Both the position numbers and the translations under genes were made by a program. From NCBI GenBank assembly GCA_949299755.1, contig CASGBA010000012.1, positions 1-64,000 of the forward strand: 64,000 nt of DNA, read 5' to 3'. Below the pieces are notes generated by a model, which did not search any database, was not told where the DNA came from, and worked only from the letters and a program-made list of their open reading frames with translations. This stretch comes from an uncultured Treponema sp. Lineage in GTDB: Bacteria; Spirochaetota; Spirochaetia; Treponematales; Treponemataceae. Shown here one piece after another: positions 1 through 64,000 of the stretch; position 1 is the first letter of the stretch, and the number at the start of each line of letters is the position of its first letter.

Positions 1-48
1 CAGGTCCTTTCATCAAAAACAAACACGGATAAACTTAAGGAGGCATAG
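1..48 (+). CDS. C-terminal tail of an upstream gene (probably xseA), partial
   Basis: Reading frame 1 is open from the left edge to a TAG at 46-48, only 2 bases before the xseB start, and the xseB ribosome binding site lies inside it. The 15 residues visible are polar and lysine-rich. An exonuclease VII large subunit (xseA) commonly sits directly before xseB, so this is the likely identity, but the fragment is too short to recognise by itself. The call rests on position only. Confidence 0.45.
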   Translation, partial: QVLSSKTNTDKLKEA

Positions 49-50
49 AA

Positions 51-332
51 GTGGCTCAAGGAAAAAAAACTACAACTGAAAATAAATGTCTGCAAAAAAA
101 AAGCTTTGAGGAAAAACTTTCCCGGCTCCAAACTCTTTCAGAGGAAATAAAAAATCCGGCCACAGGCTTGGAAGACGCCCTTTCAATATTTGAAGAAGGC
201 ATAAAGCTGGCGAAATCCTTGGAAACAGAACTGGACAAGATAGAAAATAAAATACAAATCCTGATAAACCAGCCTAAAACCGCGGAAGAAAAACCTGAAT
301 TGGATCTTTTCTCCTCAATTCCGGAAGATTAA
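51..332 (+). CDS. xseB: Exodeoxyribonuclease VII small subunit
   Basis: The 93-residue product matches the exonuclease VII small subunit family, a helical-hairpin protein that binds the XseA catalytic subunit for single-strand DNA degradation. The diagnostic part is the stretch FEEKLSRLQTLSEEI followed by LEDALSIFEEGIKLAKSLETEL, the typical 'sfEeal.rLe.iv..le.g..sLeesl.lyeeG..L...c...L' pattern. The start is GTG at 51, with the strong site AAGGAGG at 37-43. An N-terminal basic extension of about 17 residues and a C-terminal acidic tail lie outside the family core. The gene sits 2 bases after a probable xseA tail and 3 bases before mutL, so all three are probably one transcript. Confidence 0.93.
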   Translation: MAQGKKTTTENKCLQKKSFEEKLSRLQTLSEEIKNPATGLEDALSIFEEGIKLAKSLETELDKIENKIQILINQPKTAEEKPELDLFSSIPED

Positions 333-335
333 AAC

Positions 336-2174
336 ATGAAGGAAACAGAAAAAATATCAGTTGATAACATTAGACCTGTCAAAGAACTTCCTCCGGAAAC
401 AGCCCAAAAAATCGCCGCGGGAGAAGTTATTGACAGACCGTCCGCGGCTGTCCGGGAACTTTTGGACAATGCCATTGATTCAGGCGCAAAACAAATATCA
501 CTTGAAATTGAAAACGGCGGCATAGACCGGATACGTGTGGGAGACGATGGGTGCGGCATGACCGAAGAAGATTTATCCATATGTGTAAAAAACCACACCA
601 CAAGCAAAATCGCCTCGGTGGAAGATTTACTTAAAATCAATACCCTCGGTTTCCGTGGAGAAGCCCTGGCCTCGATAAACGCTGTGTGCAGGTTGGAAAT
701 AACATCCTCCAGAAACGGCAAAGCTTTTAAAATTTGCCCCGGAGGTAAAATATTGCCGGCGGTCCGCAACAAAGGAACCCTGGTTCAGGCAGACGGTTTG
801 TTTGAAAACTTTCCAGCCAGAAGACAATTTTTAAAACGGGCTTCAGCTGAATCAGCTCTATGCAGGCAGGTTTTTATAGACAAGGCTCTGGCTTGGTATA
901 AAGTTGGTTTTAAGCTGACCGCAGACGGTACAGTGCGGTACATACTTCCACCAGCCCAATCCTTAAAAGAACGGTGTATGGCCGCCTTAAAACCCAAAGA
1001 AAATCCTTCTTTTTTTTACGAGGTAAACGGAGGCGGGGAAGATTTTTTCTTCACCGCGGTTCTCGGCGGTCCTGAAGTTGTGAATAAAGACAGACGGTTC
1101 GAGTTCGTGTTTGTGAACGGAAGAAGAATCAATGACTTTGCCCTCCAACAGGCAGTTGAGTTCGGAGCCGAGGGAAGGTTTCCCAACGGTCTACACCCTT
1201 TCTTTTGCCTGTATATATCAGTAAATCCTGAGTCAGCTGATTTTAATATCCATCCGGCAAAACGGGAAGTACGCTTCCAAAATCCTTCAGCAATACATCA
1301 TGCGGTAAGCTCCGTGTGCAAGGATTTTTACAGGCGATATATGATACATAGTCTGACAGAAACCTTTCACCCTGAAAAAAACGCTTCCTTTGATTTTTAT
1401 CCAGGAACAGGAACATCCGCTCTTCAAAAACCTCCAGGGAAAACCGGTTCCCTGTATTTCACCTATGACATATCTGCAGAACATCAGGAAACATCGGAAT
1501 CCCCCGTGTTTTACAGGCAGACTTCACCTGTGTCCGGCCGGCAGGAAAAATTACAGGAAGAAAGGGACAAGCCTTTTTTTACAGGAAAAGAATCTGAAAA
1601 CATGGAATTCAAGCCTTTCCCGGACACACCAGTGAATTTCCGATTTTTGGGGCAGGTTTTAGGAACTTTTCTTGCCGTGGAGAAAGACGGCAAACTTCTT
1701 CTGATAGACCAGCATGCTGCCCATGAAAGAATATTATACAATGAAATCATGGAAAACCGCGGGGAACGGCAGGAACTTCTTGTACCTTACAGGATAGATT
1801 CCCCCGACAAAAAAACAGACCGGTGCCTCCAGGAAAAACAAAAGGATCTTTATGATGCGGGATTTACCCTTAAAAGTGACGGGGACGGTTTTTGGCTGAT
1901 AACAGCCGTACCGGTAAGATGGACTGGAACAGAAAAAGAACTTGTGGAAGAACTCACCAACGGAGCCGCCGAACCGGAAACCCTGGTATCACGGCTTTAC
2001 GCCACAGAAGCCTGTCGGGCGGCCTGCAAGGACGGGGATCTTCTGGATCCCGCCACCGCCAGGGCCATAGCGGAAAAAGCCTTGTGTTTGCCGGAACCCT
2101 TTTGCCCCCACGGGCGGCCCGTGTATACGGAAATAACCAGGGAAGAACTGTTCCGCCGGGTAAAAAGGATTTGA
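336..2174 (+). CDS. mutL: DNA mismatch repair protein MutL (endonuclease type)
   Basis: The 612-residue product has the GHKL ATPase N-terminus of MutL. Visible are the helix NAIDSGAK, the ATP-lid region DDGCGM and the motif GFRGEALASI near residue 100. The C-terminal dimerisation domain carries nuclease-type motifs: DQHAAHE at about 458, ACRAACK, and CPHGRP near the end. This places it with MutL proteins that nick DNA themselves, as in bacteria lacking MutH. One oddity is that the second glutamate of the DQHA-x2-E-x4-E motif is displaced by one residue (DQHAAHERILYNE). The linker (about 330-430) is low in complexity, as usual. It starts 3 bases after xseB. Confidence 0.97.
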   Translation: MKETEKISVDNIRPVKELPPETAQKIAAGEVIDRPSAAVRELLDNAIDSGAKQISLEIENGGIDRIRVGDDGCGMTEEDLSICVKNHTTSKIASVEDLLKINTLGFRGEALASINAVCRLEITSSRNGKAFKICPGGKILPAVRNKGTLVQADGLFENFPARRQFLKRASAESALCRQVFIDKALAWYKVGFKLTADGTVRYILPPAQSLKERCMAALKPKENPSFFYEVNGGGEDFFFTAVLGGPEVVNKDRRFEFVFVNGRRINDFALQQAVEFGAEGRFPNGLHPFFCLYISVNPESADFNIHPAKREVRFQNPSAIHHAVSSVCKDFYRRYMIHSLTETFHPEKNASFDFYPGTGTSALQKPPGKTGSLYFTYDISAEHQETSESPVFYRQTSPVSGRQEKLQEERDKPFFTGKESENMEFKPFPDTPVNFRFLGQVLGTFLAVEKDGKLLLIDQHAAHERILYNEIMENRGERQELLVPYRIDSPDKKTDRCLQEKQKDLYDAGFTLKSDGDGFWLITAVPVRWTGTEKELVEELTNGAAEPETLVSRLYATEACRAACKDGDLLDPATARAIAEKALCLPEPFCPHGRPVYTEITREELFRRVKRI

Positions 2175-2207
2175 ACAGGGCTGCGAACTGGCAACCCTGC
2201 CCTGTTC
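2173..2207. terminator. Hairpin between convergent mutL and TPR gene
   Basis: GAACAGGG at 2173-2180 pairs perfectly with CCCTGTTC at 2200-2207. The arm starts inside the mutL stop codon (TGA at 2172-2174). No T-run follows on the plus strand. On the minus strand the stem is followed by AAATCCTTTTTA, so it could act as a weak terminator for the minus-strand TPR operon. Confidence 0.45.
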
Positions 2208-2215
2208 GTCCCGGA

Positions 2216-4303
2216 TCAAAGGGTCATCAAAAGGGATTTGACTTCCGCCGCATGTTTATATCCGGGATTTTTATCAATAAGATTCTGCAAAACACTTTTC
2301 GCAGCGGCTTTATCGCCCAGGCTCACATATATTTTACCAAGCTCATAGGAAGCGTCCCAGCATTCACCGTCAAGTTTAAGCAGATCGATGTAGCAGTCCC
2401 TGGCTTTTTCAGGAAGGCCGGCACTGACATAGGCTGAAGCCAAATTCTGCCTTATGTCAATATCTTTGGGATCCAATTTCATTGCCTTCGCATAATGCTC
2501 CACGGACTTATCATACTGGCCTTTCAAACCATAGGTTTTACCGAGGTTATTATTCACTTCCAGATTATCATTTTCTATCCTGTAAGCGGCGGTAAATTGA
2601 TTCAAAGCCTCATCCACCTTCCCAGCATCAAGGTAAATATTCCCCAGATTAACCCTGGGCTTTACATACCGGGGATCGGCAGCGATGGCTTTTGCGTACT
2701 GGGTCAGGGCTATGTCAGTCATTCCGTTCCTCTCGCCGGCCAATCCGTAAGTGTACAAAAAAACTGCATTGTTTCCGTCTGTTTCCGCCGCTTTTTTTGC
2801 GTAATCCAATGCCTCGCTGTTTTTACCCTGCTCCAGCAAAACCGAAGCCAGGTTGTAATTTGTCAGGGCATCCCCGGCGCCTAAAGCGAGGGCTTCCCTG
2901 AAAAGCTTTTCGGATTCAGCATAATTGCCTGTGACACTGTAAATGGCAGCCAGTTCCCTCAAAGCGGAAACATTGCCCGGCTCCCCTTCAATGGCTTTCC
3001 GATAGTTAGTCACGGCGCCGGTATAATCACCGGTACGGTTCAAAACACGGCCTATTTCCAGATAAGCCCGGGGATAGGAGGGTCTTAATTCTATCGCCTT
3101 TTTGAAAGCCGAAACTGAATCCGAATAGGAGCCCAGGGCTTTTTCAGTCATACCTAAATTAAAAAAAGCTGTTTCCAGTTTAGGATTAAGGGCAACGGTT
3201 TTTTTGAAGCAAGTCTCAGCCTCATCATAACGGCGCAGACGGTAATATTTTTTCCCCAATTCATACGCATAAAGGTAATTCTCACCGTCAAGTTTTACGG
3301 CTTCCTCCAAATCAGCCAGAGACTCCTTGTCTTTCTTCTGATCATTATAAATTTCAGAACGGACAAACCTGGCAGGAGCATATTTTGCATCGGAGGCAAC
3401 GGCATTGTTCGCATATTCCAAAGCAGAGGACAATGCTTCATTCTTTATCGTGCTGTCATCTGTTTTCCGGGCTATTTCAAGAAGGCCTTCCGCCATCTCA
3501 GTATATTTTTGGGAGGCAATCTCAGGCTCATTTTCCGGAAGCAATGCGGCAGCCTGTTCAAAATTGGAAAGGGCTGTCCTTAAATTTCCAGATTCCACGG
3601 CGGCAGCGCCTTTTTTCATAAAGGAATCAACCTGCTCGAGCCTGCGTTTTACTTCTTCGCTTTTTCTGGCCGCTTCCTCTTCCCTGGCCCGCCGTTCAGC
3701 TTCCCTGGCAGCCGCCTGTTCCGCCTCAAGCCTTGCACGCTCTTCCTTCTCGGCCTTTTCCGCGGCAGCCCGCGCTTTATCCGCCTCTTTTTCGGCGGCC
3801 AGTTGCTCTGCCAATGCTGCCGCAGCGGCGGAAGCCGCACTGGTTTTTGAATCAGCTTCGTTGACAGCCTTTTGTACTTCGGAAGCAGCCTGTCCCGCCT
3901 GGTAGGCCGCATGGTTCGCCCTGTCCGCGGCGGCAAGAATTCTGGCGGCAGCCTGCCTGGCGGCCTCTATAGCGGCCTCAACCTCAGCCAGAGAGGCTCC
4001 TGAAAGTCCCGATTCCAAGGCTTCCTTGGCTTTTTTTGCCGCAAGTACCGCATTCCACAATTCATTGGCTTCAACATCATCAGGATTTTCTATAAGTAAA
4101 TCCTCCAAAAGCTTGAGGGCCCGGTCAAATTCTTCTTTATCCAGATAAGATTGCACTAAAGAAAGAGTGTTCTGCCTCAATCTCAAAGCTTTTTCCGGAC
4201 CTGTTTCCAGAGAACTGCACGACTTGACGGCAAAAAACACAATTACCGCACATAAAATAACAATAAGAATAACAGCTGGTATTAATATTCTTTTGTCAAT
4301 CAT
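2216..4303 (-). CDS. Membrane-anchored protein with alanine-rich coiled coil and TPR repeats
   Basis: The 695-residue protein starts with a hydrophobic segment (residues about 6-28, ILIPAVILIVILCAVIVFF) that looks like an uncleaved anchor, so the rest is probably periplasmic. Residues about 85-225 form an alanine/glutamate-rich charged coiled coil. From about 225 to the end there are roughly ten TPR units, with typical W/Y-x2-LG-x2-Y and A-x3-F/Y-x-KA-x2-L/DP spacing. TPR proteins are scaffolds, and no enzymatic motif is seen. The gene overlaps the preceding TPR gene by 4 bases (ATGA at 4300-4303), so the two are translationally coupled and probably form one complex. The substrate is unknown. 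Confidence 0.85.
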   Translation of the reverse strand: MIDKRILIPAVILIVILCAVIVFFAVKSCSSLETGPEKALRLRQNTLSLVQSYLDKEEFDRALKLLEDLLIENPDDVEANELWNAVLAAKKAKEALESGLSGASLAEVEAAIEAARQAAARILAAADRANHAAYQAGQAASEVQKAVNEADSKTSAASAAAAALAEQLAAEKEADKARAAAEKAEKEERARLEAEQAAAREAERRAREEEAARKSEEVKRRLEQVDSFMKKGAAAVESGNLRTALSNFEQAAALLPENEPEIASQKYTEMAEGLLEIARKTDDSTIKNEALSSALEYANNAVASDAKYAPARFVRSEIYNDQKKDKESLADLEEAVKLDGENYLYAYELGKKYYRLRRYDEAETCFKKTVALNPKLETAFFNLGMTEKALGSYSDSVSAFKKAIELRPSYPRAYLEIGRVLNRTGDYTGAVTNYRKAIEGEPGNVSALRELAAIYSVTGNYAESEKLFREALALGAGDALTNYNLASVLLEQGKNSEALDYAKKAAETDGNNAVFLYTYGLAGERNGMTDIALTQYAKAIAADPRYVKPRVNLGNIYLDAGKVDEALNQFTAAYRIENDNLEVNNNLGKTYGLKGQYDKSVEHYAKAMKLDPKDIDIRQNLASAYVSAGLPEKARDCYIDLLKLDGECWDASYELGKIYVSLGDKAAAKSVLQNLIDKNPGYKHAAEVKSLLMTL

Positions 4304-5043
4304 TCCAAATCACCTTCCTCATCATATCCCATAACATCTTCCGAGCCGGCGGAAAAAACACTGGCTCCGTCCACCGCCTGGATCGAAGAATTAACTTCAT
4401 CCATAAGCTTTTTGAATCTTTCCTCCGCCGCTTTTCTTTCAGCCTCAGCGGCCGCCCTTTCAGCCTCAGCCCTGGCAGCGGCTTCCTGCCTGGCAATTTT
4501 CTCCTGATTCAAAAGGGCCAGAACCTGTTGGATTGAATCTTTTTGCCAGGTGGCAGGATCAAGAGTCAAATAAATGCTGTAGTCCTGGATTGCACCGTCA
4601 AATTCCTGAAGTTTTATACGGCAATTTGCCCTATTCAAAAAAGCGGGGGCATAAGATGAATCCGCCTGAATCGCCCTGGAATACATTTCTTCAGCCTGGG
4701 TAAAAAGCTCCTGGGAAAAATAAATATTCCCCGCATTAAAGAAAAGCACTTTTTTATCTGCCCCCGGCAATGTGGTTCCTTTAATAAAAGTGCTTACCGC
4801 ATCGGAAAATTTCCCCTCCTGCTGATAACATAAACCCAAATAAATAAAAACCTTGGGGTTTACCTGACTTTGCTGGGAAGCCTGGTACAAAAGGGGAATA
4901 GCCTGGGAAGGATTGTTTTCCCTGAAAAGTTTTTCTCCTTCTTTAAAATAATCTATGGAGAAAACCGGAAACCGGCAAAAACAAAAAAAACAGGCTGCCA
5001 AAATAAAAAAAAGACATCTTTTTTTCATAAAAAACCGATTCAT
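4300..5043 (-). CDS. Secreted TPR protein, partner of the next gene
   Basis: The 247-residue product has a clear signal peptide (MKKRC then a long hydrophobic run to about residue 28, FCRFPVFS). It is followed by three to four TPR units (about 35-155) and a C-terminal alanine/glutamate coiled coil with an acidic tail. The ATG at 5043 has AAGGA seven bases upstream; an in-frame ATG five codons later is an alternative. The protein is probably periplasmic and works with the coupled TPR protein downstream, with which it shares the Ala/Glu coiled-coil style. No function can be assigned from the sequence. Confidence 0.82.
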   Translation of the reverse strand: MNRFFMKKRCLFFILAACFFCFCRFPVFSIDYFKEGEKLFRENNPSQAIPLLYQASQQSQVNPKVFIYLGLCYQQEGKFSDAVSTFIKGTTLPGADKKVLFFNAGNIYFSQELFTQAEEMYSRAIQADSSYAPAFLNRANCRIKLQEFDGAIQDYSIYLTLDPATWQKDSIQQVLALLNQEKIARQEAAARAEAERAAAEAERKAAEERFKKLMDEVNSSIQAVDGASVFSAGSEDVMGYDEEGDLE

Positions 5044-5070
5044 TTGACATTCCTTTATAAAAACTATAGT
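5044..5070 (+). promoter_or_regulatory. Promoter of the TPR/Mrr-like gene
   Basis: TTGACA at 5044-5049 and TATAGT at 5065-5070 are separated by 15 bases. The start codon at 5080 lies 9 bases after the -10 box, so the transcript would carry almost no leader. The site fills the short gap between the divergent starts at 5043 and 5080. Confidence 0.6.
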
Positions 5071-5079
5071 CTTTCACCT

Positions 5080-6459
5080 ATGTCCGTTGTATTCATTATA
5101 TGCACGGCAGTTTTAGCGGCAGGTGTTGTATCCCTGCTGGTTTTTCTGCTGCGTTCTTTAATCGCTCCTCAAAAGCTTGAAACAATCGAAAAGCTTATCC
5201 GTAACGGGAAAAGACAGCAGGCCATAAAAATGGCTAAATCCATCATATCAAAAAACCCGAGGGATACGGAAGCACATTATATTCTCGGCAAAGCTTATCT
5301 TGCAGATAATAAGCCAGAGCTGGCTTTGATGGAATTTAAAACCGTTAATTCCGCCGCTTTTTTCTCAAAACGGATTCCGGAACCGGAATTCCGCAGGACG
5401 GTGGCAAAGCTTTATTTAAGATTCAACCAGCAGGAAGAAGCCTTAAAGGAATACCTTCTTTTAATAAAGCTGGATCCTTTTAAAGCGGACTATTATTTTA
5501 TGGCCGGAGAGCTTTTTGAACAAAGGGACAACAGTGATCAGGCCATGGCTTATTACCGGAAAACAGTGGAAATAGACCCGCACCATGCCGCAGCCCATGC
5601 AGCCTTGGGCTATTTGTTATACAGGGCAAAGCAAAATGTTGCCGCGGAAGAAGAAATCGCCACCGCCCTGAAACTTGACCCCCAGAACGCCAAAGCTCAT
5701 TTTTATCAGGGAAGAATTTTTATGAGCAACCACAATTACGCAAAGGCAATCTCATCCTTTGAAAAGGCCATGCGAAACCCTGAACTGAAGATAAAAGCCC
5801 TCATAGAGCGGGGCCGCTGTTATTTATCCACCAACAACGACGAAAGAGCCATAGCTGAATTCACCACGGCGGTTAAAAATTCCCAGCCCCCCGGTTCAAA
5901 TGACACCCTTTATGCCAGGTATTTTTTGGCGGCTTGCCTTGAAAAAAAGCGGGATATAGAAGGTGCGGTAACCCAATGGGAAGAAATACAAAGGCAGAAA
6001 AAAAATTTTTTGGATGTGAATGAAAAACTGAATTTATACCAGCACGCCGCAACAAACGATAACATGAAAGAATATTTGACAGCCGGTAAAGAGGATTTTC
6101 TGACCATATGCAGGGCAGTTGTAACCGATTTTATGGATCTTTCCCCAAGGGATGCAAAGGACACAAAATACGGTTGCGTGATTGTCGCCACCGAAAATGA
6201 CGCGGAAAAATGGCGGAATGTACGCAAAATGCCCAAATTCATTGTGTTTTACCGGGATCCCAATCTTATAGAAGATTCCTTTTTAAGAAACCTTCAGGAG
6301 GTTATGAAAAAACAGTCAATTATTCGTGCCACAGTTTTCACCAGTTCTGGATTCACCCACAGCGCAATGAAATTCTCCGAAAACAGGCCCATAGACCTTG
6401 TGGGACCGGACAAACTGGAATCAATCTTAGCTGAAGTAAATCCCTTTTCAAAGAAATAA
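5080..6459 (+). CDS. Membrane TPR protein with a degenerate Mrr-like C-terminal domain
   Basis: I take ATG 5080 as start because a promoter lies directly upstream and the open frame further 5' runs back through the divergent gene. This gives 459 residues: one N-terminal membrane segment (about 3-25), six or so TPR units (about 45-330), and a last domain of about 110 residues. That domain ends in VFTSSGFTHSAMKF followed by IDLVGPDKLESIL, the closing pattern of the Mrr-type restriction endonuclease fold. The QxK catalytic stretch is replaced by FIVFYRD and no GxD is visible, so nuclease activity is unlikely. It leads an operon with the metallophosphoesterase 2 bases downstream. Confidence 0.83.
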   Translation: MSVVFIICTAVLAAGVVSLLVFLLRSLIAPQKLETIEKLIRNGKRQQAIKMAKSIISKNPRDTEAHYILGKAYLADNKPELALMEFKTVNSAAFFSKRIPEPEFRRTVAKLYLRFNQQEEALKEYLLLIKLDPFKADYYFMAGELFEQRDNSDQAMAYYRKTVEIDPHHAAAHAALGYLLYRAKQNVAAEEEIATALKLDPQNAKAHFYQGRIFMSNHNYAKAISSFEKAMRNPELKIKALIERGRCYLSTNNDERAIAEFTTAVKNSQPPGSNDTLYARYFLAACLEKKRDIEGAVTQWEEIQRQKKNFLDVNEKLNLYQHAATNDNMKEYLTAGKEDFLTICRAVVTDFMDLSPRDAKDTKYGCVIVATENDAEKWRNVRKMPKFIVFYRDPNLIEDSFLRNLQEVMKKQSIIRATVFTSSGFTHSAMKFSENRPIDLVGPDKLESILAEVNPFSKK

Positions 6460-6461
6460 CC

Positions 6462-7142
6462 ATGAAGCTCCTGTGTGTATCCGACCAGATAGATCCTTTC
6501 ATTTACAGCTCTTCAATCAAAGAAAGGTTCGGGGATGTGGATGCTGTTATTTCGGCGGGTGATTTACCGGACGAATACTTGGAATTCCTTGTTTCAGCCC
6601 TAAACAAGCCCCTTTTTTTTGTTTTCGGGAACCACAATCTTAAAAGCTTCAATTATTACCACAATACGAGGGGATGCTCGAAAGAAGATTACCGTTTCCA
6701 ACATGATGATTTTTCAAGTTGTTCCGGAACAGGAGCCCTTTACATAGGTTTCAAATGCATACGGGCAGAAAAAATGCTCATAGCGGGAGTTTCCGGTTCG
6801 CTGAAATACAACAACGGGCTGTGCCAGTACTCGGAACGGCAAATGAAACTCCGGCTTCTACTCCTTGTTCCGTCTCTATTAATAAATAAATTAAAATACG
6901 GACGTTTTCTTGATATTCTGGTAACCCATGCGGCTCCACGGGGAATCCACGACAAGGAAGACCAGTGTCACAAAGGGTTCAAGTGTTTTCTTTCCTTTAT
7001 GAAAATATTCAAACCCAAGTTTTTAATCCACGGTCATATACACCTTTATGATTTACAGGACACGCGCGTTTCCAAATATGAAGAAACCACAGTTATAAAT
7101 GCCTACAGCCATTATATTATTGAAACCGGAGACTTTGAATGA
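6462..7142 (+). CDS. Calcineurin-type metallophosphoesterase
   Basis: The 226-residue protein has the metal-ligand motifs of the calcineurin-like phosphoesterase fold: VSD near residue 7 (with DQIDP in place of the usual D-x-H), SAGDLPDEY, FGNHN, THAAPRGIHD and HGHIHLYD. The usual first DxH is altered to DQID, so metal site 1 may differ from the norm. The substrate is unknown; relatives hydrolyse phosphodiesters or phosphoproteins. The gene begins 2 bases after the TPR gene and overlaps the next gene by ATGA, indicating coupled translation. Confidence 0.85.
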   Translation: MKLLCVSDQIDPFIYSSSIKERFGDVDAVISAGDLPDEYLEFLVSALNKPLFFVFGNHNLKSFNYYHNTRGCSKEDYRFQHDDFSSCSGTGALYIGFKCIRAEKMLIAGVSGSLKYNNGLCQYSERQMKLRLLLLVPSLLINKLKYGRFLDILVTHAAPRGIHDKEDQCHKGFKCFLSFMKIFKPKFLIHGHIHLYDLQDTRVSKYEETTVINAYSHYIIETGDFE

Positions 7143-8056
7143 GTGATTATATTAAAACAAAAGCCCAGGAAGATTTTTCAAAAGCAAGAAACAAAGCCCT
7201 TTTGTATGAAATACAGAATTTTCTCAAACCGGAAAAAAGGAAAATGCTTTCCTTGAATGATGTAAAAAAAATACTTAAACCTAAGGGAGAAGTATATGTG
7301 GGGATGAAAACCGTGCCCATTTCCAAAATCGTAGGAAGCGAAGGCAGGTACAAAGATTTTGACAACCATTTTCTTCCAAAGGCAAACCACCTTAAACAAA
7401 GATGGGCAAGAGTGGACGAAGCCCATTTGTCGGACATACAATTGCCGCCGGTTGTCCTTTATGAATTGGGCGGTCTTTATTTTGTCAGGGACGGGAACCA
7501 CAGGGTTTCAGTAGCCAGAATGAAAGGAGTTTCTTTCATTGATGCTGAGGTTATCTCACTTCAAAGCGAAATAATGCTTCCGGAAGATGTTAACCCCGAA
7601 TCACTGAGAAGCGAGGTCATCAAATATGAAAAAAGGCTTTTTTATACTGAAACAAATTTTGGGGACATAACAGATGATTGGGAACTGAATTTCACCACCC
7701 CCGGTTCTTACGATGTTATTTACGATCACATCCAGGGGCACAGGTACTTTATCAGCCAGAACGCAGGAACAGAGGTTACCTTCCCAGAAACCATTCTTTC
7801 CTGGTATACGAACGTTTACAAGCCTGTTCTTGATGTAATAAAAGGAACAAAGCTTGTAAAAAAATTTCCCGGAAGAACCTCCGGAGATTTATACATTTGG
7901 GTCATACGTAAATGGGATGAATTAAAAAATAAATACGGGGTGGAATATCCATTGACGGAGGTTCCCAAAGAAATTGAAAACAACTCAAAAAAGAGCGGAA
8001 ATTTTTTAAGCAAGTTGAAAAACTTTTTCAAAAAAAAAGATTCTCTTGACTTGTAA
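7139..8056 (+). CDS. ParB/sulfiredoxin-fold protein
   Basis: The 305-residue protein contains a ParB-type nucleotide-binding core. KTVPISKIVGSEGRY is followed by LPPVVLYELGGLYFVRDGNHRVSVARMKGV (about residues 100-130), where DGNHR replaces the GERR of chromosomal ParB. No helix-turn-helix of the parS-binding type is apparent. The C-terminus is lysine- and phenylalanine-rich and could form an amphipathic helix. ATGA overlap with the phosphoesterase indicates a joint function. The role is unknown: DNA, nucleotide or protein modification are all possible for this fold. Confidence 0.72.
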   Translation: MSDYIKTKAQEDFSKARNKALLYEIQNFLKPEKRKMLSLNDVKKILKPKGEVYVGMKTVPISKIVGSEGRYKDFDNHFLPKANHLKQRWARVDEAHLSDIQLPPVVLYELGGLYFVRDGNHRVSVARMKGVSFIDAEVISLQSEIMLPEDVNPESLRSEVIKYEKRLFYTETNFGDITDDWELNFTTPGSYDVIYDHIQGHRYFISQNAGTEVTFPETILSWYTNVYKPVLDVIKGTKLVKKFPGRTSGDLYIWVIRKWDELKNKYGVEYPLTEVPKEIENNSKKSGNFLSKLKNFFKKKDSLDL

Positions 8057-8074
8057 AAACTTCGATGGTAACCT
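8046..8074 (+). promoter_or_regulatory. Possible promoter of the RsbU-like operon
   Basis: TTGACT at 8046-8051 stands 17 bases before TAACCT at 8069-8074. The -35 is good and the -10 poor. The start codon at 8087 has no Shine-Dalgarno, so a short-leader transcript would fit. Confidence 0.35.
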
Positions 8075-8086
8075 GAATAACGATAT

Positions 8087-9733
8087 ATGAAAACTTTTGA
8101 TTTTTTAACCCAGGTACTGAGCATCCTTTCCTTTATAGTCAGTGCCATAGCTTTTATAATAGTTTTAAAACAAAAATCAAAAAAAAATGCCGTGGGGTTC
8201 CAGCCGGTTTTCGCCGCCTTTTCACTTGTTTTTTTAATGGCGGGTTCTTTAATTTACTTTTTTTCCGGCATAATATTGTCGTTTTTTGCCGCTGTCGCTC
8301 TGGCGGTTTTTTTCCAAATACCGGGCTTTTTAACCTTCCATCCGCCAACGGAAGACAGAACCGGAAAAGAAACCGCTGACAACCAGGATGATTTATCTGA
8401 AGCCGGATTATCAGAAGAGGACGAAGAAGAGAACTTGCTTAAAATCGGGCAGGACTTTATATCACACATCTCTGAATCAATGACCGGCGGTGTTAATTTG
8501 GACAGGCTTCTGGATTTCACAAACCAAACCCTTATTCAAAACACAAAGGCTGACGGAGGCGCTGTTTTCCTGATAGACGATTTTGAAGACATCCTTAATG
8601 CAAAATCTTTCAGCGGTCAATTTCCGCCTCCATATAAACTTCCGGCGGATTTACCACATAAACCAATACGGGTGGAAACCAGTTTCCGGTATGCCCAGTT
8701 CCCATTCACAGGAAACATTTTCGGTGAAACCGCTGTTTCAGCTGAACCTGTTTACATAAAAAACGGAGCTGAGGATCCCAGAGTTTATGTGAATGGGCCG
8801 GAAGACTTCCTCAAACCTGGAAGTTACATTATCGCCCCCCTTTCAATAAAGGGAAAGGTTGTAGGAATATCAGGCTTAGCCCGTCTTCCCCAAAACAAAC
8901 CTTTTTCAGAAAAGGACTTTAAGGTTGCGAAAGCCCTTGCCAATTATGCCGGTGCGGCGATTAACAACGTATATTGTATCCAGGAAGTCCTGGAACAGGC
9001 GGATTTGGAAAGGGAAGCGGAAATCGCCGCCGACATCCAGAAAACCCTTCAAGCGAAACATCTGCCTGATTTACCTGAAGTGGGATTCGGATATTTTTTC
9101 TCGCCTACAAAAGGTATTTGCGGCGATTATTACGATATAATACTAGCCCGCCGTGACAGGATTGCCCTTGTTATGGCGGACGTGGCGGGGAAGGGAATCC
9201 TTTCCAGTATGGTTATGATGATGTTACGTTCAATCCTGCATTTGGTAACCAACACAACCAAGAATGCTTCCGTAATTCTTGATTGGGTGAACAAAGGAAT
9301 AACAGGGAAAATTAATGTGGATCACTACGCAACCCTGTCCTATGTATCCTATTCCCCTGCGACCCATGAGGTTGAATATTCAAATGCCGGCCATCAACCG
9401 ATGCTTTTATGGAAAGCGGCGGAAAACAAAGTGGAAAAGGTTCTAATCAACTCAGACCCGATAGGCGTTGAACGCAATTCCACTTATGAAGAAATAAAAT
9501 TGACAGTTGCGCCGGGAGATATTATAATTCTTTTTACAGACGGTCTTGTTGAAAGTCTTAATTCAGAGGGAAGACAGTATGGACTTGCCAGTCTTTCCAA
9601 AGTTATCTCGGAACACAGCGGCGAAACAGCGAAAGACATAGCTGCGGCCGTAAAGCATGATTTGAAAGCCTTTTTGGGTACAGCAGTGGTTCATGACGAT
9701 CAAACATTGCTTGTTATGAAAATAAAGAGCTGA
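8087..9733 (+). CDS. Membrane PP2C/SpoIIE-type phosphatase with GAF domain (RsbU-like)
   Basis: The 548-residue protein has two or three N-terminal membrane segments (about 8-28 and 40-85), an acidic linker, a GAF-like sensor domain (about 120-300), a short coiled coil and a C-terminal SpoIIE/PP2C phosphatase domain (about 320-548). The phosphatase metal motifs are present: GDYYDI, MADVAGKGI, NAGHQPML and LFTDGLVE. Such enzymes dephosphorylate a STAS-domain antagonist, and the next gene encodes exactly such a protein. The set resembles the RsbU-V-W system, although no sigma factor lies nearby. The signal sensed by the GAF domain is unknown. Confidence 0.92.
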   Translation: MKTFDFLTQVLSILSFIVSAIAFIIVLKQKSKKNAVGFQPVFAAFSLVFLMAGSLIYFFSGIILSFFAAVALAVFFQIPGFLTFHPPTEDRTGKETADNQDDLSEAGLSEEDEEENLLKIGQDFISHISESMTGGVNLDRLLDFTNQTLIQNTKADGGAVFLIDDFEDILNAKSFSGQFPPPYKLPADLPHKPIRVETSFRYAQFPFTGNIFGETAVSAEPVYIKNGAEDPRVYVNGPEDFLKPGSYIIAPLSIKGKVVGISGLARLPQNKPFSEKDFKVAKALANYAGAAINNVYCIQEVLEQADLEREAEIAADIQKTLQAKHLPDLPEVGFGYFFSPTKGICGDYYDIILARRDRIALVMADVAGKGILSSMVMMMLRSILHLVTNTTKNASVILDWVNKGITGKINVDHYATLSYVSYSPATHEVEYSNAGHQPMLLWKAAENKVEKVLINSDPIGVERNSTYEEIKLTVAPGDIIILFTDGLVESLNSEGRQYGLASLSKVISEHSGETAKDIAAAVKHDLKAFLGTAVVHDDQTLLVMKIKS

Positions 9734-9764
9734 AAGTAAGGATATAAGAAGGAGAGTCGGTTGT

Positions 9765-10103
9765 ATGGAGCTTAAAATCCGTAAAAATGGGAACGTTTAT
9801 ATCATTGATGTGAACGGGGAGATGGATTTGTACAATTCTTATAAGCTGAAAGAGCTCGTAATGAAAATGCTTGAGAAGAATGTACAGTCGTTTATTGTTA
9901 ATCTTGAACATGTAGATTATATCGACTCCTCCGGTATAGGGGCTCTGATTTATATTTGTTCCACCATCAAAAAGATGAATCTGAAAATGGCCATAACAAA
10001 TATCCACGGATCCGTAAAAAAAGTTATCGAGCTGACAAAGCTTATGGGGTATTTTCCGATTACCAACAGTATTGAGGAAGCCCTTCTTCAGCTTGAAGGT
10101 TAA
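9765..10103 (+). CDS. STAS-domain anti-sigma-factor antagonist (RsbV-like)
   Basis: The 112-residue single STAS domain has the phosphorylation motif DYIDSSGIGALIYI, with Ser55/Ser56 as the phospho-acceptor site. In partner switching, the unphosphorylated form binds the anti-sigma kinase, and the upstream phosphatase restores that form. The start ATG is preceded by GAAGGAGAG. It lies 31 bases after the phosphatase and 14 bases before the kinase-like gene, forming one operon. Confidence 0.93.
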   Translation: MELKIRKNGNVYIIDVNGEMDLYNSYKLKELVMKMLEKNVQSFIVNLEHVDYIDSSGIGALIYICSTIKKMNLKMAITNIHGSVKKVIELTKLMGYFPITNSIEEALLQLEG

Positions 10104-10117
10104 AACAGGAGCTTAAC

Positions 10118-10669
10118 ATGACACCTATAAAAGAACTTCGCGCAGACGGAAGCGATCCTTTATTCGATAAGACAAATATGCTATACAAGGAATTCCCCTC
10201 GGATTTCCGGCAGATACGGTATTTTACCCTTCTGATTGTCCAATCAGCCCCGCTGGAAATCAAGGAAATAAACCTTTTGGAACAACAGATAAGCGAAATA
10301 ATCAAAAATGCGGTAAAACATGGAAACAAGTGTGACCAGAATAAAAAAGTCCATGTTTGGTATTCCTTCAGTCCGACCCATGCCCACTTGATTGTTGAAG
10401 ATGAAGGGGAAGGTTTTAAAGACTTGGAAAAATGGAATGAATTCAATAAAAAGCGGCTGGAATGCCTTTACCAGCAAGACTTTGAGAATTTGGGTTCCTA
10501 TGTTTCCTTCAGGACGAATAATAGCGACGACCAGGATGGAGGCAACGCACTTTTTGCCGCCCTCGAATATTGGAACGGCGGATTCATATACAATGATGCC
10601 AGAAACGGAGTTGCCATGCTAAAAAAATACCAGCAGAGGAGACACGGTATTTCCATTGACGGGGAATAA
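10118..10669 (+). CDS. HATPase anti-sigma-factor kinase-like protein (RsbW-like)
   Basis: The 183-residue protein fits the GHKL/HATPase_c_2 group of serine-protein kinases. The N box is EIIKNAVKHGNK and the G1 box is DEGEGF. The third ATP-lid motif is less clear because an insertion (about residues 120-150) follows the G1 box. The site AGGAGC precedes the start. It is most likely the kinase and sequestering partner of the STAS protein. The target output protein is not encoded nearby. It is the last gene before a strong terminator. Confidence 0.85.
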   Translation: MTPIKELRADGSDPLFDKTNMLYKEFPSDFRQIRYFTLLIVQSAPLEIKEINLLEQQISEIIKNAVKHGNKCDQNKKVHVWYSFSPTHAHLIVEDEGEGFKDLEKWNEFNKKRLECLYQQDFENLGSYVSFRTNNSDDQDGGNALFAALEYWNGGFIYNDARNGVAMLKKYQQRRHGISIDGE

Positions 10670-10686
10670 CCAAAAGAACGGAATGG

Positions 10687-10712
10687 AGCTCCGGGGAACC
10701 GGAGCTTTTTTT
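10687..10712 (+). terminator. Rho-independent terminator of the partner-switch operon
   Basis: AGCTCCGG (10687-10694), loop GGAA, and CCGGAGCT (10699-10706) form a perfect 8-bp stem with a stable tetraloop, followed by a T-run to 10712. It sits 17 bases after the kinase-like gene and abuts the stop of the convergent gene at 10715. Confidence 0.93.
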
Positions 10713-10714
10713 AT

Positions 10715-11512
10715 CTATAAACCCGGTCCAGGGTATTTTTCCCCCCGGGACATTTCATAAAGGAAACGTTCATCTTCCGGCACAAGCTGAACAAATTTTA
10801 CCTTGCAAATACGGACTTGCCCTGGAACGGTGATGGAGGATAAAATTCCTGGCACGGATATTTTTCTGTTTTCAAATCTGACGGAAAAATCCACATCATA
10901 TTCTTCACCGCTTTTAATGATTTTTACAGGAATACCGGAAAGCCATGAGGAAAAACTCATTTCCAAAATGGCAAAAACAGCTCCCTTGTGATCCATATAC
11001 AAAAGCAACCCGGAATTACCGGAAAGATTTTTTTTGCGTCCTATGTTTTTCACAAATCCGGAAACACGGTCACCGGCTTTATCGGTTGACAGGGGAAATT
11101 CAGGGGAACTTAATGCAGTGAGGGTTTCTTTTCCAATCCTGATTTTTGCCTCAACCGGATGCCCTCTTTTTCCGGCAGATTCCTCCGCATAAAAAAGATC
11201 GCCCACCGGACAGAATTTCGGGGAATTCCCTTCCCCGGAAATTTTGGAAGAAAACAATATTCTTTTTTCTTTATGGCTGAACAAAAACTCAAAAGAAATA
11301 TTCTCCGGAATTTTCCGGGATGAAATAAAATCACCGCTGAAAACAATTCTTTGCCGGTTCCTGTCATATTTGTACGAATCAGGATGACAAATAACCCCGG
11401 ACTCCCCTTCCCTGAATTTTACACAGCTTTTTCTGATTTCCACGGGAACAGGAAAATCGGAAAACCGGGAAAGCACATACTCACGCTCCAGTCTGCTTAA
11501 CTGCTTTTTCAT
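10715..11512 (-). CDS. PilZ-like protein (probable)
   Basis: The 265-residue protein has no signal peptide. Its C-terminal half resembles a PilZ-type beta barrel: an extended VDFSVRFENRKISVPGILSSITVPGQVRICKVKFVQL arrangement ending in PEDERFLYEM, the common PilZ ending. The clear RxxxR and D/NxSxxG c-di-GMP motifs are not seen in canonical form, so ligand binding is doubtful. Its start lies inside the 3' end of the preceding gene (32-base overlap), implying coupling. The product may be a c-di-GMP-related or structural protein; I am not certain of the family. Confidence 0.6.
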   Translation of the reverse strand: MKKQLSRLEREYVLSRFSDFPVPVEIRKSCVKFREGESGVICHPDSYKYDRNRQRIVFSGDFISSRKIPENISFEFLFSHKEKRILFSSKISGEGNSPKFCPVGDLFYAEESAGKRGHPVEAKIRIGKETLTALSSPEFPLSTDKAGDRVSGFVKNIGRKKNLSGNSGLLLYMDHKGAVFAILEMSFSSWLSGIPVKIIKSGEEYDVDFSVRFENRKISVPGILSSITVPGQVRICKVKFVQLVPEDERFLYEMSRGEKYPGPGL

Positions 11513-12200
11513 AGGAATCCCCGTTAAAAATTATATCCCGGATTGTCCACTCCCCGCCGGAAAGAACCGCTTCCACAACAGCAAAAACAGAAACAAATGC
11601 GGAATAAGAAACGGGAAACCTGAGACGGAAAACCGAACGGGCTTCCGTCCGGTCCCCTGCAATTTTAATTCCGGCAAAAAAAACATCTTCCACCGGAGGA
11701 AGTTTTTCCAGCCGGGATTCGAGCAAAAAAGGAAGGAAGGAACCGTTCCCCCAGGTTTTCAATTTTGAAAAATCTCCTTCTTTCAAAATTGCGGATGTAT
11801 CCCGGAAAAGGGTGATAAGACCTTCAGGCACAGAAGAAAAGTCCAGTGATCCAGCTTCGGGTATTTCCGGCATCACCGAAGGCACCAGGCAACCCGTACA
11901 TACGGAAAGAACAGGAACCCCGGAAGAGATGCCAACCGTGTTTTCGGATTTTCCTGTAAAATTGTTATATTCAGTTAAAGGTTTGCTTATACGATTTTGG
12001 AATGGATAATCCTTAGTCTCCATACCATCCTTGGAAAGCCATTCAAAAGCGGAAAAACGTTTTTCAGTCCGGGTCCTCACAGTTTCACCGGCCGGAGGGT
12101 TTTCCGCATGGACACTTAATAAAAACAGAAAAAAACAACAAAAAAAACAAGCCGCCGCTGAATACTTATGTTTTTTCATTTCTGCGGTAGTACTTTTCAT
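11481..12200 (-). CDS. Secreted protein of unknown function
   Basis: The start is taken at ATG 12200 because a good promoter places transcription at or next to it. An in-frame ATG at 12179 is the alternative. The 239-residue product has a signal peptide with a cysteine- and phenylalanine-rich core ending near SVHA. The mature part is about 200 residues with a C-terminal region resembling an NTF2-like or DUF-type fold (RLRFPVSYSAFVSVFAVVEAV then EWTIRDIIFNGDSY), a pattern seen in secreted domains with an 'extent of variation' fold. This resemblance is weak. It is translationally linked to the PilZ-like gene. Confidence 0.7.
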   Translation of the reverse strand: MKSTTAEMKKHKYSAAACFFCCFFLFLLSVHAENPPAGETVRTRTEKRFSAFEWLSKDGMETKDYPFQNRISKPLTEYNNFTGKSENTVGISSGVPVLSVCTGCLVPSVMPEIPEAGSLDFSSVPEGLITLFRDTSAILKEGDFSKLKTWGNGSFLPFLLESRLEKLPPVEDVFFAGIKIAGDRTEARSVFRLRFPVSYSAFVSVFAVVEAVLSGGEWTIRDIIFNGDSYEKAVKQTGA

Positions 12201-12206
12201 GCAAAA

Positions 12207-12235
12207 ATTATAACACAAGCCGGAGATATGGACAA
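12207..12235 (-). promoter_or_regulatory. Promoter of the secreted/PilZ-like gene pair
   Basis: On the minus strand TTGTCC (12235-12230) and TATAAT (12212-12207) are exactly 17 bases apart. The perfect -10 ends 6 bases before ATG 12200, so the mRNA would be leaderless. Confidence 0.75.
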
Positions 12236-12250
12236 TCTTGGAACAAAAAG

Positions 12251-12280
12251 TTAAATTATTCCGGGAATTCACCTTATCAT
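12251..12280 (+). promoter_or_regulatory. Possible promoter of the aconitase gene
   Basis: TTAAAT at 12251-12256 and TATCAT at 12275-12280 with an 18-base spacer precede the Shine-Dalgarno-bearing start at 12300. The match is only moderate. Confidence 0.35.
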
Positions 12281-12299
12281 ATTATTCCGGAGGAAATCC

Positions 12300-14240
12300 A
12301 TGACGTTAACTGAAAAAATTCTGCAAAAGCATCTTGTGGGCACTGATAAATTACCGGAAAGAGGAAAAGACATTGCCATAAAAATAGACCAAACCCTTAC
12401 CCAGGATGCCACAGGAACAATGGCGTATCTTCAGTTTGAAACAATAGGGGTTGAAAGGGTGAAAACAGAATTATCTGTTTCTTATATAGACCATAATACC
12501 CTCCAGGAAGACTTTAAAAACATGGATGACCACCGGTACCTTCAAAGTGTGGCGGCAAAGTACGGTATATGGTTTTCCCGGGCAGGGAACGGAATATGCC
12601 ACCAGGTTCACCTGGAACGTTTCGGGGCTCCGGGCAAAACCCTTCTCGGATCGGATTCCCATACTCCCACCGGTGGCGGCATAGGAATGATAGCCATTGG
12701 CGCCGGAGGTCTGGATGTGGCGGTTGCCATGGCCGGCGGCGCCTTCCACCTGAATATGCCGAAAATATTCGGCGTAAAACTGACCGGAGCCCTTAAGCCG
12801 GGGGTTTCCGCAAAGGACGTGATACTGGAGCTTCTCCGCCGTGAAACCGTAAAAGGCGGGGTCGGGGCTGTATACGAATATTTCGGTCCCGGGGTTGCAA
12901 ACCTTTCTGTTCCCCAGCGGGCGACAATCACAAACATGGGTGCGGAGCTTGGAGCCACGTGCAGCATTTTCCCTGCGGACAAAATTTGCGGCGACTTCCT
13001 GAAAACAGTGGGCCGCAGTGAATGCTTTCAGGAAATGGAAGCCGACGGGGATGCGGATTATGACAAAGTAATTGAAATAGACCTGTCATCCCTTGAACCG
13101 CTGGCAGCATGTCCCCATTCCCCGGATGCGGGAACAGCCGTAAAAGATCTGGCGGGGAAAAAAGTTAACCAGGTTGTAATCGGGTCATGTACAAACAGTT
13201 CACCTGCGGATTTGACGGCGGTGGCTGAAATAGTAAGAGGCAAACACATTGCCCCGGGCGTGGAGGCAGGTATTGCTCCTGGAAGCCGCGGCACCCTCAT
13301 TCAAATTGAAAAATCGGGGGTTCTCGGTGAGTTGATCCGCGCGGGATTCAGAATCCTTGAAAGTGCCTGCGGTCCATGTATCGGAATGGGATTCGCACCT
13401 AACTCTGAAGGGGTTTCCCTCAGAACCTTTAACCGTAATTTCAAAGGCAGATCCGGAACAGCGGATGCCGGGATATATTTGGTTTCGCCGGAAACAGCGG
13501 CGGCGGCGGCAGTAAACGGATTTATCACTGATCCAAGGGACTTTGCGGAAAATCTGGAAAGCCATTCTTTTAAAACAGTGCCATTTGAAAAAGATGACGG
13601 AATGCTTATATCCCCCCTTCCTCCGGAAAAGGCGGCGGAAGTTGAAATTTTACGGGGACCTAACATTAAACCCTGTCCTGCTGCACCGGAATTACCTGAT
13701 TCGCTTACTTTGCCGATACTGCTTAAAGCCGGAGATAATGTGTCCACAGATGATATCATGCCGGCGGGGGCAAAAGTCCTTCCATTACGGTCCAATATTC
13801 CGGAAATTTCAAAATTCACTTTGGAAAGAATAGACGCCGGCTTTTATCAAAGGGCTGTCGATGCAAAGGGATGCTTTATTCTTGGCGGTGAAAACTATGG
13901 CCAGGGTTCCTCCAGGGAACACGCTGCCTTAGGGCCAATGTATTTGGGAGTAAGGGCTGTCATCACAAAATCCTTCGCCAGGATACATAAAGCAAATCTA
14001 ATAAATTACGGAATTATTCCTCTCGTTTTGGAAAATCCTTCAGTTTACGAAAAACTTGAGAATAATGATATGATTGAATTCAGCGGGATAAGGAAGGCTC
14101 TTCAGGAAGGAACTCCGTTCGTATTGAAGAGAAAGTCAGACGGATTCACATTCACAGCTAAAAACGATTTGGATCAGAGGGCAAGAGATATTCTGCTGGC
14201 AGGAGGAAGAGCCTCATATACCAGGAACGGAGGGCAATAA
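12300..14240 (+). CDS. acn: Aconitate hydratase
   Basis: The 646-residue enzyme is the short (about 640-residue) bacterial/archaeal aconitase type. It interconverts citrate and isocitrate with a [4Fe-4S] cluster. The cluster cysteines are visible in VVIGSCTNSS (about residue 297) and ESACGPCIGMG (about 357 and 360). The N-terminal DQTLTQDATGTM and HTPTGGGIGM and the swivel-domain QGSSREHAAL are typical. CCGGAGGAAA precedes the ATG. No citrate synthase or isocitrate dehydrogenase is adjacent. In an anaerobic spirochaete it would probably serve the oxidative branch toward 2-oxoglutarate and glutamate. Confidence 0.96.
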   Translation: MTLTEKILQKHLVGTDKLPERGKDIAIKIDQTLTQDATGTMAYLQFETIGVERVKTELSVSYIDHNTLQEDFKNMDDHRYLQSVAAKYGIWFSRAGNGICHQVHLERFGAPGKTLLGSDSHTPTGGGIGMIAIGAGGLDVAVAMAGGAFHLNMPKIFGVKLTGALKPGVSAKDVILELLRRETVKGGVGAVYEYFGPGVANLSVPQRATITNMGAELGATCSIFPADKICGDFLKTVGRSECFQEMEADGDADYDKVIEIDLSSLEPLAACPHSPDAGTAVKDLAGKKVNQVVIGSCTNSSPADLTAVAEIVRGKHIAPGVEAGIAPGSRGTLIQIEKSGVLGELIRAGFRILESACGPCIGMGFAPNSEGVSLRTFNRNFKGRSGTADAGIYLVSPETAAAAAVNGFITDPRDFAENLESHSFKTVPFEKDDGMLISPLPPEKAAEVEILRGPNIKPCPAAPELPDSLTLPILLKAGDNVSTDDIMPAGAKVLPLRSNIPEISKFTLERIDAGFYQRAVDAKGCFILGGENYGQGSSREHAALGPMYLGVRAVITKSFARIHKANLINYGIIPLVLENPSVYEKLENNDMIEFSGIRKALQEGTPFVLKRKSDGFTFTAKNDLDQRARDILLAGGRASYTRNGGQ

Positions 14241-14284
14241 GTCTTTTTACAAATAATTATCCGGCCACAGTTTTTTATAAAAAC

Positions 14285-14313
14285 TTGCGTTCCGGCATTT
14301 TTTGGAGTAAACT
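14285..14313 (+). promoter_or_regulatory. Promoter of the ComFB-fusion gene
   Basis: TTGCGT (14285-14290), 17 bases, TAAACT (14308-14313). Transcription would begin near 14320 and give a leader of about 34 bases carrying the AGGAG at 14343-14347. Confidence 0.55.
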
Positions 14314-14353
14314 GAATAAATAACCGTTATGTATCGGAACACAGGAGAAAAAA

Positions 14354-15079
14354 GTGGATGCCGAAGTACACAATATAATGGAAGAGCTGGTAAAGGAAGA
14401 GGTTGAAAAACTATTTAATGAAGCGGAACAACAAAAATTACCATGGCTTTCCTGCTCATGCAGCCAGTGCCGCTGTGATACCTTATGCTATGTGTTGAAT
14501 AGGATTCCTCCAAAATACATAAGATCCGGGAGGGGAATATCCCATCATATTTCCGATGACATTTCTGAAAAATCCCAGGTTCTGGCGGATATCAGCGCAT
14601 TGGTTTTAGAAGGCATGAAAAAAGTCTCGGAAACCCAACGTCCCCATGGGCATACCCCAGATGATAATGAAAAGGAAAATGATTCACCTGTATTCAACTT
14701 CCCAACAATAACAGGCAGGGTTCTGGACGGACTGTCCTTTGAGCCGGAAAAGGATATTCAGGTTGGTTTATATTTAAACGGAAAATTGTGTCAGGCAATA
14801 AACCCTTCCTGGGAAAATCCTTATAGAATCAGTGCAAACACCCCCGGAAATTTTGTTTTCTGGATAAAACCTGAACCGGCAAAGGCGGCGGGAGAAAAAA
14901 AAGTGTTCGGATTTGAAATAAAAATAGAAGCGGATGGGAAAGAACCTGTAATGCATTATTTCGAAGTGGGATTGACCAGTGAAAGTTCTGTGAGGAATGC
15001 GTATAATTCCGAAAATTCAATTCAAATTCCGGATTTCTATCTTTTTCCCGTCAATGACACCTATGACTCAATGCAATAA
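14354..15079 (+). CDS. ComFB-domain protein with a C-terminal beta-rich domain
   Basis: The start is GTG at 14354, with AGGAG 6 bases upstream. Residues about 1-100 match the late-competence ComFB family: VHNIMEELVKEEVEKL, a cysteine cluster CSCSQCRCDTLCYVLNRIPPKY, and a conserved helix after it. Some ComFB proteins have been reported to bind c-di-GMP. After a charged linker (about 100-115) comes a second, beta-rich domain (about 120-215) not typical of the family. It resembles a carboxypeptidase-regulatory-like fold (GRVLDGLSFEPEKDIQVGLYLNGK). The gene stands alone between aconitase and two tRNAs. Confidence 0.8.
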   Translation: MDAEVHNIMEELVKEEVEKLFNEAEQQKLPWLSCSCSQCRCDTLCYVLNRIPPKYIRSGRGISHHISDDISEKSQVLADISALVLEGMKKVSETQRPHGHTPDDNEKENDSPVFNFPTITGRVLDGLSFEPEKDIQVGLYLNGKLCQAINPSWENPYRISANTPGNFVFWIKPEPAKAAGEKKVFGFEIKIEADGKEPVMHYFEVGLTSESSVRNAYNSENSIQIPDFYLFPVNDTYDSMQ

Positions 15080-15131
15080 TCCGTGCAATCTGTATTGGAT
15101 TTCCAGGAATAAATCACAGCATCATTTGAAC

Positions 15132-15160
15132 TTGACAATGGGTTTGTTTTTACGTAGACT
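15132..15160 (+). promoter_or_regulatory. Promoter of the tRNA-Pro/tRNA-Arg unit
   Basis: A perfect TTGACA (15132-15137), 17-base spacer and TAGACT (15155-15160) lie 10 bases before the first tRNA base, as expected for a stable-RNA promoter. Confidence 0.8.
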
Positions 15161-15170
15161 ACAAACCAAC

Positions 15171-15243
15171 CGGGATGTCGCCTAGCGGCTATGGCACCTG
15201 CTTTGGGAGCAGGATATCGCGGGTTCGAGTCCCGCCGTCCCGA
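15171..15243 (+). tRNA. tRNA-Pro (UGG)
   Basis: The seven-pair acceptor stem is CGGGATG (15171-15177) with CGTCCCG (15236-15242) and discriminator A. The anticodon loop TTTGGGA gives anticodon TGG. The T arm GCGGGTTCGAGTCCCGC is perfect. CCA is not encoded. It is followed by tRNA-Arg after 4 bases. Confidence 0.97.
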
Positions 15244-15247
15244 TTCC

Positions 15248-15321
15248 GGGATCATAGCTCATCCGGATAGAGCAACTGCCTTCTAAGCAGTAGGTGGGGG
15301 GTTCGAGTCCCTCTGGTCCCG
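15248..15321 (+). tRNA. tRNA-Arg (UCU)
   Basis: Acceptor GGGATCA (15248-15254) pairs with TGGTCCC (15314-15320), with discriminator G. The anticodon stem ACTGC/GCAGT encloses CTTCTAA, giving anticodon TCT. The T loop TTCGAGT is standard and CCA is not encoded. It is co-transcribed with tRNA-Pro. Confidence 0.97.
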
Positions 15322-15387
15322 TACCCGCCTTGCGGTTCAATCATTTTTCTCTCCACATCACACTATAAAAATCCCACAAAAAAGCTA

Positions 15388-15426
15388 TTGACAAAATAGT
15401 TATCCTCTTCTAACATATAAATGTTA
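15388..15426 (+). promoter_or_regulatory. Promoter with overlapping inverted repeat, DUF3793-flavodoxin operon
   Basis: TTGACA (15388-15393), 17 bases, TAACAT (15411-15416). The -10 box is the left arm of a perfect inverted repeat TAACAT-ATAA-ATGTTA (15411-15426). A repressor bound here would block RNA polymerase. The regulator is unknown; metal or redox control would suit a flavodoxin operon. Confidence 0.7.
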
Positions 15427-15457
15427 ATCAAATCTAACTTATTGACAAAGGAATATC

Positions 15458-16051
15458 ATGGGTCTTGAAAAACTAATCGCCTACCATTGCGGACCGGCTC
15501 TTACAGGAATAAAACCGTCAAATCTTCTGGCTGTACGGGTTACCGGTGAAGCGGCCGCCGCAAAGGCTGCAATCTTTAACATACAATGCAACAGGAGAGG
15601 GATTTTTTTTAACACCATGAATATATCAAACAACACCACTTTGTTTTTTGTTTATAACAAGCCCTTGCTGGAAAAAACCCTGAAAAACCCCGGAACCGCC
15701 TTTTTTTTAATAAAAGAAGGCTACAAGCCTTTGAAATCCGTTGAGAGCCATGTAAACAGACTATGCCTTCGCATCATAGAAGCAAACTCCGGGAAAAGTG
15801 ATTTCCCACATGAAATAGGGATTTTTCTCGGATACCCCCTGGAAGATGTAAAAGGGTTTATAAACAACAAGGGGAAAAACTGCAAAATGTGCGGTTATTG
15901 GAAAGTTTACGGGGACAAGGAAAAAGCGGGTGATATGTTCCGGCGATACACAGAATGCAGGAGAATATGTTTTTTGAAGGCATCGGCGGGATTACCTTTG
16001 TCAGAATTATGCGTATGCCACAACAAAACCGGGGAACCGGTTAAAAAATAA
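15458..16051 (+). CDS. DUF3793 family protein
   Basis: The 197-residue protein matches the DUF3793 pattern. LxxxLAYHCGPALxGIKPSNL is at the N-terminus (here LIAYHCGPALTGIKPSNL). FPHEIGIFLGYPLEDVKGFI and then CGYWKVYGDKEKA are in the C-terminal half. Conserved cysteines (His-Cys-Gly near residue 10, several near 145-190) suggest metal or redox chemistry. AAGGAATATC precedes the ATG. In other anaerobes this family is commonly found beside flavodoxin or heme/iron genes, and a flavodoxin gene follows here after 16 bases. Its reaction is not known to me. Confidence 0.87.
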   Translation: MGLEKLIAYHCGPALTGIKPSNLLAVRVTGEAAAAKAAIFNIQCNRRGIFFNTMNISNNTTLFFVYNKPLLEKTLKNPGTAFFLIKEGYKPLKSVESHVNRLCLRIIEANSGKSDFPHEIGIFLGYPLEDVKGFINNKGKNCKMCGYWKVYGDKEKAGDMFRRYTECRRICFLKASAGLPLSELCVCHNKTGEPVKK

Positions 16052-16067
16052 AATATTAGGAGGAGAT

Positions 16068-16502
16068 ATGGGAACCGCTGTTATTTTTGAAAGCCTTACA
16101 GGCAATACGGAAGCAATGGCGAAAGCTATTTACGAGGGTGCAGTGGAAACCGCCGGAAAAGATTCTGTCACCATCACCAAGGCTGCGGATATTACCGTGG
16201 ATGAGGCGGCTGAATACGACCTGCTTATTTTAGGTAGTCCGGCGATGGGAACAGAAGTTCTTGAAGAGGAAACCTTTGAACCGTTTTTTTCAGCCTTGGA
16301 AAACAAACTTTCCGGGAAACGCATTGCTCTTTTTGGCTCTTACGACTGGGGAGACGGGCAATGGATGCGGGACTGGGAAGACCGTTGCAGGGCTGCAGGA
16401 GCGGTTCTTTTCCGTGATCAAGGATTCATTGTACAGAATACACCGGATGAGAAGGCTCTCGAAGCCTGCAAAAAATTCGGGATGGATGCCGTAAGGGGGT
16501 AA
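16068..16502 (+). CDS. Flavodoxin
   Basis: The 144-residue protein has the FMN-phosphate loop near the N-terminus in the form SLTGNTEAMAKAI, and the GSYDWGDGQWMRDWEDR aromatic/acidic loop typical of short-chain flavodoxins. Flavodoxins carry low-potential electrons and replace ferredoxin when iron is short. AGGAGGAG precedes the ATG. It is the second gene of the DUF3793 operon and is followed by a terminator. Confidence 0.95.
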   Translation: MGTAVIFESLTGNTEAMAKAIYEGAVETAGKDSVTITKAADITVDEAAEYDLLILGSPAMGTEVLEEETFEPFFSALENKLSGKRIALFGSYDWGDGQWMRDWEDRCRAAGAVLFRDQGFIVQNTPDEKALEACKKFGMDAVRG

Positions 16503-16538
16503 ACTGGAAAACAGAAAAAATCATAGTATATTCCTTGA

Positions 16539-16576
16539 GCGGATGGAAAAACCTGGATTTTCATCCGCTTTTTTAT
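16539..16576 (+). terminator. Terminator of the flavodoxin operon
   Basis: AGCGGATG then GAAAA pairs with TTTTCATCCGCT (one bulged G) around a loop of about 7 bases, followed by a run of T to 16576. Confidence 0.88.
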
Positions 16577-16584
16577 TTTTAAGT

Positions 16585-16613
16585 TGCACACTGTAAATTT
16601 ATATCATATAATT
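16585..16613 (+). promoter_or_regulatory. Promoter of the unknown gene at 16632
   Basis: TTGCAC (16585-16590), 17 bases, TATAAT (16608-16613). The short leader still contains CGGAGG at 16621-16626. Confidence 0.8.
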
Positions 16614-16631
16614 TCCACATCGGAGGATAGC

Positions 16632-17183
16632 ATGAAGGCAATGGATTTGTTTGAAGCGTATGCCCAGAGTAAACTTCCTATGGACGAGGGGTATATTGTA
16701 TCTTCATTTTTCAAGGAGGATTCCTCATACAGTATTTATGAGGTTGTTTCTTATTCCGCTGTAAAGGATATTTATTCAACATCGGACAGTCTCACATTTC
16801 AGACTAACGGAAAGAAAATTTTCATTCTTGTTGAACCGCCTTCTTATCACCAAAAAACAGTGGAACCCTATTGCAGAACAAAAGAATACATGGTGCCTTT
16901 CAGGTTCTCAGAAGCCCATAATGTGACCGCAAAAAACCAAATGAATATCTATTACAGTAAGGAACCACAGGAAGCGATTTCCGCTTTCACAGTATTCAAG
17001 CCGGAAGGGATAAACTTTGCCTTTTTGTTCTATGTCCGCGAAGATATTGCTGATTCTTTGGAAATTTTCTTTGCTAAAACACTGAACCAGGAAGCGGGGG
17101 TTCCACAAATAGATGCAAACAGGACAGCCAAAAAGCTTGCCGAACTCTGTGTGGAAAAGCTTGCCTGGATCACAGAAAAGTAA
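16632..17183 (+). CDS. Protein of unknown function
   Basis: ATG 16632 is chosen because CGGAGG lies 5 bases upstream and the promoter's -10 box would fall inside any longer frame. The 183-residue soluble protein has no signal peptide or membrane segment. It looks like a two-part alpha/beta protein with a central HNVTAKNQMNIYYSKEPQEAISAF region. I do not recognise a family. It has its own promoter and precedes an ATP-grasp gene by 28 bases, so a shared transcript is likely. Confidence 0.78.
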   Translation: MKAMDLFEAYAQSKLPMDEGYIVSSFFKEDSSYSIYEVVSYSAVKDIYSTSDSLTFQTNGKKIFILVEPPSYHQKTVEPYCRTKEYMVPFRFSEAHNVTAKNQMNIYYSKEPQEAISAFTVFKPEGINFAFLFYVREDIADSLEIFFAKTLNQEAGVPQIDANRTAKKLAELCVEKLAWITEK

Positions 17184-17211
17184 AGAAGGGAATTAAAGAT
17201 ATCCTGAAAAA

Positions 17212-18186
17212 ATGAAAATCCTCTGTGTATATGAACTCAAAACCAGGGATTGTGGTTGGGTTGAGTCTTTTTATCCCTGCCGCCGTTTTTTGGAGGAATT
17301 CTCTGCCCGTGGAGTACAAATAGAATTTTTATTCCCGGAAGAGGCTTGTAAATTTTTTAAGGAATCAAGGGCAGGATTCCGGAAGCAGGGAGAAAGGAAA
17401 AGTCTGTGCCTTTTCAGGGGGCCCGTACCTTTTCCGGTCATAAAATCCGCGGAAAAAGCGGGTTTTTTATGTATAAATACACCGGAATCCATAAAAAAAG
17501 CCTCTGACAAATTAATCTGCGCCAGTTTGTTTTCCAAGAACGGAATCCCTTCCCCGGATACCTTAAGCGCAAATAAAGCGATAAAAGGTTTGCCGCGGAA
17601 AATACCAGGAACCGGACAAAAACTCAGCTTCCCGGTTGTTATAAAACCCAGACACGGAAGCCGGGGCGAAAACATTTTCCTGGCAAAAAACATGGAAGAA
17701 ATGAAGGATTTTTTTAAAACCAAATCCTTGAAAAGCGGTGAAAATATAAATAAATCCCCGGCCCAGTATATAGCCCAGCAATTCGTGGAATATTCCTGTG
17801 GAAGGGATTTACGGGTGTTTTTTGCCGGTAAAAAAATCCTGGTCGCAGCGGAAAGGATTAATAAAGGGATAAACAGGGACAACGGAGAAATCAGATCAAA
17901 TATAAGCACAGGAGGCACATTCATTCCTTTGGGAAAGGACAGGGAAACAGCTCTTTTAAAATCAATAAAAGACGTAATGGAAAAAATTTATTCTGTTTCC
18001 GGACTTTTTTACGGCACAGCGGATTTTTTATTTAAAAATGAGCAGGAACTGCTATTATGTGAAATAAACTCTTCTCCAGGTTTTGAAGGGATGGAAAAAC
18101 AGATGGGAATAAATATAGCCGGAAAATTAGCGGAAGCTTTTATCCAAGCAGCTGCTTCAATTCCTGGATTTCAGCGGCCAGTTTAG
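17212..18186 (+). CDS. RimK-type ATP-grasp ligase
   Basis: The 324-residue protein has ATP-grasp features of the RimK/LysX group: VVIKPRHGSRGENIFLA (about 142-158, nucleotide-binding lysine and glycine loop), YIAQQFVEYSCGRDLRVFF, and the metal-binding close EINSSPGFEGME near 282-293. Such enzymes join an amine-containing compound to a carboxylate with ATP, in peptide, glutamate-tail or cofactor modification. The substrate is unknown. Its last 47 bases overlap the 3' end of the convergent AAA gene. Confidence 0.88.
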   Translation: MKILCVYELKTRDCGWVESFYPCRRFLEEFSARGVQIEFLFPEEACKFFKESRAGFRKQGERKSLCLFRGPVPFPVIKSAEKAGFLCINTPESIKKASDKLICASLFSKNGIPSPDTLSANKAIKGLPRKIPGTGQKLSFPVVIKPRHGSRGENIFLAKNMEEMKDFFKTKSLKSGENINKSPAQYIAQQFVEYSCGRDLRVFFAGKKILVAAERINKGINRDNGEIRSNISTGGTFIPLGKDRETALLKSIKDVMEKIYSVSGLFYGTADFLFKNEQELLLCEINSSPGFEGMEKQMGINIAGKLAEAFIQAAASIPGFQRPV

Positions 18187-19897
18187 ACCTGTCCATTTTC
18201 TGATATTTCTGAGGAACCATTTCCCGGCTCGTACATTCAAGTACCGCAACCAGATTTTGCAGCTCTATTTCATATGGATAAACAGGAGGGATAAAATCAG
18301 AAAGGGTTTGCTCAATATCTTCCTGGGTGACAATGGTACGATTATCCATGGTGGCATTCATTTTGGCCCTAACTAAAATCGCTTCAATGTCAGCCCCGGA
18401 CACTTCCATTTTAAAATTTTTGAAAATATCAGTGACAGGGAAATCCTTCACTTTCAAATCAAGTTTTCTTTTAAGGGTTTTAAATAAATCTATCTTAGCC
18501 TCAATGGTCTCAGGATAAAAAAGAGCCAGATGTTCTTCAGCCCTTCCCTGCCGTTTCAAGTCTACCGGCAGAAGATCAGGACGGCACGTGATTAAAAACC
18601 AGATTATTTTACCCCGGTATTCCGTATCACCCATGAAATTGGCTATCTGGGCAAAAATTCTTCCTTCGGAAACAGAATCCTCCGCTGACTGCCTGTCTCC
18701 TAAAAAAGCATCGGCTTCGTCTATCATCACAGCCACGGGAGCCATTGCCTTCAGAATATTCATGGCTTTTTCCAAATTGGATTCCGCCGCACCGCCCCAT
18801 TGGGAACGGAAATTCTGCAGTTTCACCATAGGAACACCTATTTCCCCGGCAAAGGCTGAGACGATGAAAGTCTTTCCTGTTCCAACGGGACCGGCTATCA
18901 GATACCCCATCGGAAGAACATCGGCCCGGCCCATCTTTATGGCCTTCGCTGCGCTAAGGAAACGCCTTTTTACAAAGGCGTGACCGGCAACAAAGGAAAG
19001 GTCATGATCCGTGTTTACGAATTCCAAAAGACCAGCAGCTTCATTTTCGATAATCTCCCTTTTCCTGTCCCGTAAATAAGAAAGGGTTATTTCCCTACCC
19101 TCCTGCCAGGATTCCAAAGCAAGCTGGTGTAAATTCAACAAATTCAAGCCGGAAGTAAGAGCGCCCATACGTTCCGGATTAAGTCCCCGTTCCAAAAGCA
19201 ACTGGTCATTCTCAAGAAGGTATGTCAGGAACTGGGTTCTAACGGATTTATCCGGAAAAGGAACCGAGACTTTCACTGTGGAAGGAGCGGTGGAAAGCCT
19301 GGGATTAATGTCAGAAAGGTTCTCTGTAAGCATTATTATTGAAATATCACCCTTGGTGAATTGGGGTTCATGGGACCACCGATTCAACGTGACAAGACAA
19401 TACCGGTCTGCTTCGCTTAATGAACCTATTTCACCGGCAGGAATTATGGTTTCAGCGTAATCAATAATCAAAACAATACGGCAATTATTCTGCTCCTGTA
19501 TGTTGAAAGCAAAATACCGCTCCAAAAAATCAAAGGCTTTTTGAGGGTCCCGGGAAAAGAAATCCGAAGGATTTACGGATGGATAGCGGGATGTCATCAC
19601 TTTCAGATATTCATCCTGCATTGAGGACATACAAAAGGTAATCCCGCTGGATTTGTCGAAATATACGATTATATCCCTGTTGCCGAACAGAACTTCAGAA
19701 ATATAGTCCTGGATTTTCATAAAGGTGAATTGCCCCTCGTTTACCTTGTGGGGCAGAAAATCCCTGATATTCCCATGGACAAAATACAGGTTGGCTGTTT
19801 TTGAACAATATTTTACCGAAAGCTCCTGAGCCCATGATGTTAAAACATTTATATATTCTTGGTTGATTTTAATCAGCTGTGTTTGAAATTCTTTCAT
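18140..19897 (-). CDS. Tandem AAA-type ATPase with degenerate first module
   Basis: ATG 19897 has GAGG upstream and a promoter just before it. The product is 585 residues. The second half is a full AAA module: Walker A GPVGTGKT (about 336), Walker B VAVMIDEADAF (about 389) and a sensor/arginine region ITCRPDLL. The first half (about 1-270) follows the AAA layout with Walker-B-like RIVLIIDYAETI (about 136), but no Walker A is visible, so it is probably a nucleotide-free module. Such pairs resemble ring-forming unfoldases. The stop lies inside the convergent ATP-grasp gene. The partner is unknown. Confidence 0.87.
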   Translation of the reverse strand: MKEFQTQLIKINQEYINVLTSWAQELSVKYCSKTANLYFVHGNIRDFLPHKVNEGQFTFMKIQDYISEVLFGNRDIIVYFDKSSGITFCMSSMQDEYLKVMTSRYPSVNPSDFFSRDPQKAFDFLERYFAFNIQEQNNCRIVLIIDYAETIIPAGEIGSLSEADRYCLVTLNRWSHEPQFTKGDISIIMLTENLSDINPRLSTAPSTVKVSVPFPDKSVRTQFLTYLLENDQLLLERGLNPERMGALTSGLNLLNLHQLALESWQEGREITLSYLRDRKREIIENEAAGLLEFVNTDHDLSFVAGHAFVKRRFLSAAKAIKMGRADVLPMGYLIAGPVGTGKTFIVSAFAGEIGVPMVKLQNFRSQWGGAAESNLEKAMNILKAMAPVAVMIDEADAFLGDRQSAEDSVSEGRIFAQIANFMGDTEYRGKIIWFLITCRPDLLPVDLKRQGRAEEHLALFYPETIEAKIDLFKTLKRKLDLKVKDFPVTDIFKNFKMEVSGADIEAILVRAKMNATMDNRTIVTQEDIEQTLSDFIPPVYPYEIELQNLVAVLECTSREMVPQKYQKMDRSKLAAEIQELKQLLG

Positions 19898-19917
19898 TTT
19901 ATTCCTCACCCGAATAA

Positions 19918-19946
19918 ATATTAGCACTTCTATATCCAGGACACAA
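19918..19946 (-). promoter_or_regulatory. Promoter of the AAA gene
   Basis: On the minus strand TTGTGT (19946-19941), 17 bases, TAATAT (19923-19918). The start codon is at 19897, with GAGG in the short leader. Confidence 0.65.
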
Positions 19947-20017
19947 CAACAAAACCCTTGCTTTTTCGTTTTTTTTATAGTATTTTGGAATTCCAGGGCA
20001 AAACAATGCCCGGAACA

Positions 20018-20036
20018 GAATTTGCGTCGCAAATTC
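20018..20036. promoter_or_regulatory. 19-bp palindrome between AAA and ferredoxin genes
   Basis: GAATTTGCGTCGCAAATTC has 9-bp arms around one central base. It lies about 70-90 bases from both divergent promoters and looks like a dimeric-repressor operator or a small cruciform. No T-run follows it, so it is not a typical terminator. Confidence 0.5.
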
Positions 20037-20102
20037 ATATATTTTTTGTCGCGCATTGCTGCCGGAACAGGCGGAATCCCGCTGGCTATAACGGCTAATG
20101 CG

Positions 20103-20108
20103 TATAAT
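20103..20108 (+). promoter_or_regulatory. Possible -10 box of the ferredoxin gene
   Basis: TATAAT at 20103-20108 would start transcription near 20115, between it and the ATG at 20125. No convincing -35 lies 16-18 bases upstream, so an activator or an atypical promoter may be involved. Confidence 0.4.
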
Positions 20109-20124
20109 GATGGAGGAAAATACT

Positions 20125-20295
20125 ATGGCCTACAAAATCTCCGATGCCTGTGTAAACTGCGGAGCCTGCGAAGGTGAATGCCCCCAGGGAGCAATCAGCG
20201 AAAAAGACAACAAGCGCGTTATAGATGAAAACGCCTGCGTTGGATGCGGAGCCTGCGCCGCCGCCTGCCCCACAGAAGCAATTTCTGAGGCTTAA
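20125..20295 (+). CDS. 2[4Fe-4S] ferredoxin
   Basis: The 56-residue protein has two clostridial-type cluster motifs: CVNCGACEGECP and CVGCGACAAACP. The start is taken at ATG 20125 (MAYKISD), the standard ferredoxin N-terminus, with GGAGG about 8 bases upstream. Upstream in-frame ATGs at 20110 and 20098 would lie at or before the probable transcription start. It is the main low-potential electron carrier of anaerobes, working with pyruvate oxidoreductase or hydrogenase. It is monocistronic, with its own terminator. Confidence 0.97.
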   Translation: MAYKISDACVNCGACEGECPQGAISEKDNKRVIDENACVGCGACAAACPTEAISEA

Positions 20296-20312
20296 TAATT
20301 ACCAGCAAATAA

Positions 20313-20350
20313 ACTTGGCTTGTTCTTTCCAGTTCAAGCCAAGTATTTTT
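20313..20350 (+). terminator. Terminator of the ferredoxin gene
   Basis: ACTTGGCTTG (20313-20322) pairs perfectly with CAAGCCAAGT (20335-20344) over ten bases, followed by ATTTTT. Confidence 0.95.
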
Positions 20351-20370
20351 ACCCTTGTTTTCAAATTAAA

Positions 20371-20376
20371 TATTAT
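20371..20376 (+). promoter_or_regulatory. Possible -10 box of the membrane protein gene
   Basis: TATTAT ends 9 bases before ATG 20386, downstream of the ferredoxin terminator, and no Shine-Dalgarno precedes that ATG. The -35 region (TTTACC at 20348, 17-base spacer) is weak. Confidence 0.45.
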
Positions 20377-20385
20377 CACTTGTCA

Positions 20386-20826
20386 ATGTCTGTTTTTAAG
20401 CGGATTTTAAATGGTTACCGTTCCATTTTCGGCGGTATTTCCGGATTTATTTTACTACTCGGTTTTTGCACACTCATAGGTTTTCTTGTTTCCTATCCGG
20501 CATGGAAACTGGCGGAAACAAAACCAAGGATTTTTACAGCGGTTTTTCTTACAGCTGCCGGAATAATTGTGTTATTTTTCCTTATCAGATATTTTATTTT
20601 AGCCTGGAGGGCAAATCCGGGACTTTTTATATTGAAAACAGCCGGATTGGCGACCCTTCTGGCCGGATTTATCCTTTTTGTCTGGCAAACATATTCCAGA
20701 CGGCCGGTTTTTGCCTGCATTTTACTGGTAATTTCAGTTGTCGCCTACGGAATCATAAGGTTCGGTTTGGCGGGGACAAGGATAAAATCCAACCGGGAGG
20801 ATATTCCTGAAAAAAAATCCCTTTGA
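20386..20826 (+). CDS. Four-helix integral membrane protein of unknown function
   Basis: From ATG 20386 the product has 146 residues and four hydrophobic segments (about 14-36, 46-68, 78-100 and 104-124). The longer frame to 20320 would begin inside the ferredoxin terminator, so it is rejected. The N-terminus MSVFKRILNGYRSIFGGISGF and the closing basic/charged tail are cytoplasmic-looking. No family is recognised. It overlaps the LysM/M23 peptidase gene by 20 bases, so a role in cell-envelope work is plausible. Confidence 0.75.
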   Translation: MSVFKRILNGYRSIFGGISGFILLLGFCTLIGFLVSYPAWKLAETKPRIFTAVFLTAAGIIVLFFLIRYFILAWRANPGLFILKTAGLATLLAGFILFVWQTYSRRPVFACILLVISVVAYGIIRFGLAGTRIKSNREDIPEKKSL

Positions 20827-21775
20827 ACGCCAGGTAAGATATCCGGCCGGCCAAATACAGTTTCCACGTCTTTTTTTCTTTTTCATCATATTTTTATTTA
20901 TTCCAATTCAAAAAAACCATGGGGAAAATTTTTCCGCCAGACTGCCAAAAATCGAAAAACTAAACCACAGGGATCCTGTTTTCAGACAATACTCCGCAGA
21001 TGTAATAAATGCCAGAAAAACACTTGCGGCTGAAAAAACCCCTGAAGAAACCGCGGAGAATATTTCTTTTTATTCATATCTGGTGGGGGCGGAAGAAAAT
21101 ATTTTTTCCCTGGCGGCCAGATGCTCAGTACCCTATGAAAGCATTGCAACATTAAACAGGATAGAAAACGCCTCGGAAAACATAGAAGGGAAAAACCTGA
21201 TCCTTCCGTCCATGCCGGGCTTATATCTTCCGGAAAACCCTTCCTCTTCATTTGAAAAACTGCTGGAATCCAGCCTGGAATCTTCCAGCCGGAATCAGGA
21301 AATGATACAAATTAACGCGGGAGGAACCCGCTTTTTCTGCTTTCCAGGATTACAGCTGGACGGTACCACAAGAACCTTTTTCCTTATAAAAACCATGCGT
21401 TTTCCCCTGCCGGAAGGTATTTTAACCTCAAAATACGGCAGCAGACTTAATCCTGTAACCGGAAACAGAGTATTCCACAGGGGCATAGATTTGGCGGCTC
21501 CGGCAGGTACACCTGTCCTTGCCTGTGGGGACGGAAAGGTAACAGAAATCGGATACAGCAATATTTACGGAAATTACATAATAATAAGGCATTCAGGCGG
21601 AAGGGAGAGCCTTTACGGCCATTTAAGCGAAAAAAAAATAAAGTTGCATGATACCGTTAAATCAGGTACTATTATAGGGAGTGTAGGCTCTACAGGGCAA
21701 TCCACGGGACCTCATCTTCATTTTGAAATCCACGAGAATGGAATTCCAAAAAATCCAGAGGGTTTGCTTCGATAA
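20807..21775 (+). CDS. LysM-M23 peptidoglycan endopeptidase with a CTG start
   Basis: The frame carrying the peptidase extends upstream of its first GTG (21083) to 20807 with no ATG, GTG or TTG. GTG 21083 would cut a LysM domain (YLVGAEENIFSLAARCSVPYESIATLNRI). CTG at 20807 has GGGAGG exactly 6 bases upstream and yields KKNPFERQ followed by a hydrophobic stretch LFFFFIIFLFIPI, a proper signal or anchor. The resulting 322-residue protein has LysM (about 90-140) and an M23 domain with HRGID and PHLHFEI zinc ligands. It would cleave peptidoglycan cross-links in the periplasm. It overlaps the membrane gene by 20 bases. Confidence 0.82.
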   Translation: MKKNPFERQVRYPAGQIQFPRLFFFFIIFLFIPIQKNHGENFSARLPKIEKLNHRDPVFRQYSADVINARKTLAAEKTPEETAENISFYSYLVGAEENIFSLAARCSVPYESIATLNRIENASENIEGKNLILPSMPGLYLPENPSSSFEKLLESSLESSSRNQEMIQINAGGTRFFCFPGLQLDGTTRTFFLIKTMRFPLPEGILTSKYGSRLNPVTGNRVFHRGIDLAAPAGTPVLACGDGKVTEIGYSNIYGNYIIIRHSGGRESLYGHLSEKKIKLHDTVKSGTIIGSVGSTGQSTGPHLHFEIHENGIPKNPEGLLR

Positions 21776-21790
21776 CGGATAATTACGATT

Positions 21791-22822
21791 ATGAAAAAAA
21801 TATTCAAATTTCAAACCGTATTTTCAATAATATTCTCTTTTTTCCTTTTTTCAGGCATTTCACGACTCAATGGAGAGGATTTCCGTGTAACGAAAGCCCA
21901 AACAATCCGTTTCAGAAGCGTTAATCCTGAATCTGAAACAATAAATTTAGGGTACAATGACGGGGTTGCCCTTGTTTTACCCGATGATTTGACCTTTATA
22001 AAGGCAGTTGAATTTGAAATAAAAACCCCCAGGGAAGTTCTTCAATTTCCCGGTGGAATGGCTTATGGTATATATACAAACCTTTCTTCCCTTCCGGACG
22101 GAGAAATATTCGACTTCAGTGCGGAACAACTTTCAATTGAAATTTTACCTTCAAAAGTTACCTTTGTTCTCCAGCTTCCATTGAGGGAAAATCACGGCTT
22201 AAAATCAGATCCCTATGCGCTTGTAATGGCTCCCATTCGTCCGGAAGACAGTGCCTGGCTTTTTTTCAGGCTGTTTCCGGTTATGAAAGGAATGCCGGAA
22301 GAAGTTGAAAATGCGGTTTTCCCGGTTAAAATCAAACCGATTTTAATTGACGAGGGCGGTTTTAAGCTGAGCGTCAAATACACGGATTCTGTCCAACCGG
22401 GTTCCGGAGAGCAGAATCCAGGGGTAATCACCCCCAATGTGAGGATAGACGAAATTCCCGTGCAAAATCCAGGTAAAATACAGCTTTTATCCCCAGGAAG
22501 CCATCATCTGGCGGTATCCGCAGAAAATTACCGAACAGAAGTACGGGTTTTTACAGTCGAGCAAGCAAAAATCACAGAGGTGACAGTGGAAATGAAAGAC
22601 ACTGCCCCGACAGTTGTGTTTGCAGGACCGGACAACGCGGAAATTTTATTGGACGGTGAAAAAATAGACAATCCCAGGGAAAGCAGAAAGATAAAACCAG
22701 GAAAACATCTGGTGGTGTTTTCAGTGGGGGGTTATAAACTTCAAAAACAATTCACAGCTGAAGAGGGACGGGATTATTCAGTTTCAATGACGGTGGATGC
22801 CGAAATAGTTGAATTGGAATAG
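21791..22822 (+). CDS. Secreted protein with PEGA-like beta repeats
   Basis: The 343-residue product has a signal peptide (MKKIFKF then hydrophobic to about 28, SRLNGEDF). The N-terminal 180 residues are a beta-rich domain I do not recognise. The C-terminal part has two PEGA-like units (PVQNPGKIQLLSPGSHHLAVSAENYRTE and PDNAEILLDGEKI followed by KIKPGKHLVVFSVGGYKLQKQF). Such units bind or stack on cell-wall structures. It lies 15 bases after the M23 gene, in the same probable operon. There is no Shine-Dalgarno before the ATG. Confidence 0.78.
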   Translation: MKKIFKFQTVFSIIFSFFLFSGISRLNGEDFRVTKAQTIRFRSVNPESETINLGYNDGVALVLPDDLTFIKAVEFEIKTPREVLQFPGGMAYGIYTNLSSLPDGEIFDFSAEQLSIEILPSKVTFVLQLPLRENHGLKSDPYALVMAPIRPEDSAWLFFRLFPVMKGMPEEVENAVFPVKIKPILIDEGGFKLSVKYTDSVQPGSGEQNPGVITPNVRIDEIPVQNPGKIQLLSPGSHHLAVSAENYRTEVRVFTVEQAKITEVTVEMKDTAPTVVFAGPDNAEILLDGEKIDNPRESRKIKPGKHLVVFSVGGYKLQKQFTAEEGRDYSVSMTVDAEIVELE

Positions 22823-22875
22823 GAATCGGGAGGTTTTAGACAACAAAACAACGTTTTCGACTTAAGAAAAATCTT

Positions 22876-22983
22876 CCGCCCTCCGATAAATAAGTATCGG
22901 GCGATCAGGTTCCCTCCCACCCACTGGTCGTCCGATAGCCTGATGGGCGGGCCGGTATATCTTGTACCGGCTCTTTTTTTTTC
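22876..22983 (+). ncRNA. Structured RNA element ending in a terminator
   Basis: CCGCCC (22876-22881) pairs with GGGCGG (22945-22950) and closes a three-way junction. One arm is CCGATA-AATAAG-TATCGG (22883-22900). The other is ATCAGG (22904-22909) with CCTGAT (22939-22944), around a pyrimidine-rich 29-base loop. A second CCGATA (22932-22937) could take the TATCGG instead, giving a mutually exclusive fold. A terminator follows: GCCGGTA (22951-22957) with TACCGGC (22965-22971), then a T-rich tail. It could be a 3'-UTR element of the upstream gene, an independent small RNA or a riboswitch-like device. I recognise no known family. Confidence 0.6.
22951..22983 (+). terminator. Strong terminator before the PBP1A gene
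   Basis: Seven-bp stem GCCGGTA/TACCGGC with a 7-base loop, followed by TCTTTTTTTTTC. It ends the transcript of the M23/PEGA-like operon and the structured RNA above. Confidence 0.92.
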
Positions 22984-22991
22984 TTATACCG

Positions 22992-23020
22992 TTGTAACGT
23001 TGGGCTTAATGTTTTATTAT
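22992..23020 (+). promoter_or_regulatory. Promoter of the PBP1A gene
   Basis: TTGTAA (22992-22997), 17 bases, TATTAT (23015-23020). The start codon is 7 bases after the -10 box and has no Shine-Dalgarno, so the transcript would be leaderless. Confidence 0.7.
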
Positions 23021-23027
23021 ACGGATT

Positions 23028-25886
23028 ATGGCTAATAAGAAAAGAAAGCTGGCTACGGTTCTATGCATTCTGCTAATGATTATTGCAATAATGACGGGGG
23101 CAGCCCTCGGCATATCACTGGCAATGACAGCGAACCTAAAAAATACAGAAAATTTCAGTGGATTCAACCCGGATCTTCCGACCAGAATTCTTGATGTTCA
23201 CGGTGATCTTATAACGGAATTCGCAGCGGAAGAAAAACGGGAAATGATAACGCTGGACCAATTGCCCCGTCACATGATAAACGCCCTGTTAACCCGAGAG
23301 GACCAAATCTTTTATGAACACAAGGGCTTCAGCGTAAAAGCCATTGCCCGCGCTTTTTTAGGTGTACTTACAGGCCGATCCCTTGGCGGTGGAAGCACCA
23401 TAACACAGCAATTGGCTGGAACCCTATACTTGGACAGAAGCGAAAGGTCTATCACACGTAAAATAAAAGAGCTGTGGTGGGCGCTCCAACTTGAACGCAG
23501 GTATTCAAAAGATGAAATTCTTGAGCTTTATCTCAATAAAATGTATTTCGGGGGAGGAACTTACGGGGTCAACGCAGCCTCCAGATTTTATTTCGGCCAC
23601 CCCGCCACGGAAATAACCCCGGCCGAAGCGGCTATTCTGGTGGTGCAGCTTTCCAATCCGGCCTTTTACAACCCATTCAACCATCCCAACAGGGCTATGG
23701 ACAGGCAAAAAGAAGTATTGCGTCAAATGGTGTCTTTGGGTTATCTGGACCAGGAGACGGCGGATAAATCCTTTGAGGATTATTGGGCAACCTTTGACTA
23801 CACAAGAACCGATTCATCTGTGTGGTTGAATAGGGATGACAAAGCCCGGTGGTTCTCGGAATATGTCCGCAGGGAACTGGAACAAATGATGTACGGTACC
23901 ATGGACTTATATTCCGGTGGTTATACCGTCCACACAACCCTGGATTTAGCCCACCAGCAGGCTGCCGATGAGGTAATGACGGAATATATAAAAGAAGCGA
24001 ATAAACGTTTTCAGGAAACAAGCTCCTCCCGCTTTGCCAGAGGAGACCAATATGCGGAAATAACGGAACTGATTGCCCTGGTATTTGACTTTCCACAACT
24101 GGCAGTTTCCGCTGAACGAACACACGTAAAAACTTTGGCCCGTTACAGGAATGAAATAAACCCTATAACGGACATTATGAGCCTTTTGTGCGGGTTTGAT
24201 ACATTGAAAATGACGGCGAATATTTCCAACGCGGAATACCAGAAAGCCCAGGCAAAAAGTACCGTTGAGGGAGCCCTGATTACTTTGGAAAATGATTCCG
24301 GTTATATAACGGCTCTTGTGGGAGGAAGCCAATTCAACCAGTCAAACCAAATCATCAGGGCTACACAGGCCAAGGTTCAACCGGGAAGTTCCTTTAAACC
24401 CCTTATTTATTCCGCGGCAATAGATACGCGGAAATATACAGCGGGAACCATGATGAATGATACGCCTGTGGTCTTTTATAACGAGGACGGAGTTCCCTAC
24501 ACTCCCCTGAATTTCCGGGGCGAATGGAAAGGAACGGTTCTGTTATGGGAAGCTTTGGCAACCTCCATGAATGTCCCCACAGTCAGACTATTGGACGGGA
24601 TAGGATTTGACGCGGCCATAAACAGGGCGGCTGCTCTTTTGGGTTATAAAGACAAGGAAGAAATAGAAAGGGTTTTCCCCCGGGTTTATTCCTTGGGATT
24701 GGGAGTTATAAGCGTTTCTCCCCTTCAAATGGCAAAAGCGTTCGCAACCTTTGCAAATCAAGGAAAAGAAGTGACTCCCATTGCCATCCGCTCAGTGGAA
24801 GACAGGCACGGACGGTTGATAATAGACACTGAAAAGGAACTCAGGCTGGAACAAAAGCGTAAAGGTGCCGCCATACAGATAGTAAGTCCCCAGAATGCAT
24901 TCATTATGACCCAGCTTATGAGAAACACTTTCTCGGAAGGAACCCTTGGAAGTATATATTGGAGCGGGCTTCTTTCTTACAAGGATGCCAACGGAAAGAG
25001 ATATACAATACCGGCCGCAGGTAAAACCGGCACGACACAAAACTGGCGGGATGCATGGACTGTAGGATTTACCCCTTATTACACAACCGCTATCTGGTTT
25101 GGCTTTGATAAGCCTGGATACTCTCTGGGACTCAGATCAACAGGAGCAACTCTGGCCGGCCCTGCCTGGGGAAAATACATGGACCGGATCCACGAGGGGC
25201 TTCCTTACAGGGATTTTGTAAAACCGCAAACAGGTTTAATTGAGGCCACAGTCTGCCGTAAATCCGGTCTTTTAAGGACAGAAGAATGCAATGAAGGTTC
25301 CATAAAACTCTATTTCCTTGAAGGTACCCAACCAACCCAATATTGCGAGTACCACGCAAACAATGCGGTTCTAAAACGTACCGCCATTGACAGGCTTCAA
25401 AATGAATCTTATCTAACGGGAAGGAAACCTTTAACAATCAAGGAAGGTGAGCTTATCCTGGATCCCGGGATTTTCGATGATCCGGAACCCAGTAAACAGG
25501 CGCAGGCACGCTTGCGGAGGGCGGGAAGAACAAACCGTACTACAACCAGAACAACGGGAGGATTTGTGATACCCAGCCGGAACCAAACTTCCGTCAAGGA
25601 TAATACCAAAGACACGGATACGGATGCGGAAAACCAACAGGAAATCACCACGGAAGATTTACTCCATGACGAAAACCCGATCCCGGAGACAGAAAATATA
25701 AATGAAACCGAAGGCCAGGAACTCCAATCCCAGGTTGAAGGGGATGAAAACGAAAGGATTGACTTCGAGGAAGACTGGTTGGAAACAGATTTACAGGAAG
25801 AAAACGAAAATAGCATCACGGAGGAAGACAATCCGGAAGAAAATGAAGAACCGGAGAGTCTGCCCTTTAACCCCATGTTGGAATAA
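23028..25886 (+). CDS. Penicillin-binding protein 1A (bifunctional transglycosylase/transpeptidase)
   Basis: The 952-residue protein has a cytoplasmic start, one membrane anchor (about 8-34), a GT51 transglycosylase domain with catalytic Glu91 in TREDQIFYEHKG and GGGSTITQQLA, and a transpeptidase domain with SSFK (about 455), SMN and AGKTGTT (about 665). It polymerises and cross-links peptidoglycan in the periplasm. The last 150 residues are unusual: after about 800 they turn into a disordered tail very rich in Glu, Asp, Thr and Asn. Transcription is separate from the M23 operon. A small ParB-like gene follows after 32 bases. Confidence 0.96.
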   Translation: MANKKRKLATVLCILLMIIAIMTGAALGISLAMTANLKNTENFSGFNPDLPTRILDVHGDLITEFAAEEKREMITLDQLPRHMINALLTREDQIFYEHKGFSVKAIARAFLGVLTGRSLGGGSTITQQLAGTLYLDRSERSITRKIKELWWALQLERRYSKDEILELYLNKMYFGGGTYGVNAASRFYFGHPATEITPAEAAILVVQLSNPAFYNPFNHPNRAMDRQKEVLRQMVSLGYLDQETADKSFEDYWATFDYTRTDSSVWLNRDDKARWFSEYVRRELEQMMYGTMDLYSGGYTVHTTLDLAHQQAADEVMTEYIKEANKRFQETSSSRFARGDQYAEITELIALVFDFPQLAVSAERTHVKTLARYRNEINPITDIMSLLCGFDTLKMTANISNAEYQKAQAKSTVEGALITLENDSGYITALVGGSQFNQSNQIIRATQAKVQPGSSFKPLIYSAAIDTRKYTAGTMMNDTPVVFYNEDGVPYTPLNFRGEWKGTVLLWEALATSMNVPTVRLLDGIGFDAAINRAAALLGYKDKEEIERVFPRVYSLGLGVISVSPLQMAKAFATFANQGKEVTPIAIRSVEDRHGRLIIDTEKELRLEQKRKGAAIQIVSPQNAFIMTQLMRNTFSEGTLGSIYWSGLLSYKDANGKRYTIPAAGKTGTTQNWRDAWTVGFTPYYTTAIWFGFDKPGYSLGLRSTGATLAGPAWGKYMDRIHEGLPYRDFVKPQTGLIEATVCRKSGLLRTEECNEGSIKLYFLEGTQPTQYCEYHANNAVLKRTAIDRLQNESYLTGRKPLTIKEGELILDPGIFDDPEPSKQAQARLRRAGRTNRTTTRTTGGFVIPSRNQTSVKDNTKDTDTDAENQQEITTEDLLHDENPIPETENINETEGQELQSQVEGDENERIDFEEDWLETDLQEENENSITEEDNPEENEEPESLPFNPMLE

Positions 25887-25918
25887 AACGGACAGAGTCT
25901 GGTGAAACGGAGGCAAAA

Positions 25919-26344
25919 ATGAATATTCCCGTGGACGCTGTAAAGATAAAAAAAAGAGTCAGAAAAGATCCAGGGGATATAAATTCCTTAGTTGAAAGTA
26001 TTAAACATTACGGACTTTTGAATCCGATAACAGTGAATGAAAAAAATGAACTCATTGCAGGGGAAAGACGTCTTCAGGCTGTAAAACAATTGGGATGGCA
26101 TACTATCCCCGTTATTGTGATACACAATGCGGATTCGATATCCGCCCTTGAAATTGAAATAGAAGAAAATGTCCAGCGTTCGGATTTTACAGAAGAAGAG
26201 TTAATGAAAGCTTATATAAAATTGAACAAAATGAAAAATCCGAATATTTTCATCAGATTCATGACTTTTATTTTGGAACTTCTCCGAAAAATATTTAAAG
26301 CTGTTTCAGGTTTATTCCCAGGCAAAAAAAATGAAAATAAGTGA
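25919..26344 (+). CDS. Small ParB-type nuclease-domain protein with hydrophobic tail
   Basis: The 141-residue protein has only the ParB N-terminal domain: VRKDPGDINSLVESIKHYGLLNPITVNEKNELIAGERRLQAVKQLGWHTIPVIVI, with the GERR motif at about 49-52, and then ENVQRSDFTEEE. The parS-binding helix-turn-helix and dimer domain are missing. Instead, residues 110-132 (IFIRFMTFILELLRKIFKAVSGLF) form a hydrophobic/amphipathic helix that may contact the membrane. CGGAGG precedes the ATG. It lies between PBP1A and metF, overlapping metF by 14 bases, so it is not part of a parAB locus. Confidence 0.82.
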   Translation: MNIPVDAVKIKKRVRKDPGDINSLVESIKHYGLLNPITVNEKNELIAGERRLQAVKQLGWHTIPVIVIHNADSISALEIEIEENVQRSDFTEEELMKAYIKLNKMKNPNIFIRFMTFILELLRKIFKAVSGLFPGKKNENK

Positions 26345-27203
26345 AATTATAGCCCGAAAAAAACTTATATTGTCTTTTGAAATTTTCCCCCCTAAAAAAG
26401 ATACCGGGCTTGAATCCGTTTTTGCCTGTGCCGATGAATTGTGCCGGTGTAATCCTGATTTTATCAGCGTAACCTACGGTGCCGGGGGAGGAACCTCAGA
26501 TTATACGGTTGAAATAGCGTCCCGAATTAAAGAAAACGGAACAGCCCCCCTGGCCCACCTCACCTGCCTTTCGTCTACAAAGGAAAAAGTACGCAGTGTA
26601 ATAAAAGCCTTTAAAGAAAAGAACATAGAAAACATCCTGGCGCTCCGGGGGGACAAACCCCAGAACCAGGATTTCACCCCGCCGGAGGATTTTCACTATG
26701 CAAGTGAATTGATAAAAGAAATCCTTGCGGAAGGTGATTTTTGTATAGGGGGAGCTTGTTATCCAGAGGGACATCCTGAAAGCGGAAACAGGGAAAAAGA
26801 CTTGGAAAACCTGAAAAAGAAGGTGGACGCAGGTTGTTCCTTTTTAACCACTCAGATGATTTTCGACAACACAATGCTTTACAGTTTTATAAGCAGGGCG
26901 AGACGTATCGGTATAGACATTCCTATTTTTGCCGGTATTATGCCAATTACCAATGCATCTCAATTACGGAGAATGCTGGATTTATCGAATGCCTATCTTC
27001 CTCCCAAATTCCTTGCTTTGGTGGACCGTTTTGAAAAAGACCAAAAAGCCATGGAACAGGCAGGGATTGCCTATGCCACAGACCAAATCATTGATTTAAT
27101 AACCAACGGAGCGGATGGTATACATATTTATGCCATGAATAAACCAAAAATCGTTGAAAAAATTGTGGGGAATATCTCATCAATTTTGGAAGCGGTCAGA
27201 TAA
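26331..27203 (+). CDS. metF: 5,10-methylenetetrahydrofolate reductase
   Basis: The 290-residue protein is a MetF TIM-barrel flavoprotein. Signatures are LSFEIFPPK at the N-terminus, SVTYGAGG, LTCLSSTKE, NILALRGDKP and the C-terminal GIMPITN. It reduces methylene-THF to methyl-THF, supplying methionine synthesis and, in acetogens, the methyl branch of the Wood-Ljungdahl pathway. Length is normal for bacterial MetF. It starts inside the small ParB-like gene, so translation is coupled. A hairpin with a T-rich tail follows. Confidence 0.95.
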   Translation: MKISEIIARKKLILSFEIFPPKKDTGLESVFACADELCRCNPDFISVTYGAGGGTSDYTVEIASRIKENGTAPLAHLTCLSSTKEKVRSVIKAFKEKNIENILALRGDKPQNQDFTPPEDFHYASELIKEILAEGDFCIGGACYPEGHPESGNREKDLENLKKKVDAGCSFLTTQMIFDNTMLYSFISRARRIGIDIPIFAGIMPITNASQLRRMLDLSNAYLPPKFLALVDRFEKDQKAMEQAGIAYATDQIIDLITNGADGIHIYAMNKPKIVEKIVGNISSILEAVR

Positions 27204-27209
27204 TTACAA

Positions 27210-27258
27210 TCCGCAGAATCACTTATTCATTCAAAATTATCACTGCGGAACTTTTATT
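27210..27258 (+). terminator. Possible terminator of the PBP1A-metF transcript
   Basis: TCCGCAG (27210-27216) pairs with CTGCGGA (27243-27249), followed by ACTTTTATTTT. The 26-base loop makes it a weaker candidate. It slightly overlaps the end of the convergent helicase gene. Confidence 0.5.
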
Positions 27259-29101
27259 TTGACCTTCCTGGGTGTTTTCCGTCAGGTTTGGGGCCACGAC
27301 TGTAAGTACGCGTTTTCCTGTGGGACGGTTTCTCCCCTCCAGACAGTCTCCTGTCTTTTTCCGAAAAACGTTCTTTTCCGCTGAAACGCTTTTTTCCTCC
27401 GGACTGGAAATCCTGACTGTCTCCCTGGGAATCCTTCACATCAATATGCATATGAGGGACGCGCTTGTTCCGCCTGGAAATGTCCAGGGCTTCTTTGGCG
27501 GATTCGGCGGGAAGGGTCGCAAGGGAAAAACTGTCCGTAACTTCAATTGAATCAACAAGTCTTTCAGGGATTTTCAAAAGCCCCCGGAAAAACTGGGCGA
27601 TTCCCCGCTTTGTCATTCCATCCCTGCGGCCCAAACTTACATAAAGACGTATATGGGCTTTATCAGTTCCCTTGTTTGAAGAAACGGAACGGATGGTTGA
27701 ATACTGGGATGGAGAAAGACTGTCACCGAATTGAAGGGCCAAGACAGCCGACAACACATCCAGCGGATTCCGTCCATCGGTAATCCTACGGGCAAAACCG
27801 TCAAAGGGATTTTCCAGGTTTTTCTTGTCCCCGGAGACTGGATTATCAGGGGTTGCCGGTTCGGTATTCTCATCCACAATTTTTCCGGGAAGAAGTTTTT
27901 CCAGGGAAAGAATCAGGGAATCTTCAAGCCGTTTACGCTTTATCCCGAGGACTTCCTGAACTGAGGGTATTTTCATTTCTTTCAGCTCACCACGGGCTTG
28001 TTTCCTGAAATATCCCAAACGCCTTTGCTCCTGGGGTCTTACAAAAGTAACTGCGATACCCCGGGCTCCAGCGCGGCCTGTTCTTCCGATACGGTGGGTG
28101 TAAGTCGGTCCGTCAAAAGGAAGGGCATAATTTATCACATGGGATAATCCCTCTATATCTATTCCCCGGGCCGCAACATCGGTAGCGACAAGTATACGTG
28201 TCTTTTTTTTCCTGAACCGGTCTAAAATCTTTTCACGCTGTATTTGGGCTATATCGCCGTGCAAAGCGGCAGCCTGATAATGCCTTTCGTCCAGTTCCTT
28301 GGCAACAGCCTCCGCATCAGCTTTTGTCTGGCAAAAAACAAGCCCGTAAAAATCCGGGGAGGTATCTATAATGCGGACAAGAACCTCAGTTTTATCATCT
28401 TCCCGAACCACACAGAAAAACTGCTCGGTTAATACAGGTTCCTCTTCCGGCGTTTCTTCTTCCACGATTTCATATTCACCCATAAAATCAGATGCAATTG
28501 AAAGGATTTCTTTGGGCATGGTGGCCGAAAACATTAAAACCCTGGCATCTGGATTAGCTTGTCCGAAAATAGCTTCAATATCTTCGATGAAGCCCATGTT
28601 AAGCATTTCATCTGCTTCATCAAGAATAAAATATTCGATTCGGGAAATATCCAGGGATTTTCTTTCCAGATGGTCTATGACTCGTCCGGGAGTTCCCACG
28701 ACAATTTCAGTACCGGCTTTTAACGCTTTCAGCTGGCTGACAATGGATGCGCCTCCATACACAACTGTTGTACGGGGAAAATTTCCGGTACGAAAAGAAT
28801 CAATTTCCGCGGCCACTTGGATAGCCAGCTCCCTAGTGGGAACAAGAACAAGGGCCCGGGGAGAACTGCTGTCCACGCTTAATTCCTGTACAAGAGGCAA
28901 AGCAAAAGCCGCGGTTTTACCGGTACCTGTCCTGGCTTTTGCGATAACATTCGCATCACCATTTAAAAGGCGTGGTATGGCAAGAACCTGTATGGGAGTC
29001 GGAACAGCGAATCCTTTGGCTTCCACAGCTTTAAGCACTGTTTCATCAAGACCTAACTCCGCAAATAAAAAAAGACCTGTATCTTCATTTTCTGAATTCA
29101 T
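27254..29101 (-). CDS. DEAD-box RNA helicase with DbpA-type RNA-binding domain
   Basis: The 615-residue protein has all DEAD-box motifs: PTPIQ (Q motif), ARTGTGKT, PTRELA, TPGR, DEAD, SAT, and HRIGRTGRAG. After the two RecA-like domains comes an extension (about 400-560) with a DbpA-like RNA-binding fold (IRLYVSLGRRDGMTKRGIAQFFRG), then a basic arginine/serine-rich tail. This is the CsdA/DeaD layout, which unwinds structured RNA in ribosome assembly and at low temperature. A perfect-looking -10 TATACT ends 6 bases before the ATG, with no Shine-Dalgarno, so it is probably leaderless. Confidence 0.95.
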   Translation of the reverse strand: MNSENEDTGLFLFAELGLDETVLKAVEAKGFAVPTPIQVLAIPRLLNGDANVIAKARTGTGKTAAFALPLVQELSVDSSSPRALVLVPTRELAIQVAAEIDSFRTGNFPRTTVVYGGASIVSQLKALKAGTEIVVGTPGRVIDHLERKSLDISRIEYFILDEADEMLNMGFIEDIEAIFGQANPDARVLMFSATMPKEILSIASDFMGEYEIVEEETPEEEPVLTEQFFCVVREDDKTEVLVRIIDTSPDFYGLVFCQTKADAEAVAKELDERHYQAAALHGDIAQIQREKILDRFRKKKTRILVATDVAARGIDIEGLSHVINYALPFDGPTYTHRIGRTGRAGARGIAVTFVRPQEQRRLGYFRKQARGELKEMKIPSVQEVLGIKRKRLEDSLILSLEKLLPGKIVDENTEPATPDNPVSGDKKNLENPFDGFARRITDGRNPLDVLSAVLALQFGDSLSPSQYSTIRSVSSNKGTDKAHIRLYVSLGRRDGMTKRGIAQFFRGLLKIPERLVDSIEVTDSFSLATLPAESAKEALDISRRNKRVPHMHIDVKDSQGDSQDFQSGGKKRFSGKERFSEKDRRLSGGEKPSHRKTRTYSRGPKPDGKHPGRSK

Positions 29102-29107
29102 TCTGAC

Positions 29108-29113
29108 AGTATA
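29108..29113 (-). promoter_or_regulatory. -10 box of the DEAD-box helicase gene
   Basis: TATACT on the minus strand ends 6 bases before ATG 29101. The -35 region 17-18 bases further up is weak (TATGCA). The spacing implies a leaderless transcript. Confidence 0.5.
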
Positions 29114-29161
29114 CCGAAGAAGAAAACTTGTGCATAGAGAGGTTGAAACAGGAATGATGTA

Positions 29162-30634
29162 TTATTTAAAATGCCAACGGTTGTTTTCCAATACCATTCC
29201 GTAATCTTTTTCAAGGATGGAGCATAAACCTACGTGCAAATCCTTTGAAAGGGAATACAAAGGATTAACGGAAAACTCTTTTTTCTGGAAAAACATATCA
29301 GGAAGGCTTGTAAGGAAATTTTCCAGGATCATCTTTGAAGCGATGAACCTTTTCTTTTTTTCCACAGCAAAAAACATTGGCTCATTCAACAAGCCGATGA
29401 TTTCCCAGGTAAGTTGTTCAACCTGTGCATACTTTCCGGCATCTTTGTCCTGATCTGTTATCCGAAGGGGAAGCTTATAAGGAATTTCATCGAGCATGGA
29501 AATAAGTCTCTCCAAATCAAAAAGCCCGATGGCACAATTGAATAGAAGTTTGAATCCTTCTCTTTCAAAAGACTGCATTTCCTCGAAGGATACCGCAGGG
29601 CCTATGTCCGCGCAGGTAAGTTTTCCTGATTCAGTCGTGACAATAAGCCCTCCTTTCACATCCATGGGAGTACGGAATGACGTTTCAAAAGCGGCTTCCT
29701 TTCCGGAAAGGGCAAACAGGGCAAGGGAAACCGGATCCACTGTATATCCCAGGTTATCAATATTACCCAGCCATACATAACGTATTCCTGTCTCATACAG
29801 TTTCTTGTAAATAGGAGCAAGGATTGAAAAATTCTGGCCGTGCCCACCGGGGAATGCAAGACCTGTATCAGGTTTACCGTAAGCATGGTCAAAGATGCGC
29901 CGTGGGATGCCAAAACTTGAATGGGTTAAAGCCGCCATCATGGTTTGGGTTTCGGTGTACATTTCCACAGACGGACATCCCAACTCTTTAGAAACAGAAA
30001 GGAATTCCTTTGAAACCACATATTCAGAAACAGCTCTTTTAATCTCAGCATCAGTATGGATACTGGTCATTTGGAATGCGGGAAGAATCACAGACGGGAG
30101 GACTCCGAATTCCCGGTAGAAACTCCGTTTTCTTTCAAGGAGCATCCTTAATTTCAAAAACAAAAAACTATACCCGGGTACACCGTCCGGATTAAAATAA
30201 GCTGCTGTAACACCTTTAGGCTTACCCTTGTAAGAATCCACAACATCCGCGAAGCGTGTCCGGTAAAATTCAAACACTTCGGGACAAAGAGCCATGTTTT
30301 TTTTCATGTCAACATAACTGGAGGCTGAACCACCGTTAAGAATTCCAAAAGCCGTTTTAGGGTATAATGCGATACCGATTTTTCTTAATCCGTTTTTATC
30401 GAAAATGCAAAAACCTTTATCTTTGCCTGCACAAACAGAATCCAAGGAAAAAGGAAGACCCCACATTCTGAATTTTTCCAGGGCGGATTTTTCCTCTGTT
30501 TTAAATTCCGTCAAAAAAGCCCGGTTGATTATGTCCGGCCGGTTTATGGATGGCACTCCGGTTATCTTGTCAGGATTTTTATTTTTAAATTTCCCGCTAT
30601 TTAAATCCGTCAAAAAAGATGTCATCGCATCCAT
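29162..30634 (-). CDS. UDPGP-family nucleotidyltransferase
   Basis: The 490-residue protein looks like a UTP-dependent sugar-1-phosphate uridylyltransferase of the UDPGP/UAP1 type. The nucleotide loop appears as LNGGSASSYVDMKKN, and later FPGGHGQNF, YVWLGNIDNLG and a lysine-containing C-terminal sheet. The loop is altered from the standard LxGGxGTRLG, so the sugar may differ. An upstream extension to a CTG at 30691 (with TGGAG 7 bases before it) reads as plausible protein, NPELSAKLVEQLSKEG, so ATG 30634, with AAGG 7 bases upstream, is not certain to be the start. Confidence 0.78.
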   Translation of the reverse strand: MDAMTSFLTDLNSGKFKNKNPDKITGVPSINRPDIINRAFLTEFKTEEKSALEKFRMWGLPFSLDSVCAGKDKGFCIFDKNGLRKIGIALYPKTAFGILNGGSASSYVDMKKNMALCPEVFEFYRTRFADVVDSYKGKPKGVTAAYFNPDGVPGYSFLFLKLRMLLERKRSFYREFGVLPSVILPAFQMTSIHTDAEIKRAVSEYVVSKEFLSVSKELGCPSVEMYTETQTMMAALTHSSFGIPRRIFDHAYGKPDTGLAFPGGHGQNFSILAPIYKKLYETGIRYVWLGNIDNLGYTVDPVSLALFALSGKEAAFETSFRTPMDVKGGLIVTTESGKLTCADIGPAVSFEEMQSFEREGFKLLFNCAIGLFDLERLISMLDEIPYKLPLRITDQDKDAGKYAQVEQLTWEIIGLLNEPMFFAVEKKKRFIASKMILENFLTSLPDMFFQKKEFSVNPLYSLSKDLHVGLCSILEKDYGMVLENNRWHFK

Positions 30635-30819
30635 ATTGACGCCTTCTTTTGAGAGCTGTTCAACTAATTTAGCAGAAAGTTCCGGATTCAGAATAAAACT
30701 CCATTTTCAAAAACTTATCTGAACGAATTTTACCGTATTTTCAGGAATAGTCAACATAAAAGAATAAAAGCCGGCCGCCGCAGATATTTTCCGGTATAAA
30801 CAATCATGGGGTAATTGAA

Positions 30820-32436
30820 ATGGATATATTGGGATTCGCACAGTTCGGTTATGAAGGTGAAATTGTTAAGGTTGAAACAGATTTACGCCGGGGAATTCCG
30901 GCTACGGATATTGTCGGATTACCGGATGGGGCGGTGAAAGAAGCCAGGGAAAGGGTTAGAGCCGCCATACGCAACTCAAAACTGGAATTCCCGAGGGAGC
31001 GCATTTTAATAAACCTTAGTCCGGCCAACCTGAAAAAAGAGGGAAGCGCCTTTGATCTCGCAATCGCTCTTTCCCTGTTGGCATCGGCAGAGGGATTGGA
31101 CGTAAACAATAAATCAGATGCGGTAATGGTTTTGGGGGAATTGGAACTTTCAGGCACTGTCCGGAAAGTGAGGGGAATATCAGCAGCGGTGGCAAAAGCC
31201 CTTGAGGAAGGGATAAACACATTCATTTTGCCGGCCGGGAATTTACCGGAAAGTAATATTTTCCCGGAGGTAAAAGTTTATCCGGTGGACACATTGGAGG
31301 AAGCTTATAAAATCCTGAAAGGAAAAACAGGAATCATCCGGGAAAATTCTGCCGTTAAAAAAAATTTTCACACTGTAAGCAGAAAAAACGGTGAATACAA
31401 AATTTCATGGAATAAAAATCCCGGACTGGAAAAAAACTTTCACGATATATCAGGACAAGATAAGCTGATAAGGGCCCTGCAAATTGCCGCTGCGGGAGGA
31501 CATCATATAATTGTTTACGGGCCTCCGGGCTGTGGAAAAACTATGTCACTTACCCGCTTCCCTTCTCTTCTTCCGGCACTGGATAATGATACAGCCGCTA
31601 CCCTGACCCGTATTTACAGTATAGCCGGAATAACAGATAAAAACCCCGGAGAAGCGCCATTCAGAACACCGCATCAAAACTGCAGCCTTGAAGGTATGGC
31701 AGGCGGCGGGAAAAATTGCGGGCCAGGGGAAATTTCCCTGGCCCATGGAGGTGTTTTATTTTTGGATGAAACAGCTTTGTTCCGTTCCAGCGTGTTACAA
31801 GCCCTGAGGGCTCCACTTGAATCCGGAAAAATAACCTTAAGCCGGGCGGGAAGGCAAACCACTTTTCCAGCCCGATTCCAGCTTTTAGCTGCCATGAATC
31901 CCTGTCCATGTGGAAAATTCGGGGTTCCTGGAAAAATCTGTACATGCACTCCGGCAATGGTGGAAAAATATTGGCAGCAATTAACGGAACCCCTCCTTGA
32001 CAGGATGGATTTAAGGGTGGAAGCTGCCGTACCATCCGTTGTTTACGAAGGGGGACATCTTCCTGAAAATTTACGGACAGATTCCGGAAAAAACCTGAGT
32101 TTGGAAAATTTACGGCGACCGGTGGCGGAAGCCAGGCTCAGGCAATGGGAAAGGAACAGAAAAGCAAACAGAAACTATACAGGCCCGGACTGGCTCAATG
32201 CCTATTTGGAACCGGCGGAAATATCCGCTGTATGCGGTTTGGATAATCAAAGCGAAAGTTTTATACGCCACGCATCTGAAAAAAACAAGCTTTCAGGAAG
32301 AAGCGTCCACAGTCTTATAAAAACAGCCAGAACAATTGCTGACATGGAAAACTCAGGGGAAATAAAGACCTGTCATTTGGAAGAAGCCCTGTTTTTTAGA
32401 ACCTGGTCGCCTTCCGTACCTGATTTTCTGTCCTAA
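30820..32436 (+). CDS. comM: ComM/YifB-type AAA ATPase (Mg-chelatase-like)
   Basis: The 538-residue protein has the ComM layout: an N-terminal Lon-protease-like S5 fold (AQFGYEGEIVKVETDLRRGIPATDIVGLPDGAVKEARERV), then an AAA module with Walker A GPPGCGKT, Walker B GGVLFLDE, and a zinc-like CPCGKFGVPGKICTC loop. It is a ring helicase for branch migration during recombination of incoming DNA in competent bacteria. A possible -10 (TATAAA) lies about 25 bases upstream, and the RBS is weak. Its stop overlaps the convergent PHP gene by 4 bases. Confidence 0.95.
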   Translation: MDILGFAQFGYEGEIVKVETDLRRGIPATDIVGLPDGAVKEARERVRAAIRNSKLEFPRERILINLSPANLKKEGSAFDLAIALSLLASAEGLDVNNKSDAVMVLGELELSGTVRKVRGISAAVAKALEEGINTFILPAGNLPESNIFPEVKVYPVDTLEEAYKILKGKTGIIRENSAVKKNFHTVSRKNGEYKISWNKNPGLEKNFHDISGQDKLIRALQIAAAGGHHIIVYGPPGCGKTMSLTRFPSLLPALDNDTAATLTRIYSIAGITDKNPGEAPFRTPHQNCSLEGMAGGGKNCGPGEISLAHGGVLFLDETALFRSSVLQALRAPLESGKITLSRAGRQTTFPARFQLLAAMNPCPCGKFGVPGKICTCTPAMVEKYWQQLTEPLLDRMDLRVEAAVPSVVYEGGHLPENLRTDSGKNLSLENLRRPVAEARLRQWERNRKANRNYTGPDWLNAYLEPAEISAVCGLDNQSESFIRHASEKNKLSGRSVHSLIKTARTIADMENSGEIKTCHLEEALFFRTWSPSVPDFLS

Positions 32437-33296
32437 AAATCCACACTGGAGGTTTCAAGACGTGAAGCCAACCCTTCGTAATAAAACCTGTCATCTATTT
32501 TTTTACCGCCGGCGGCGACACCAAGCTTTCGGTCAGGACGGGCAGTACCATGGAAATCACTGCCGGCCGTGACAAACATCCCTAAATTACGGGCTATTTT
32601 TTCCAGTCTGACACAATCCGAAACCCGCGCCCCGGGATGCCAGGCTTCCAAACCTTGGACACCGGAATCACGTATATCCGCAATGGTTTTTTCCATTTTC
32701 CCCCAAGAAACGTAAAGGGAAAGGGGATGGGCAAGAACCGGGATGCCTCCGGCTTGTTTTATTGATGAAACCGCTTTTTCAAGGGATAAATTCCGGCGTT
32801 CCACATAGCAAGGTTTATTGACTGCCAGATAACGGGAAAAAGCCTGCTCAATATTTTTAACGACACCGGTTTCCACCAAATAACGGGCAAAATGAGGCCG
32901 TCCGATAATACCGCTTTTACCTGAAATTTTTTCTACCACATCCATATCGATTTCTATGCCCTTTTCATGAAAAAGTGAAACAATTTTACTGTTCCGTTGC
33001 AACCGTTCGGCAGCAGCTTCAGAAAGGACGGAACGCAGGAAATCATTATCAGGGGAAATCCCGTAACCAAGCAAATGAAACTCCCCGGAAGACTTCCATT
33101 GTATGGCCATCTCCACTCCGGCTATAAAATGAATGTTTGCACCGATACAAGCTTTACGGGCTTCCTCAATCCCGTCAACACTGTCATGATCCGTTAAAGC
33201 CCAGACAGAAAGCCCTTTTTCCACCGCCAGGAAAGCAAGCTCCGAAGGGGAATAAGAACCGTCTGAAACAGTTGAATGTGTATGTAAATCTATCAT
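32433..33296 (-). CDS. PHP-domain phosphoesterase
   Basis: The 287-residue protein has PHP metal motifs: DLHTHSTVSDGS, LTDHDS, AGVEM, HPLS and GSDFHG. It fits the RNase AM/YciV-type family, which hydrolyses nucleotide or RNA phosphodiesters in 5'-3' direction. The size matches. The TATTCT at 33307-33312 on the minus strand and GAAAG near the start make a short leader likely. It shares its upstream region with the divergent cyclic-nucleotide-binding operon. Confidence 0.92.
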   Translation of the reverse strand: MIDLHTHSTVSDGSYSPSELAFLAVEKGLSVWALTDHDSVDGIEEARKACIGANIHFIAGVEMAIQWKSSGEFHLLGYGISPDNDFLRSVLSEAAAERLQRNSKIVSLFHEKGIEIDMDVVEKISGKSGIIGRPHFARYLVETGVVKNIEQAFSRYLAVNKPCYVERRNLSLEKAVSSIKQAGGIPVLAHPLSLYVSWGKMEKTIADIRDSGVQGLEAWHPGARVSDCVRLEKIARNLGMFVTAGSDFHGTARPDRKLGVAAGGKKIDDRFYYEGLASRLETSSVDF

Positions 33297-33326
33297 TATT
33301 ACTTTCAGAATATCAAAAAAATAGAC

Positions 33327-33350
33327 TAAAAACTATATTTTATGCTATAC
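33327..33350 (+). promoter_or_regulatory. Possible promoter of the cyclic-nucleotide-binding operon
   Basis: The -10 TATACT lies at about 33345-33350, and a poor -35 (TAGACT) lies 18 bases before it. AGAGGAT follows in the leader before ATG 33374. Confidence 0.5.
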
Positions 33351-33373
33351 TACAGTGAAAAGAAGAGGATAAA

Positions 33374-34315
33374 ATGCCGAAAGCCATACAATACAAATCG
33401 AATTCCGTAATCTATTTTGCAGGAGACTCTGATTACAGGGTTTTCCTATTGCAAAAGGGAAAGCTCGTGCTCTCTGCCATTGACATAGAAACCGGGGTTC
33501 AAATAAATGAATATATCCGCGAAGGGGAATTTTTCGGGGTAAAATCAGCATTGGGGAAATTCCCCAGGGAAGAAAGTGTCATGGTTGTCGCTGATTCCGT
33601 TTGCCTGGCTTTTTCCACCCCTGAATTCGAACTCTTTGCCCAGAACAACACACGTATTGTTATGAAAATGCTGAAGGTTTTTTCAAATCAATTACGCCAC
33701 ATACATCATCAGATTGAATCCATTCTGAAAAGCGAAGAACAAACCAATCCAGATGACGGAATGTATTCTGTTGCCCTGGCATTCAGTAATGCCCAGGATT
33801 TTGGACCGGCAGGCGAAGTTGCCATGCGTTACCTTCAGCTTTTCCCCTCAGGGAAACACACCACGGAGATGAAACAACTGGTTCAAAGGGGTCTTGTCCG
33901 CCAGGACGGGGACGGCAGGGCGGCACCTAACTTTATACCCCAAACAACCCAGCCAAGGAGTGAAACTGAGGCTAAACCGGAGGATATATACAATATCGCT
34001 GAAAAATTTGAGGAACAAGGTAAAATTGAGGATGCTTTCAGACAATATCAAGCCGTAATCAACGGTTCCGATGAAAATCTGAAACAGAAAGCTTATTTAA
34101 AAGCGGTGAAATGCCTTTATAAGACTGAAAACTACAACAAGGGAATCCAGATGGGAACCGGTTTTATTAATTCCTTCCCCTCGTCCCCTGTAATTCCATT
34201 TATCCTTGTAGAAATGGGAAACTGTTATAAAAAACTAGACCAGCTTAACAAGGCGGAAGCTTTCTACGCAAAAGCCTCTGCAATGAATCCCCAAGCTGTA
34301 CCAGGAGGCAACTGA
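33374..34315 (+). CDS. Cyclic-nucleotide-binding protein with TPR repeats
   Basis: The 313-residue protein starts with a cNMP-binding beta roll (about 1-115): VIYFAGDSDYRVFLLQKGKL, then IREGEFFGVKSALG and VMVVADSVCLAFS. The arginine-containing phosphate-binding cassette of true CRP is only partly present (PREESV). The C-terminal half (about 195-310) has two TPR units (DIYNIAEKFEEQGKIEDAFRQYQ and CYKKLDQLNKAEAFYAKA). No DNA-binding domain is seen, so it is probably a signal-reading scaffold. Its stop overlaps the start of the next cNMP gene (TGATG). Confidence 0.87.
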   Translation: MPKAIQYKSNSVIYFAGDSDYRVFLLQKGKLVLSAIDIETGVQINEYIREGEFFGVKSALGKFPREESVMVVADSVCLAFSTPEFELFAQNNTRIVMKMLKVFSNQLRHIHHQIESILKSEEQTNPDDGMYSVALAFSNAQDFGPAGEVAMRYLQLFPSGKHTTEMKQLVQRGLVRQDGDGRAAPNFIPQTTQPRSETEAKPEDIYNIAEKFEEQGKIEDAFRQYQAVINGSDENLKQKAYLKAVKCLYKTENYNKGIQMGTGFINSFPSSPVIPFILVEMGNCYKKLDQLNKAEAFYAKASAMNPQAVPGGN

Positions 34316-34968
34316 TGCCGGATGTATTCGCAGCTTTTTCACGTTTTGCAAAAAATTTCCCCAAAGGATCCGTTATTTTTTCCGAATTTGAACCAGGGGA
34401 ATCCTTTTACCTGATACAATCAGGCCGGGTCCAATTGCTGAAAACAGTGAACGGTTTTCAAAAGAACCTGGATATTCTTATGCCGTCAGAAATTTTCGGG
34501 GAAATGGCAATTCTGGAAAACACACCACGATCAGCCACTGCTGTTGCCTACGATGACGTAAAAGCCCTTGAATTCAACAGGGCGAATTTTGAAATACTTA
34601 TGACGGGAAATCCCGCCATTGCAATAAAACTGCTAAAAACCTTTGTAAAACGTATTTATGCCCAAAAACGCAGGTTCATGATTCTTACGATTCCGGAAAA
34701 AACAGCCCGGGTGGGGGACGTGTTTCTCATGCTTGATGAAACCCAGGCAAATATAGACCGTTCTACGGAATCACGTACTTTCACAACAACCATAGAGGAA
34801 GTAGCCAGATGGGCCGGGCTTCCGGTTGAGGAAACAGAAGACGGGCTTACAAAACTGGCAGACCAGGGACGCATAGAAATTTACACGGACAGAATTGTTG
34901 TTAAAAACATAACCGACATGAACCGTTTTGTCAGCTCGAAGCGTGTCAGAAACATGGAGCACAGATAA
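34315..34968 (+). CDS. CRP/FNR-type cyclic-nucleotide-binding regulator
   Basis: The 217-residue protein has a clear cNMP-binding domain (about 10-130). FSEFEPGESFYLIQSGRVQLLK is followed by PSEIFGEMAILENTPRSATAVAYD, with the phosphate-binding cassette residues FGEMAILENTPRSA intact. The C-terminal winged helix (FTTTIEEVARWAGLPVEETEDGLTKLADQGRIEIYTDRIVVKN) is the usual CRP reading head. It is the best candidate here for a cAMP- or other nucleotide-responsive transcription factor. Translation is coupled to the preceding cNMP/TPR protein. Confidence 0.9.
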   Translation: MPDVFAAFSRFAKNFPKGSVIFSEFEPGESFYLIQSGRVQLLKTVNGFQKNLDILMPSEIFGEMAILENTPRSATAVAYDDVKALEFNRANFEILMTGNPAIAIKLLKTFVKRIYAQKRRFMILTIPEKTARVGDVFLMLDETQANIDRSTESRTFTTTIEEVARWAGLPVEETEDGLTKLADQGRIEIYTDRIVVKNITDMNRFVSSKRVRNMEHR

Positions 34969-35000
34969 CATCCTCACAGACAGATGCCTGTTGGCAACCC

Positions 35001-35030
35001 TTGACTTTGGACAGTTTTTTTTGTTAGGAT
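35001..35030 (+). promoter_or_regulatory. Promoter of tRNA-Thr
   Basis: TTGACT (35001-35006) and TAGGAT (35025-35030) are 18 bases apart. The tRNA starts 16 bases after the -10 box. Confidence 0.65.
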
Positions 35031-35045
35031 GCACCGTCTTGTTTT

Positions 35046-35118
35046 GCCAACTTAGCTCACCCGGCAGAGCGGCGCTCTCGTAAGGCGCAGGTACTCGGTT
35101 CAAGTCCGAGAGTTGGCT
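35046..35118 (+). tRNA. tRNA-Thr (CGU)
   Basis: Acceptor GCCAACT (35046-35052) pairs with AGTTGGC (35111-35117). The anticodon loop CTCGTAA gives CGT. The T arm CTCGGTTCAAGTCCGAG is perfect. The discriminator base is T and CCA is not encoded. Confidence 0.96.
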
Positions 35119-35283
35119 TACTTTCTTGGATAATAAAAACACCGTCCTCTGTTGGAACCGTTTATAAGCGGTGAATTCAGGGAAAATAAAACCGTAAAAA
35201 TATTAAATTTTCTCATGAATAAATAAAAAATAATTAAAATAATCTTAATAATAATCTGTTTTTATCATTTTATAAATTAAAAG
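35119..35283. other. AT-rich spacer between tRNA-Thr and the LacI-type gene
   Basis: This stretch contains a small inverted pair (CACCGTCC ... AAGCGGTG near 35140-35175), then a very AT-rich run. No gene or terminator is convincing. Its only clear function is to hold the upstream region of the LacI promoter. Confidence 0.4.
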
Positions 35284-35312
35284 TTGTATTTTTCTTTTTA
35301 CTGATGTATAAT
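35284..35312 (+). promoter_or_regulatory. Promoter of the LacI-type regulator
   Basis: TTGTAT (35284-35289), exactly 17 bases, TATAAT (35307-35312). The -10 ends 6 bases before ATG 35319, which makes transcription start at the codon. An upstream ATG at 35304 would overlap the -10 box and is rejected. Confidence 0.85.
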
Positions 35313-35318
35313 CCATTT

Positions 35319-36353
35319 ATGGGAAAAGCAGTCCGACTTATTGATATTGCGAAAAAACTGGATGTTAGTACTGTAACTGTCTCAAACGCCCTGGCGAACC
35401 AACGAGGTGTAAGTGAAGAGGTCAGAAAAAAAATAGTAGCTACGGCGGAAGAAATGGGATACCATCTTCCCCGTAGTAATAAAAACAAAAAAAATGAAAA
35501 AAACTGGCTTGTTGGTGTGGCGATTTCGGAAAAATATCTTGATGAATATGTTTCTTTCTATTGGAGTATTTATAAAGAAATATCAAAAATTGCCACGGAA
35601 AGGGGTTGGCTGACCTTTGTCGAGGTCCTTAAAAACGAATCCGAAGAAAAACTGGAACCCCTTCTTTTTGTAAAAGAAAAAAAAGTGGACGGAGTAATTG
35701 TACTTGGAGAGCTGTCAAAAGAATACCTGGATTTCCTGAAAAAAAATATTTCTGTGCCCCTTGTGTTTTTGGATTTTTATGAACGGAAACAGGAAGCGGA
35801 CTCAATAATTTCAGACGGTTTTTACGGTATGTACTTCCTGACAACATACCTCATAAAAAAAGGGCACAGAGACATAGGCTTTGTGGGTTCTGTTTTGGCG
35901 GACAGCTCCGTAACGGACAGATATTTCGGTTATTCAAAAGCCATGAGAGAAAACGGCTTGAAAGAAAATCCCGAATGGATTATCCCTGACAGAGAAGAAA
36001 ACAAACCCCTTCAGGGAAGCAAAAGGGACTTGCATTTCCCGGAAAGCAACCTGCCCACAGCTTTTGTCTGTTATTGCGATTTGGTAGCCAGTTATGCCGT
36101 TAAATATTTTGAGGACAGAGGAATAAGGGTACCTGAAGATATTTCCATTGTGGGGTTCGATGATTACTTGTTTCCAGGCTTGTCCGACAAAAATATAACA
36201 ACCTACAGAGTGGATAAGGAAAAATTGGCGAAAGCTGCCGTCAAGAGGCTGGGTAAAAGACTGGAAGAAACAAAGGGAAATTATCATCCGGTACTGGAAA
36301 TAGTTTCAGGATGCATTGTGGAAAAAGAAACAGTCAAGGATATGACTGTATGA
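35319..36353 (+). CDS. LacI-family transcriptional regulator
   Basis: From ATG 35319 the 344-residue product starts with the LacI helix-turn-helix VRLIDIAKKLDVSTVTVSNALANQRGVSEEVRKKI and hinge helix, and continues with a periplasmic-binding-protein-like effector domain (GVIVLGELSKEYL, SIVGFDDYLFPGLSDKNITTYRVDKEKL). The effector is probably a sugar or related small molecule. No sugar operon follows directly. The nearest transporter is the TRAP operon 0.5 kb downstream, beyond the divergent TrpR gene. Its mRNA looks leaderless. Confidence 0.93.
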   Translation: MGKAVRLIDIAKKLDVSTVTVSNALANQRGVSEEVRKKIVATAEEMGYHLPRSNKNKKNEKNWLVGVAISEKYLDEYVSFYWSIYKEISKIATERGWLTFVEVLKNESEEKLEPLLFVKEKKVDGVIVLGELSKEYLDFLKKNISVPLVFLDFYERKQEADSIISDGFYGMYFLTTYLIKKGHRDIGFVGSVLADSSVTDRYFGYSKAMRENGLKENPEWIIPDREENKPLQGSKRDLHFPESNLPTAFVCYCDLVASYAVKYFEDRGIRVPEDISIVGFDDYLFPGLSDKNITTYRVDKEKLAKAAVKRLGKRLEETKGNYHPVLEIVSGCIVEKETVKDMTV

Positions 36354-36389
36354 ACCGTATTTCCGGCTTAAGCCCTTTCCAGAGGGCTG

Positions 36390-36746
36390 TCAGGCCTTTG
36401 GGGAACGGCAATCCCCTTCCTTTTCTGCGGCGGCAGCGTAAATATCCATCATTTTTTTGAATGGAGAATCCTCCTTTTTCAACACTTTGGATCCCCGGGT
36501 AATCTTACACAAACTCATGCTGAATTTTCTGGCGATTTCACGTTGTGTCGTACCTTCCAGGATTTCCCGGACAAGAGCCCATCGAAGGGAAAATTCCTTT
36601 ATTTCGGAAGAAGTAAAAAGACAATCAAAAAAATCCCTGATTAAAACAGGATCTTTTGTATTTGCCAGCGCCAAACATAATTGGGAACAGGAATCTGATA
36701 TTATTTTTTCCATATCAACACCATTACCGCTGTTCTTTTCTTCCAT
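36390..36746 (-). CDS. trpR: TrpR-family repressor
   Basis: The 118-residue protein carries the Trp repressor helix-turn-helix LVREILEGTTQREIARKFSMSLCKITRGSKVLK, close to the classical ELLRGEMSQRELK...ATITRGSNSLK. The arginine preceding the first helix (LRWALV, equivalent to the tryptophan-contacting Arg54) is kept. AAGGAG precedes the ATG. Trp biosynthesis genes are absent from the window. It is divergent from tatT with 127 bases between starts, so a regulatory link to the TRAP operon is possible but unproven. Confidence 0.87.
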   Translation of the reverse strand: MEEKNSGNGVDMEKIISDSCSQLCLALANTKDPVLIRDFFDCLFTSSEIKEFSLRWALVREILEGTTQREIARKFSMSLCKITRGSKVLKKEDSPFKKMMDIYAAAAEKEGDCRSPKA

Positions 36747-36836
36747 AAGGTTATTCTCCTTGTTTATCAGTGCAAAACTGGATCCGGATTTTTACTCTTA
36801 CAATAGATAATAACACAATGCTTTTGTTTACTATAC

Positions 36837-36864
36837 TTGAAAAAAACAAAAAAAACACTATACT
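36837..36864 (+). promoter_or_regulatory. Promoter of the tatT-tatP-tatQM operon with direct repeats
   Basis: TTGAAA (36837-36842), 16 bases, TATACT (36859-36864). ACTATACT occurs twice, at 36830-36837 and 36857-36864, overlapping the -35 and -10. Start ATG 36874 is 9 bases after the -10, so the leader is nearly absent. Confidence 0.65.
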
Positions 36865-36873
36865 GAATGCCAC

Positions 36874-37857
36874 ATGAATAAGATAAAAACCAGAGGTTAT
36901 TCATACCTACTACAAGTATTTTTCATTATACCCATATTGTGGGGTATTTCGGCAACATCCTGCTCCATAAGAAAAATGGCCCTCAATTCTGTTTCGGATA
37001 TGTTGGCTCCAGGCATAGAAGCTGAGGCAAAAGAAAGCAGGGGGGCAATGTTCGCATTCACCTCCGAAAACGATCCTGAACTTGTGGCCGATGCGTTCCC
37101 TGTAATCCTGAAAGTTTACGAAGGAATGATGTTTGAAAATCCGGAGCACAGCGAGTTGGCAGTGATGACCGGACAATTGTATATCATGTATGGGAATGCC
37201 TTTTTACAGGGACAGGCGGAAATGTACCCCCCGAATATGATTAAAGAACAAAATCACCAGTATACAAGGGCATCCAATTTCTTCAAACGTGGTCGTTCCT
37301 ACTCCTTGAATGCGCTGGAAATGAATCACCCCGGCTTTTATGAGGCTGTATTCCAAACGGCGGGAGACGCCCGTTCAGCCATGATGGACAAAATGAAAAA
37401 AGAAGACACTGGAGCTCTTTTTTGGGCCGCTTCCGGCGCCTTGGCTGATTTTTCCCTGAATCCCCTTGATGCAGAGGCAATAGATTCCGTTGAAGGTTCC
37501 GTAGCCATGATGGAAAAAGCAGCGGAGCTTTATCCCGAATATTTTAACGGTATTATATGGGAAACCTTGTTCACTTTCTATTCCGCGGCTCCGGATTTTA
37601 TGGGTGGCGGCATGGAAAAAGCTGAAACAGCATACGAAAAGGCATTGGAAATCGGAGGCGGGTCAGCCTCTCTTTACACAGCTTATGCAAAAAATATTTG
37701 CATACCGGCCCAGGACATCGAAGGGTTTTTAGAAGCTCTGGACAAGGCATTGGCCATAAATCCTGACGAAAACATATCTTCCCGCCTCATGACCGTACTT
37801 GCACAACAGAAGGCAAGATGGCTTTTGGACAATAAAGGCACATTCTTTTTGGAATAG
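36874..37857 (+). CDS. tatT: TatT-type TPR lipoprotein of the TRAP transporter
   Basis: The 327-residue protein has a lipoprotein signal peptide with the lipobox SATSC at about residues 26-30. The mature part is all helical with TPR-like repeats and the C-terminal unit ALEIGGGSASLYTAYAKNICIPAQDIEGFLEALDKALAINPDE. It resembles the TatT protein of the T. pallidum TPR-protein-associated TRAP system. That trimer binds the TatP solute protein and is thought to pass hydrophobic solute to it. Gene order, tatT then tatP then tatQM, is as in that system. Confidence 0.9.
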   Translation: MNKIKTRGYSYLLQVFFIIPILWGISATSCSIRKMALNSVSDMLAPGIEAEAKESRGAMFAFTSENDPELVADAFPVILKVYEGMMFENPEHSELAVMTGQLYIMYGNAFLQGQAEMYPPNMIKEQNHQYTRASNFFKRGRSYSLNALEMNHPGFYEAVFQTAGDARSAMMDKMKKEDTGALFWAASGALADFSLNPLDAEAIDSVEGSVAMMEKAAELYPEYFNGIIWETLFTFYSAAPDFMGGGMEKAETAYEKALEIGGGSASLYTAYAKNICIPAQDIEGFLEALDKALAINPDENISSRLMTVLAQQKARWLLDNKGTFFLE

Positions 37858-37868
37858 GAGTGTAAATT

Positions 37869-38921
37869 ATGAAAAATCATTTTTCCGGAAAAATAACCAA
37901 ACTTTCCGTATCTTTTGTTTTAATGTTGTTGATTTCGGTTTTTTTCTGCTACGCCCAGGAAAAAATCCAGTTAAAAATAGCCAGTCTTGCACCGTCCCGT
38001 TCTCCATGGGACATACAGCTGAAAGAGTTGGCACAGGAATGGTACGAAATCACAGATGGAACTGTGTCGGTGACTTTTTATGATGCCATGTCGCTGGGTG
38101 GAGAAAAAAGCGTACTGCAAAAACTAAATCCACCAAGACCTGGACAAAAACCTCCCCTGGATGGGGCGGTTTTAAGTACCGTGGGATTAAATGAAATGGC
38201 TCCGGCAGCCCGTCTGTATACACTTTCAATACCGTTTTTAATAAGGAGCCAGGCGGAGCTGGACAAGGTTCTGGACACATACGGAGACAGTTTGCTGAAG
38301 GAATTCAACGCAAAAGGATTCAATGTCATTGCCTGGACAAATGTGGGTTGGCTTTCCTTTTATACCAAAGACCCCTACTCTGATTTGAAAACCCTGAGCA
38401 AAATAAAACTGGCATCCGCCGGAATAGACAGTCCTGTTCTTGGGGAAACTTTCCGGGCCGCCGGATTGACAGTTGAGGACATCCAGGCCTCAAAAATACT
38501 CCGGTCCCTTAAAAGCACAGGTGGAGTACGGGGATTTTTTGCAGTCCATATGTATGCTTATGTTACAGGCTTTTACAAGGCAATAAGTTACGCAATGAAT
38601 ACAAAGATGTGTCCGGTTATGGCAGGACTGGTAATTTCAAACAGTGCCTGGAACAGAATACCTGAAAAATACAAACCGGAAATGATTGCGGCGGTGGACC
38701 GCATTAAACAAAAACTGAATAACTCCCTCGATGAATCGGATGCCATGTATGTTGCAAGAATGGAAAAAGAAGGGATAACCATGATTAATCCCACTCCTGA
38801 AGAATTGGCAGCATGGGAAAGAGATTTCGGGAAAGCTGTGGAAGCCGTAAACAAAAAAGTTCCGGATGCTTTTGATATGGATTTATTTAGAAAGATAAAA
38901 GCCCTTTTAAAAAGGGATTAG
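37869..38921 (+). CDS. tatP: TRAP solute-binding protein TatP
   Basis: The 350-residue protein has a signal peptide (about 1-33) and the DctP-type TRAP fold: LKIASLAPSRSPWDIQLKELAQEWYEITDGTVSVTFYD, WTNVGWLSFYTKDPYSDLKTLSKIKLASAGIDSPVLGETF, and the C-terminal helix NPTPEELAAWERDFG. The AGGAG is 8 bases upstream. The ligand is not evident; in the T. pallidum relative an organic acid or hydrophobic ligand is proposed. It is 11 bases after tatT. Confidence 0.92.
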   Translation: MKNHFSGKITKLSVSFVLMLLISVFFCYAQEKIQLKIASLAPSRSPWDIQLKELAQEWYEITDGTVSVTFYDAMSLGGEKSVLQKLNPPRPGQKPPLDGAVLSTVGLNEMAPAARLYTLSIPFLIRSQAELDKVLDTYGDSLLKEFNAKGFNVIAWTNVGWLSFYTKDPYSDLKTLSKIKLASAGIDSPVLGETFRAAGLTVEDIQASKILRSLKSTGGVRGFFAVHMYAYVTGFYKAISYAMNTKMCPVMAGLVISNSAWNRIPEKYKPEMIAAVDRIKQKLNNSLDESDAMYVARMEKEGITMINPTPEELAAWERDFGKAVEAVNKKVPDAFDMDLFRKIKALLKRD

Positions 38922-38955
38922 TTTTAAGATATCAGTGTAATCCGGGATAAGATAA

Positions 38956-40782
38956 ATGCTGAAAAAAACCGTTTATATAATTACGCTTTTTTTTCTCGGG
39001 CTTCTGGCGCTTATGCCCCTTATTTTCAGGCTTATCCCGGTTTTTAATTCCATACCGAATCAGGATTCCGCAGTTGTAAACCTTGTATTTATTTTTTCCT
39101 GTATGGCGGGAATTCTAGCCAGCCATAGTGGAAAACATTTGTCCCTGGATGTCATAACAACATTCCTGAATGAAAAAACGCTGAATATTGTAAACCAAGT
39201 AAAAGCGGTTTTAGAAACCTCAATAATCACATCCTTGTTCTTCAGCGCCTGGTCAGAGCTTTTTGCAGCCTTCCAACCGGAGGAAAAACTGTGGGGAATT
39301 CCCATGCGTTGGATATTTGCTTTTCTTCCTCTTATGTACGCAGGAATTTTGGCCATAAATTTAAAACGGAGACGAAGCAGGATTGCGGCAATAATCGGAA
39401 TATGTCTTGGTGCGCTGGCAGCCAGCGGACCCATAAGCGGTGTATTATATTTTCTTTTTGGAATTGAAAATGCTGCTCCATTTTTGAAAATTTTCGATGC
39501 GTGGATGTTTTTTACATCAAAGGCTTTTATACCGCTGATTTTATTTTTTGTTGCCGCAGCCTTTTTCGGCCTTCCGATTTATGCGGTTCTTGCGGGAATA
39601 GCTTACACCGCATTCAGTCAGGGAGGGGGGTATGTTGAAATGATACCCCTGGAGACTTATACAATTTTAATTGACAAAAGCATGGCCGCTATACCACTGT
39701 TTACCTTAGCCGGTTACTTTCTGGCTGAAGGAAGCGCCGGGAAACGTATTTTGGAAGTAATCCGTTCACTTTTCGGTTGGATACGGGGAGGTGCTGTCCT
39801 GGCAGCCACAATAGTGGCGGTTTTTTTCACGACTTTTACAGGCGCTTCCGGAGCGACAATACTCGCCCTGGGAACCCTTCTTACTGTTATTTTAAAAGGA
39901 AGCGGCTATGAGGAAAAAGATGCGGAATCCCTGGTAACAGCCACAAGTTCCATAGGAATGCTTTTTCCGCCAAGCCTTGCAATAATCATTTACGGAACAA
40001 CGAATATTTTTTCAGTTGACATATATGATTTATTTAAAGGCGCTGTTTTACCGGGCGTATTGATGTGTATATCAATGATAGCAATCGGTATTTTCAAGGA
40101 TAAGAACCAAAACAAAGAAGCTTTTTCGCTGAAAAAATTAGGAAATGCCGTGAAACAAGGCTGGGCGGAACTTCTGCTACCTGCCGGGGTGACGGTAGGT
40201 TATTTTACAGGATTCCTTTCCCTCATTGAAACAGCCTGTTTTGCCGCTGTTTACTCATTCATTCTGGAAGTTTTTATCCGCAAAGACTATACCTTAAAAA
40301 TGTCTGCCATGACAGCCTTGAAAGGGGTTCCTGTTGCGGGCGGTGTACTGATGATTGTAGGAGCGGCGAAAGGACTTGCCTTCTTCTTAATTGACGCAGG
40401 CATTCCGGCGGTACTTACGGATTTTGCAGTTTCTTTTGTCCACTCAAAATACCTGTTTTTATTCCTGCTGAATATACTCCTTCTTATTGTCGGATGTCTG
40501 ATGGATTTATATTCCGCTATTCTTGTTGTCTCACCGTTAATTATCCCCATCGCGGATTCATTCGGGATTCATCCGGTACATACAGGTGTGATTTTCTTGA
40601 CAAACCTGGCTTTAGGTTTTTTAACCCCTCCGGTAGGAATGAATCTTTTTATAGCAAGTTATACTTTCGGGAAACCTGTAGTAAAAATAATAAAATCAAT
40701 AATCCCTTATTTGATTATACAATTTATAGTTTTAATGCTTGTGACTTACATACCCTGGTTCAGTTTGGTTTTTGTAGGCTAA
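38956..40782 (+). CDS. Fused TRAP permease TatQM
   Basis: The 608-residue membrane protein has a DctQ-like small-subunit part (about 1-150, with ILASHSGKHLSLDVITTFLNE) joined to a DctM-like large permease (about 170-608, with FTLAGYFLAEGSAGKRILEVIRSLFGW, FTGASGATILALG and GMNLFIASYTFG). There are about 15-17 membrane segments. It drives import through a sodium or proton gradient. The Q-M fusion matches the treponemal TRAP operon. Its last 23 bases overlap the convergent TatD gene. Confidence 0.92.
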   Translation: MLKKTVYIITLFFLGLLALMPLIFRLIPVFNSIPNQDSAVVNLVFIFSCMAGILASHSGKHLSLDVITTFLNEKTLNIVNQVKAVLETSIITSLFFSAWSELFAAFQPEEKLWGIPMRWIFAFLPLMYAGILAINLKRRRSRIAAIIGICLGALAASGPISGVLYFLFGIENAAPFLKIFDAWMFFTSKAFIPLILFFVAAAFFGLPIYAVLAGIAYTAFSQGGGYVEMIPLETYTILIDKSMAAIPLFTLAGYFLAEGSAGKRILEVIRSLFGWIRGGAVLAATIVAVFFTTFTGASGATILALGTLLTVILKGSGYEEKDAESLVTATSSIGMLFPPSLAIIIYGTTNIFSVDIYDLFKGAVLPGVLMCISMIAIGIFKDKNQNKEAFSLKKLGNAVKQGWAELLLPAGVTVGYFTGFLSLIETACFAAVYSFILEVFIRKDYTLKMSAMTALKGVPVAGGVLMIVGAAKGLAFFLIDAGIPAVLTDFAVSFVHSKYLFLFLLNILLLIVGCLMDLYSAILVVSPLIIPIADSFGIHPVHTGVIFLTNLALGFLTPPVGMNLFIASYTFGKPVVKIIKSIIPYLIIQFIVLMLVTYIPWFSLVFVG

Positions 40783-41692
40783 AAGCAGAAACAGAATTCA
40801 TATAAACAATTTCCGCAAGCTTTTCCACAGAAATTCCCAGATAATCGGATGCAACGGAATAAGTGTATTTGATTTTTAATGGGGTATTGACAGTTCCCCG
40901 CTCCGGTGCAGGTGCAAGATAAGGAGCATCGGTTTCAAGAAGCATCATATCAAGAGGTACAAAGCGCAAAAGCTTTCCCATCCGTTCCCTGTCGGTATTT
41001 TTTTTCGGAAAGGTTATATTTCCCGGGAAGGAAATATAAAATCCTAAATCCAAAAAATGACGGGCTTCTTCCACTCCGTACGAAAAACAATGTATCACCC
41101 CGCGAAAATAGCCGCAATCCTTGACAACCGAAAAAGTCGGTTCAAAGGCGTCACGGGAATGTATGATTACAGGAAGTCCGAACCGGGAAGCCATTAAAAG
41201 CTGGGAGGCAAAAAGCTCCTCTTCCCCGTCAGTATCCGTTGTACCGGGACCGTCATCCGTTTGAGGCAGAACGTTGTTTCCGGCTTCCGCCATGCGTATT
41301 CTTTCCGCGGCTTTTTCCCCATTCCAAAAACGGTCGAGACCGCACTCTCCCAAAGCAGCCAGCACAGTCCGGTCCGCCCCTGCCCTTTCCCCGGCAAGGT
41401 TAATCATATACCTTATATCGGATTCAAGCGCGGAAAGACTTTCCTGCCGGGAAGCTATAATATCAGCGTCGGGCCACAAACCGCAACTAAAATGAAGAAA
41501 AGGAGGGAAAACCCTGCCCCCGTTTACGCCGGAGGAAGAGGTTAAATCCATGCGGCTGGACAAGTCTCCAGGTCTGGTTCCAATATCGAGCACAAAGCGG
41601 AAATTGCTTTCTTCCAGAGAAGCCAAAAGAGCCCGGATATCTTCCCCCCTTTCTTCCATCCTTGAAAAATGACAATGTGTATCAGAAAGCAT
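40760..41692 (-). CDS. TatD-family metal-dependent hydrolase
   Basis: The 310-residue protein has TatD ligands: DTHCHF, GECGLDRF, VIHSRDAF, VIHCFSYGVEEARHFLDLGFYISFPGNITF and LLETDAPYL. An insertion (about 135-165, GNNVLPQTDDGPGTTDTDGEE) interrupts the usual fold. TatD acts as a 3'-5' exonuclease in oxidative DNA repair. GGAGAT precedes the ATG. Its end overlaps tatQM. A second TatD-type gene lies on the other side of tRNA-Leu. Confidence 0.93.
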   Translation of the reverse strand: MLSDTHCHFSRMEERGEDIRALLASLEESNFRFVLDIGTRPGDLSSRMDLTSSSGVNGGRVFPPFLHFSCGLWPDADIIASRQESLSALESDIRYMINLAGERAGADRTVLAALGECGLDRFWNGEKAAERIRMAEAGNNVLPQTDDGPGTTDTDGEEELFASQLLMASRFGLPVIIHSRDAFEPTFSVVKDCGYFRGVIHCFSYGVEEARHFLDLGFYISFPGNITFPKKNTDRERMGKLLRFVPLDMMLLETDAPYLAPAPERGTVNTPLKIKYTYSVASDYLGISVEKLAEIVYMNSVSAFSLQKPN

Positions 41693-41723
41693 ATTTCATC
41701 TCCATCAATGGTAAAAGCATAAC

Positions 41724-41752
41724 TTGACCTGTCACGTAATTTACGTTAATAT
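41724..41752 (+). promoter_or_regulatory. Promoter of tRNA-Leu
   Basis: TTGACC (41724-41729), 17 bases, TAATAT (41747-41752). The spacer contains ACGTAA-T-TTACGT. Confidence 0.75.
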
Positions 41753-41773
41753 CATAGCGATATTATCTTTTTT

Positions 41774-41859
41774 GCCGGAGTGGTGGAATTGGTAGACACC
41801 AGGGACTTAAAATCCCTTGCTGAGTAATCGGCGTGACAGTTCAAGTCTGTTCTCCGGCA
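41774..41859 (+). tRNA. tRNA-Leu (UAA)
   Basis: 86 bases long with a long variable arm. Acceptor GCCGGAG (41774-41780) pairs with CTCCGGC (41852-41858), and the discriminator is A. The anticodon loop CTTAAAA gives TAA. CCA is not encoded. A T-run follows immediately and may end transcription. Confidence 0.97.
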
Positions 41860-41890
41860 TTTTTTATTCATATGAACAGGGGCTTCTGCC

Positions 41891-42382
41891 CTATAATATT
41901 TTTTCCATCCCCGTCTTTTGAACAGAAAGCCCCATCGCTTTGTAAAAGGCCATGGCCTTTTCGTTGCAAGCCCAAACATTCAGGGTAACATTGTAACAAC
42001 CTTGACTGGAGGCAAAATCCAAAACTGAATGATAGAGGGCGGAACCAATCCCCTGCCCCCTGCACTTCTCGTCCACACAGAGATCATCAATATACAGGGT
42101 TTTTACCGGGGTAAGGATATTGTCATTCTCATGCTGCTGAAAAATGCAAAAAGCATAACCCGCCACATCCCCTGATTCGCTTTCCGCAACAAAAACAGGC
42201 TTTGAATCATCCTTGAGAATTTTTTCCAGTTGGGAATCAGTGTATTTTCTGGTTCCTTTTTTAAAAAGATCCGGTCTCCCTTCATGGTGGACAAGACACA
42301 CTTGATGTAAAAGATTCACAATGGCCGGTATATGTTTTTTTTCAGCCCGGCATATATTAAGTTTTTGTTTGTTTGAAGCCAT
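41891..42382 (-). CDS. GNAT-family N-acetyltransferase
   Basis: ATG 42382 is chosen (MASNKQK); longer frames add a hydrophobic leader not typical of the family. The 163-residue protein has GNAT acetyl-CoA features: DDLCVDEKCRGQGIGSALYHSVLDFA and CYNVTLNVWACNEKAMAFYKAMGL. The substrate is unknown (protein, polyamine or antibiotic types are possible). A -10-like TATCTT ends 6 bases before the ATG with no Shine-Dalgarno. Confidence 0.88.
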   Translation of the reverse strand: MASNKQKLNICRAEKKHIPAIVNLLHQVCLVHHEGRPDLFKKGTRKYTDSQLEKILKDDSKPVFVAESESGDVAGYAFCIFQQHENDNILTPVKTLYIDDLCVDEKCRGQGIGSALYHSVLDFASSQGCYNVTLNVWACNEKAMAFYKAMGLSVQKTGMEKIL

Positions 42383-42441
42383 GAAAAAAAGATACCACAA
42401 ATTAAAAAATAAGGGAAGGACGAATTTACAGTACAAGGATT

Positions 42442-43263
42442 TTAAACTGCGGAGAAATTTTCCGGTTTGAAAGTCCTATTGAATACAGAATTAAAATTGT
42501 TTTTTATTATAAGACAAAGTTCTTCCACTGTCACGGACATTATCCGCGCAGTTTCAATATAAACCTTTTCTATATCTTCGGGATTAGAAAATCCTTCTTT
42601 TTTCAAAGTCATATAAGGCGCATCGGTTTCCAAAAGAATACGCTCCGGGGAAACAGCAAGAAGAGTTTCAGCCTGTTTTCTGCTGCCGCGCAAAAGGGCT
42701 TTGCCGATGGAAAAGTAAGCGTTTACACCTTTTTTAAGAATTGAAGACGCTTCAACAGAAGAACCGGACCAACCATGGAAAACAACAGCTGGTAAAAGTT
42801 TCAACCTGGAGGTTTCCAGGAAAACATGGGGCATGGCTTTTCGTAAATGAAGGATAACAGGCATACCATGTTTTATCGAAAGGTTAATCTGCTCCTCCCA
42901 TAAAAACCTCTGGAACTCCCCGGTTGCCTTGAATTCCTGTGAAAAAAAATCAAATCCAATTTCCCCGGAAGCACAAATGCGTCTGGTGGTAATCAAACAG
43001 GAAAAAAAATCCAATAAGCGGTATAAAATCCTGTGTATTTCCATCTCTGTCCGGTTTTCTGACTTTAAAATAGCGGGAAGCTGGGGATGAATCCCAAAAG
43101 AAAGGAAAGCTGTGCCAGGATTTTGCAGGGAATAAGTCTCATTGGTTAAAAATTCTTCTTCCAGAGAAGCGGAAGTACAAAAAAGGATATTCCCCGGAAC
43201 ATTCCGATTTGAAAATTTCTGCCAATCTGAAAAATGTAAATGGGCGTCATAAAAATGCATCAT
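42442..43263 (-). CDS. TatD-family hydrolase, second copy
   Basis: From ATG 43263 (MMHFYDAHLHF) it has 273 residues and retains the metal ligands DAHLHF, ASGEIGFDFF, VILHLRKAM, VVFHGWSGS and LLETDAPYM. It is more diverged than the neighbouring TatD gene, with a short core and no insertion. A TATAAT (43273-43278, minus strand) ends 9 bases before the start, suggesting a near-leaderless message. Whether it is a DNase or another amidohydrolase is open. Confidence 0.87.
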   Translation of the reverse strand: MMHFYDAHLHFSDWQKFSNRNVPGNILFCTSASLEEEFLTNETYSLQNPGTAFLSFGIHPQLPAILKSENRTEMEIHRILYRLLDFFSCLITTRRICASGEIGFDFFSQEFKATGEFQRFLWEEQINLSIKHGMPVILHLRKAMPHVFLETSRLKLLPAVVFHGWSGSSVEASSILKKGVNAYFSIGKALLRGSRKQAETLLAVSPERILLETDAPYMTLKKEGFSNPEDIEKVYIETARIMSVTVEELCLIIKNNFNSVFNRTFKPENFSAV

Positions 43264-43384
43264 AAGCAATTCATTATAACGCGGAAACACCACAGGGAAC
43301 AGCATTCCGGAACATTTTAAACGGAGAACAGGCAAACTAAAGACATGAGCTTTATTTTCCGAAAATTATATATGCGGAGGGTTT

Positions 43385-43600
43385 ATGAAAACTTATTATA
43401 TCATGAACGCAAAGGGTAAAAACGATTATCTTTCGATAATAAACGAAAATGAATCGGGATTTATGGCTTGCATTTACCGTGATGAAGACGGATATGAAGA
43501 AACAATAGAAAATTTCATGAGCAGGGAGCTTTTTGAAATGTGCCTTCGTACAGGATACATTGTTGAAGCCGAAGAAAAAAAAGCGGGGGCAACCGCCTAA
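43385..43600 (+). CDS. Small conserved-looking protein
   Basis: The 71-residue product starts at ATG with GGAGGG 5 bases upstream, a strong ribosome site. The sequence MKTYYIMNAKGKNDYLSI then ESGFMACIYRDEDGYEETIENFMSRELFEMCLRTGYI looks like a small alpha/beta protein. No family is recognised. It stands alone between two minus-strand genes, and coding is supported by the RBS and codon pattern rather than by homology. Confidence 0.7.
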   Translation: MKTYYIMNAKGKNDYLSIINENESGFMACIYRDEDGYEETIENFMSRELFEMCLRTGYIVEAEEKKAGATA

Positions 43601-43602
43601 AA

Positions 43603-44601
43603 TCACGGTTTTTTCAGAGGGAAACCGGCTTCACAAAGTATTTCCTCTGTCTCTGCCTTATTTCCGCGGTCAATCCAATGGATTTTTACGCCACACCTTT
43701 CCATCCTTCTGAACCAAGTTTCCTGTCTTTTCGCGAAACGGCATATTTCAGTCAAAAGAATATTTCTAAAGCCTTCAAAATCCATAAATCCCTGAAGATA
43801 ACGGGAAATATACCTGTATTCCAATCCCAGCCTGTCAAGCCTTTCCCATGAAACACCTGATTTATGAAGGGCACCGACCTCCTCAACCATACCAGCTTCA
43901 ATTCTGGAATCCAGACGAATTTTAATTCGGTTACGGATTTCGTCTCTGGGAAACCGGACTCCAATAATAAAAGGATTGAAGTTTTTTCCCGCACTCTCAA
44001 TATGCAGTGAAACAGCGGAAGGACGCAGGTCTGCTGCTTCCGCTATTTCTATGGCCCGAATCAACCTTTCCCTGTCTGCCGTATCATCAGGATGAACCTT
44101 TTCCCCCCTGGAAGCCTTTACCCTGGACAATCTTTCCACAAGACGCTCCACATCAAGGATTTCAAGCTCATTCCTCAAAACAGGATTTTCTGGAACTTCC
44201 GTAAAGTCATAATTCCTGATTACAGAATCAAGATAGAGCCCGGTTCCACCTGCTAAAACGGGAAGATTTCCCCTTTTTTTGATTTCCTGCAAAACGGCAT
44301 AAAAATCTTTCCGGAACCTGAAAACGTTGTATTCTTCCGGCAGGGAGATTACATCTATCAAATGATAAGGAATATCACCGTATTCATCCAAATCTTTCCC
44401 GGTTCCCAGATCCAACCCCCGGTAAACCTGCCTGGAATCGGCGGAAATAATTTCACCGGAAAAAAGACGGGCGATGTGAACTGCAAGGGATGTTTTTCCG
44501 CAGGCTGTAGGGCCGAGCACCACAACGGAGTCAAAAACTCCGGAATTTGCGGCGGAGGAACCGTCAGCGTATGTCTTCAATCTTTGCACCGGCAACTTCA
44601 A
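43603..44601 (-). CDS. miaA: tRNA dimethylallyltransferase
   Basis: The product (332 residues from TTG 44601) has MiaA motifs: P-loop LGPTACGKTSLAV, ISADSRQVYRGLDLGTGKD, LAGGTGLYLDSV, and the closing RFAKRQETWFRRM. It adds an isoprenoid group to A37 of tRNAs reading U-starting codons. The start is uncertain: the family usually begins close to the P-loop, while here the TTG lies inside the end of the CBS gene (38-base overlap). GTG codons nearer the P-loop are alternatives. Confidence 0.93.
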   Translation of the reverse strand: MKLPVQRLKTYADGSSAANSGVFDSVVVLGPTACGKTSLAVHIARLFSGEIISADSRQVYRGLDLGTGKDLDEYGDIPYHLIDVISLPEEYNVFRFRKDFYAVLQEIKKRGNLPVLAGGTGLYLDSVIRNYDFTEVPENPVLRNELEILDVERLVERLSRVKASRGEKVHPDDTADRERLIRAIEIAEAADLRPSAVSLHIESAGKNFNPFIIGVRFPRDEIRNRIKIRLDSRIEAGMVEEVGALHKSGVSWERLDRLGLEYRYISRYLQGFMDFEGFRNILLTEICRFAKRQETWFRRMERCGVKIHWIDRGNKAETEEILCEAGFPLKKP

Positions 44602-45202
44602 GTATTTTCTTCATTTGCTCCCGGTCAACCCCGGTGACTTTCATGGTGCAGCGTTTATTGGACATATCATCGCCGTCACTGGTGATAAAGGAGAGAATGT
44701 TTCCCCCCAGCTCAGCCACACCGGCAGCTGTCCTTACAACCATTCCGGGCTTCTCTTCAACCAGGAATGTAATGCGGACACCTTCATAACGGCCGGCGAA
44801 CATATCAACAAAGGCAAGGAACAAGTCATTTTTTGTTATGATGCCGACAAGCAAATCGTCTTTTAAAACAGGAAGGCATCCTATGTCTTTGTCCGCCATA
44901 ATCCTGGCAGCTTCTTCGACAACTTCGGATTGTTGGACTGAAACAACATCCCGGGACATTACCTTTTCAACTTTTAATTTTGAAAGCAAATAACTTATTT
45001 CAAACATATCAAGGGTTGTCGCTTCTGAAGGACCCGCTTTCAGTAAGTCTTTTTTTGTAAACACACCCACAAGCCTGTTTGATTTATCAAGAACCGGAAG
45101 TTTACCGACCTTTTCTTTTATCATCAATTCTTTAACGTCATTGATTGACATCTCCGGCCGGATAAAAACAGGATTTCTTTTCATAACGCTGGCAACTATC
45201 AT
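44564..45202 (-). CDS. CBS-pair protein with C-terminal ACT domain
   Basis: The 212-residue protein has two CBS motifs (VASVMKRNPVFIRPEMSINDVKELM and VEKVMSRDVVSVQQSEVVEEAARIM), then an ACT-like segment (YEGVRITFLVEEKPGMVVRTAAGVAELGGNILSF). This AcuB-type architecture binds adenosine nucleotides or amino acids and acts as a regulatory subunit or sensor. GGAGGA precedes the ATG. It is followed by miaA, and precedes (on its 5' side) the liv operon, with a 36-base gap. Confidence 0.9.
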   Translation of the reverse strand: MIVASVMKRNPVFIRPEMSINDVKELMIKEKVGKLPVLDKSNRLVGVFTKKDLLKAGPSEATTLDMFEISYLLSKLKVEKVMSRDVVSVQQSEVVEEAARIMADKDIGCLPVLKDDLLVGIITKNDLFLAFVDMFAGRYEGVRITFLVEEKPGMVVRTAAGVAELGGNILSFITSDGDDMSNKRCTMKVTGVDREQMKKILEVAGAKIEDIR

Positions 45203-45238
45203 ATTTTCCTCCTAAGCTTTTGAATATCACTGCGGATT

Positions 45239-45943
45239 TCAACCGCCCAAATAAGCCTTTTTCACACTGTCATCATCCAACAAATCGGTGGCATTACCGG
45301 ACTTATTTATTACTCCGGTTTCAAATACATAAGCCCGATCGGCAATAGACAGAGCCTTAAAGGCATTTTGCTCCACAAGAAGAATTGTTGTGCCGCTTTT
45401 GTTAATGGCGGTTATAATTGAAAAAATTTCGTCCACCAGGATAGGGGCCAAACCCATGGAAGGCTCATCCAATAGCAAAAGGGAAGGTTCTGACATAAGA
45501 GCCCTGCCCATGGCAAGCATTTGCTGTTCGCCTCCTGAAAGGGTTCCCGCATACTGCTTCAGCCTTTCTTTTAGCCGGGGGAAAAGGGAACACACTTTGT
45601 CCATATCCTCTTTTATTTCAAATTTATTATTCCTGGTAAAAGCACCCATTTCAAGATTTTCTTTTACCGTCAAATTGGCGAAAATCCTGCGGCCCTCGGG
45701 AACCTGGACGAGTCCCCGGCGGACAATGTCCGCGGGAGGAAGAGACGTGATATCCTCACCCTTAAAAACAATGGTGCCGCCGTTCTTTTTCAATATATTT
45801 GAAAGTGCATGAAGCGTAGTCGTTTTTCCGGCACCGTTGGAACCTATCAGGGTTATTATTTCTCCTTCGTTAACCTCAAAAGAAACACCCCGGAGTGCTT
45901 TTATGGCGCCGTAAGAAACAGTTAAATCAGAAACCTTCAACAT
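45239..45943 (-). CDS. livF: Branched-chain amino-acid ABC transporter ATP-binding protein LivF
   Basis: The 234-residue protein has Walker A GSNGAGKTT, signature LSGGEQQML and Walker B LLLLDEPSMGL, with the LivF-specific LVQVPEGRRIFANLTVKENLEMGA. ATG 45943 is preferred because its first base is the last of the livG TGA and GGGAGG lies upstream. It pairs with LivG to energise uptake. Confidence 0.96.
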   Translation of the reverse strand: MLKVSDLTVSYGAIKALRGVSFEVNEGEIITLIGSNGAGKTTTLHALSNILKKNGGTIVFKGEDITSLPPADIVRRGLVQVPEGRRIFANLTVKENLEMGAFTRNNKFEIKEDMDKVCSLFPRLKERLKQYAGTLSGGEQQMLAMGRALMSEPSLLLLDEPSMGLAPILVDEIFSIITAINKSGTTILLVEQNAFKALSIADRAYVFETGVINKSGNATDLLDDDSVKKAYLGG

Positions 45944-46755
45944 CACAGAGAGCCTCCCGCTTCAGCATCATTACCCAGATAAGCTTTAACCACAACCGGA
46001 TTGGAACGTATGTCGTCCGGCTTTCCTTCAGCGATAATCCTTCCATAATCCAAAACAATCAGGCGCTCGCATATTCCCATAACCAGATGCATATCATGTT
46101 CGATAAGGAGGATGGAAAGACGGAATTCCTTCCGGACAAAGGCTATGAGCTTCATCAAATCATCTGTTTCCTGGGGATTCATTCCGGCGGCAGGTTCATC
46201 AAGCAACAGCAGGGAAGGATCCGCCGCCAGGGCCCGTACAATTTCGAGCTTACGCTGCTCACCGTAGGGAAGATTTTTCGCAGGCTCATTCATTTTCTCA
46301 ACAATACCGAAAAGTTCCAGGAGATTTTCAACTCGCTCCGTCATCATTCTTTCACCCCTGTAAAAGGAAGGGGTTCTGAAAAGCACATCCACAGGATTCA
46401 CGGTGCGCAAACCGTGGAGGGCAATCCGGACGTTGTCTGCGACCGACAGGTTCCCGAAAAGCCGGATGTTCTGGAAGGTTCTGGAAATTCCCAGACTGTT
46501 AAGCTGGGCGGGGGTCTTTTTATTCACCTTGTGGACAGCCCCTTCCCTGTCCCAAAAAACGATTTCGCCTTCCGTGGGCGTATAAACACCTGAAAGCATA
46601 TTAAACACTGTGGTTTTCCCCGCTCCATTGGGCCCGATCAAGCCCACCAGCTCACCCTGCTCTATTGAACAGGAAAAATTGCTGACAGCCCTGAGCCCGC
46701 CGAAAACAATGGATATGTCATTTGCCTGTAAAAGAAGCTTATTTTCCTTTTCCAT
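45943..46755 (-). CDS. livG: Branched-chain amino-acid ABC transporter ATP-binding protein LivG
   Basis: The 270-residue protein has Walker A GPNGAGKTT, the LivG-typical GISRTFQNIRLFGNLSV, signature LPYGEQRKLEI and Walker B LLLLDEPAAGM. ATG 46755 (or GTG 46758) is preceded by AAGGA. It overlaps livM by about 17 bases and livF by one. Confidence 0.96.
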   Translation of the reverse strand: MEKENKLLLQANDISIVFGGLRAVSNFSCSIEQGELVGLIGPNGAGKTTVFNMLSGVYTPTEGEIVFWDREGAVHKVNKKTPAQLNSLGISRTFQNIRLFGNLSVADNVRIALHGLRTVNPVDVLFRTPSFYRGERMMTERVENLLELFGIVEKMNEPAKNLPYGEQRKLEIVRALAADPSLLLLDEPAAGMNPQETDDLMKLIAFVRKEFRLSILLIEHDMHLVMGICERLIVLDYGRIIAEGKPDDIRSNPVVVKAYLGNDAEAGGSL

Positions 46756-47827
46756 CACCGTTTTCCTTTTTGCTGGCAGAAACCTTTGCAGGCTTGCTTT
46801 CCGCCGTCTTTTCTTTTTTCACACTGTCAGCCGGTTTTTTCCATTTCCCGAAAAAAGCCTTTATGCGGGAAGGATAAAGGGGCAGGTTTTCCCAGGTTTT
46901 GACGAAAGAAAATTCCTTCATGCCTAGGAAACCCTGGGGACGGAAAAGCATGACCGCAATCAAAATCAAGGGATAAAACAGAAGCCTGTAATCCTGCAAA
47001 AAACGCAGGAATTCCTGCAAATAAGTCAGCACAAAAGCCGCAATGACGGAACCGGTCATTGAACCCATACCGCCGAGGACGACAAAAATCAAATAATCTA
47101 TGCTTCTGTTGAATGAAGCCAAGTCCGGCTTTATGAAACCGATGAAGGGGGCATACAGGGCTCCGCCTATGCCGGCGATAAAAGAAGCGGTCACAAACCC
47201 AATCATTTTATAGCGGAAAACCCCGATACCACAGGAATTGGCGGCTATTTCATCTTCCCTCACGGAAAGGATAGCCCGGCCGTAAGTGGAACGGAGGAAA
47301 TTCTGGATTAAAGCCAGAATCAACACCAAAGAACCTATGATAACCAGATAAGCCAGATCAGCATAAGACACAAGGGCGGTTGGAAACTGTTTTCCATTGG
47401 CCCCGCCAGTGAGATTTTTGAAATTCACAAGCAAAACCCGGATAATTTCTCCAAAACCCAGGGTTACAATTGCCAAATAATCCCCTTGGAGCTTCAGGGT
47501 CGGAAAACCGATTATTATTCCGAACACGCAGGTAATCAACGATGCGGCTATCACTGACAAAGGAAGGGGCACCCCCGCCTGGGAAAGAATAACGCAGGAA
47601 TACGCTCCCACCGCCATAAAACCGGCTTGCCCCAAAGAAAGCTGTCCTGTAATTCCGCAAACCATGTTGACACTGACAGCCATAATCGCATTTACAGCGC
47701 CCAATGTAATAATTTGAGCCGTATAAGCATCTATAACCCAAAAATGGATTAACAGGGCAGGAATACATATACATAAAAGACTGATGGTACCTAAAAGCAA
47801 AAAATTGCGGATATTAACGTTTTTCAT
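46739..47827 (-). CDS. livM: Branched-chain amino-acid ABC transporter permease LivM
   Basis: The 362-residue protein has about nine or ten membrane segments and the LivM signatures GQLSLGQAGFMAVGAY and ESRIRREDEIAAN-like loop (here ILSVREDEIAANSCGIGVFRYK). The C-terminal 40 residues are a lysine-rich cytoplasmic tail not needed for the core fold. It starts 3 bases after livH and overlaps livG. Confidence 0.95.
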   Translation of the reverse strand: MKNVNIRNFLLLGTISLLCICIPALLIHFWVIDAYTAQIITLGAVNAIMAVSVNMVCGITGQLSLGQAGFMAVGAYSCVILSQAGVPLPLSVIAASLITCVFGIIIGFPTLKLQGDYLAIVTLGFGEIIRVLLVNFKNLTGGANGKQFPTALVSYADLAYLVIIGSLVLILALIQNFLRSTYGRAILSVREDEIAANSCGIGVFRYKMIGFVTASFIAGIGGALYAPFIGFIKPDLASFNRSIDYLIFVVLGGMGSMTGSVIAAFVLTYLQEFLRFLQDYRLLFYPLILIAVMLFRPQGFLGMKEFSFVKTWENLPLYPSRIKAFFGKWKKPADSVKKEKTAESKPAKVSASKKENGDGKGK

Positions 47828-47830
47828 TTG

Positions 47831-48730
47831 TCAAACCTTCAGTTTAACTTTCTCGCCCATTATTCCGGTGGGTTTTACCAGAAGAATAATAATCAAAATC
47901 GAGAAAGAGATAGCATCCGCGAACTGCGAAGAAAGAAACCCTTTTGTAAGTGTTTCCGCAATTCCCAAAATATAGCCCCCGAGCATAGCTCCGGGGACAG
48001 ACCCGATTCCTCCGAGAACAGCGGCCACAAAGGCTTTTAAGCCTGGCATGGTACCCATTGTAGGATCTATCTGGGGATAGGCACTGGCATAAAGTACACC
48101 GCCGGCTCCTGCAAGAGCAGCTCCCAAGGCAAAGGTAAAGGCTATTGTCCTGTCGACAGAAATGCCCATCAAACTGGCGGCAGACATATCATAGGAAACC
48201 GCCCGCATAGCCTTGCCTGTTTTTGTATAATTGATTATGTAATTAAGGATGATCATAAGGACAATTGACAACAGGATGACAATCAGCTGTATATTGGATA
48301 AGGACATAATACCGAAATTTATGTTGACGGTGGCCGGGGTTGGAAATTCCCGGGGATTGGGACCGATAAAGGGAATAACCCGGGCGCCGTTCTGCAATAC
48401 CAAGGAAACAGCTATTGCAGTAATCAAAGAATTAAGCCTGGGGGCTGAACGCAAAGGCTTATAGGCAAAATGTTCAACGCAAACGGCTAAAACCGCGCAT
48501 ATAGCCATGGAACAGAAAAAAGCCAAGGTAAGTCCCACAGGATTTGCGCCGACAGTACGTATAACAAAATATCCGGTATAAGCCCCGACCATGAGTATAT
48601 CGCCATGGGCAAAGTTAATTAGCTTTACAATACCGTACACCATGGTGTAACCAAGGGCTATAAGAGCGTATATACTGCCTAAAGAAAGCCCGTTTACCAT
48701 CTGTTGTACAAAAATATTCGCTGTATTCAA
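47831..48730 (-). CDS. livH: Branched-chain amino-acid ABC transporter permease LivH
   Basis: The 299-residue protein shows the LivH signature GLSLGSIYALIALGYTMVYGIVKLINFAHGDILMVGAY. The start is TTG at 48730, backed by GGAGGA at the right distance. It follows livK across a strong terminator hairpin, which should lower permease levels relative to binding protein. Confidence 0.95.
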   Translation of the reverse strand: MNTANIFVQQMVNGLSLGSIYALIALGYTMVYGIVKLINFAHGDILMVGAYTGYFVIRTVGANPVGLTLAFFCSMAICAVLAVCVEHFAYKPLRSAPRLNSLITAIAVSLVLQNGARVIPFIGPNPREFPTPATVNINFGIMSLSNIQLIVILLSIVLMIILNYIINYTKTGKAMRAVSYDMSAASLMGISVDRTIAFTFALGAALAGAGGVLYASAYPQIDPTMGTMPGLKAFVAAVLGGIGSVPGAMLGGYILGIAETLTKGFLSSQFADAISFSILIIILLVKPTGIMGEKVKLKV

Positions 48731-48800
48731 AATTCCTCCGCTCGTGTTTCCTCTTAATTCATAATTTTACTACAGTTTGAAAACATATAAAAGACCCCGT

Positions 48801-48845
48801 AAAAATAAAAACAGCCGGATCTGTATGAGCAGAACCGGCTGTTTT
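48801..48845 (-). terminator. Attenuating terminator between livK and livH
   Basis: A perfect 11-bp stem, AAAACAGCCGG (48808-48818) with CCGGCTGTTTT (48835-48845). On the minus strand it is followed by TTTTTATTTTTA. It probably stops most transcripts after the binding-protein gene. Confidence 0.88.
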
Positions 48846-48880
48846 ACACTGAAGCACTGTGCTAAATCAAAGGGAATACA

Positions 48881-50032
48881 TCAAGGATTGATTGTATCCG
48901 CATACACAGAAGTAAGTTTACCGGCATCATCTTTGACGATTTGGACGATGACAGCTGACTTAATAGGATTACGGCTCTCATCAAAGGTCAAATCTCCGGT
49001 GACATAGCTGCCGTCTGTCTGCTGAAGGGCATCCCGGATGGAAGTGGCATCCGTATAGTCGGATGCCCTCAAAAGGGCATCTTTCAGCATATACATACTG
49101 TCATAACCAAGGGCCGCAAAAGAAGCAGGAAGGGTTTTATACTTCGCTTCATAGGCTTTTACAAATTCCACAACCTTGGGTTCCGTGGAATCAGAGGCGT
49201 AATGGTTTGAATAATATCCGTTAAGAACCTCATCCCCTGCATTGGAAGTAATACCATCCCAGCCGTCGGCTCCAACGATGGGGGTGTTTATGCCCTGGGA
49301 ACGGAGCTGCTTAACAATCAAGGCAACAGTAGCGTAATAATCAGGAAGATATACAACCTCAGGATTTGCATTCTTTATCTTTGTCAGCTGGGCGTAAAAA
49401 TCCTTGTCATCAGTGGAATAGGATTCCGCGTCAACGATTTCTCCACCGCCGGCTTCAATGGCAGCCTTGAAGTTTTCATACAAACCTACGGAATAGTCAT
49501 TGCCGATATCGTACAAAACAGCGGCTTTTTTCAGACCGAGACTTTCAATAACAAAACGGCCTCCAACTGTCCCCTGGAAAGGATCGGTGAAACAAGCCCT
49601 GAACACATAGTCACCGTTTTCTGTAATGGCTGGGGCTGTAGCGGCAGGAGCAATAATAAGCTTTTTCTGGCTTTGGGCCAAAGAAGCGATGGCATTTGTA
49701 CAACCGGAAGTAAGGGATCCGATTATGACATTGACCCTGTCTTTTGTGGTAAGCTTTTTGTAAGCGTTAACAGATTTCTCCGGGTTTCCTTCATCATCTT
49801 CGGAAATAAGCTCAATTATCTTTCCGTTCACACCGCCGGCCGCATTAATTTCTTCAACAGCCAATTCAATTCCCTGGCGGCATTCCACACCGTAAACAGC
49901 GACCTTTCCTGAAAGGGGGAAAATACCCCCAATTTTAATTGTGTCGCTTTCCTTGCCGGCACAGCCTGCAAAAAACAATGCAGAAACAACCGTAAACACA
50001 GCTAAAAATAATTTCACCGGATTTTTCTTCAT
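48881..50032 (-). CDS. livK: Branched-chain amino-acid binding lipoprotein LivK
   Basis: ATG 50032 has GGAGGAG in the leader. The 383-residue protein is a lipoprotein (lipobox FFAGC at about residue 19-23) with the type I periplasmic-binding fold: IKIGGIFPLSGKVAVYGVECRQGIELAVEEINAAGGVNGKIIELISEDDEGNPEK and GSLTSGCTNAIASLAQ. It captures leucine, isoleucine, valine or related amino acids for the Liv permease. Confidence 0.95.
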   Translation of the reverse strand: MKKNPVKLFLAVFTVVSALFFAGCAGKESDTIKIGGIFPLSGKVAVYGVECRQGIELAVEEINAAGGVNGKIIELISEDDEGNPEKSVNAYKKLTTKDRVNVIIGSLTSGCTNAIASLAQSQKKLIIAPAATAPAITENGDYVFRACFTDPFQGTVGGRFVIESLGLKKAAVLYDIGNDYSVGLYENFKAAIEAGGGEIVDAESYSTDDKDFYAQLTKIKNANPEVVYLPDYYATVALIVKQLRSQGINTPIVGADGWDGITSNAGDEVLNGYYSNHYASDSTEPKVVEFVKAYEAKYKTLPASFAALGYDSMYMLKDALLRASDYTDATSIRDALQQTDGSYVTGDLTFDESRNPIKSAVIVQIVKDDAGKLTSVYADTINP

Positions 50033-50128
50033 TTTTTTCTCCTCCAAACATTGAAATACCAATGTCACCTATGAATTATAGTTAAAATATGCAAAAGTGT
50101 CCAGAATATACATAAAAAAAGTATCTAA

Positions 50129-50157
50129 TTGCACAATTCTATTCCATATGTTAAGAT
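50129..50157 (+). promoter_or_regulatory. Promoter of the pseudo-M48 gene
   Basis: TTGCAC (50129-50134), 17 bases, TAAGAT (50152-50157), 6 bases before ATG 50164. A leaderless message is implied. Confidence 0.65.
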
Positions 50158-50163
50158 ATTACC

Positions 50164-52101
50164 ATGAATGCGGTAAAAATATATTTTTGTTGCCTTTGCG
50201 CAGGCATATTTTTAGGGGTAGTTCCAGCCGGTGCGCAGCAAAACACTCAGATAACCAGAAGGGACTTTAATTCAGCTGTCCTGGCGGCATCAACTGTAGC
50301 GGGAAACCAGATTCCACCTGAACAAACAGGCACATGGCAAGAAATAATAAACAATGCGGTTTTTACAATTTTTAGAACACCGGAATTATACCGGGGAGAA
50401 ATTTCAATCCGGATAATAGAGGATGAAAATGTTTCCCTAAGATTTTATCCCGACGGAGTTTTTGAGCTTTCAACAGGTCTTTTGGACTTCATTGATGAAA
50501 CACTGTTTGTATCCGCAGCCTCTTCTGCCAGGCGCATGAGACAATTAGACAATGAGCGGGAAAAAATGATTCTTCCCTTTATCGCTGCGGAAGCCGGCCT
50601 TTTTGCGGCGGATGCGGAATTCAGCGCTTATTCCAGGCTTGCATCCGTCCAGGGGAATTCAACCGCCGGGAAAAGCGGAAGTTTCTATGATTTTTCGGAA
50701 AGAGAAACTTTTTTGGCTGACATATGTGCCATTTCCCTGCTTTCCAGCTCCGGAACCTTTTTATCCTATACGGAATGGCTTGAATATATATATACTGAAA
50801 GCCGAAGTAAATCCATATTGAAAAAATATATCAGCCGATTCCCTTCCTACGAGACTAGAACCGGAAAACTAAAAAAAGAAATTTCCAGTCCGGCAAACGT
50901 TGTCGTAAAACTGAATGCGGTTGTCAACTCCCTTAAGACAGACTTGGGTGCGGGAGAAGCCTCTTCTTTTATCGATGATTTGGAAGAAAAAATACCTGAG
51001 CTTGTTTATCTGTACAGACTGAAAGCGCTTCTTGCCCACAGGGCCTGGGAGCAATCCTTTTTTAAAAACGGTGAAAACACAGGGGTTCTTTCCATGCTCC
51101 CCTTTGGCCAAACCATTGATCAGGGAAAAACCTCAATCTTAAAGGCAGTGATAAAAGATGTTGAATCCGACGGTGAAAGTCTCTTTGGCCGTTTGTCTGA
51201 AAAAAATACAGCGGACGGAAATGAAAGACTTTATAAAAGAGCTTTGGATTCATACAGAAAGGTTTCTGAATATTACGATGACTTTACAATCCGCTCAGCC
51301 TATGCCTTTTTATCCGCCCAAAGCTCACCGGCGAACGGGTTGGCCCCAATCATAGCATCAGCTGCAGAAGCGGCATTAAAAGAAGCCGGGACATCCTCAA
51401 TTATTGCCAGAACTAATTACGCGCGTCTTTTATTTTTAAGCGGAAAGGATCTTCCTCTGGCGGTAAAAATGATGGAGGAAATTTTTCCAGAAAATAATTA
51501 TGACCGGGTATCAAAAAAAGAATGTAATTATGCATATGTGTCCCCCGGTTTCCCGGGAGATTCCAGGATGGCGGCGGGTTTTTACGCTGTTACCCTCAAA
51601 CAAAACGGTAATACAGAAAGGGCGGAAAATATTGTTTCCAGACTGACAGAAACATGGAATGCCGGTCAGATTCACGCCGAAGAACTTCTGTTTAAATCCG
51701 TAGGCTTAGGTGATGATACAGATACGGTGGCATCCCTATGGGGGGAACCCTCAGAAATAGCCTTTAACACAAAATCAGAAACCTGGACATATCCGGACTT
51801 ATGTGCCCGTATTATTTTCATGCCTGTACCGGACACGAATGAAGAATCGGGAGCTTACGAAGGAACCATCTCAGAAGCTGTTATGCTGAAATTCTTCTTC
51901 AACTCGCCTGTATCCCTTCCAGGCGAAATACGGACAGGAGACAGCAGGAAAGACTTTGAAACCGTATTCGGGTTCCCCCGGTACAGGGAAGCGGATGCTT
52001 ATGTATATTTTTACAATGGCATCCGCTTTAAGGTTTCTTTTTCAAGCGGAAGCACGTCAACCGGAGATGAAAAAATCCGGTATGTTTCCGTCAGTTTTTG
52101 A
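50164..52101 (+). CDS. Secreted pseudo-M48 protein with helical repeats and BamE-like units
   Basis: The 645-residue product has a signal peptide (about 1-24, VVPAGAQ). Residues about 90-220 copy the M48 peptidase fold (FYPDGVFELSTGLLDFIDETLFVSAASSARRM; later ETFLADICAISLLSSSG), but the zinc motif HExxH is SSARR (residues 120-124) and the downstream glutamate is not evident. A helical TPR-like section follows (about 255-510). Then come two units like the SmpA/BamE fold (SLWGEPSEIAFNTKSETWTYPD and FETVFGFPRYREADAYVYFYNGIRFKV). A role in outer-membrane assembly quality control is my inference. Confidence 0.72.
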   Translation: MNAVKIYFCCLCAGIFLGVVPAGAQQNTQITRRDFNSAVLAASTVAGNQIPPEQTGTWQEIINNAVFTIFRTPELYRGEISIRIIEDENVSLRFYPDGVFELSTGLLDFIDETLFVSAASSARRMRQLDNEREKMILPFIAAEAGLFAADAEFSAYSRLASVQGNSTAGKSGSFYDFSERETFLADICAISLLSSSGTFLSYTEWLEYIYTESRSKSILKKYISRFPSYETRTGKLKKEISSPANVVVKLNAVVNSLKTDLGAGEASSFIDDLEEKIPELVYLYRLKALLAHRAWEQSFFKNGENTGVLSMLPFGQTIDQGKTSILKAVIKDVESDGESLFGRLSEKNTADGNERLYKRALDSYRKVSEYYDDFTIRSAYAFLSAQSSPANGLAPIIASAAEAALKEAGTSSIIARTNYARLLFLSGKDLPLAVKMMEEIFPENNYDRVSKKECNYAYVSPGFPGDSRMAAGFYAVTLKQNGNTERAENIVSRLTETWNAGQIHAEELLFKSVGLGDDTDTVASLWGEPSEIAFNTKSETWTYPDLCARIIFMPVPDTNEESGAYEGTISEAVMLKFFFNSPVSLPGEIRTGDSRKDFETVFGFPRYREADAYVYFYNGIRFKVSFSSGSTSTGDEKIRYVSVSF

Positions 52102-52879
52102 GCAACGAATCAAAAACATCATCCATAGTAAAAATGCCGGATTTTATTTTTCCTGACGGATCAGTGGAGGCAAGCCATTCCAGAGCACGTACAGCGCCTA
52201 TTGCGAATCCTTCCCTGGTTCTGGCAGCATGGATAAGTTGTATTGTATCCGCCGGAGAATCAAAAATCACAGAATGGGTTCCGGGAACAGCACCTACACG
52301 CAGACTGGCAAGGTGAAGTTCATGGGGTTCAGGCCTACGTGTGAAAGAATCCGTGACAAGCTCCGTTTTTCTGGGAATATTCTTCATTACCAGACGGGCA
52401 ATGTCGATTCCGGTACCTGAGGGACTGTCCGCTTTTTGACTGTGATGGGCTTCAAAAACAGCCGCATCGTATTCATCAAATTCCGAAATCATTTTTGAAG
52501 CCGCGGAAACAATGCGGTAAAATAAATTTACACCTATTGAAAAATTCGAAGCATACAACATTGAGGTTTTATTTAAATCAACCAGTTGCCGGACTTCAGA
52601 TATTTTATCAAGCCAGCCCGTAGTCCCCACAACGAGGGGAAGACGTAGAGGGAGAAGCGCTTTTATATTCTGGACGGCCGAGGCAGGATGGGAAAACTCA
52701 ATGATACCTTCCGCTCCGGAATTCCTGACAGCCTCAGCCATCTTTACATGATCCGAAGTAATACAGGATGCGTCTTCCGCGAATAAATCCACGGAGCAAA
52801 CACATTCATGACCACGGGTTTTAAGGGCTTTTTCAACCATATGCCCCATTTTACCATAACCTACAAGTGCTATTTTCAT
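52091..52879 (-). CDS. dapB: 4-hydroxy-tetrahydrodipicolinate reductase
   Basis: The 262-residue enzyme has the NAD(P) loop VGYGKMGHMVE and the catalytic HHSQKADSPSGTG, with histidine-histidine and lysine intact. It reduces the DapA product on the lysine/diaminopimelate path for peptidoglycan. GAGGAAA precedes the ATG. It is 32 bases downstream of lysC, and its end overlaps the convergent pseudo-M48 gene by 11 bases. Confidence 0.96.
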   Translation of the reverse strand: MKIALVGYGKMGHMVEKALKTRGHECVCSVDLFAEDASCITSDHVKMAEAVRNSGAEGIIEFSHPASAVQNIKALLPLRLPLVVGTTGWLDKISEVRQLVDLNKTSMLYASNFSIGVNLFYRIVSAASKMISEFDEYDAAVFEAHHSQKADSPSGTGIDIARLVMKNIPRKTELVTDSFTRRPEPHELHLASLRVGAVPGTHSVIFDSPADTIQLIHAARTREGFAIGAVRALEWLASTDPSGKIKSGIFTMDDVFDSLLKN

Positions 52880-52911
52880 AACTATTTCCTCCCCTTTATT
52901 TGCAAACAGTC

Positions 52912-54282
52912 TTATTGCTTATCCTTTGCCGAACAAAGGCCTCCTTTCCCGAAATACCTTTCATGAAGAAGCTTGACTACAGTATCAGACTCGTTTGATC
53001 CGCAAATCATACTGATATTAACTTTTGAAGCACCTTGGCTTATCATCTGAACATTAATGTTGTTCGCGGCTAAAACATCAAAAGACGCTGCAAGAATAGA
53101 GCTTGACTGGCGCACATCGCAAATCACAGTCACGATGGCCATATCGTTTTTTATTTCAACATCTGCGTATTCTTCCAAATCTTTTTGCAGGGCAGGAAGA
53201 TTAACACGCTTAAAATCAACAGTAAGAGAAATGGAAACTTCAGAGGTTGCAACCACGTCAATACTAATACAATGGCGGGCAAAAATATCAAAAACCTTTG
53301 CCAAAAATCCGTACTGGCCCAACATCCTTGTAGAAACCAGGTCAATGAGAATTACATTTTTTTTACTCGTTATTGCCCTGACCGGATCCGGTGTTTTTTC
53401 ATGTTTAGTGACAATAAGGGAACCGGGAGCATCGATATTATAGGAGTTTTTTACCCGGACAGGCGTACCTGTTTGTATGCAGGGCAACATTGATCTGGGA
53501 TGAAGAACCTGGGAACCAAAATAAGCGAGCTCCGCCACTTCATCGTAGGTAGCTACAGGAACAGTCCTTGCGGATGGAACTATCCTCGGGTCCGTTGTCA
53601 GTATTCCGTCCACATCCTTCCAGGTCTGGACTTCCTCCGCATCCAAAGCAGCACCTATTACAGTTGCCGTAAGATCACTTCCTCCCCTGCCCAGTGTAGT
53701 AATGAATCCGTTTGAGTCCTTGGCTATAAAACCGGTAACCACAGGGATGGGGAATCTTTCCTCTTTCTTAGACTCGCGATAAGAAGAAAAAATACGCCGG
53801 ATATTAGCCCATGTTTCCGGAAGAAGATCAGCGCCGGTGTAATTTGAATCCGAAACAAAACCCGCATCCCATGCATCGTAAAATTTCGCAGGAACACCCT
53901 GCCCTTCCAAATAAGAAGCCATAAGCCGGACGGACAGTCTTTCCCCGAAGGAAACCAGATAATCCCGGGATCTGGATGTAAGCTCTTTTAACATGGAAAT
54001 TCCGGTTAAAAGAGTCCGGAGCTCCTCTAATAAAAAATCTATTTCAGTAACTGGAACATTCAACTGTTCCGCTGTATCTTTATGAAGCTTCTCAACAGCA
54101 TCAACAGATACAATTCCTTTGAGGGCCATATCTGCGGCAGTAAGCAAATCATCCGTGGTATCACCCATGGCGGAAAGCACAACCACAGGCTTTTTTTCAG
54201 CCATCTCCGCTATAATGGAAGCAACACGGCGTATTCTCTCTGCATTGGCAAGTGAAGAACCACCGAATTTCATTACAATCAT
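52912..54282 (-). CDS. lysC: Aspartate kinase
   Basis: ATG 54282 (MIVMKFGGSSLAN) has GGAG 6 bases upstream; the earlier ATG 54288 would abut it. The 456-residue enzyme has the kinase signature MKFGGSS, the catalytic GRGGSDLTA, and two C-terminal ACT domains (about 310-450: TRMLGQYGFLAKVFDIFARHCISIDVVATSEVS and SFDVLAANNINVQMISQGASKVN), so allosteric control by lysine or threonine is likely. With dapB it starts the aspartate family pathway. A minus-strand promoter (TCGACT-17-TAATAT) lies at 54310-54338. Confidence 0.96.
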   Translation of the reverse strand: MIVMKFGGSSLANAERIRRVASIIAEMAEKKPVVVLSAMGDTTDDLLTAADMALKGIVSVDAVEKLHKDTAEQLNVPVTEIDFLLEELRTLLTGISMLKELTSRSRDYLVSFGERLSVRLMASYLEGQGVPAKFYDAWDAGFVSDSNYTGADLLPETWANIRRIFSSYRESKKEERFPIPVVTGFIAKDSNGFITTLGRGGSDLTATVIGAALDAEEVQTWKDVDGILTTDPRIVPSARTVPVATYDEVAELAYFGSQVLHPRSMLPCIQTGTPVRVKNSYNIDAPGSLIVTKHEKTPDPVRAITSKKNVILIDLVSTRMLGQYGFLAKVFDIFARHCISIDVVATSEVSISLTVDFKRVNLPALQKDLEEYADVEIKNDMAIVTVICDVRQSSSILAASFDVLAANNINVQMISQGASKVNISMICGSNESDTVVKLLHERYFGKGGLCSAKDKQ

Positions 54283-54309
54283 TCGCATCTCCGATAAGAA
54301 ACTCTGGTT

Positions 54310-54338
54310 ATATTACCAGTTTTCGCCCTGTTAGTCGA
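54310..54338 (-). promoter_or_regulatory. Promoter of lysC-dapB
   Basis: On the minus strand TCGACT (54338-54333), 17 bases, TAATAT (54315-54310). The -10 sits in the short inverted repeat CTGGT-ACCAG (54304-54319). It leaves a leader of about 20 bases with GGAG. Confidence 0.5.
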
Positions 54339-54843
54339 TACTCCGGCAAAAAGTATCTTCCATACTGAAAGCGGTAACAGCGCCTTCTTCCGGCAGGGGA
54401 TCTTCAAATTTAGAATCAAAAAAGCTTTTCATATTATCATCAATGATATAGCCTCTTACACCTTCGGTTCTTAAAAATGTATTCCGTGCATTTAAATTGT
54501 TTACCGCGGTTTTCCTGTCCGTGTCAAAATATATGATATGGACTTTATGACCAGCAGAGGAAAAAAACCGGACATTTTCCTGTCTTTCCTTGAAAGACCA
54601 GAACCCATAGTCCAAAACCACATTCCGTCCTGTATTTAAGAGCCTCAAAGCCACACCAGCAAGATATTCTTTGCATCTGGACAACATATCCGCATGCCTG
54701 TCCGGACCAATGCATGAATCAAAAAGGGTAAGCATTAAATCATCACAGGAGAGCTTGAAAAAATCACCTGAAGAGTCAAGCCTGTCAGCGTAAAAGGTTT
54801 TTCCGCTTCCCACTTTTCCGCAAAGAAGTAAAATATCAGCCAC
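54331..54843 (-). CDS. P-loop kinase-like protein
   Basis: GTG 54843 (VADILLLCGKVGSGKT) is chosen: GGTGG lies upstream, and longer frames have no kinase character before the P-loop. The 170-residue protein has P-loop GKVGSGKT and a later LDYGFWSFKERQENVRFF region, like small AAA_33/zeta-type kinases that phosphorylate nucleotides, sugars or RNA ends. The substrate is unknown. It precedes lysC on the same strand. Confidence 0.78.
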   Translation of the reverse strand: MADILLLCGKVGSGKTFYADRLDSSGDFFKLSCDDLMLTLFDSCIGPDRHADMLSRCKEYLAGVALRLLNTGRNVVLDYGFWSFKERQENVRFFSSAGHKVHIIYFDTDRKTAVNNLNARNTFLRTEGVRGYIIDDNMKSFFDSKFEDPLPEEGAVTAFSMEDTFCRSID

Positions 54844-54993
54844 AAAACCACCATGAATTAAAAATAAACCCGGAAAATGAAAGAAACCGTCCCGCACCGG
54901 AGGCGCAAAACGGTTTCCAACATAAACATAATACCCGGTATCCCCTACGGGAAAATACCGGGACATTTGTTTTACTACCTGGACTTGCAGGAA

Positions 54994-55545
54994 TTATTCA
55001 GAAGCTTCCTGACTCAAAAGAGCCTTCAAAGCTTCATCCGCCTTAAATTCAGCGAAAGCGGCGCTTTCATTGCGGACGTAGGAATTAACCTGATTCTGTA
55101 AATCCGCGGCAAGACCGTTAATGTCGTAAGACATTAAAACGTAAACACCGCCATCTTCATCCATGTAAACTTCTTCAATATCAGCGCCTGCCAGGGACAC
55201 ATCGGCTGTCTGCTTTGAAATTTCTTCCATAAACTCTATGAGCTCTGTCTCATCCCCAATTCCCGCATCCTGTGTATAGGTTACGAGGGCGGTCTGAACA
55301 TCTGTTTGGAGCCACATAGCTATTTTATTACGGGCATCTGATTCAGCTTTTTTCTGGGAAGTAGCCCTGTTGGACATCTTTCCATATCCGACTTCATAGT
55401 GAACTGTATCGGATTTTTTGTTCATCGTCACAACCCATGCAGGAACGCCGTCAATGGTTTCCTCTGCCACATTGGAATTACTTCCACAACCTGTAAAAGC
55501 AAAAACCAGGAAAAATGCGGCAATAAGCGCAAAAGTTTTTTCCAT
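54994..55545 (-). CDS. LPP20-family lipoprotein
   Basis: ATG 55545 (second of an ATG-ATG pair) has GGAG 6 bases before it. The 183-residue protein has a lipobox FTGC and the LPP20-type body: VPAWVVTMNKKSDTVHYEVGYGKMSNRATSQKKAESDARNKIAMWLQTDVQ. Such lipoproteins are outer-membrane or flagellar-associated. The C-terminal helix is alanine/glutamate-rich. It lies upstream of the P-loop gene on the same strand. Confidence 0.88.
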   Translation of the reverse strand: MEKTFALIAAFFLVFAFTGCGSNSNVAEETIDGVPAWVVTMNKKSDTVHYEVGYGKMSNRATSQKKAESDARNKIAMWLQTDVQTALVTYTQDAGIGDETELIEFMEEISKQTADVSLAGADIEEVYMDEDGGVYVLMSYDINGLAADLQNQVNSYVRNESAAFAEFKADEALKALLSQEASE

Positions 55546-55669
55546 CATTGTCTCCGTCTTATTCTGGAAATCCGCCGGCATATACCGGAGGGACATTCAA
55601 GTCAAAGGTATTATACCTTAAAAACTTTCCGATTATCAACATAACGCTGTTTTTTTTACAAAAAAATGC

Positions 55670-55675
55670 TAAAGT
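55670..55675 (+). promoter_or_regulatory. -10 box of the RNB exoribonuclease gene
   Basis: TAAAGT ends 6 bases before ATG 55682, and no Shine-Dalgarno precedes the start. The -35 region is weak (CTGTTT near 55647). Confidence 0.45.
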
Positions 55676-55681
55676 AACCCT

Positions 55682-57562
55682 ATGTTCAAAGAGAAAAGCC
55701 TGCTCCTTTACAAAAACCAGCCAGCAGTTGTCACTGGGATTGAAAACGGGAAAATAACAATAACATTACCCGGAAAAAACAAGAATCCCGGTGAAATAAA
55801 ACACATAAGAGAAAAAGACGCCTTCCTGTTATCCCCGGGGCCGGTATCCAGCCCTGAAGAAGCATTGGAAGAAATCCTGCCTGCTTTTGAAGTGCAACCG
55901 GAAGAAGCGGAAACCTTTTTTTCCGGTGAAGAACCTTCCTTCCGGGAACTTTCAGAACTTTTATGGGGAAATCTTTCACCGTCAAAGGCTTGGACGGCAT
56001 GGAATTTCCTGTCAACATCCCCCTGGTTTGTCTGCAGCTCACCCGAAGACCCTATTGGAATACGGCGGAAAGAGGATGTTGAAAGGGAAAATGAAAAACG
56101 AGAAGAAAAAGAGAAAAAAGAGAGGGAGAGGGAGGCTTTTTTTCTCAGATTGAGAAATACAGCAAAGGGAAAAGACGGAGGAATAAAACTTCCTGAAGAT
56201 GCCGTCTTCCTTCAGGATGCGGAAGCCTTGGCGCTCGGTAAAACGGATAAATCAACCGCATTACACGGGGCAGGACTTCCGGAAACAGCGGAAGCGGCCC
56301 ATTCCATCCTTATTAAAAGCGGTTACTGGGACAGAAAAAAAAATCCCTGGCCATCCAGAAAAGACCGGGGTTTTTCAGCTGTTTCCGTTCCCGTGGACAC
56401 TCCTCCTGAAAAGGATGATATGGAGAGGGAAGATTTCACCTACATGGATGCTTTCGCCATAGATAACGAATGGAGCGATGACCCGGATGACGCTGTAAGT
56501 TTCCATGACGGAAAACTGTGGATACACGTGGCGGATCCCGCAGCCTCAATCCAACCGGACACACCTGCGGACAAGGAAGCCAGGGCCAGGGGTTCAACCC
56601 TTTATATACCGGAAGGGGTTGCCAGAATGTTGGACGGAAAAGCTTTGGATTATTTCGCTTTGGGACTTTCAGAAAAATCCCGTGCCCTGTCTTTCGGCAT
56701 AACATTCACAGACACCGGAGCAATAAAAGAGGTTGAAATAAAGAAAACTTTTGTATCCGTAACAAGAATGACTTATAAACAAGCTGATGAAGAAAAAGAG
56801 AATCCAAAACTCGCACCCCTTTTCACCATAGCGGAAAGGAACTTACGACGGAGGACTGAAGCCGGAGCTGTTTCAATCGACTTGCCGGAAGTGAAGATTT
56901 CGGTGGACTCGGAAAAAAACATCGGTTTTTTTCCGGTTGCACGCACGGAATCCTCCGCCATGGTGATGGAAATGATGCTTCTTGCCGGGGAAGCGGCGGC
57001 CCGCTTCGCTTTTAAGAACTCAATACCCTTCCAGTATATCAGCCAGGAAGAGCCTTCCTTGCCCCAGAAGCTTCCGGAAGGGCTGGCGGGAGAATACGCA
57101 AAGCGGCGATCGATGAAGGCAAGGAAAACAGGGACAATCCCGGCAGACCATGCGGGTCTTGGCCTGGGGGTGTACAGCCAGGTCACCAGCCCGTTACGGA
57201 GATACGGAGATCTGGCCGCCCACCAGCAGTTGCGGCGTTTCCTGTCCGGGGAAAAACTCTTGTCCGCCGATGAGATGACGGAAAGAATAGCCCAGGGGGA
57301 CATGGCCCAAAGAATGTGCGTCCAGGCTGAAAGGTCAACAAATATGCATTGGACAATTAATTACCTGTTGGACAATCCGGATTGGACGGCGGAAGCTTCC
57401 ATTGTGGAAATAAACGGAAAAGACTGTACCGTGATAATCCCGGAACTGGCTCTGGAAGCCCTGATTACTTGTCCTCCCGGCGCAAAGCTGAATGGAATAA
57501 TCCGTGTAAAATCCGGAGGAGCGGATGTGGTTAAACTGAATCCAGGCATATATCCGGTTTAG
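55682..57562 (+). CDS. RNB-domain exoribonuclease (RNase II/R type)
   Basis: The 626-residue protein has the RNB catalytic signature IDNEWSDDPDDAV (metal-binding aspartates) and later GVYSQVTSPLRRYGDLAAHQQLRRFL, the RNB close. The N-terminal third is charged and poorly matches the cold-shock domains of RNase R; an S1-like domain is short at the end. It degrades RNA 3'-5'. A -10-like TAAAGT ends 6 bases before ATG 55682, implying a leaderless message. A bidirectional terminator follows. Confidence 0.92.
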   Translation: MFKEKSLLLYKNQPAVVTGIENGKITITLPGKNKNPGEIKHIREKDAFLLSPGPVSSPEEALEEILPAFEVQPEEAETFFSGEEPSFRELSELLWGNLSPSKAWTAWNFLSTSPWFVCSSPEDPIGIRRKEDVERENEKREEKEKKEREREAFFLRLRNTAKGKDGGIKLPEDAVFLQDAEALALGKTDKSTALHGAGLPETAEAAHSILIKSGYWDRKKNPWPSRKDRGFSAVSVPVDTPPEKDDMEREDFTYMDAFAIDNEWSDDPDDAVSFHDGKLWIHVADPAASIQPDTPADKEARARGSTLYIPEGVARMLDGKALDYFALGLSEKSRALSFGITFTDTGAIKEVEIKKTFVSVTRMTYKQADEEKENPKLAPLFTIAERNLRRRTEAGAVSIDLPEVKISVDSEKNIGFFPVARTESSAMVMEMMLLAGEAAARFAFKNSIPFQYISQEEPSLPQKLPEGLAGEYAKRRSMKARKTGTIPADHAGLGLGVYSQVTSPLRRYGDLAAHQQLRRFLSGEKLLSADEMTERIAQGDMAQRMCVQAERSTNMHWTINYLLDNPDWTAEASIVEINGKDCTVIIPELALEALITCPPGAKLNGIIRVKSGGADVVKLNPGIYPV

Positions 57563-57600
57563 ACAGTAAATAACTACACCGCATAAATGAGACACAGCGC

Positions 57601-57636
57601 AAAAAAAGAAGCGCCGGACAAAATCCGGCGCTTTCA
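57601..57636. terminator. Bidirectional terminator between RNB gene and ABC ATPase gene
   Basis: GCGCCGGA (57611-57618) and TCCGGCGC (57624-57631), extended by AA/TT, form a stable stem. On the minus strand the T-run CTTCTTTTTTT follows, ending the ugpC-like gene. On the plus strand TTTC follows weakly. Confidence 0.88.
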
Positions 57637-57676
57637 GTAAAAACTCTTCCCTCGTATACGGAGGGGAAATGACATT

Positions 57677-58789
57677 TTACTCAGATTTCACATCATCACA
57701 AATGGAAAGCTCTGTCTCCTTATCGAAGAAACGGGCTTTTTCCATTTCAGGAACAAAGTTCACCGTGTCGCCCAACTGGAGAACCACATCCGGGCCGACT
57801 TTTGCAATGAGAACCTGGGTTTTGGTGGCCAAATAGAGATGGGTTTCCGCTCCAAGGGGTTCTTTTACGGTAACCTTCATCTGCATATTGCTCTTGGGAG
57901 CCGGTGTGCTCTGGTAAACGAGACCTTCGGGACGGATTCCAAAATAAACTTCTTTCCCCACATAATCTTTAAGTATTTTCTGCTGTTCAGCGGTGGGAAC
58001 AACCTCGAAGGAACCCTCATCGGCAACAATCTGCCCGCCCTTCTCCACAATTTTTACGGTGAGGAAGTTCATGGGCGGTGAACCGATAAATCCGGCCACA
58101 AATTTATTTACAGGATGATTATACAGGTAAAGGGGTGATCCGATTTGCTGGACTTTTCCGTCTTTCATAACAACAATCTTGTCGCCCATGGTCATAGCTT
58201 CAACCTGGTCGTGGGTAACATAAATCATAGTGGCTTTAAGCCTGTTATGAAGCTCGGATATTTCGGCACGCATCTGGACACGCAATTTGGCATCAAGGTT
58301 GGAAAGGGGCTCATCAAAAAGGAATACTTTAGGATTGCGCACAATTGCGCGGCCTACAGCGACACGCTGGCGCTGACCGCCGGACAAAGCTTTCGGCTTG
58401 CGATCAAGGAGTTTCTCGATATCAAGGATGCGGGCAGCTTCCTTTACGCGGCGGTCAATTTCCGCCTTGTCAGTTTTCCTGATACGGAGACCAAACGCCA
58501 TGTTGTCATATACAGTCATATGAGGATACAAAGCGTAATTCTGGAAAACCATGGCAATGTTGCGGTCTTTCGGAGCCACATCATTCATGCGTTCACCATC
58601 AATAAAAAGATCGCCCTCACTGATTTCCTCAAGTCCGGCAACCATACGGAGGGTTGTGGATTTTCCACACCCGGAAGGACCAACGAAAACAACGAATTCC
58701 TGATCCTCAATCGTGATATTGGCATTATCCACTGCACGGACTTCACCATCGTAGACTTTGCCGATACCTTTCAACTCGACTTTTGCCAT
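57677..58789 (-). CDS. ugpC: Sugar ABC transporter ATP-binding protein (UgpC/MsmK type)
   Basis: The 370-residue protein has Walker A GPSGCGKST, signature LSGGQRQRVAVGRA, Walker B VFLFDEPLSNLD, and a C-terminal TOBE-like regulatory domain (about 235-370). In Gram-positives and spirochaetes one such ATPase serves several sugar permeases. AGGAGG precedes the ATG and a perfect promoter lies upstream. It is separated from its likely permease genes by argH. Confidence 0.95.
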   Translation of the reverse strand: MAKVELKGIGKVYDGEVRAVDNANITIEDQEFVVFVGPSGCGKSTTLRMVAGLEEISEGDLFIDGERMNDVAPKDRNIAMVFQNYALYPHMTVYDNMAFGLRIRKTDKAEIDRRVKEAARILDIEKLLDRKPKALSGGQRQRVAVGRAIVRNPKVFLFDEPLSNLDAKLRVQMRAEISELHNRLKATMIYVTHDQVEAMTMGDKIVVMKDGKVQQIGSPLYLYNHPVNKFVAGFIGSPPMNFLTVKIVEKGGQIVADEGSFEVVPTAEQQKILKDYVGKEVYFGIRPEGLVYQSTPAPKSNMQMKVTVKEPLGAETHLYLATKTQVLIAKVGPDVVLQLGDTVNFVPEMEKARFFDKETELSICDDVKSE

Positions 58790-58819
58790 AACGGCCTCCT
58801 AAATTTATCTTATGGAAGT

Positions 58820-58848
58820 ATTTTAAGGGGAGAAAGTTGAAATGTCAA
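58820..58848 (-). promoter_or_regulatory. Promoter of the sugar ABC ATPase gene
   Basis: On the minus strand TTGACA (58848-58843), 17 bases, TAAAAT (58825-58820). Confidence 0.85.
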
Positions 58849-58910
58849 ACAAAATTTGTAAATTTTTATGCTTTTCAAGGATTTAATACCCAAACAATCT
58901 GAAACTGTTT

Positions 58911-60323
58911 TCAGGATGAAACTTTCCCGGTGAAATCCTTGAGGGCCTTGATTTGCTCCGCAACGGCTTCCGGTGCAGGTCCGCCCGGAATATTTCTTGC
59001 GGAAACACAGGCTTCCGGAGACAACACCCCGTACACATCCATTCCGATAAGGTCGGAATGGGCGGAAAACCGCTCAAAAGGAAGCCGGCTCATGTCGGCG
59101 ATGCCGGAGTCAATGCACTCCCGGACCACGGAAGCCGCTACCCCATGGGCTGTACGGAAAGGCATCCCCTTGCGTACAAGATAATCCGCCAGATCGGTGG
59201 CATTGGCATGACCGCCGGTACAGGAAGCTTTCATCCTGCTCACGTTCCAGGAAGCGGAGCCTATCATTTTGTTGAAAACCTTCAGACAGGAAAGGGTTGT
59301 GTCATAGGCGGAAAAAAGGCTTTGTTTATCTTCCTGCATATCCCTGTCATAAGAAAGGGGAAGCCCTTTCATCATTGTAAGGAGGGCTATCAAGTCTCCG
59401 AATACGCGCCCGCTCCTTCCCCTGATTAATTCGGCGAAATCGGGATTCTTTTTCTGGGGCATGATGCTTGAGCCGGTGGACCAGTTCTCCGAAAGATTGA
59501 TGAAACCGAATTCCTCCGTTGACCAGAGCACAACCTCCTCACAATACCGTGACAAATGCACCATCAAAATGGAAAGTGCGGAGAGGGTTTCCAGACAATA
59601 ATCCCTGTCCGACACAGCGTCCAGGGAATTCAAGGTCAAGGATGAAAAACCGAGGGATGAGGCAACCTGCCGCCTGTCCAGGGGAAGGCCGCTGGCAGCA
59701 AGAGCCCCGGAACCCAGGGGCATAAAGTCCATCCGTTTCAGGGCATCCCCGAGGCGGCCGTAATCCCGGGTCAGGGGCCAGCACCAGGCGCAAAGATGAT
59801 GGGCCAGGGTTACAGGCTGGGCACGCTGCATATGGGTATAACCGGACATGAGGGTCCCGGTATGTTTTTCCGCCACGGAAACCAGGGTATTTATCAGAGA
59901 CAGGATTTCATCCTGAAGTTCCGTTAAAGCCCGACGCAGATAAAGCCTTTCATCCAAGGCAATCTGGTCGTTGCGGCTCCGCCCTGTATGGAGTTTCCTA
60001 CCCACATCCCCTATCCTGTCAGTCAGAACAGCTTCCACAAAAGAATGGATGTCCTCCGCTGAAGTATCTATATTCAGTTTCCCTGTCTCTATATCTTCCG
60101 CAATCCGGGACAGGGTTTTGGCTATGAGATCCGCATCCTCCAGGGGAATTATTCCCCGGCGGCCCAACATTTCCGCATGGGCGATACTGCCCCGTATATC
60201 ATCCTGCACCATACGGGCATCCACATTGATTGAGGTTTCAAAGGCTACAGCGTCAGCGTCCGGTCCTTCCTTAAAACGTCCGCTCCAAAGGGGCGCATGA
60301 TTATCATTTTTCTCAAAAGACAT
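58911..60323 (-). CDS. argH: Argininosuccinate lyase
   Basis: ATG 60323 (MSFEKND) has GGAG in its leader. The 470-residue enzyme has the fumarase-superfamily signature SSIMPQKKNPD and the ArgH-typical GRSRNDQIALDERLYLRR. It cleaves argininosuccinate to arginine and fumarate. No other arginine-synthesis gene is in the window. It sits between two parts of a sugar ABC system and after a terminator, so it is its own unit. Confidence 0.96.
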   Translation of the reverse strand: MSFEKNDNHAPLWSGRFKEGPDADAVAFETSINVDARMVQDDIRGSIAHAEMLGRRGIIPLEDADLIAKTLSRIAEDIETGKLNIDTSAEDIHSFVEAVLTDRIGDVGRKLHTGRSRNDQIALDERLYLRRALTELQDEILSLINTLVSVAEKHTGTLMSGYTHMQRAQPVTLAHHLCAWCWPLTRDYGRLGDALKRMDFMPLGSGALAASGLPLDRRQVASSLGFSSLTLNSLDAVSDRDYCLETLSALSILMVHLSRYCEEVVLWSTEEFGFINLSENWSTGSSIMPQKKNPDFAELIRGRSGRVFGDLIALLTMMKGLPLSYDRDMQEDKQSLFSAYDTTLSCLKVFNKMIGSASWNVSRMKASCTGGHANATDLADYLVRKGMPFRTAHGVAASVVRECIDSGIADMSRLPFERFSAHSDLIGMDVYGVLSPEACVSARNIPGGPAPEAVAEQIKALKDFTGKVSS

Positions 60324-60407
60324 ATCCACTCCGGAAAAGAGTTTATATTGTATCGCAATTTTATTCAACAAACAGACGGCTCCGTTCCTGGACAGAGGAA
60401 AACAGCG

Positions 60408-60443
60408 TAAAAAAAATGCTTGCCACTCCGGACAAGCATTTTT
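60408..60443 (-). terminator. Terminator of the sugar ABC operon
   Basis: AAAAATGCTTG (60412-60422) with CAAGCATTTTT (60433-60443); the minus strand continues with a T-run. It separates the permease operon from argH. Confidence 0.88.
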
Positions 60444-60460
60444 AAACAGGTAAATGGATT

Positions 60461-61318
60461 TTATCCTTTTACGGCACCGGCAAGAACACCACGGATTATG
60501 TGTTTCTGACAGGCAATATAGAAGATGATGACAGGAACCATGGCAAGCACAAGCATGGCCATCATGGCGCCCATATCCACGGAACCGTATCCGCCACGCA
60601 AATACTGGATTGCGATGGGAATGGTTCTGTAATCCGTTCCGATGGTAAGGTAAGGCAGAAGGTAGTCATTCCAAACCCACATTATTTCCAGAATACCGAT
60701 TGTAATCGCAGGACTTTTCAGCATGGGCAAAATAACGTGCCGGAAAGTTTGGGGCGGAGTGGCTCCGTCAATCATTGCAGCCTCTTCCAAGGACACCGGA
60801 ATCGATTTGATGAAGCCGGCATACATGAATGTTGACATTCCGCTTCCGAAACCCACATATACAAAAATAATTCCGATGGGGTTATCAAGATGAAGCATAT
60901 TTGCCATTTTACTCATAGTAAACATAACCATCTGGAAAGGAACGATCATCGAAAAAATCAATGTATAGTAAATGGCGGAAGTAACTTTATTTTTAACCCT
61001 TGTAATATACCAAGCCATCATGCTCGACAAAAGAAGAATTCCCACAACCGACATAATGGTAATCCACAGTGAATACCCAAAGGCTGAAAAGAAAGATGTT
61101 TTTTCAATTCCAGAGGTATAGTTTTCACCACCAACAAAGGTTAAGTTATCGGGATCCAAAGAAGGAAGTGTAAAAGGCTGGGAAGATATAAAGAAACGTC
61201 CTTTAAAGGAATTCATGAGAACTACAAAAATAGGATACAAAACAACAAAAGCCATACAGCACAGGAAAAGAAGGATCAAAAGATTCGAGCTTTTGTTTTG
61301 TTGGAGTTTATTACTCAT
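60461..61318 (-). CDS. Sugar ABC transporter permease (MalG type)
   Basis: The 285-residue protein has six membrane segments and the permease EAA loop EEAAMIDGATPPQTFRHVILPML, which contacts the ATPase. GGAGG precedes the ATG. Its start overlaps the end of the other permease by ATGA. It forms the inner-membrane channel with the MalF-type partner. Confidence 0.94.
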   Translation of the reverse strand: MSNKLQQNKSSNLLILLFLCCMAFVVLYPIFVVLMNSFKGRFFISSQPFTLPSLDPDNLTFVGGENYTSGIEKTSFFSAFGYSLWITIMSVVGILLLSSMMAWYITRVKNKVTSAIYYTLIFSMIVPFQMVMFTMSKMANMLHLDNPIGIIFVYVGFGSGMSTFMYAGFIKSIPVSLEEAAMIDGATPPQTFRHVILPMLKSPAITIGILEIMWVWNDYLLPYLTIGTDYRTIPIAIQYLRGGYGSVDMGAMMAMLVLAMVPVIIFYIACQKHIIRGVLAGAVKG

Positions 61319-62160
61319 TGTTCCACCTCCTTGCTGCGGGTAACCCGGAGCTGTATTAAGGCAATTGCCGCAACAATGATTGTGAACATAACAGCTTTCG
61401 CCTGCCCTACACCTTCAAAACCGCTGCGCCCGTAAAAGGTATTGTAAATATTTAAGGCAAGCAATTCCGTTTGTTTTCCAGGTTCACCGGCAGTAAGGGC
61501 CAGGTTCTGGTCAAACAGTTTGAAACCGTTGGTCATTGTCATAAAAAGACAAATTGTTATGGAAGGCATAATAGACGGAATTATTATTTTAAACAGGGTT
61601 TGCCAATAACCGGCTCCGTCTATGGAAGCCGCTTCCAGCATATCAGAAGAAATATTCTGAATGGCGGCAATATAAATAACCATCATGTAACCGGCGTTCT
61701 GCCAGTTCATAAGAATAACCAATCCCCAAAAACCGTATTTAGCATCGGAAACGATGGTAGCCCCGTAATTGACAAGGAAACCGTTAATCATAACCTGCCA
61801 AATCCAACCGAGTACAATACCACCGATAAGGTTGGGCATAAAGAAAATCGTCCTGAAAACGTTGGTTCCTTTAAGACCCCGGGTAAGCATCACTGCCAAA
61901 GCGAAGGCAAGAACATTTATTGAAACCACAGAGATAATTGTAAAGGCAACGGTTGTCCAAAAAGATGAAACAAAATACCCGTCAACAGTAAAAGCTTTTA
62001 TGTAATTTGAAATTCCAACCAACTTGGCATTGGTGACATTTGTAAATTCGCAAAAAGAAAGGTAAATACCCATTATCATGGGTATTAAAAAGGCTATAAG
62101 GAAACACAATAAGCCTGGAAGCACGAATAGTGGAAAATATTTCCGTAAAGATTTTTCCAT
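61315..62160 (-). CDS. Sugar ABC transporter permease (MalF type)
   Basis: ATG 62160 (MEKSLRKYFPLF) has AGAGG upstream. The 281-residue protein has six membrane segments and the EAA loop LEAASIDGAGYWQTLFKIIIPSI. It is coupled to the MalG-type gene (ATGA) and lies after the binding-protein gene with two hairpins between. Confidence 0.94.
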   Translation of the reverse strand: MEKSLRKYFPLFVLPGLLCFLIAFLIPMIMGIYLSFCEFTNVTNAKLVGISNYIKAFTVDGYFVSSFWTTVAFTIISVVSINVLAFALAVMLTRGLKGTNVFRTIFFMPNLIGGIVLGWIWQVMINGFLVNYGATIVSDAKYGFWGLVILMNWQNAGYMMVIYIAAIQNISSDMLEAASIDGAGYWQTLFKIIIPSIMPSITICLFMTMTNGFKLFDQNLALTAGEPGKQTELLALNIYNTFYGRSGFEGVGQAKAVMFTIIVAAIALIQLRVTRSKEVEQ

Positions 62161-62198
62161 AAAATGAACCTCTGAATTCCGGGGAGCAAAACACAAGA

Positions 62199-62269
62199 AA
62201 GGCCGGCTCACGTGCATGGACACGGAACCGACCTTCACAACAAACCGCTTAAGCTTTCAAGAAAGCTTA
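62199..62269 (-). other. Two hairpins between binding-protein and permease genes
   Basis: TAAGCTTTC-AA-GAAAGCTTA (62250-62269) starts at the stop codon of the binding-protein gene. A second stem pairs 62199-62209 with 62225-62235 (one G-T pair), followed on the minus strand by a TCTTGTGTTTT tail. They could stabilise the binding-protein mRNA or partly stop transcription. Confidence 0.6.
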
Positions 62270-63625
62270 TTTGGCGTTTTTAAGCGCCCACTCAGAAGCC
62301 CATCCGTCACGGGCGATCTTTTCAACAGCCGCCCAGTCGCCTTTTCCTTCATAATATGCAAGGATGGCTGAACCGAGGCTGTCCTTCCATGCTTCGGAAG
62401 GAATGGCGCTGAATACCCATGGAATGGAAGAAATACCGGGCTTATTCATCCAGATGCTGACCTGCTTGGACAGAGGATCAGCGGGAAGATCGGCATCAGT
62501 GAAGCTGTTAAACGGAGTGATGAACATCAAATCGTTTGAAACGAGTTTCTTTCCTGTTTCTGAGCTGAAGAGCCATGTAAGGAATACATCGGCACCTTTC
62601 TGGGCTTCGGCACTGGCCTGGGAGTTGATGCAGAGATAGTTTTCTGTTCCAACGCACAACCCATACCCTTTTTCGCCTGAAACACCGGTATAGATAGGCA
62701 GGAATTTAATATCTTCACTGGCAACCTTGTTTCCGGTTGTTCCGAGAATCTGGGCAGCGGCCCAGTTACCGTTCTGTACCATGGCGCACTGACCAAGGGC
62801 GAATTCAGCCATTGAGTCATCTACGCTTTTGGCACCAAGAAGGTTCTTGGGAGTAACACTGTTATTTGCATACAGGTCAAGGATATTCTTGAAGTTGGCA
62901 CCGTATTTGAAGCTGATTTCAGATGCATTCAAAGCGACACCCAATGCGGAATCAGCAGCCACCCTCTGTTCGTCAAATTCAAAGAACAAGGGAACATTTA
63001 CAGTGTGGGTCTGCCATCTCCACTGGTTACCGGCTGACATGGATGTGGAAGCAAATACACCCTGGATTCCAAGGGCATCCTTGTTTTTCTGCATATCTTC
63101 CACAACAGCTTTGAGGGTTGCGAAATCAGTAATTTCTTCCGCGGAAGAAATGGCAACCGCTTTGTTGGGAAGGGCGAAATAAGCCCTCATGATGGCATCA
63201 TTGTAAATGATGCCGTAGCCTTCAACTGCGTAGGGGATGGCCTTGACCACTCCTGCCCGGGCGAGAGCCATTGATTTGTCAGCCAACAACTTATAAAACT
63301 CTGTGTTTTCAAGATCGGCGGCATTTGCATCAAAATTGCCCAACCCGATAGGACCGTTTGTCTGGAAGATAACAGGCGGGTTTGACTTTGCGATTTCACT
63401 GCGAAGTGTCTGCTCGTAGGTTCCAGAAGCAGCGGTTACAACTTTGAGCTTATAACCGGGATTTTCAGCTTCAAAAGCAGGAGCCACTTTCTTTGTGTAG
63501 ACATCTGCAATTTCAGGTTTGAAGTTCAGGAAGTAAATTTCCTGTCCCTTTTCGGAACCGCCGGCCGCGAACACCATTCCGCAGGCAATAAGGGCGGTAA
63601 GTAAAATAGCGATACCTTTTTTCAT
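62267..63625 (-). CDS. Sugar ABC transporter solute-binding protein
   Basis: ATG 63625 (MKKGIAILL) has GAGGAGG 6 bases upstream. The 452-residue protein is a type II (MalE-like) binding protein with a signal peptide that includes LIAC (possible lipobox) and FAAGGSEKG. The body shows FEAENPGYKLKVVTAASGTYEQTL and DSMAEFALGQCAMVQNGNWA. It delivers a sugar or oligosaccharide to the permease pair. Confidence 0.93.
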   Translation of the reverse strand: MKKGIAILLTALIACGMVFAAGGSEKGQEIYFLNFKPEIADVYTKKVAPAFEAENPGYKLKVVTAASGTYEQTLRSEIAKSNPPVIFQTNGPIGLGNFDANAADLENTEFYKLLADKSMALARAGVVKAIPYAVEGYGIIYNDAIMRAYFALPNKAVAISSAEEITDFATLKAVVEDMQKNKDALGIQGVFASTSMSAGNQWRWQTHTVNVPLFFEFDEQRVAADSALGVALNASEISFKYGANFKNILDLYANNSVTPKNLLGAKSVDDSMAEFALGQCAMVQNGNWAAAQILGTTGNKVASEDIKFLPIYTGVSGEKGYGLCVGTENYLCINSQASAEAQKGADVFLTWLFSSETGKKLVSNDLMFITPFNSFTDADLPADPLSKQVSIWMNKPGISSIPWVFSAIPSEAWKDSLGSAILAYYEGKGDWAAVEKIARDGWASEWALKNAK

Positions 63626-63667
63626 CAGATTCCTCCTCAAAAATCTTTTGTAATATGGTACGGGAAA

Positions 63668-63697
63668 ATGTTACACCTCTTTATTTTTAACTGTCAA
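63668..63697 (-). promoter_or_regulatory. Promoter of the sugar ABC operon
   Basis: On the minus strand TTGACA (63697-63692), 18 bases, TAACAT (63673-63668), ahead of a leader with GAGGAGG. Confidence 0.8.
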
Positions 63698-63716
63698 GTT
63701 TTTTCAAATAAACGTA

Positions 63717-63741
63717 AAAAAAAAACAGCTGTTGACAACAG
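63717..63741 (-). terminator. Terminator of the sensor kinase gene
   Basis: On the minus strand CTGTT-GTC-AACAG (63741-63729) is followed by CTGTTTTTTTTT. The stem is short (5 bp), but the T-run is long. Confidence 0.55.
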
Positions 63742-63773
63742 GGTTGATTAACCTTATTTTCGGTTTTAAGGAT

Positions 63774-64000
63774 TCAGGATACAGCCAGAACAGGAAGGAT
63801 AACTGAAACATCAACCATGGTTTCCCCGGAAGAGAGAACATCATCACCGGAAATGTTTTTTCCATCTGAATCCACATTGCGCACCGAAACGGAACCATGG
63901 TGCAGTGAAACAACAGCCTTTGCAATCGAAAGCCCAAGACCTGATCCTGAGGTACTGCGGGAACGGTCTCCCCTGTAAAGGCGGTTGAAAATTCTGGGTA
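63774..64000 (-). CDS. Sensor histidine kinase, C-terminal end (partial)
   Basis: The open frame enters from the right edge and ends at TGA (63776-63774). It reads [12 protein letters not shown] (F box), then [22 protein letters not shown], the G2 box and last strand of a histidine-kinase ATPase domain, followed by a short C-terminal strand. The N-terminal sensor, DHp and any response-regulator gene lie outside the window. The gene lies upstream of the sugar ABC operon on the same strand, separated by a terminator and the operon's own promoter. Confidence 0.93.

Follow-up and report, generated by a model that had tools for sequence, protein, structure and literature searches.

We found that the window, a 64,000-nucleotide stretch of a Treponema contig, encodes a small RNA that is kept across flagellated spirochaetes and is previously undescribed, as judged from Rfam and from the open-access literature searched (subscription papers were not covered). 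Very likely, it is a sigma28-dependent sRNA that acts in trans, covering the fliF and ftsZ ribosome-binding sites and thereby repressing both genes, with its expression, its transcription start site and the repression being predictions from genome comparison. The locus comprises the following features:

Positions 21791 to 22822, forward strand: upstream neighbour, a PEGA-domain protein gene (Pfam PF08308); context, outside the RNA.
Positions 22862 to 22869, forward strand: sigma28-type -35 element, TTAAGAAA, recognized by the recurrence of T[TAC]AA at fixed spacing.
Positions 22882 to 22889, forward strand: sigma28-type -10 element, TCCGATAA, overlapping the 5' arm (22883-22888) of a hairpin in the original prediction.
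Positions 22894 to 22982, forward strand: small RNA gene of about 88 nt, predicted 5' end at about 22894-22896 (covariance model R1, match 1-88, 91.5 bits; wider model R2, 81.1 bits).
Positions 22895 to 22908, forward strand: 5' arm of the main 14-bp stem, supported by covariation.
Positions 22909 to 22923, forward strand: C-rich apical loop, GTTCCCTCCCACCCA, the proposed antisense seed for the fliF and ftsZ ribosome-binding sites.
Positions 22924 to 22937, forward strand: 3' arm of the main stem, including the second CCGATA of the original prediction.
Positions 22938 to 22948, forward strand: small hairpin, GCCTGATGGGC, conserved in the family and lost in some distant families.
Positions 22949 to 22982, forward strand: intrinsic terminator, an 11-pair stem (22949-22973) plus U tract.
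Positions 23028 to 25886, forward strand: downstream neighbour, a PBP1A gene (TIGR02074 PBP_1a_fam, 617 bits); context, outside the RNA.

Folding of the stretch 22876-22983 gave -52 kcal/mol (z = -5.67), and none of 200 dinucleotide shuffles was as stable. The minimum-energy fold is a 14-bp hairpin (TATCGGGCGATCAG / CTGGTCGTCCGATA) that closes a 15-nt loop and contains no three-way junction. Comparison with homologues identified the same hairpin (22895-22937), with its C-rich loop open, followed by the small hairpin and then the intrinsic terminator, as the conserved fold. In an alignment of 26 family members, 93.9% of cells were paired, a value that dropped below 47% when partner columns were shifted by one, and 16 pairs had changed on both sides (equalled in 0/500 shuffles). 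Cells changed on both sides numbered 88 in this fold versus 26 in shuffles (0/500). Within the main stem, 12 of the 14 pairs showed compensatory changes, which no shuffle reached (0/500), and the hairpin's covariation holds order-wide as well (46 sequences). The terminator stem covaries in the family alignment, while three pairs of the small hairpin are invariant across its 26 members; this hairpin is missing from members of families f6, f10 and f11. The apical loop is predicted to be accessible (unpaired probability 0.80-1.00), and its sequence is nearly fixed: CCCTCCC is invariant across the order, and CCCCTCCC is found in nearly all members. The loop of the window's genus (L001-L003) reads TTCCCTCCC (core CCCUCCC) and is one C shorter than elsewhere in the family; with this shorter loop the fliF match is weakened and the ftsZ match is kept.

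Upstream of the RNA, the window reads TTAAG...CCGATAA, and homologues more generally read TNAAG...CCGATAA. Among 51 homologues, the best CGATAA match had at most one mismatch in 49 and lay 10-11 nt 5' of the predicted start of the RNA in 48, and T[TAC]AA occurred 21-23 nt 5' of CGATAA with counts of 23, 26 and 7 at these offsets, versus 0-6 at any other. The E. coli FliA consensus is TAAAGTTT-N11-GCCGATAA, and the spacing of the two elements agrees with it. Across 80 family genomes, the strict sigma28-type motif occurred well above a reversed-pattern control, and it lies 5' of flagellin genes in several genomes and, in one, of flgD (genes named by inspection); the exact strict pattern misses the window's own genome, where the promoter is a looser variant. 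The RNA therefore appears to be transcribed from a sigma28 (FliA)-type promoter, which would imply transcription by sigma28 in cells. The hairpin arm at 22883-22888 overlaps the -10 box and is mostly promoter DNA, so it should mostly be absent from the RNA. In nearly every homologue, the RNA starts with bases (TRTCGG) complementary to CCGATA of the -10 box. Sigma28-type promoters also lie just 5' of two other kinds of gene, each in several genera. One encodes a protein starting MKDLxYxxxxPKxDxHNHLNLxMxY (L044, L049, L053, L055, L056, L063, L089), adenosine-deaminase-like by eye and a possible member of the flagellar regulon; the other encodes a large secreted-looking protein (GS+DI...SWQ...DIS.KKKGKYN; L067, L078, L099, L105).

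Relatives of the RNA were found by BLAST in most genomes of the same family, and a BLAST search of plasmids gave no match. Model R1 matched 139 of 145 family genomes, one of them of 1.1 Mb, and 105 of the 106 that are near-complete. The sole near-complete exception, G098 (f1, 93% complete), keeps a sigma28-type site before flagellin (L071), and its lack of a match is most likely an assembly gap. Order-wide, R1 matched 170 of 197 genomes. R2 extended the matches to further families of the class and to other classes of the phylum, although E-values of both models are rough and phylum-level matches with E above about 1e-4 may be due to chance; where distant R2 matches were inspected, the loop core and the upstream promoter were kept. 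A pattern combining promoter, stem and loop, searched in one genome per species, recovered at least 119 stretches. The titled matches listed were nearly all spirochaetes, including contigs of Treponema denticola and T. vincentii, and the roughly nine others listed fit the approximately 13 chance matches expected by our own arithmetic.

The RNA and sigma28 occur together. FliA scored above the curated cut-off in 190 of the 197 genomes of the order and, among 42 genomes sampled outside it, in 21/21 that carry the RNA and 0/21 that lack it. The RNA-lacking set consists of two clades, so that this co-absence reflects at most two evolutionary events and not 21 independent ones. By inference, f7 is Borrelia-like (genomes of about 0.9-1.8 Mb in several pieces) and f13 is probably flagella-less and Sphaerochaeta-like. 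Sigma28 has been described as absent from Borrelia, unlike the other spirochaetes named in the same report (PMC11607428).

Both fliF and ftsZ have unusual, G-rich ribosome-binding sites, and these are complementary to the loop core, UUCCCCUCCCA. We tested for targets in a single gene cluster and by scanning for a pattern in which the loop complement precedes a start codon (TGGGAGGGG-N2-12-ATG). Matches of the scan included fliF and ftsZ, each in three families, but it also gave many chance matches, above all in G276, and we therefore used orthologue-based tests instead. We located the FliF gene in 68 of 70 genomes and inspected the start regions, where start codons were partly assigned by a script that favours Shine-Dalgarno-like sites. 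Most RNA-bearing genomes have a GGGAGGGGAAC-type site at fliF, with GGGGGGGAC in f3 and a shifted GGTGGGAGG in a few f1 genomes. All six of the Borrelia-like f7 genomes, which lack both the RNA and FliA, have an ordinary AAGGAG site at fliF, and the ftsZ site was ordinary in one such genome. The median duplex energy at fliF was -21.8 kcal/mol (62 genomes) versus -10.3 kcal/mol at 472 other start sites (Mann-Whitney p ~1e-33), a conservative background since it includes a few artefacts (the antisense of the RNA itself and one residual fliF); in the six Borrelia-like genomes it was about -9. Within stretches of about 20 kb that hold cell-division and flagellar genes, taken from 20 genomes, only fliF (-21.6) and ftsZ (-22.8) stood out among the roughly 20 genes of the shared cluster. 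The ftsZ starts were checked by tblastn, and the sites were examined in 16 RNA-bearing genomes. Ribosome-binding-site strength was rejected as a full explanation by a 16S anti-Shine-Dalgarno control: 16S pairing was -11.8 for fliF, -12.2 for ftsZ and -9.7 for the background, whereas pairing with the sRNA core was -20.6, -21.1 and -9.1, respectively. Flagellin (flaB) leaders mostly had an ordinary GGAGG, with the extended match absent.

The window's own genome carries fliF at G000:C6:157039-158745 and ftsZ at approximately G000:C6:167967-169181, and GGGTGGGAGG before ftsZ is a 10-nt complement of CCUCCCACCC in its own loop. Own-genome pairing in the window's genus is good for ftsZ (-24.2) and weaker for fliF (-18.1), and some genomes pair weakly (G016, fliF -14.3 and ftsZ -16.2; G003, fliF -13.2). 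When loops were permuted among genomes, own-loop pairing was better for ftsZ (p = 1.5e-4), a strong signal that leans on two f5 genomes, and weakly better for fliF (p = 0.024), for which the test has little power because the loop is almost invariant. Such co-variation can be seen in G177, whose loop CCCAAATCACT is matched by the ftsZ site AGTGATTTGGG, and in G045, whose loop CCCAAACCGCT is matched by AGCGGTTTGGG. An accessible, conserved seed complementary to the Shine-Dalgarno region of its targets, together with seed-target co-variation, is what is expected of an sRNA that blocks ribosome-binding sites. In G448 (L250, L248), a GGGAGGGG start site is also present at fliI and at a murF-like gene, and fliI of G388 and G434 also pairs strongly with the loop; the target set may thus be larger in some lineages.

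The original prediction had read this DNA as a three-way junction with a competing helix, followed by a strong terminator, and as either a switch or a structured small RNA. The second of these readings agrees with our results: the terminator was confirmed, the RNA is structured, ends at its own terminator and is independent of PBP1A, and nothing in Rfam matches it at the gathering score, in line with the original failure to match it to a known riboswitch family. The complementarities that it named are also present (CCGCCC 22876-22881 with GGGCGG 22945-22950, CCGATA 22883-22888 with TATCGG 22895-22900, and ATCAGG 22904-22909 with CCTGAT 22939-22944), and that of CCGATA and TATCGG is widespread among homologues. 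As a cis switch, the junction and the competing helix would lie towards the 3' end of the PEGA-gene transcript, switch from one to the other on a signal and control termination before PBP1A. On the window sequence the junction alone (-23.9 kcal/mol) is energetically near the two-hairpin fold (-25.7 kcal/mol), so that energy alone is undecisive and the comparison of homologues decides. In 20 homologues, the pairing and covariation of the junction were reached by 232/500 and 193/500 shuffles; 52% of the cells of its outer stem are paired, and this stem is broken already in a close relative (G002). The 5' CCGATA is constant, in keeping with a -10 box, whereas its 3' counterpart varies with the stem. 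The second CCGATA (22932-22937) does pair as proposed, but the supposed competing helix is the base of the conserved 14-bp hairpin. Covariation across relatives, which had been suggested as a check, was indeed found, but in a different set of helices: since the long hairpin covaries and the junction does not, the RNA is real and conserved and has another fold. A sigma28-type promoter of its own at fixed spacing argues against its being part of the upstream PEGA-gene transcript and, together with its own terminator and the lack of conservation of the junction, makes a cis switch very improbable. The homologues did not show what a riboswitch or cis-acting leader would have, a pair of conserved alternative folds that control a neighbouring gene, and nothing suggests a ligand-binding riboswitch, given that the part that does not vary is a single-stranded loop able to base-pair.

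It is also conceivable, although unlikely, that the sigma28-dependent sRNA is a general anti-Shine-Dalgarno decoy acting on many mRNAs, of which fliF and ftsZ are just two. The loop resembles the 16S anti-Shine-Dalgarno sequence, so that numerous G-rich sites could pair with it, isolated matches exist elsewhere (the fliI and murF-like genes of G448), and the ar14 RNAs of Alphaproteobacteria are weakly similar in Rfam. This does not fit well with fliF and ftsZ alone standing out in the 20-gene cluster, nor with the use of [AT]GGAGG, which is common at other genes (35/162) and nearly always avoided by fliF and ftsZ (1/72). Extreme loop conservation occurs in protein-binding RNAs too, and the loop might be a protein-binding site, with the G-rich fliF and ftsZ sites binding another factor or serving translational strength. 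We give this little credence, because it predicts neither the complementarity, nor its absence where the RNA is absent, nor the co-variation of loop and ftsZ site.

For the sRNA that targets fliF and ftsZ, we propose that an RNA of about 88 nt is transcribed from a dedicated sigma28 (FliA) promoter up to a terminator of its own, and that its long hairpin would present the open, nearly invariant loop to the fliF and ftsZ ribosome-binding sites, where pairing would block translation initiation. Direct pairing in vivo is inferred from the complementarity, and repression as the sign of the effect from the position of the pairing at the ribosome-binding site. FliF forms the MS ring of the flagellum, which is built early in basal-body assembly, and FtsZ acts in cell division. 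In well-studied bacteria, sigma28 is active only late in flagellar assembly, and the RNA would thus feed back from the late to the early stage. Completion of a hook-basal body would hold back the formation of further basal bodies and division rings, a purpose suggested by general flagellar hierarchies. Somewhat less firmly, we favour the view that the RNA is ancient, was present early in flagellated spirochaetes and serves as a dedicated checkpoint in which completion of the hook-basal body, signalled via sigma28, represses FliF and FtsZ; its target sites are kept across many families and are ordinary where sigma28 was lost.

Trans-acting sRNAs are usually replaced quickly during evolution, and it would be unusual for one to persist together with its targets across families and orders of a phylum. 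Spirochaete flagella lie inside the cell envelope, so that their number is coupled mechanically to cell length and division, and repression of both fliF and ftsZ would, if true, tie flagellum building to cell division. The open-access literature searched contained no report of an RNA that connects flagellar assembly with FtsZ. The mechanism is testable, with two targets and exact base pairs, in the cultivable T. denticola and T. vincentii, and the known loss of sigma28 in Borrelia would gain a post-transcriptional angle.

C-rich anti-Shine-Dalgarno loops are also a feature of ar14 RNAs. The alphaproteobacterial ar14 family (Rfam RF02344), a hairpin RNA with a terminator, is the best Rfam resemblance; we rejected membership at 23.4 bits versus a gathering score of 58.8, and neither gathering nor permissive Rfam thresholds assigned the RNA to a family. 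A loop that mimics the anti-Shine-Dalgarno sequence and blocks ribosome-binding sites is likewise described for NfeR1 and other 'cuckoo'-type sRNAs, which differ in phylum, regulon and targets (PMC10746234). The E. coli sRNAs UhpU, MotR, FliX and FlgO also belong to the FliA regulon and tune flagella number and motility; they are UTR-derived, unlike the present RNA with its own promoter and anti-Shine-Dalgarno-like loop, and MotR and FliX pair inside coding sequences. The targets named in the abstract include lrhA and the S10 operon and not fliF or ftsZ (PMC10578931). Sigma28-dependent RNAs are known from Campylobacter as well, namely CjNC1/CjNC4 (PMC4626219) and CJnc170/FlmR (PMC11187230). 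CjNC1/CjNC4, predicted to act on the 5' UTRs of earlier (sigma54) flagellar genes and Hfq-independent in a reporter (PMC4626219), are the closest working analogue, in outline of function and with no homology claimed. The Campylobacter RNAs have been described in that genus only and have different targets, and the abstracts of the two reports name no cell-division target (PMC4626219, PMC11187230). Compared with the sRNAs of E. coli and Campylobacter, the present RNA is set apart as a free-standing gene with a predicted division target.
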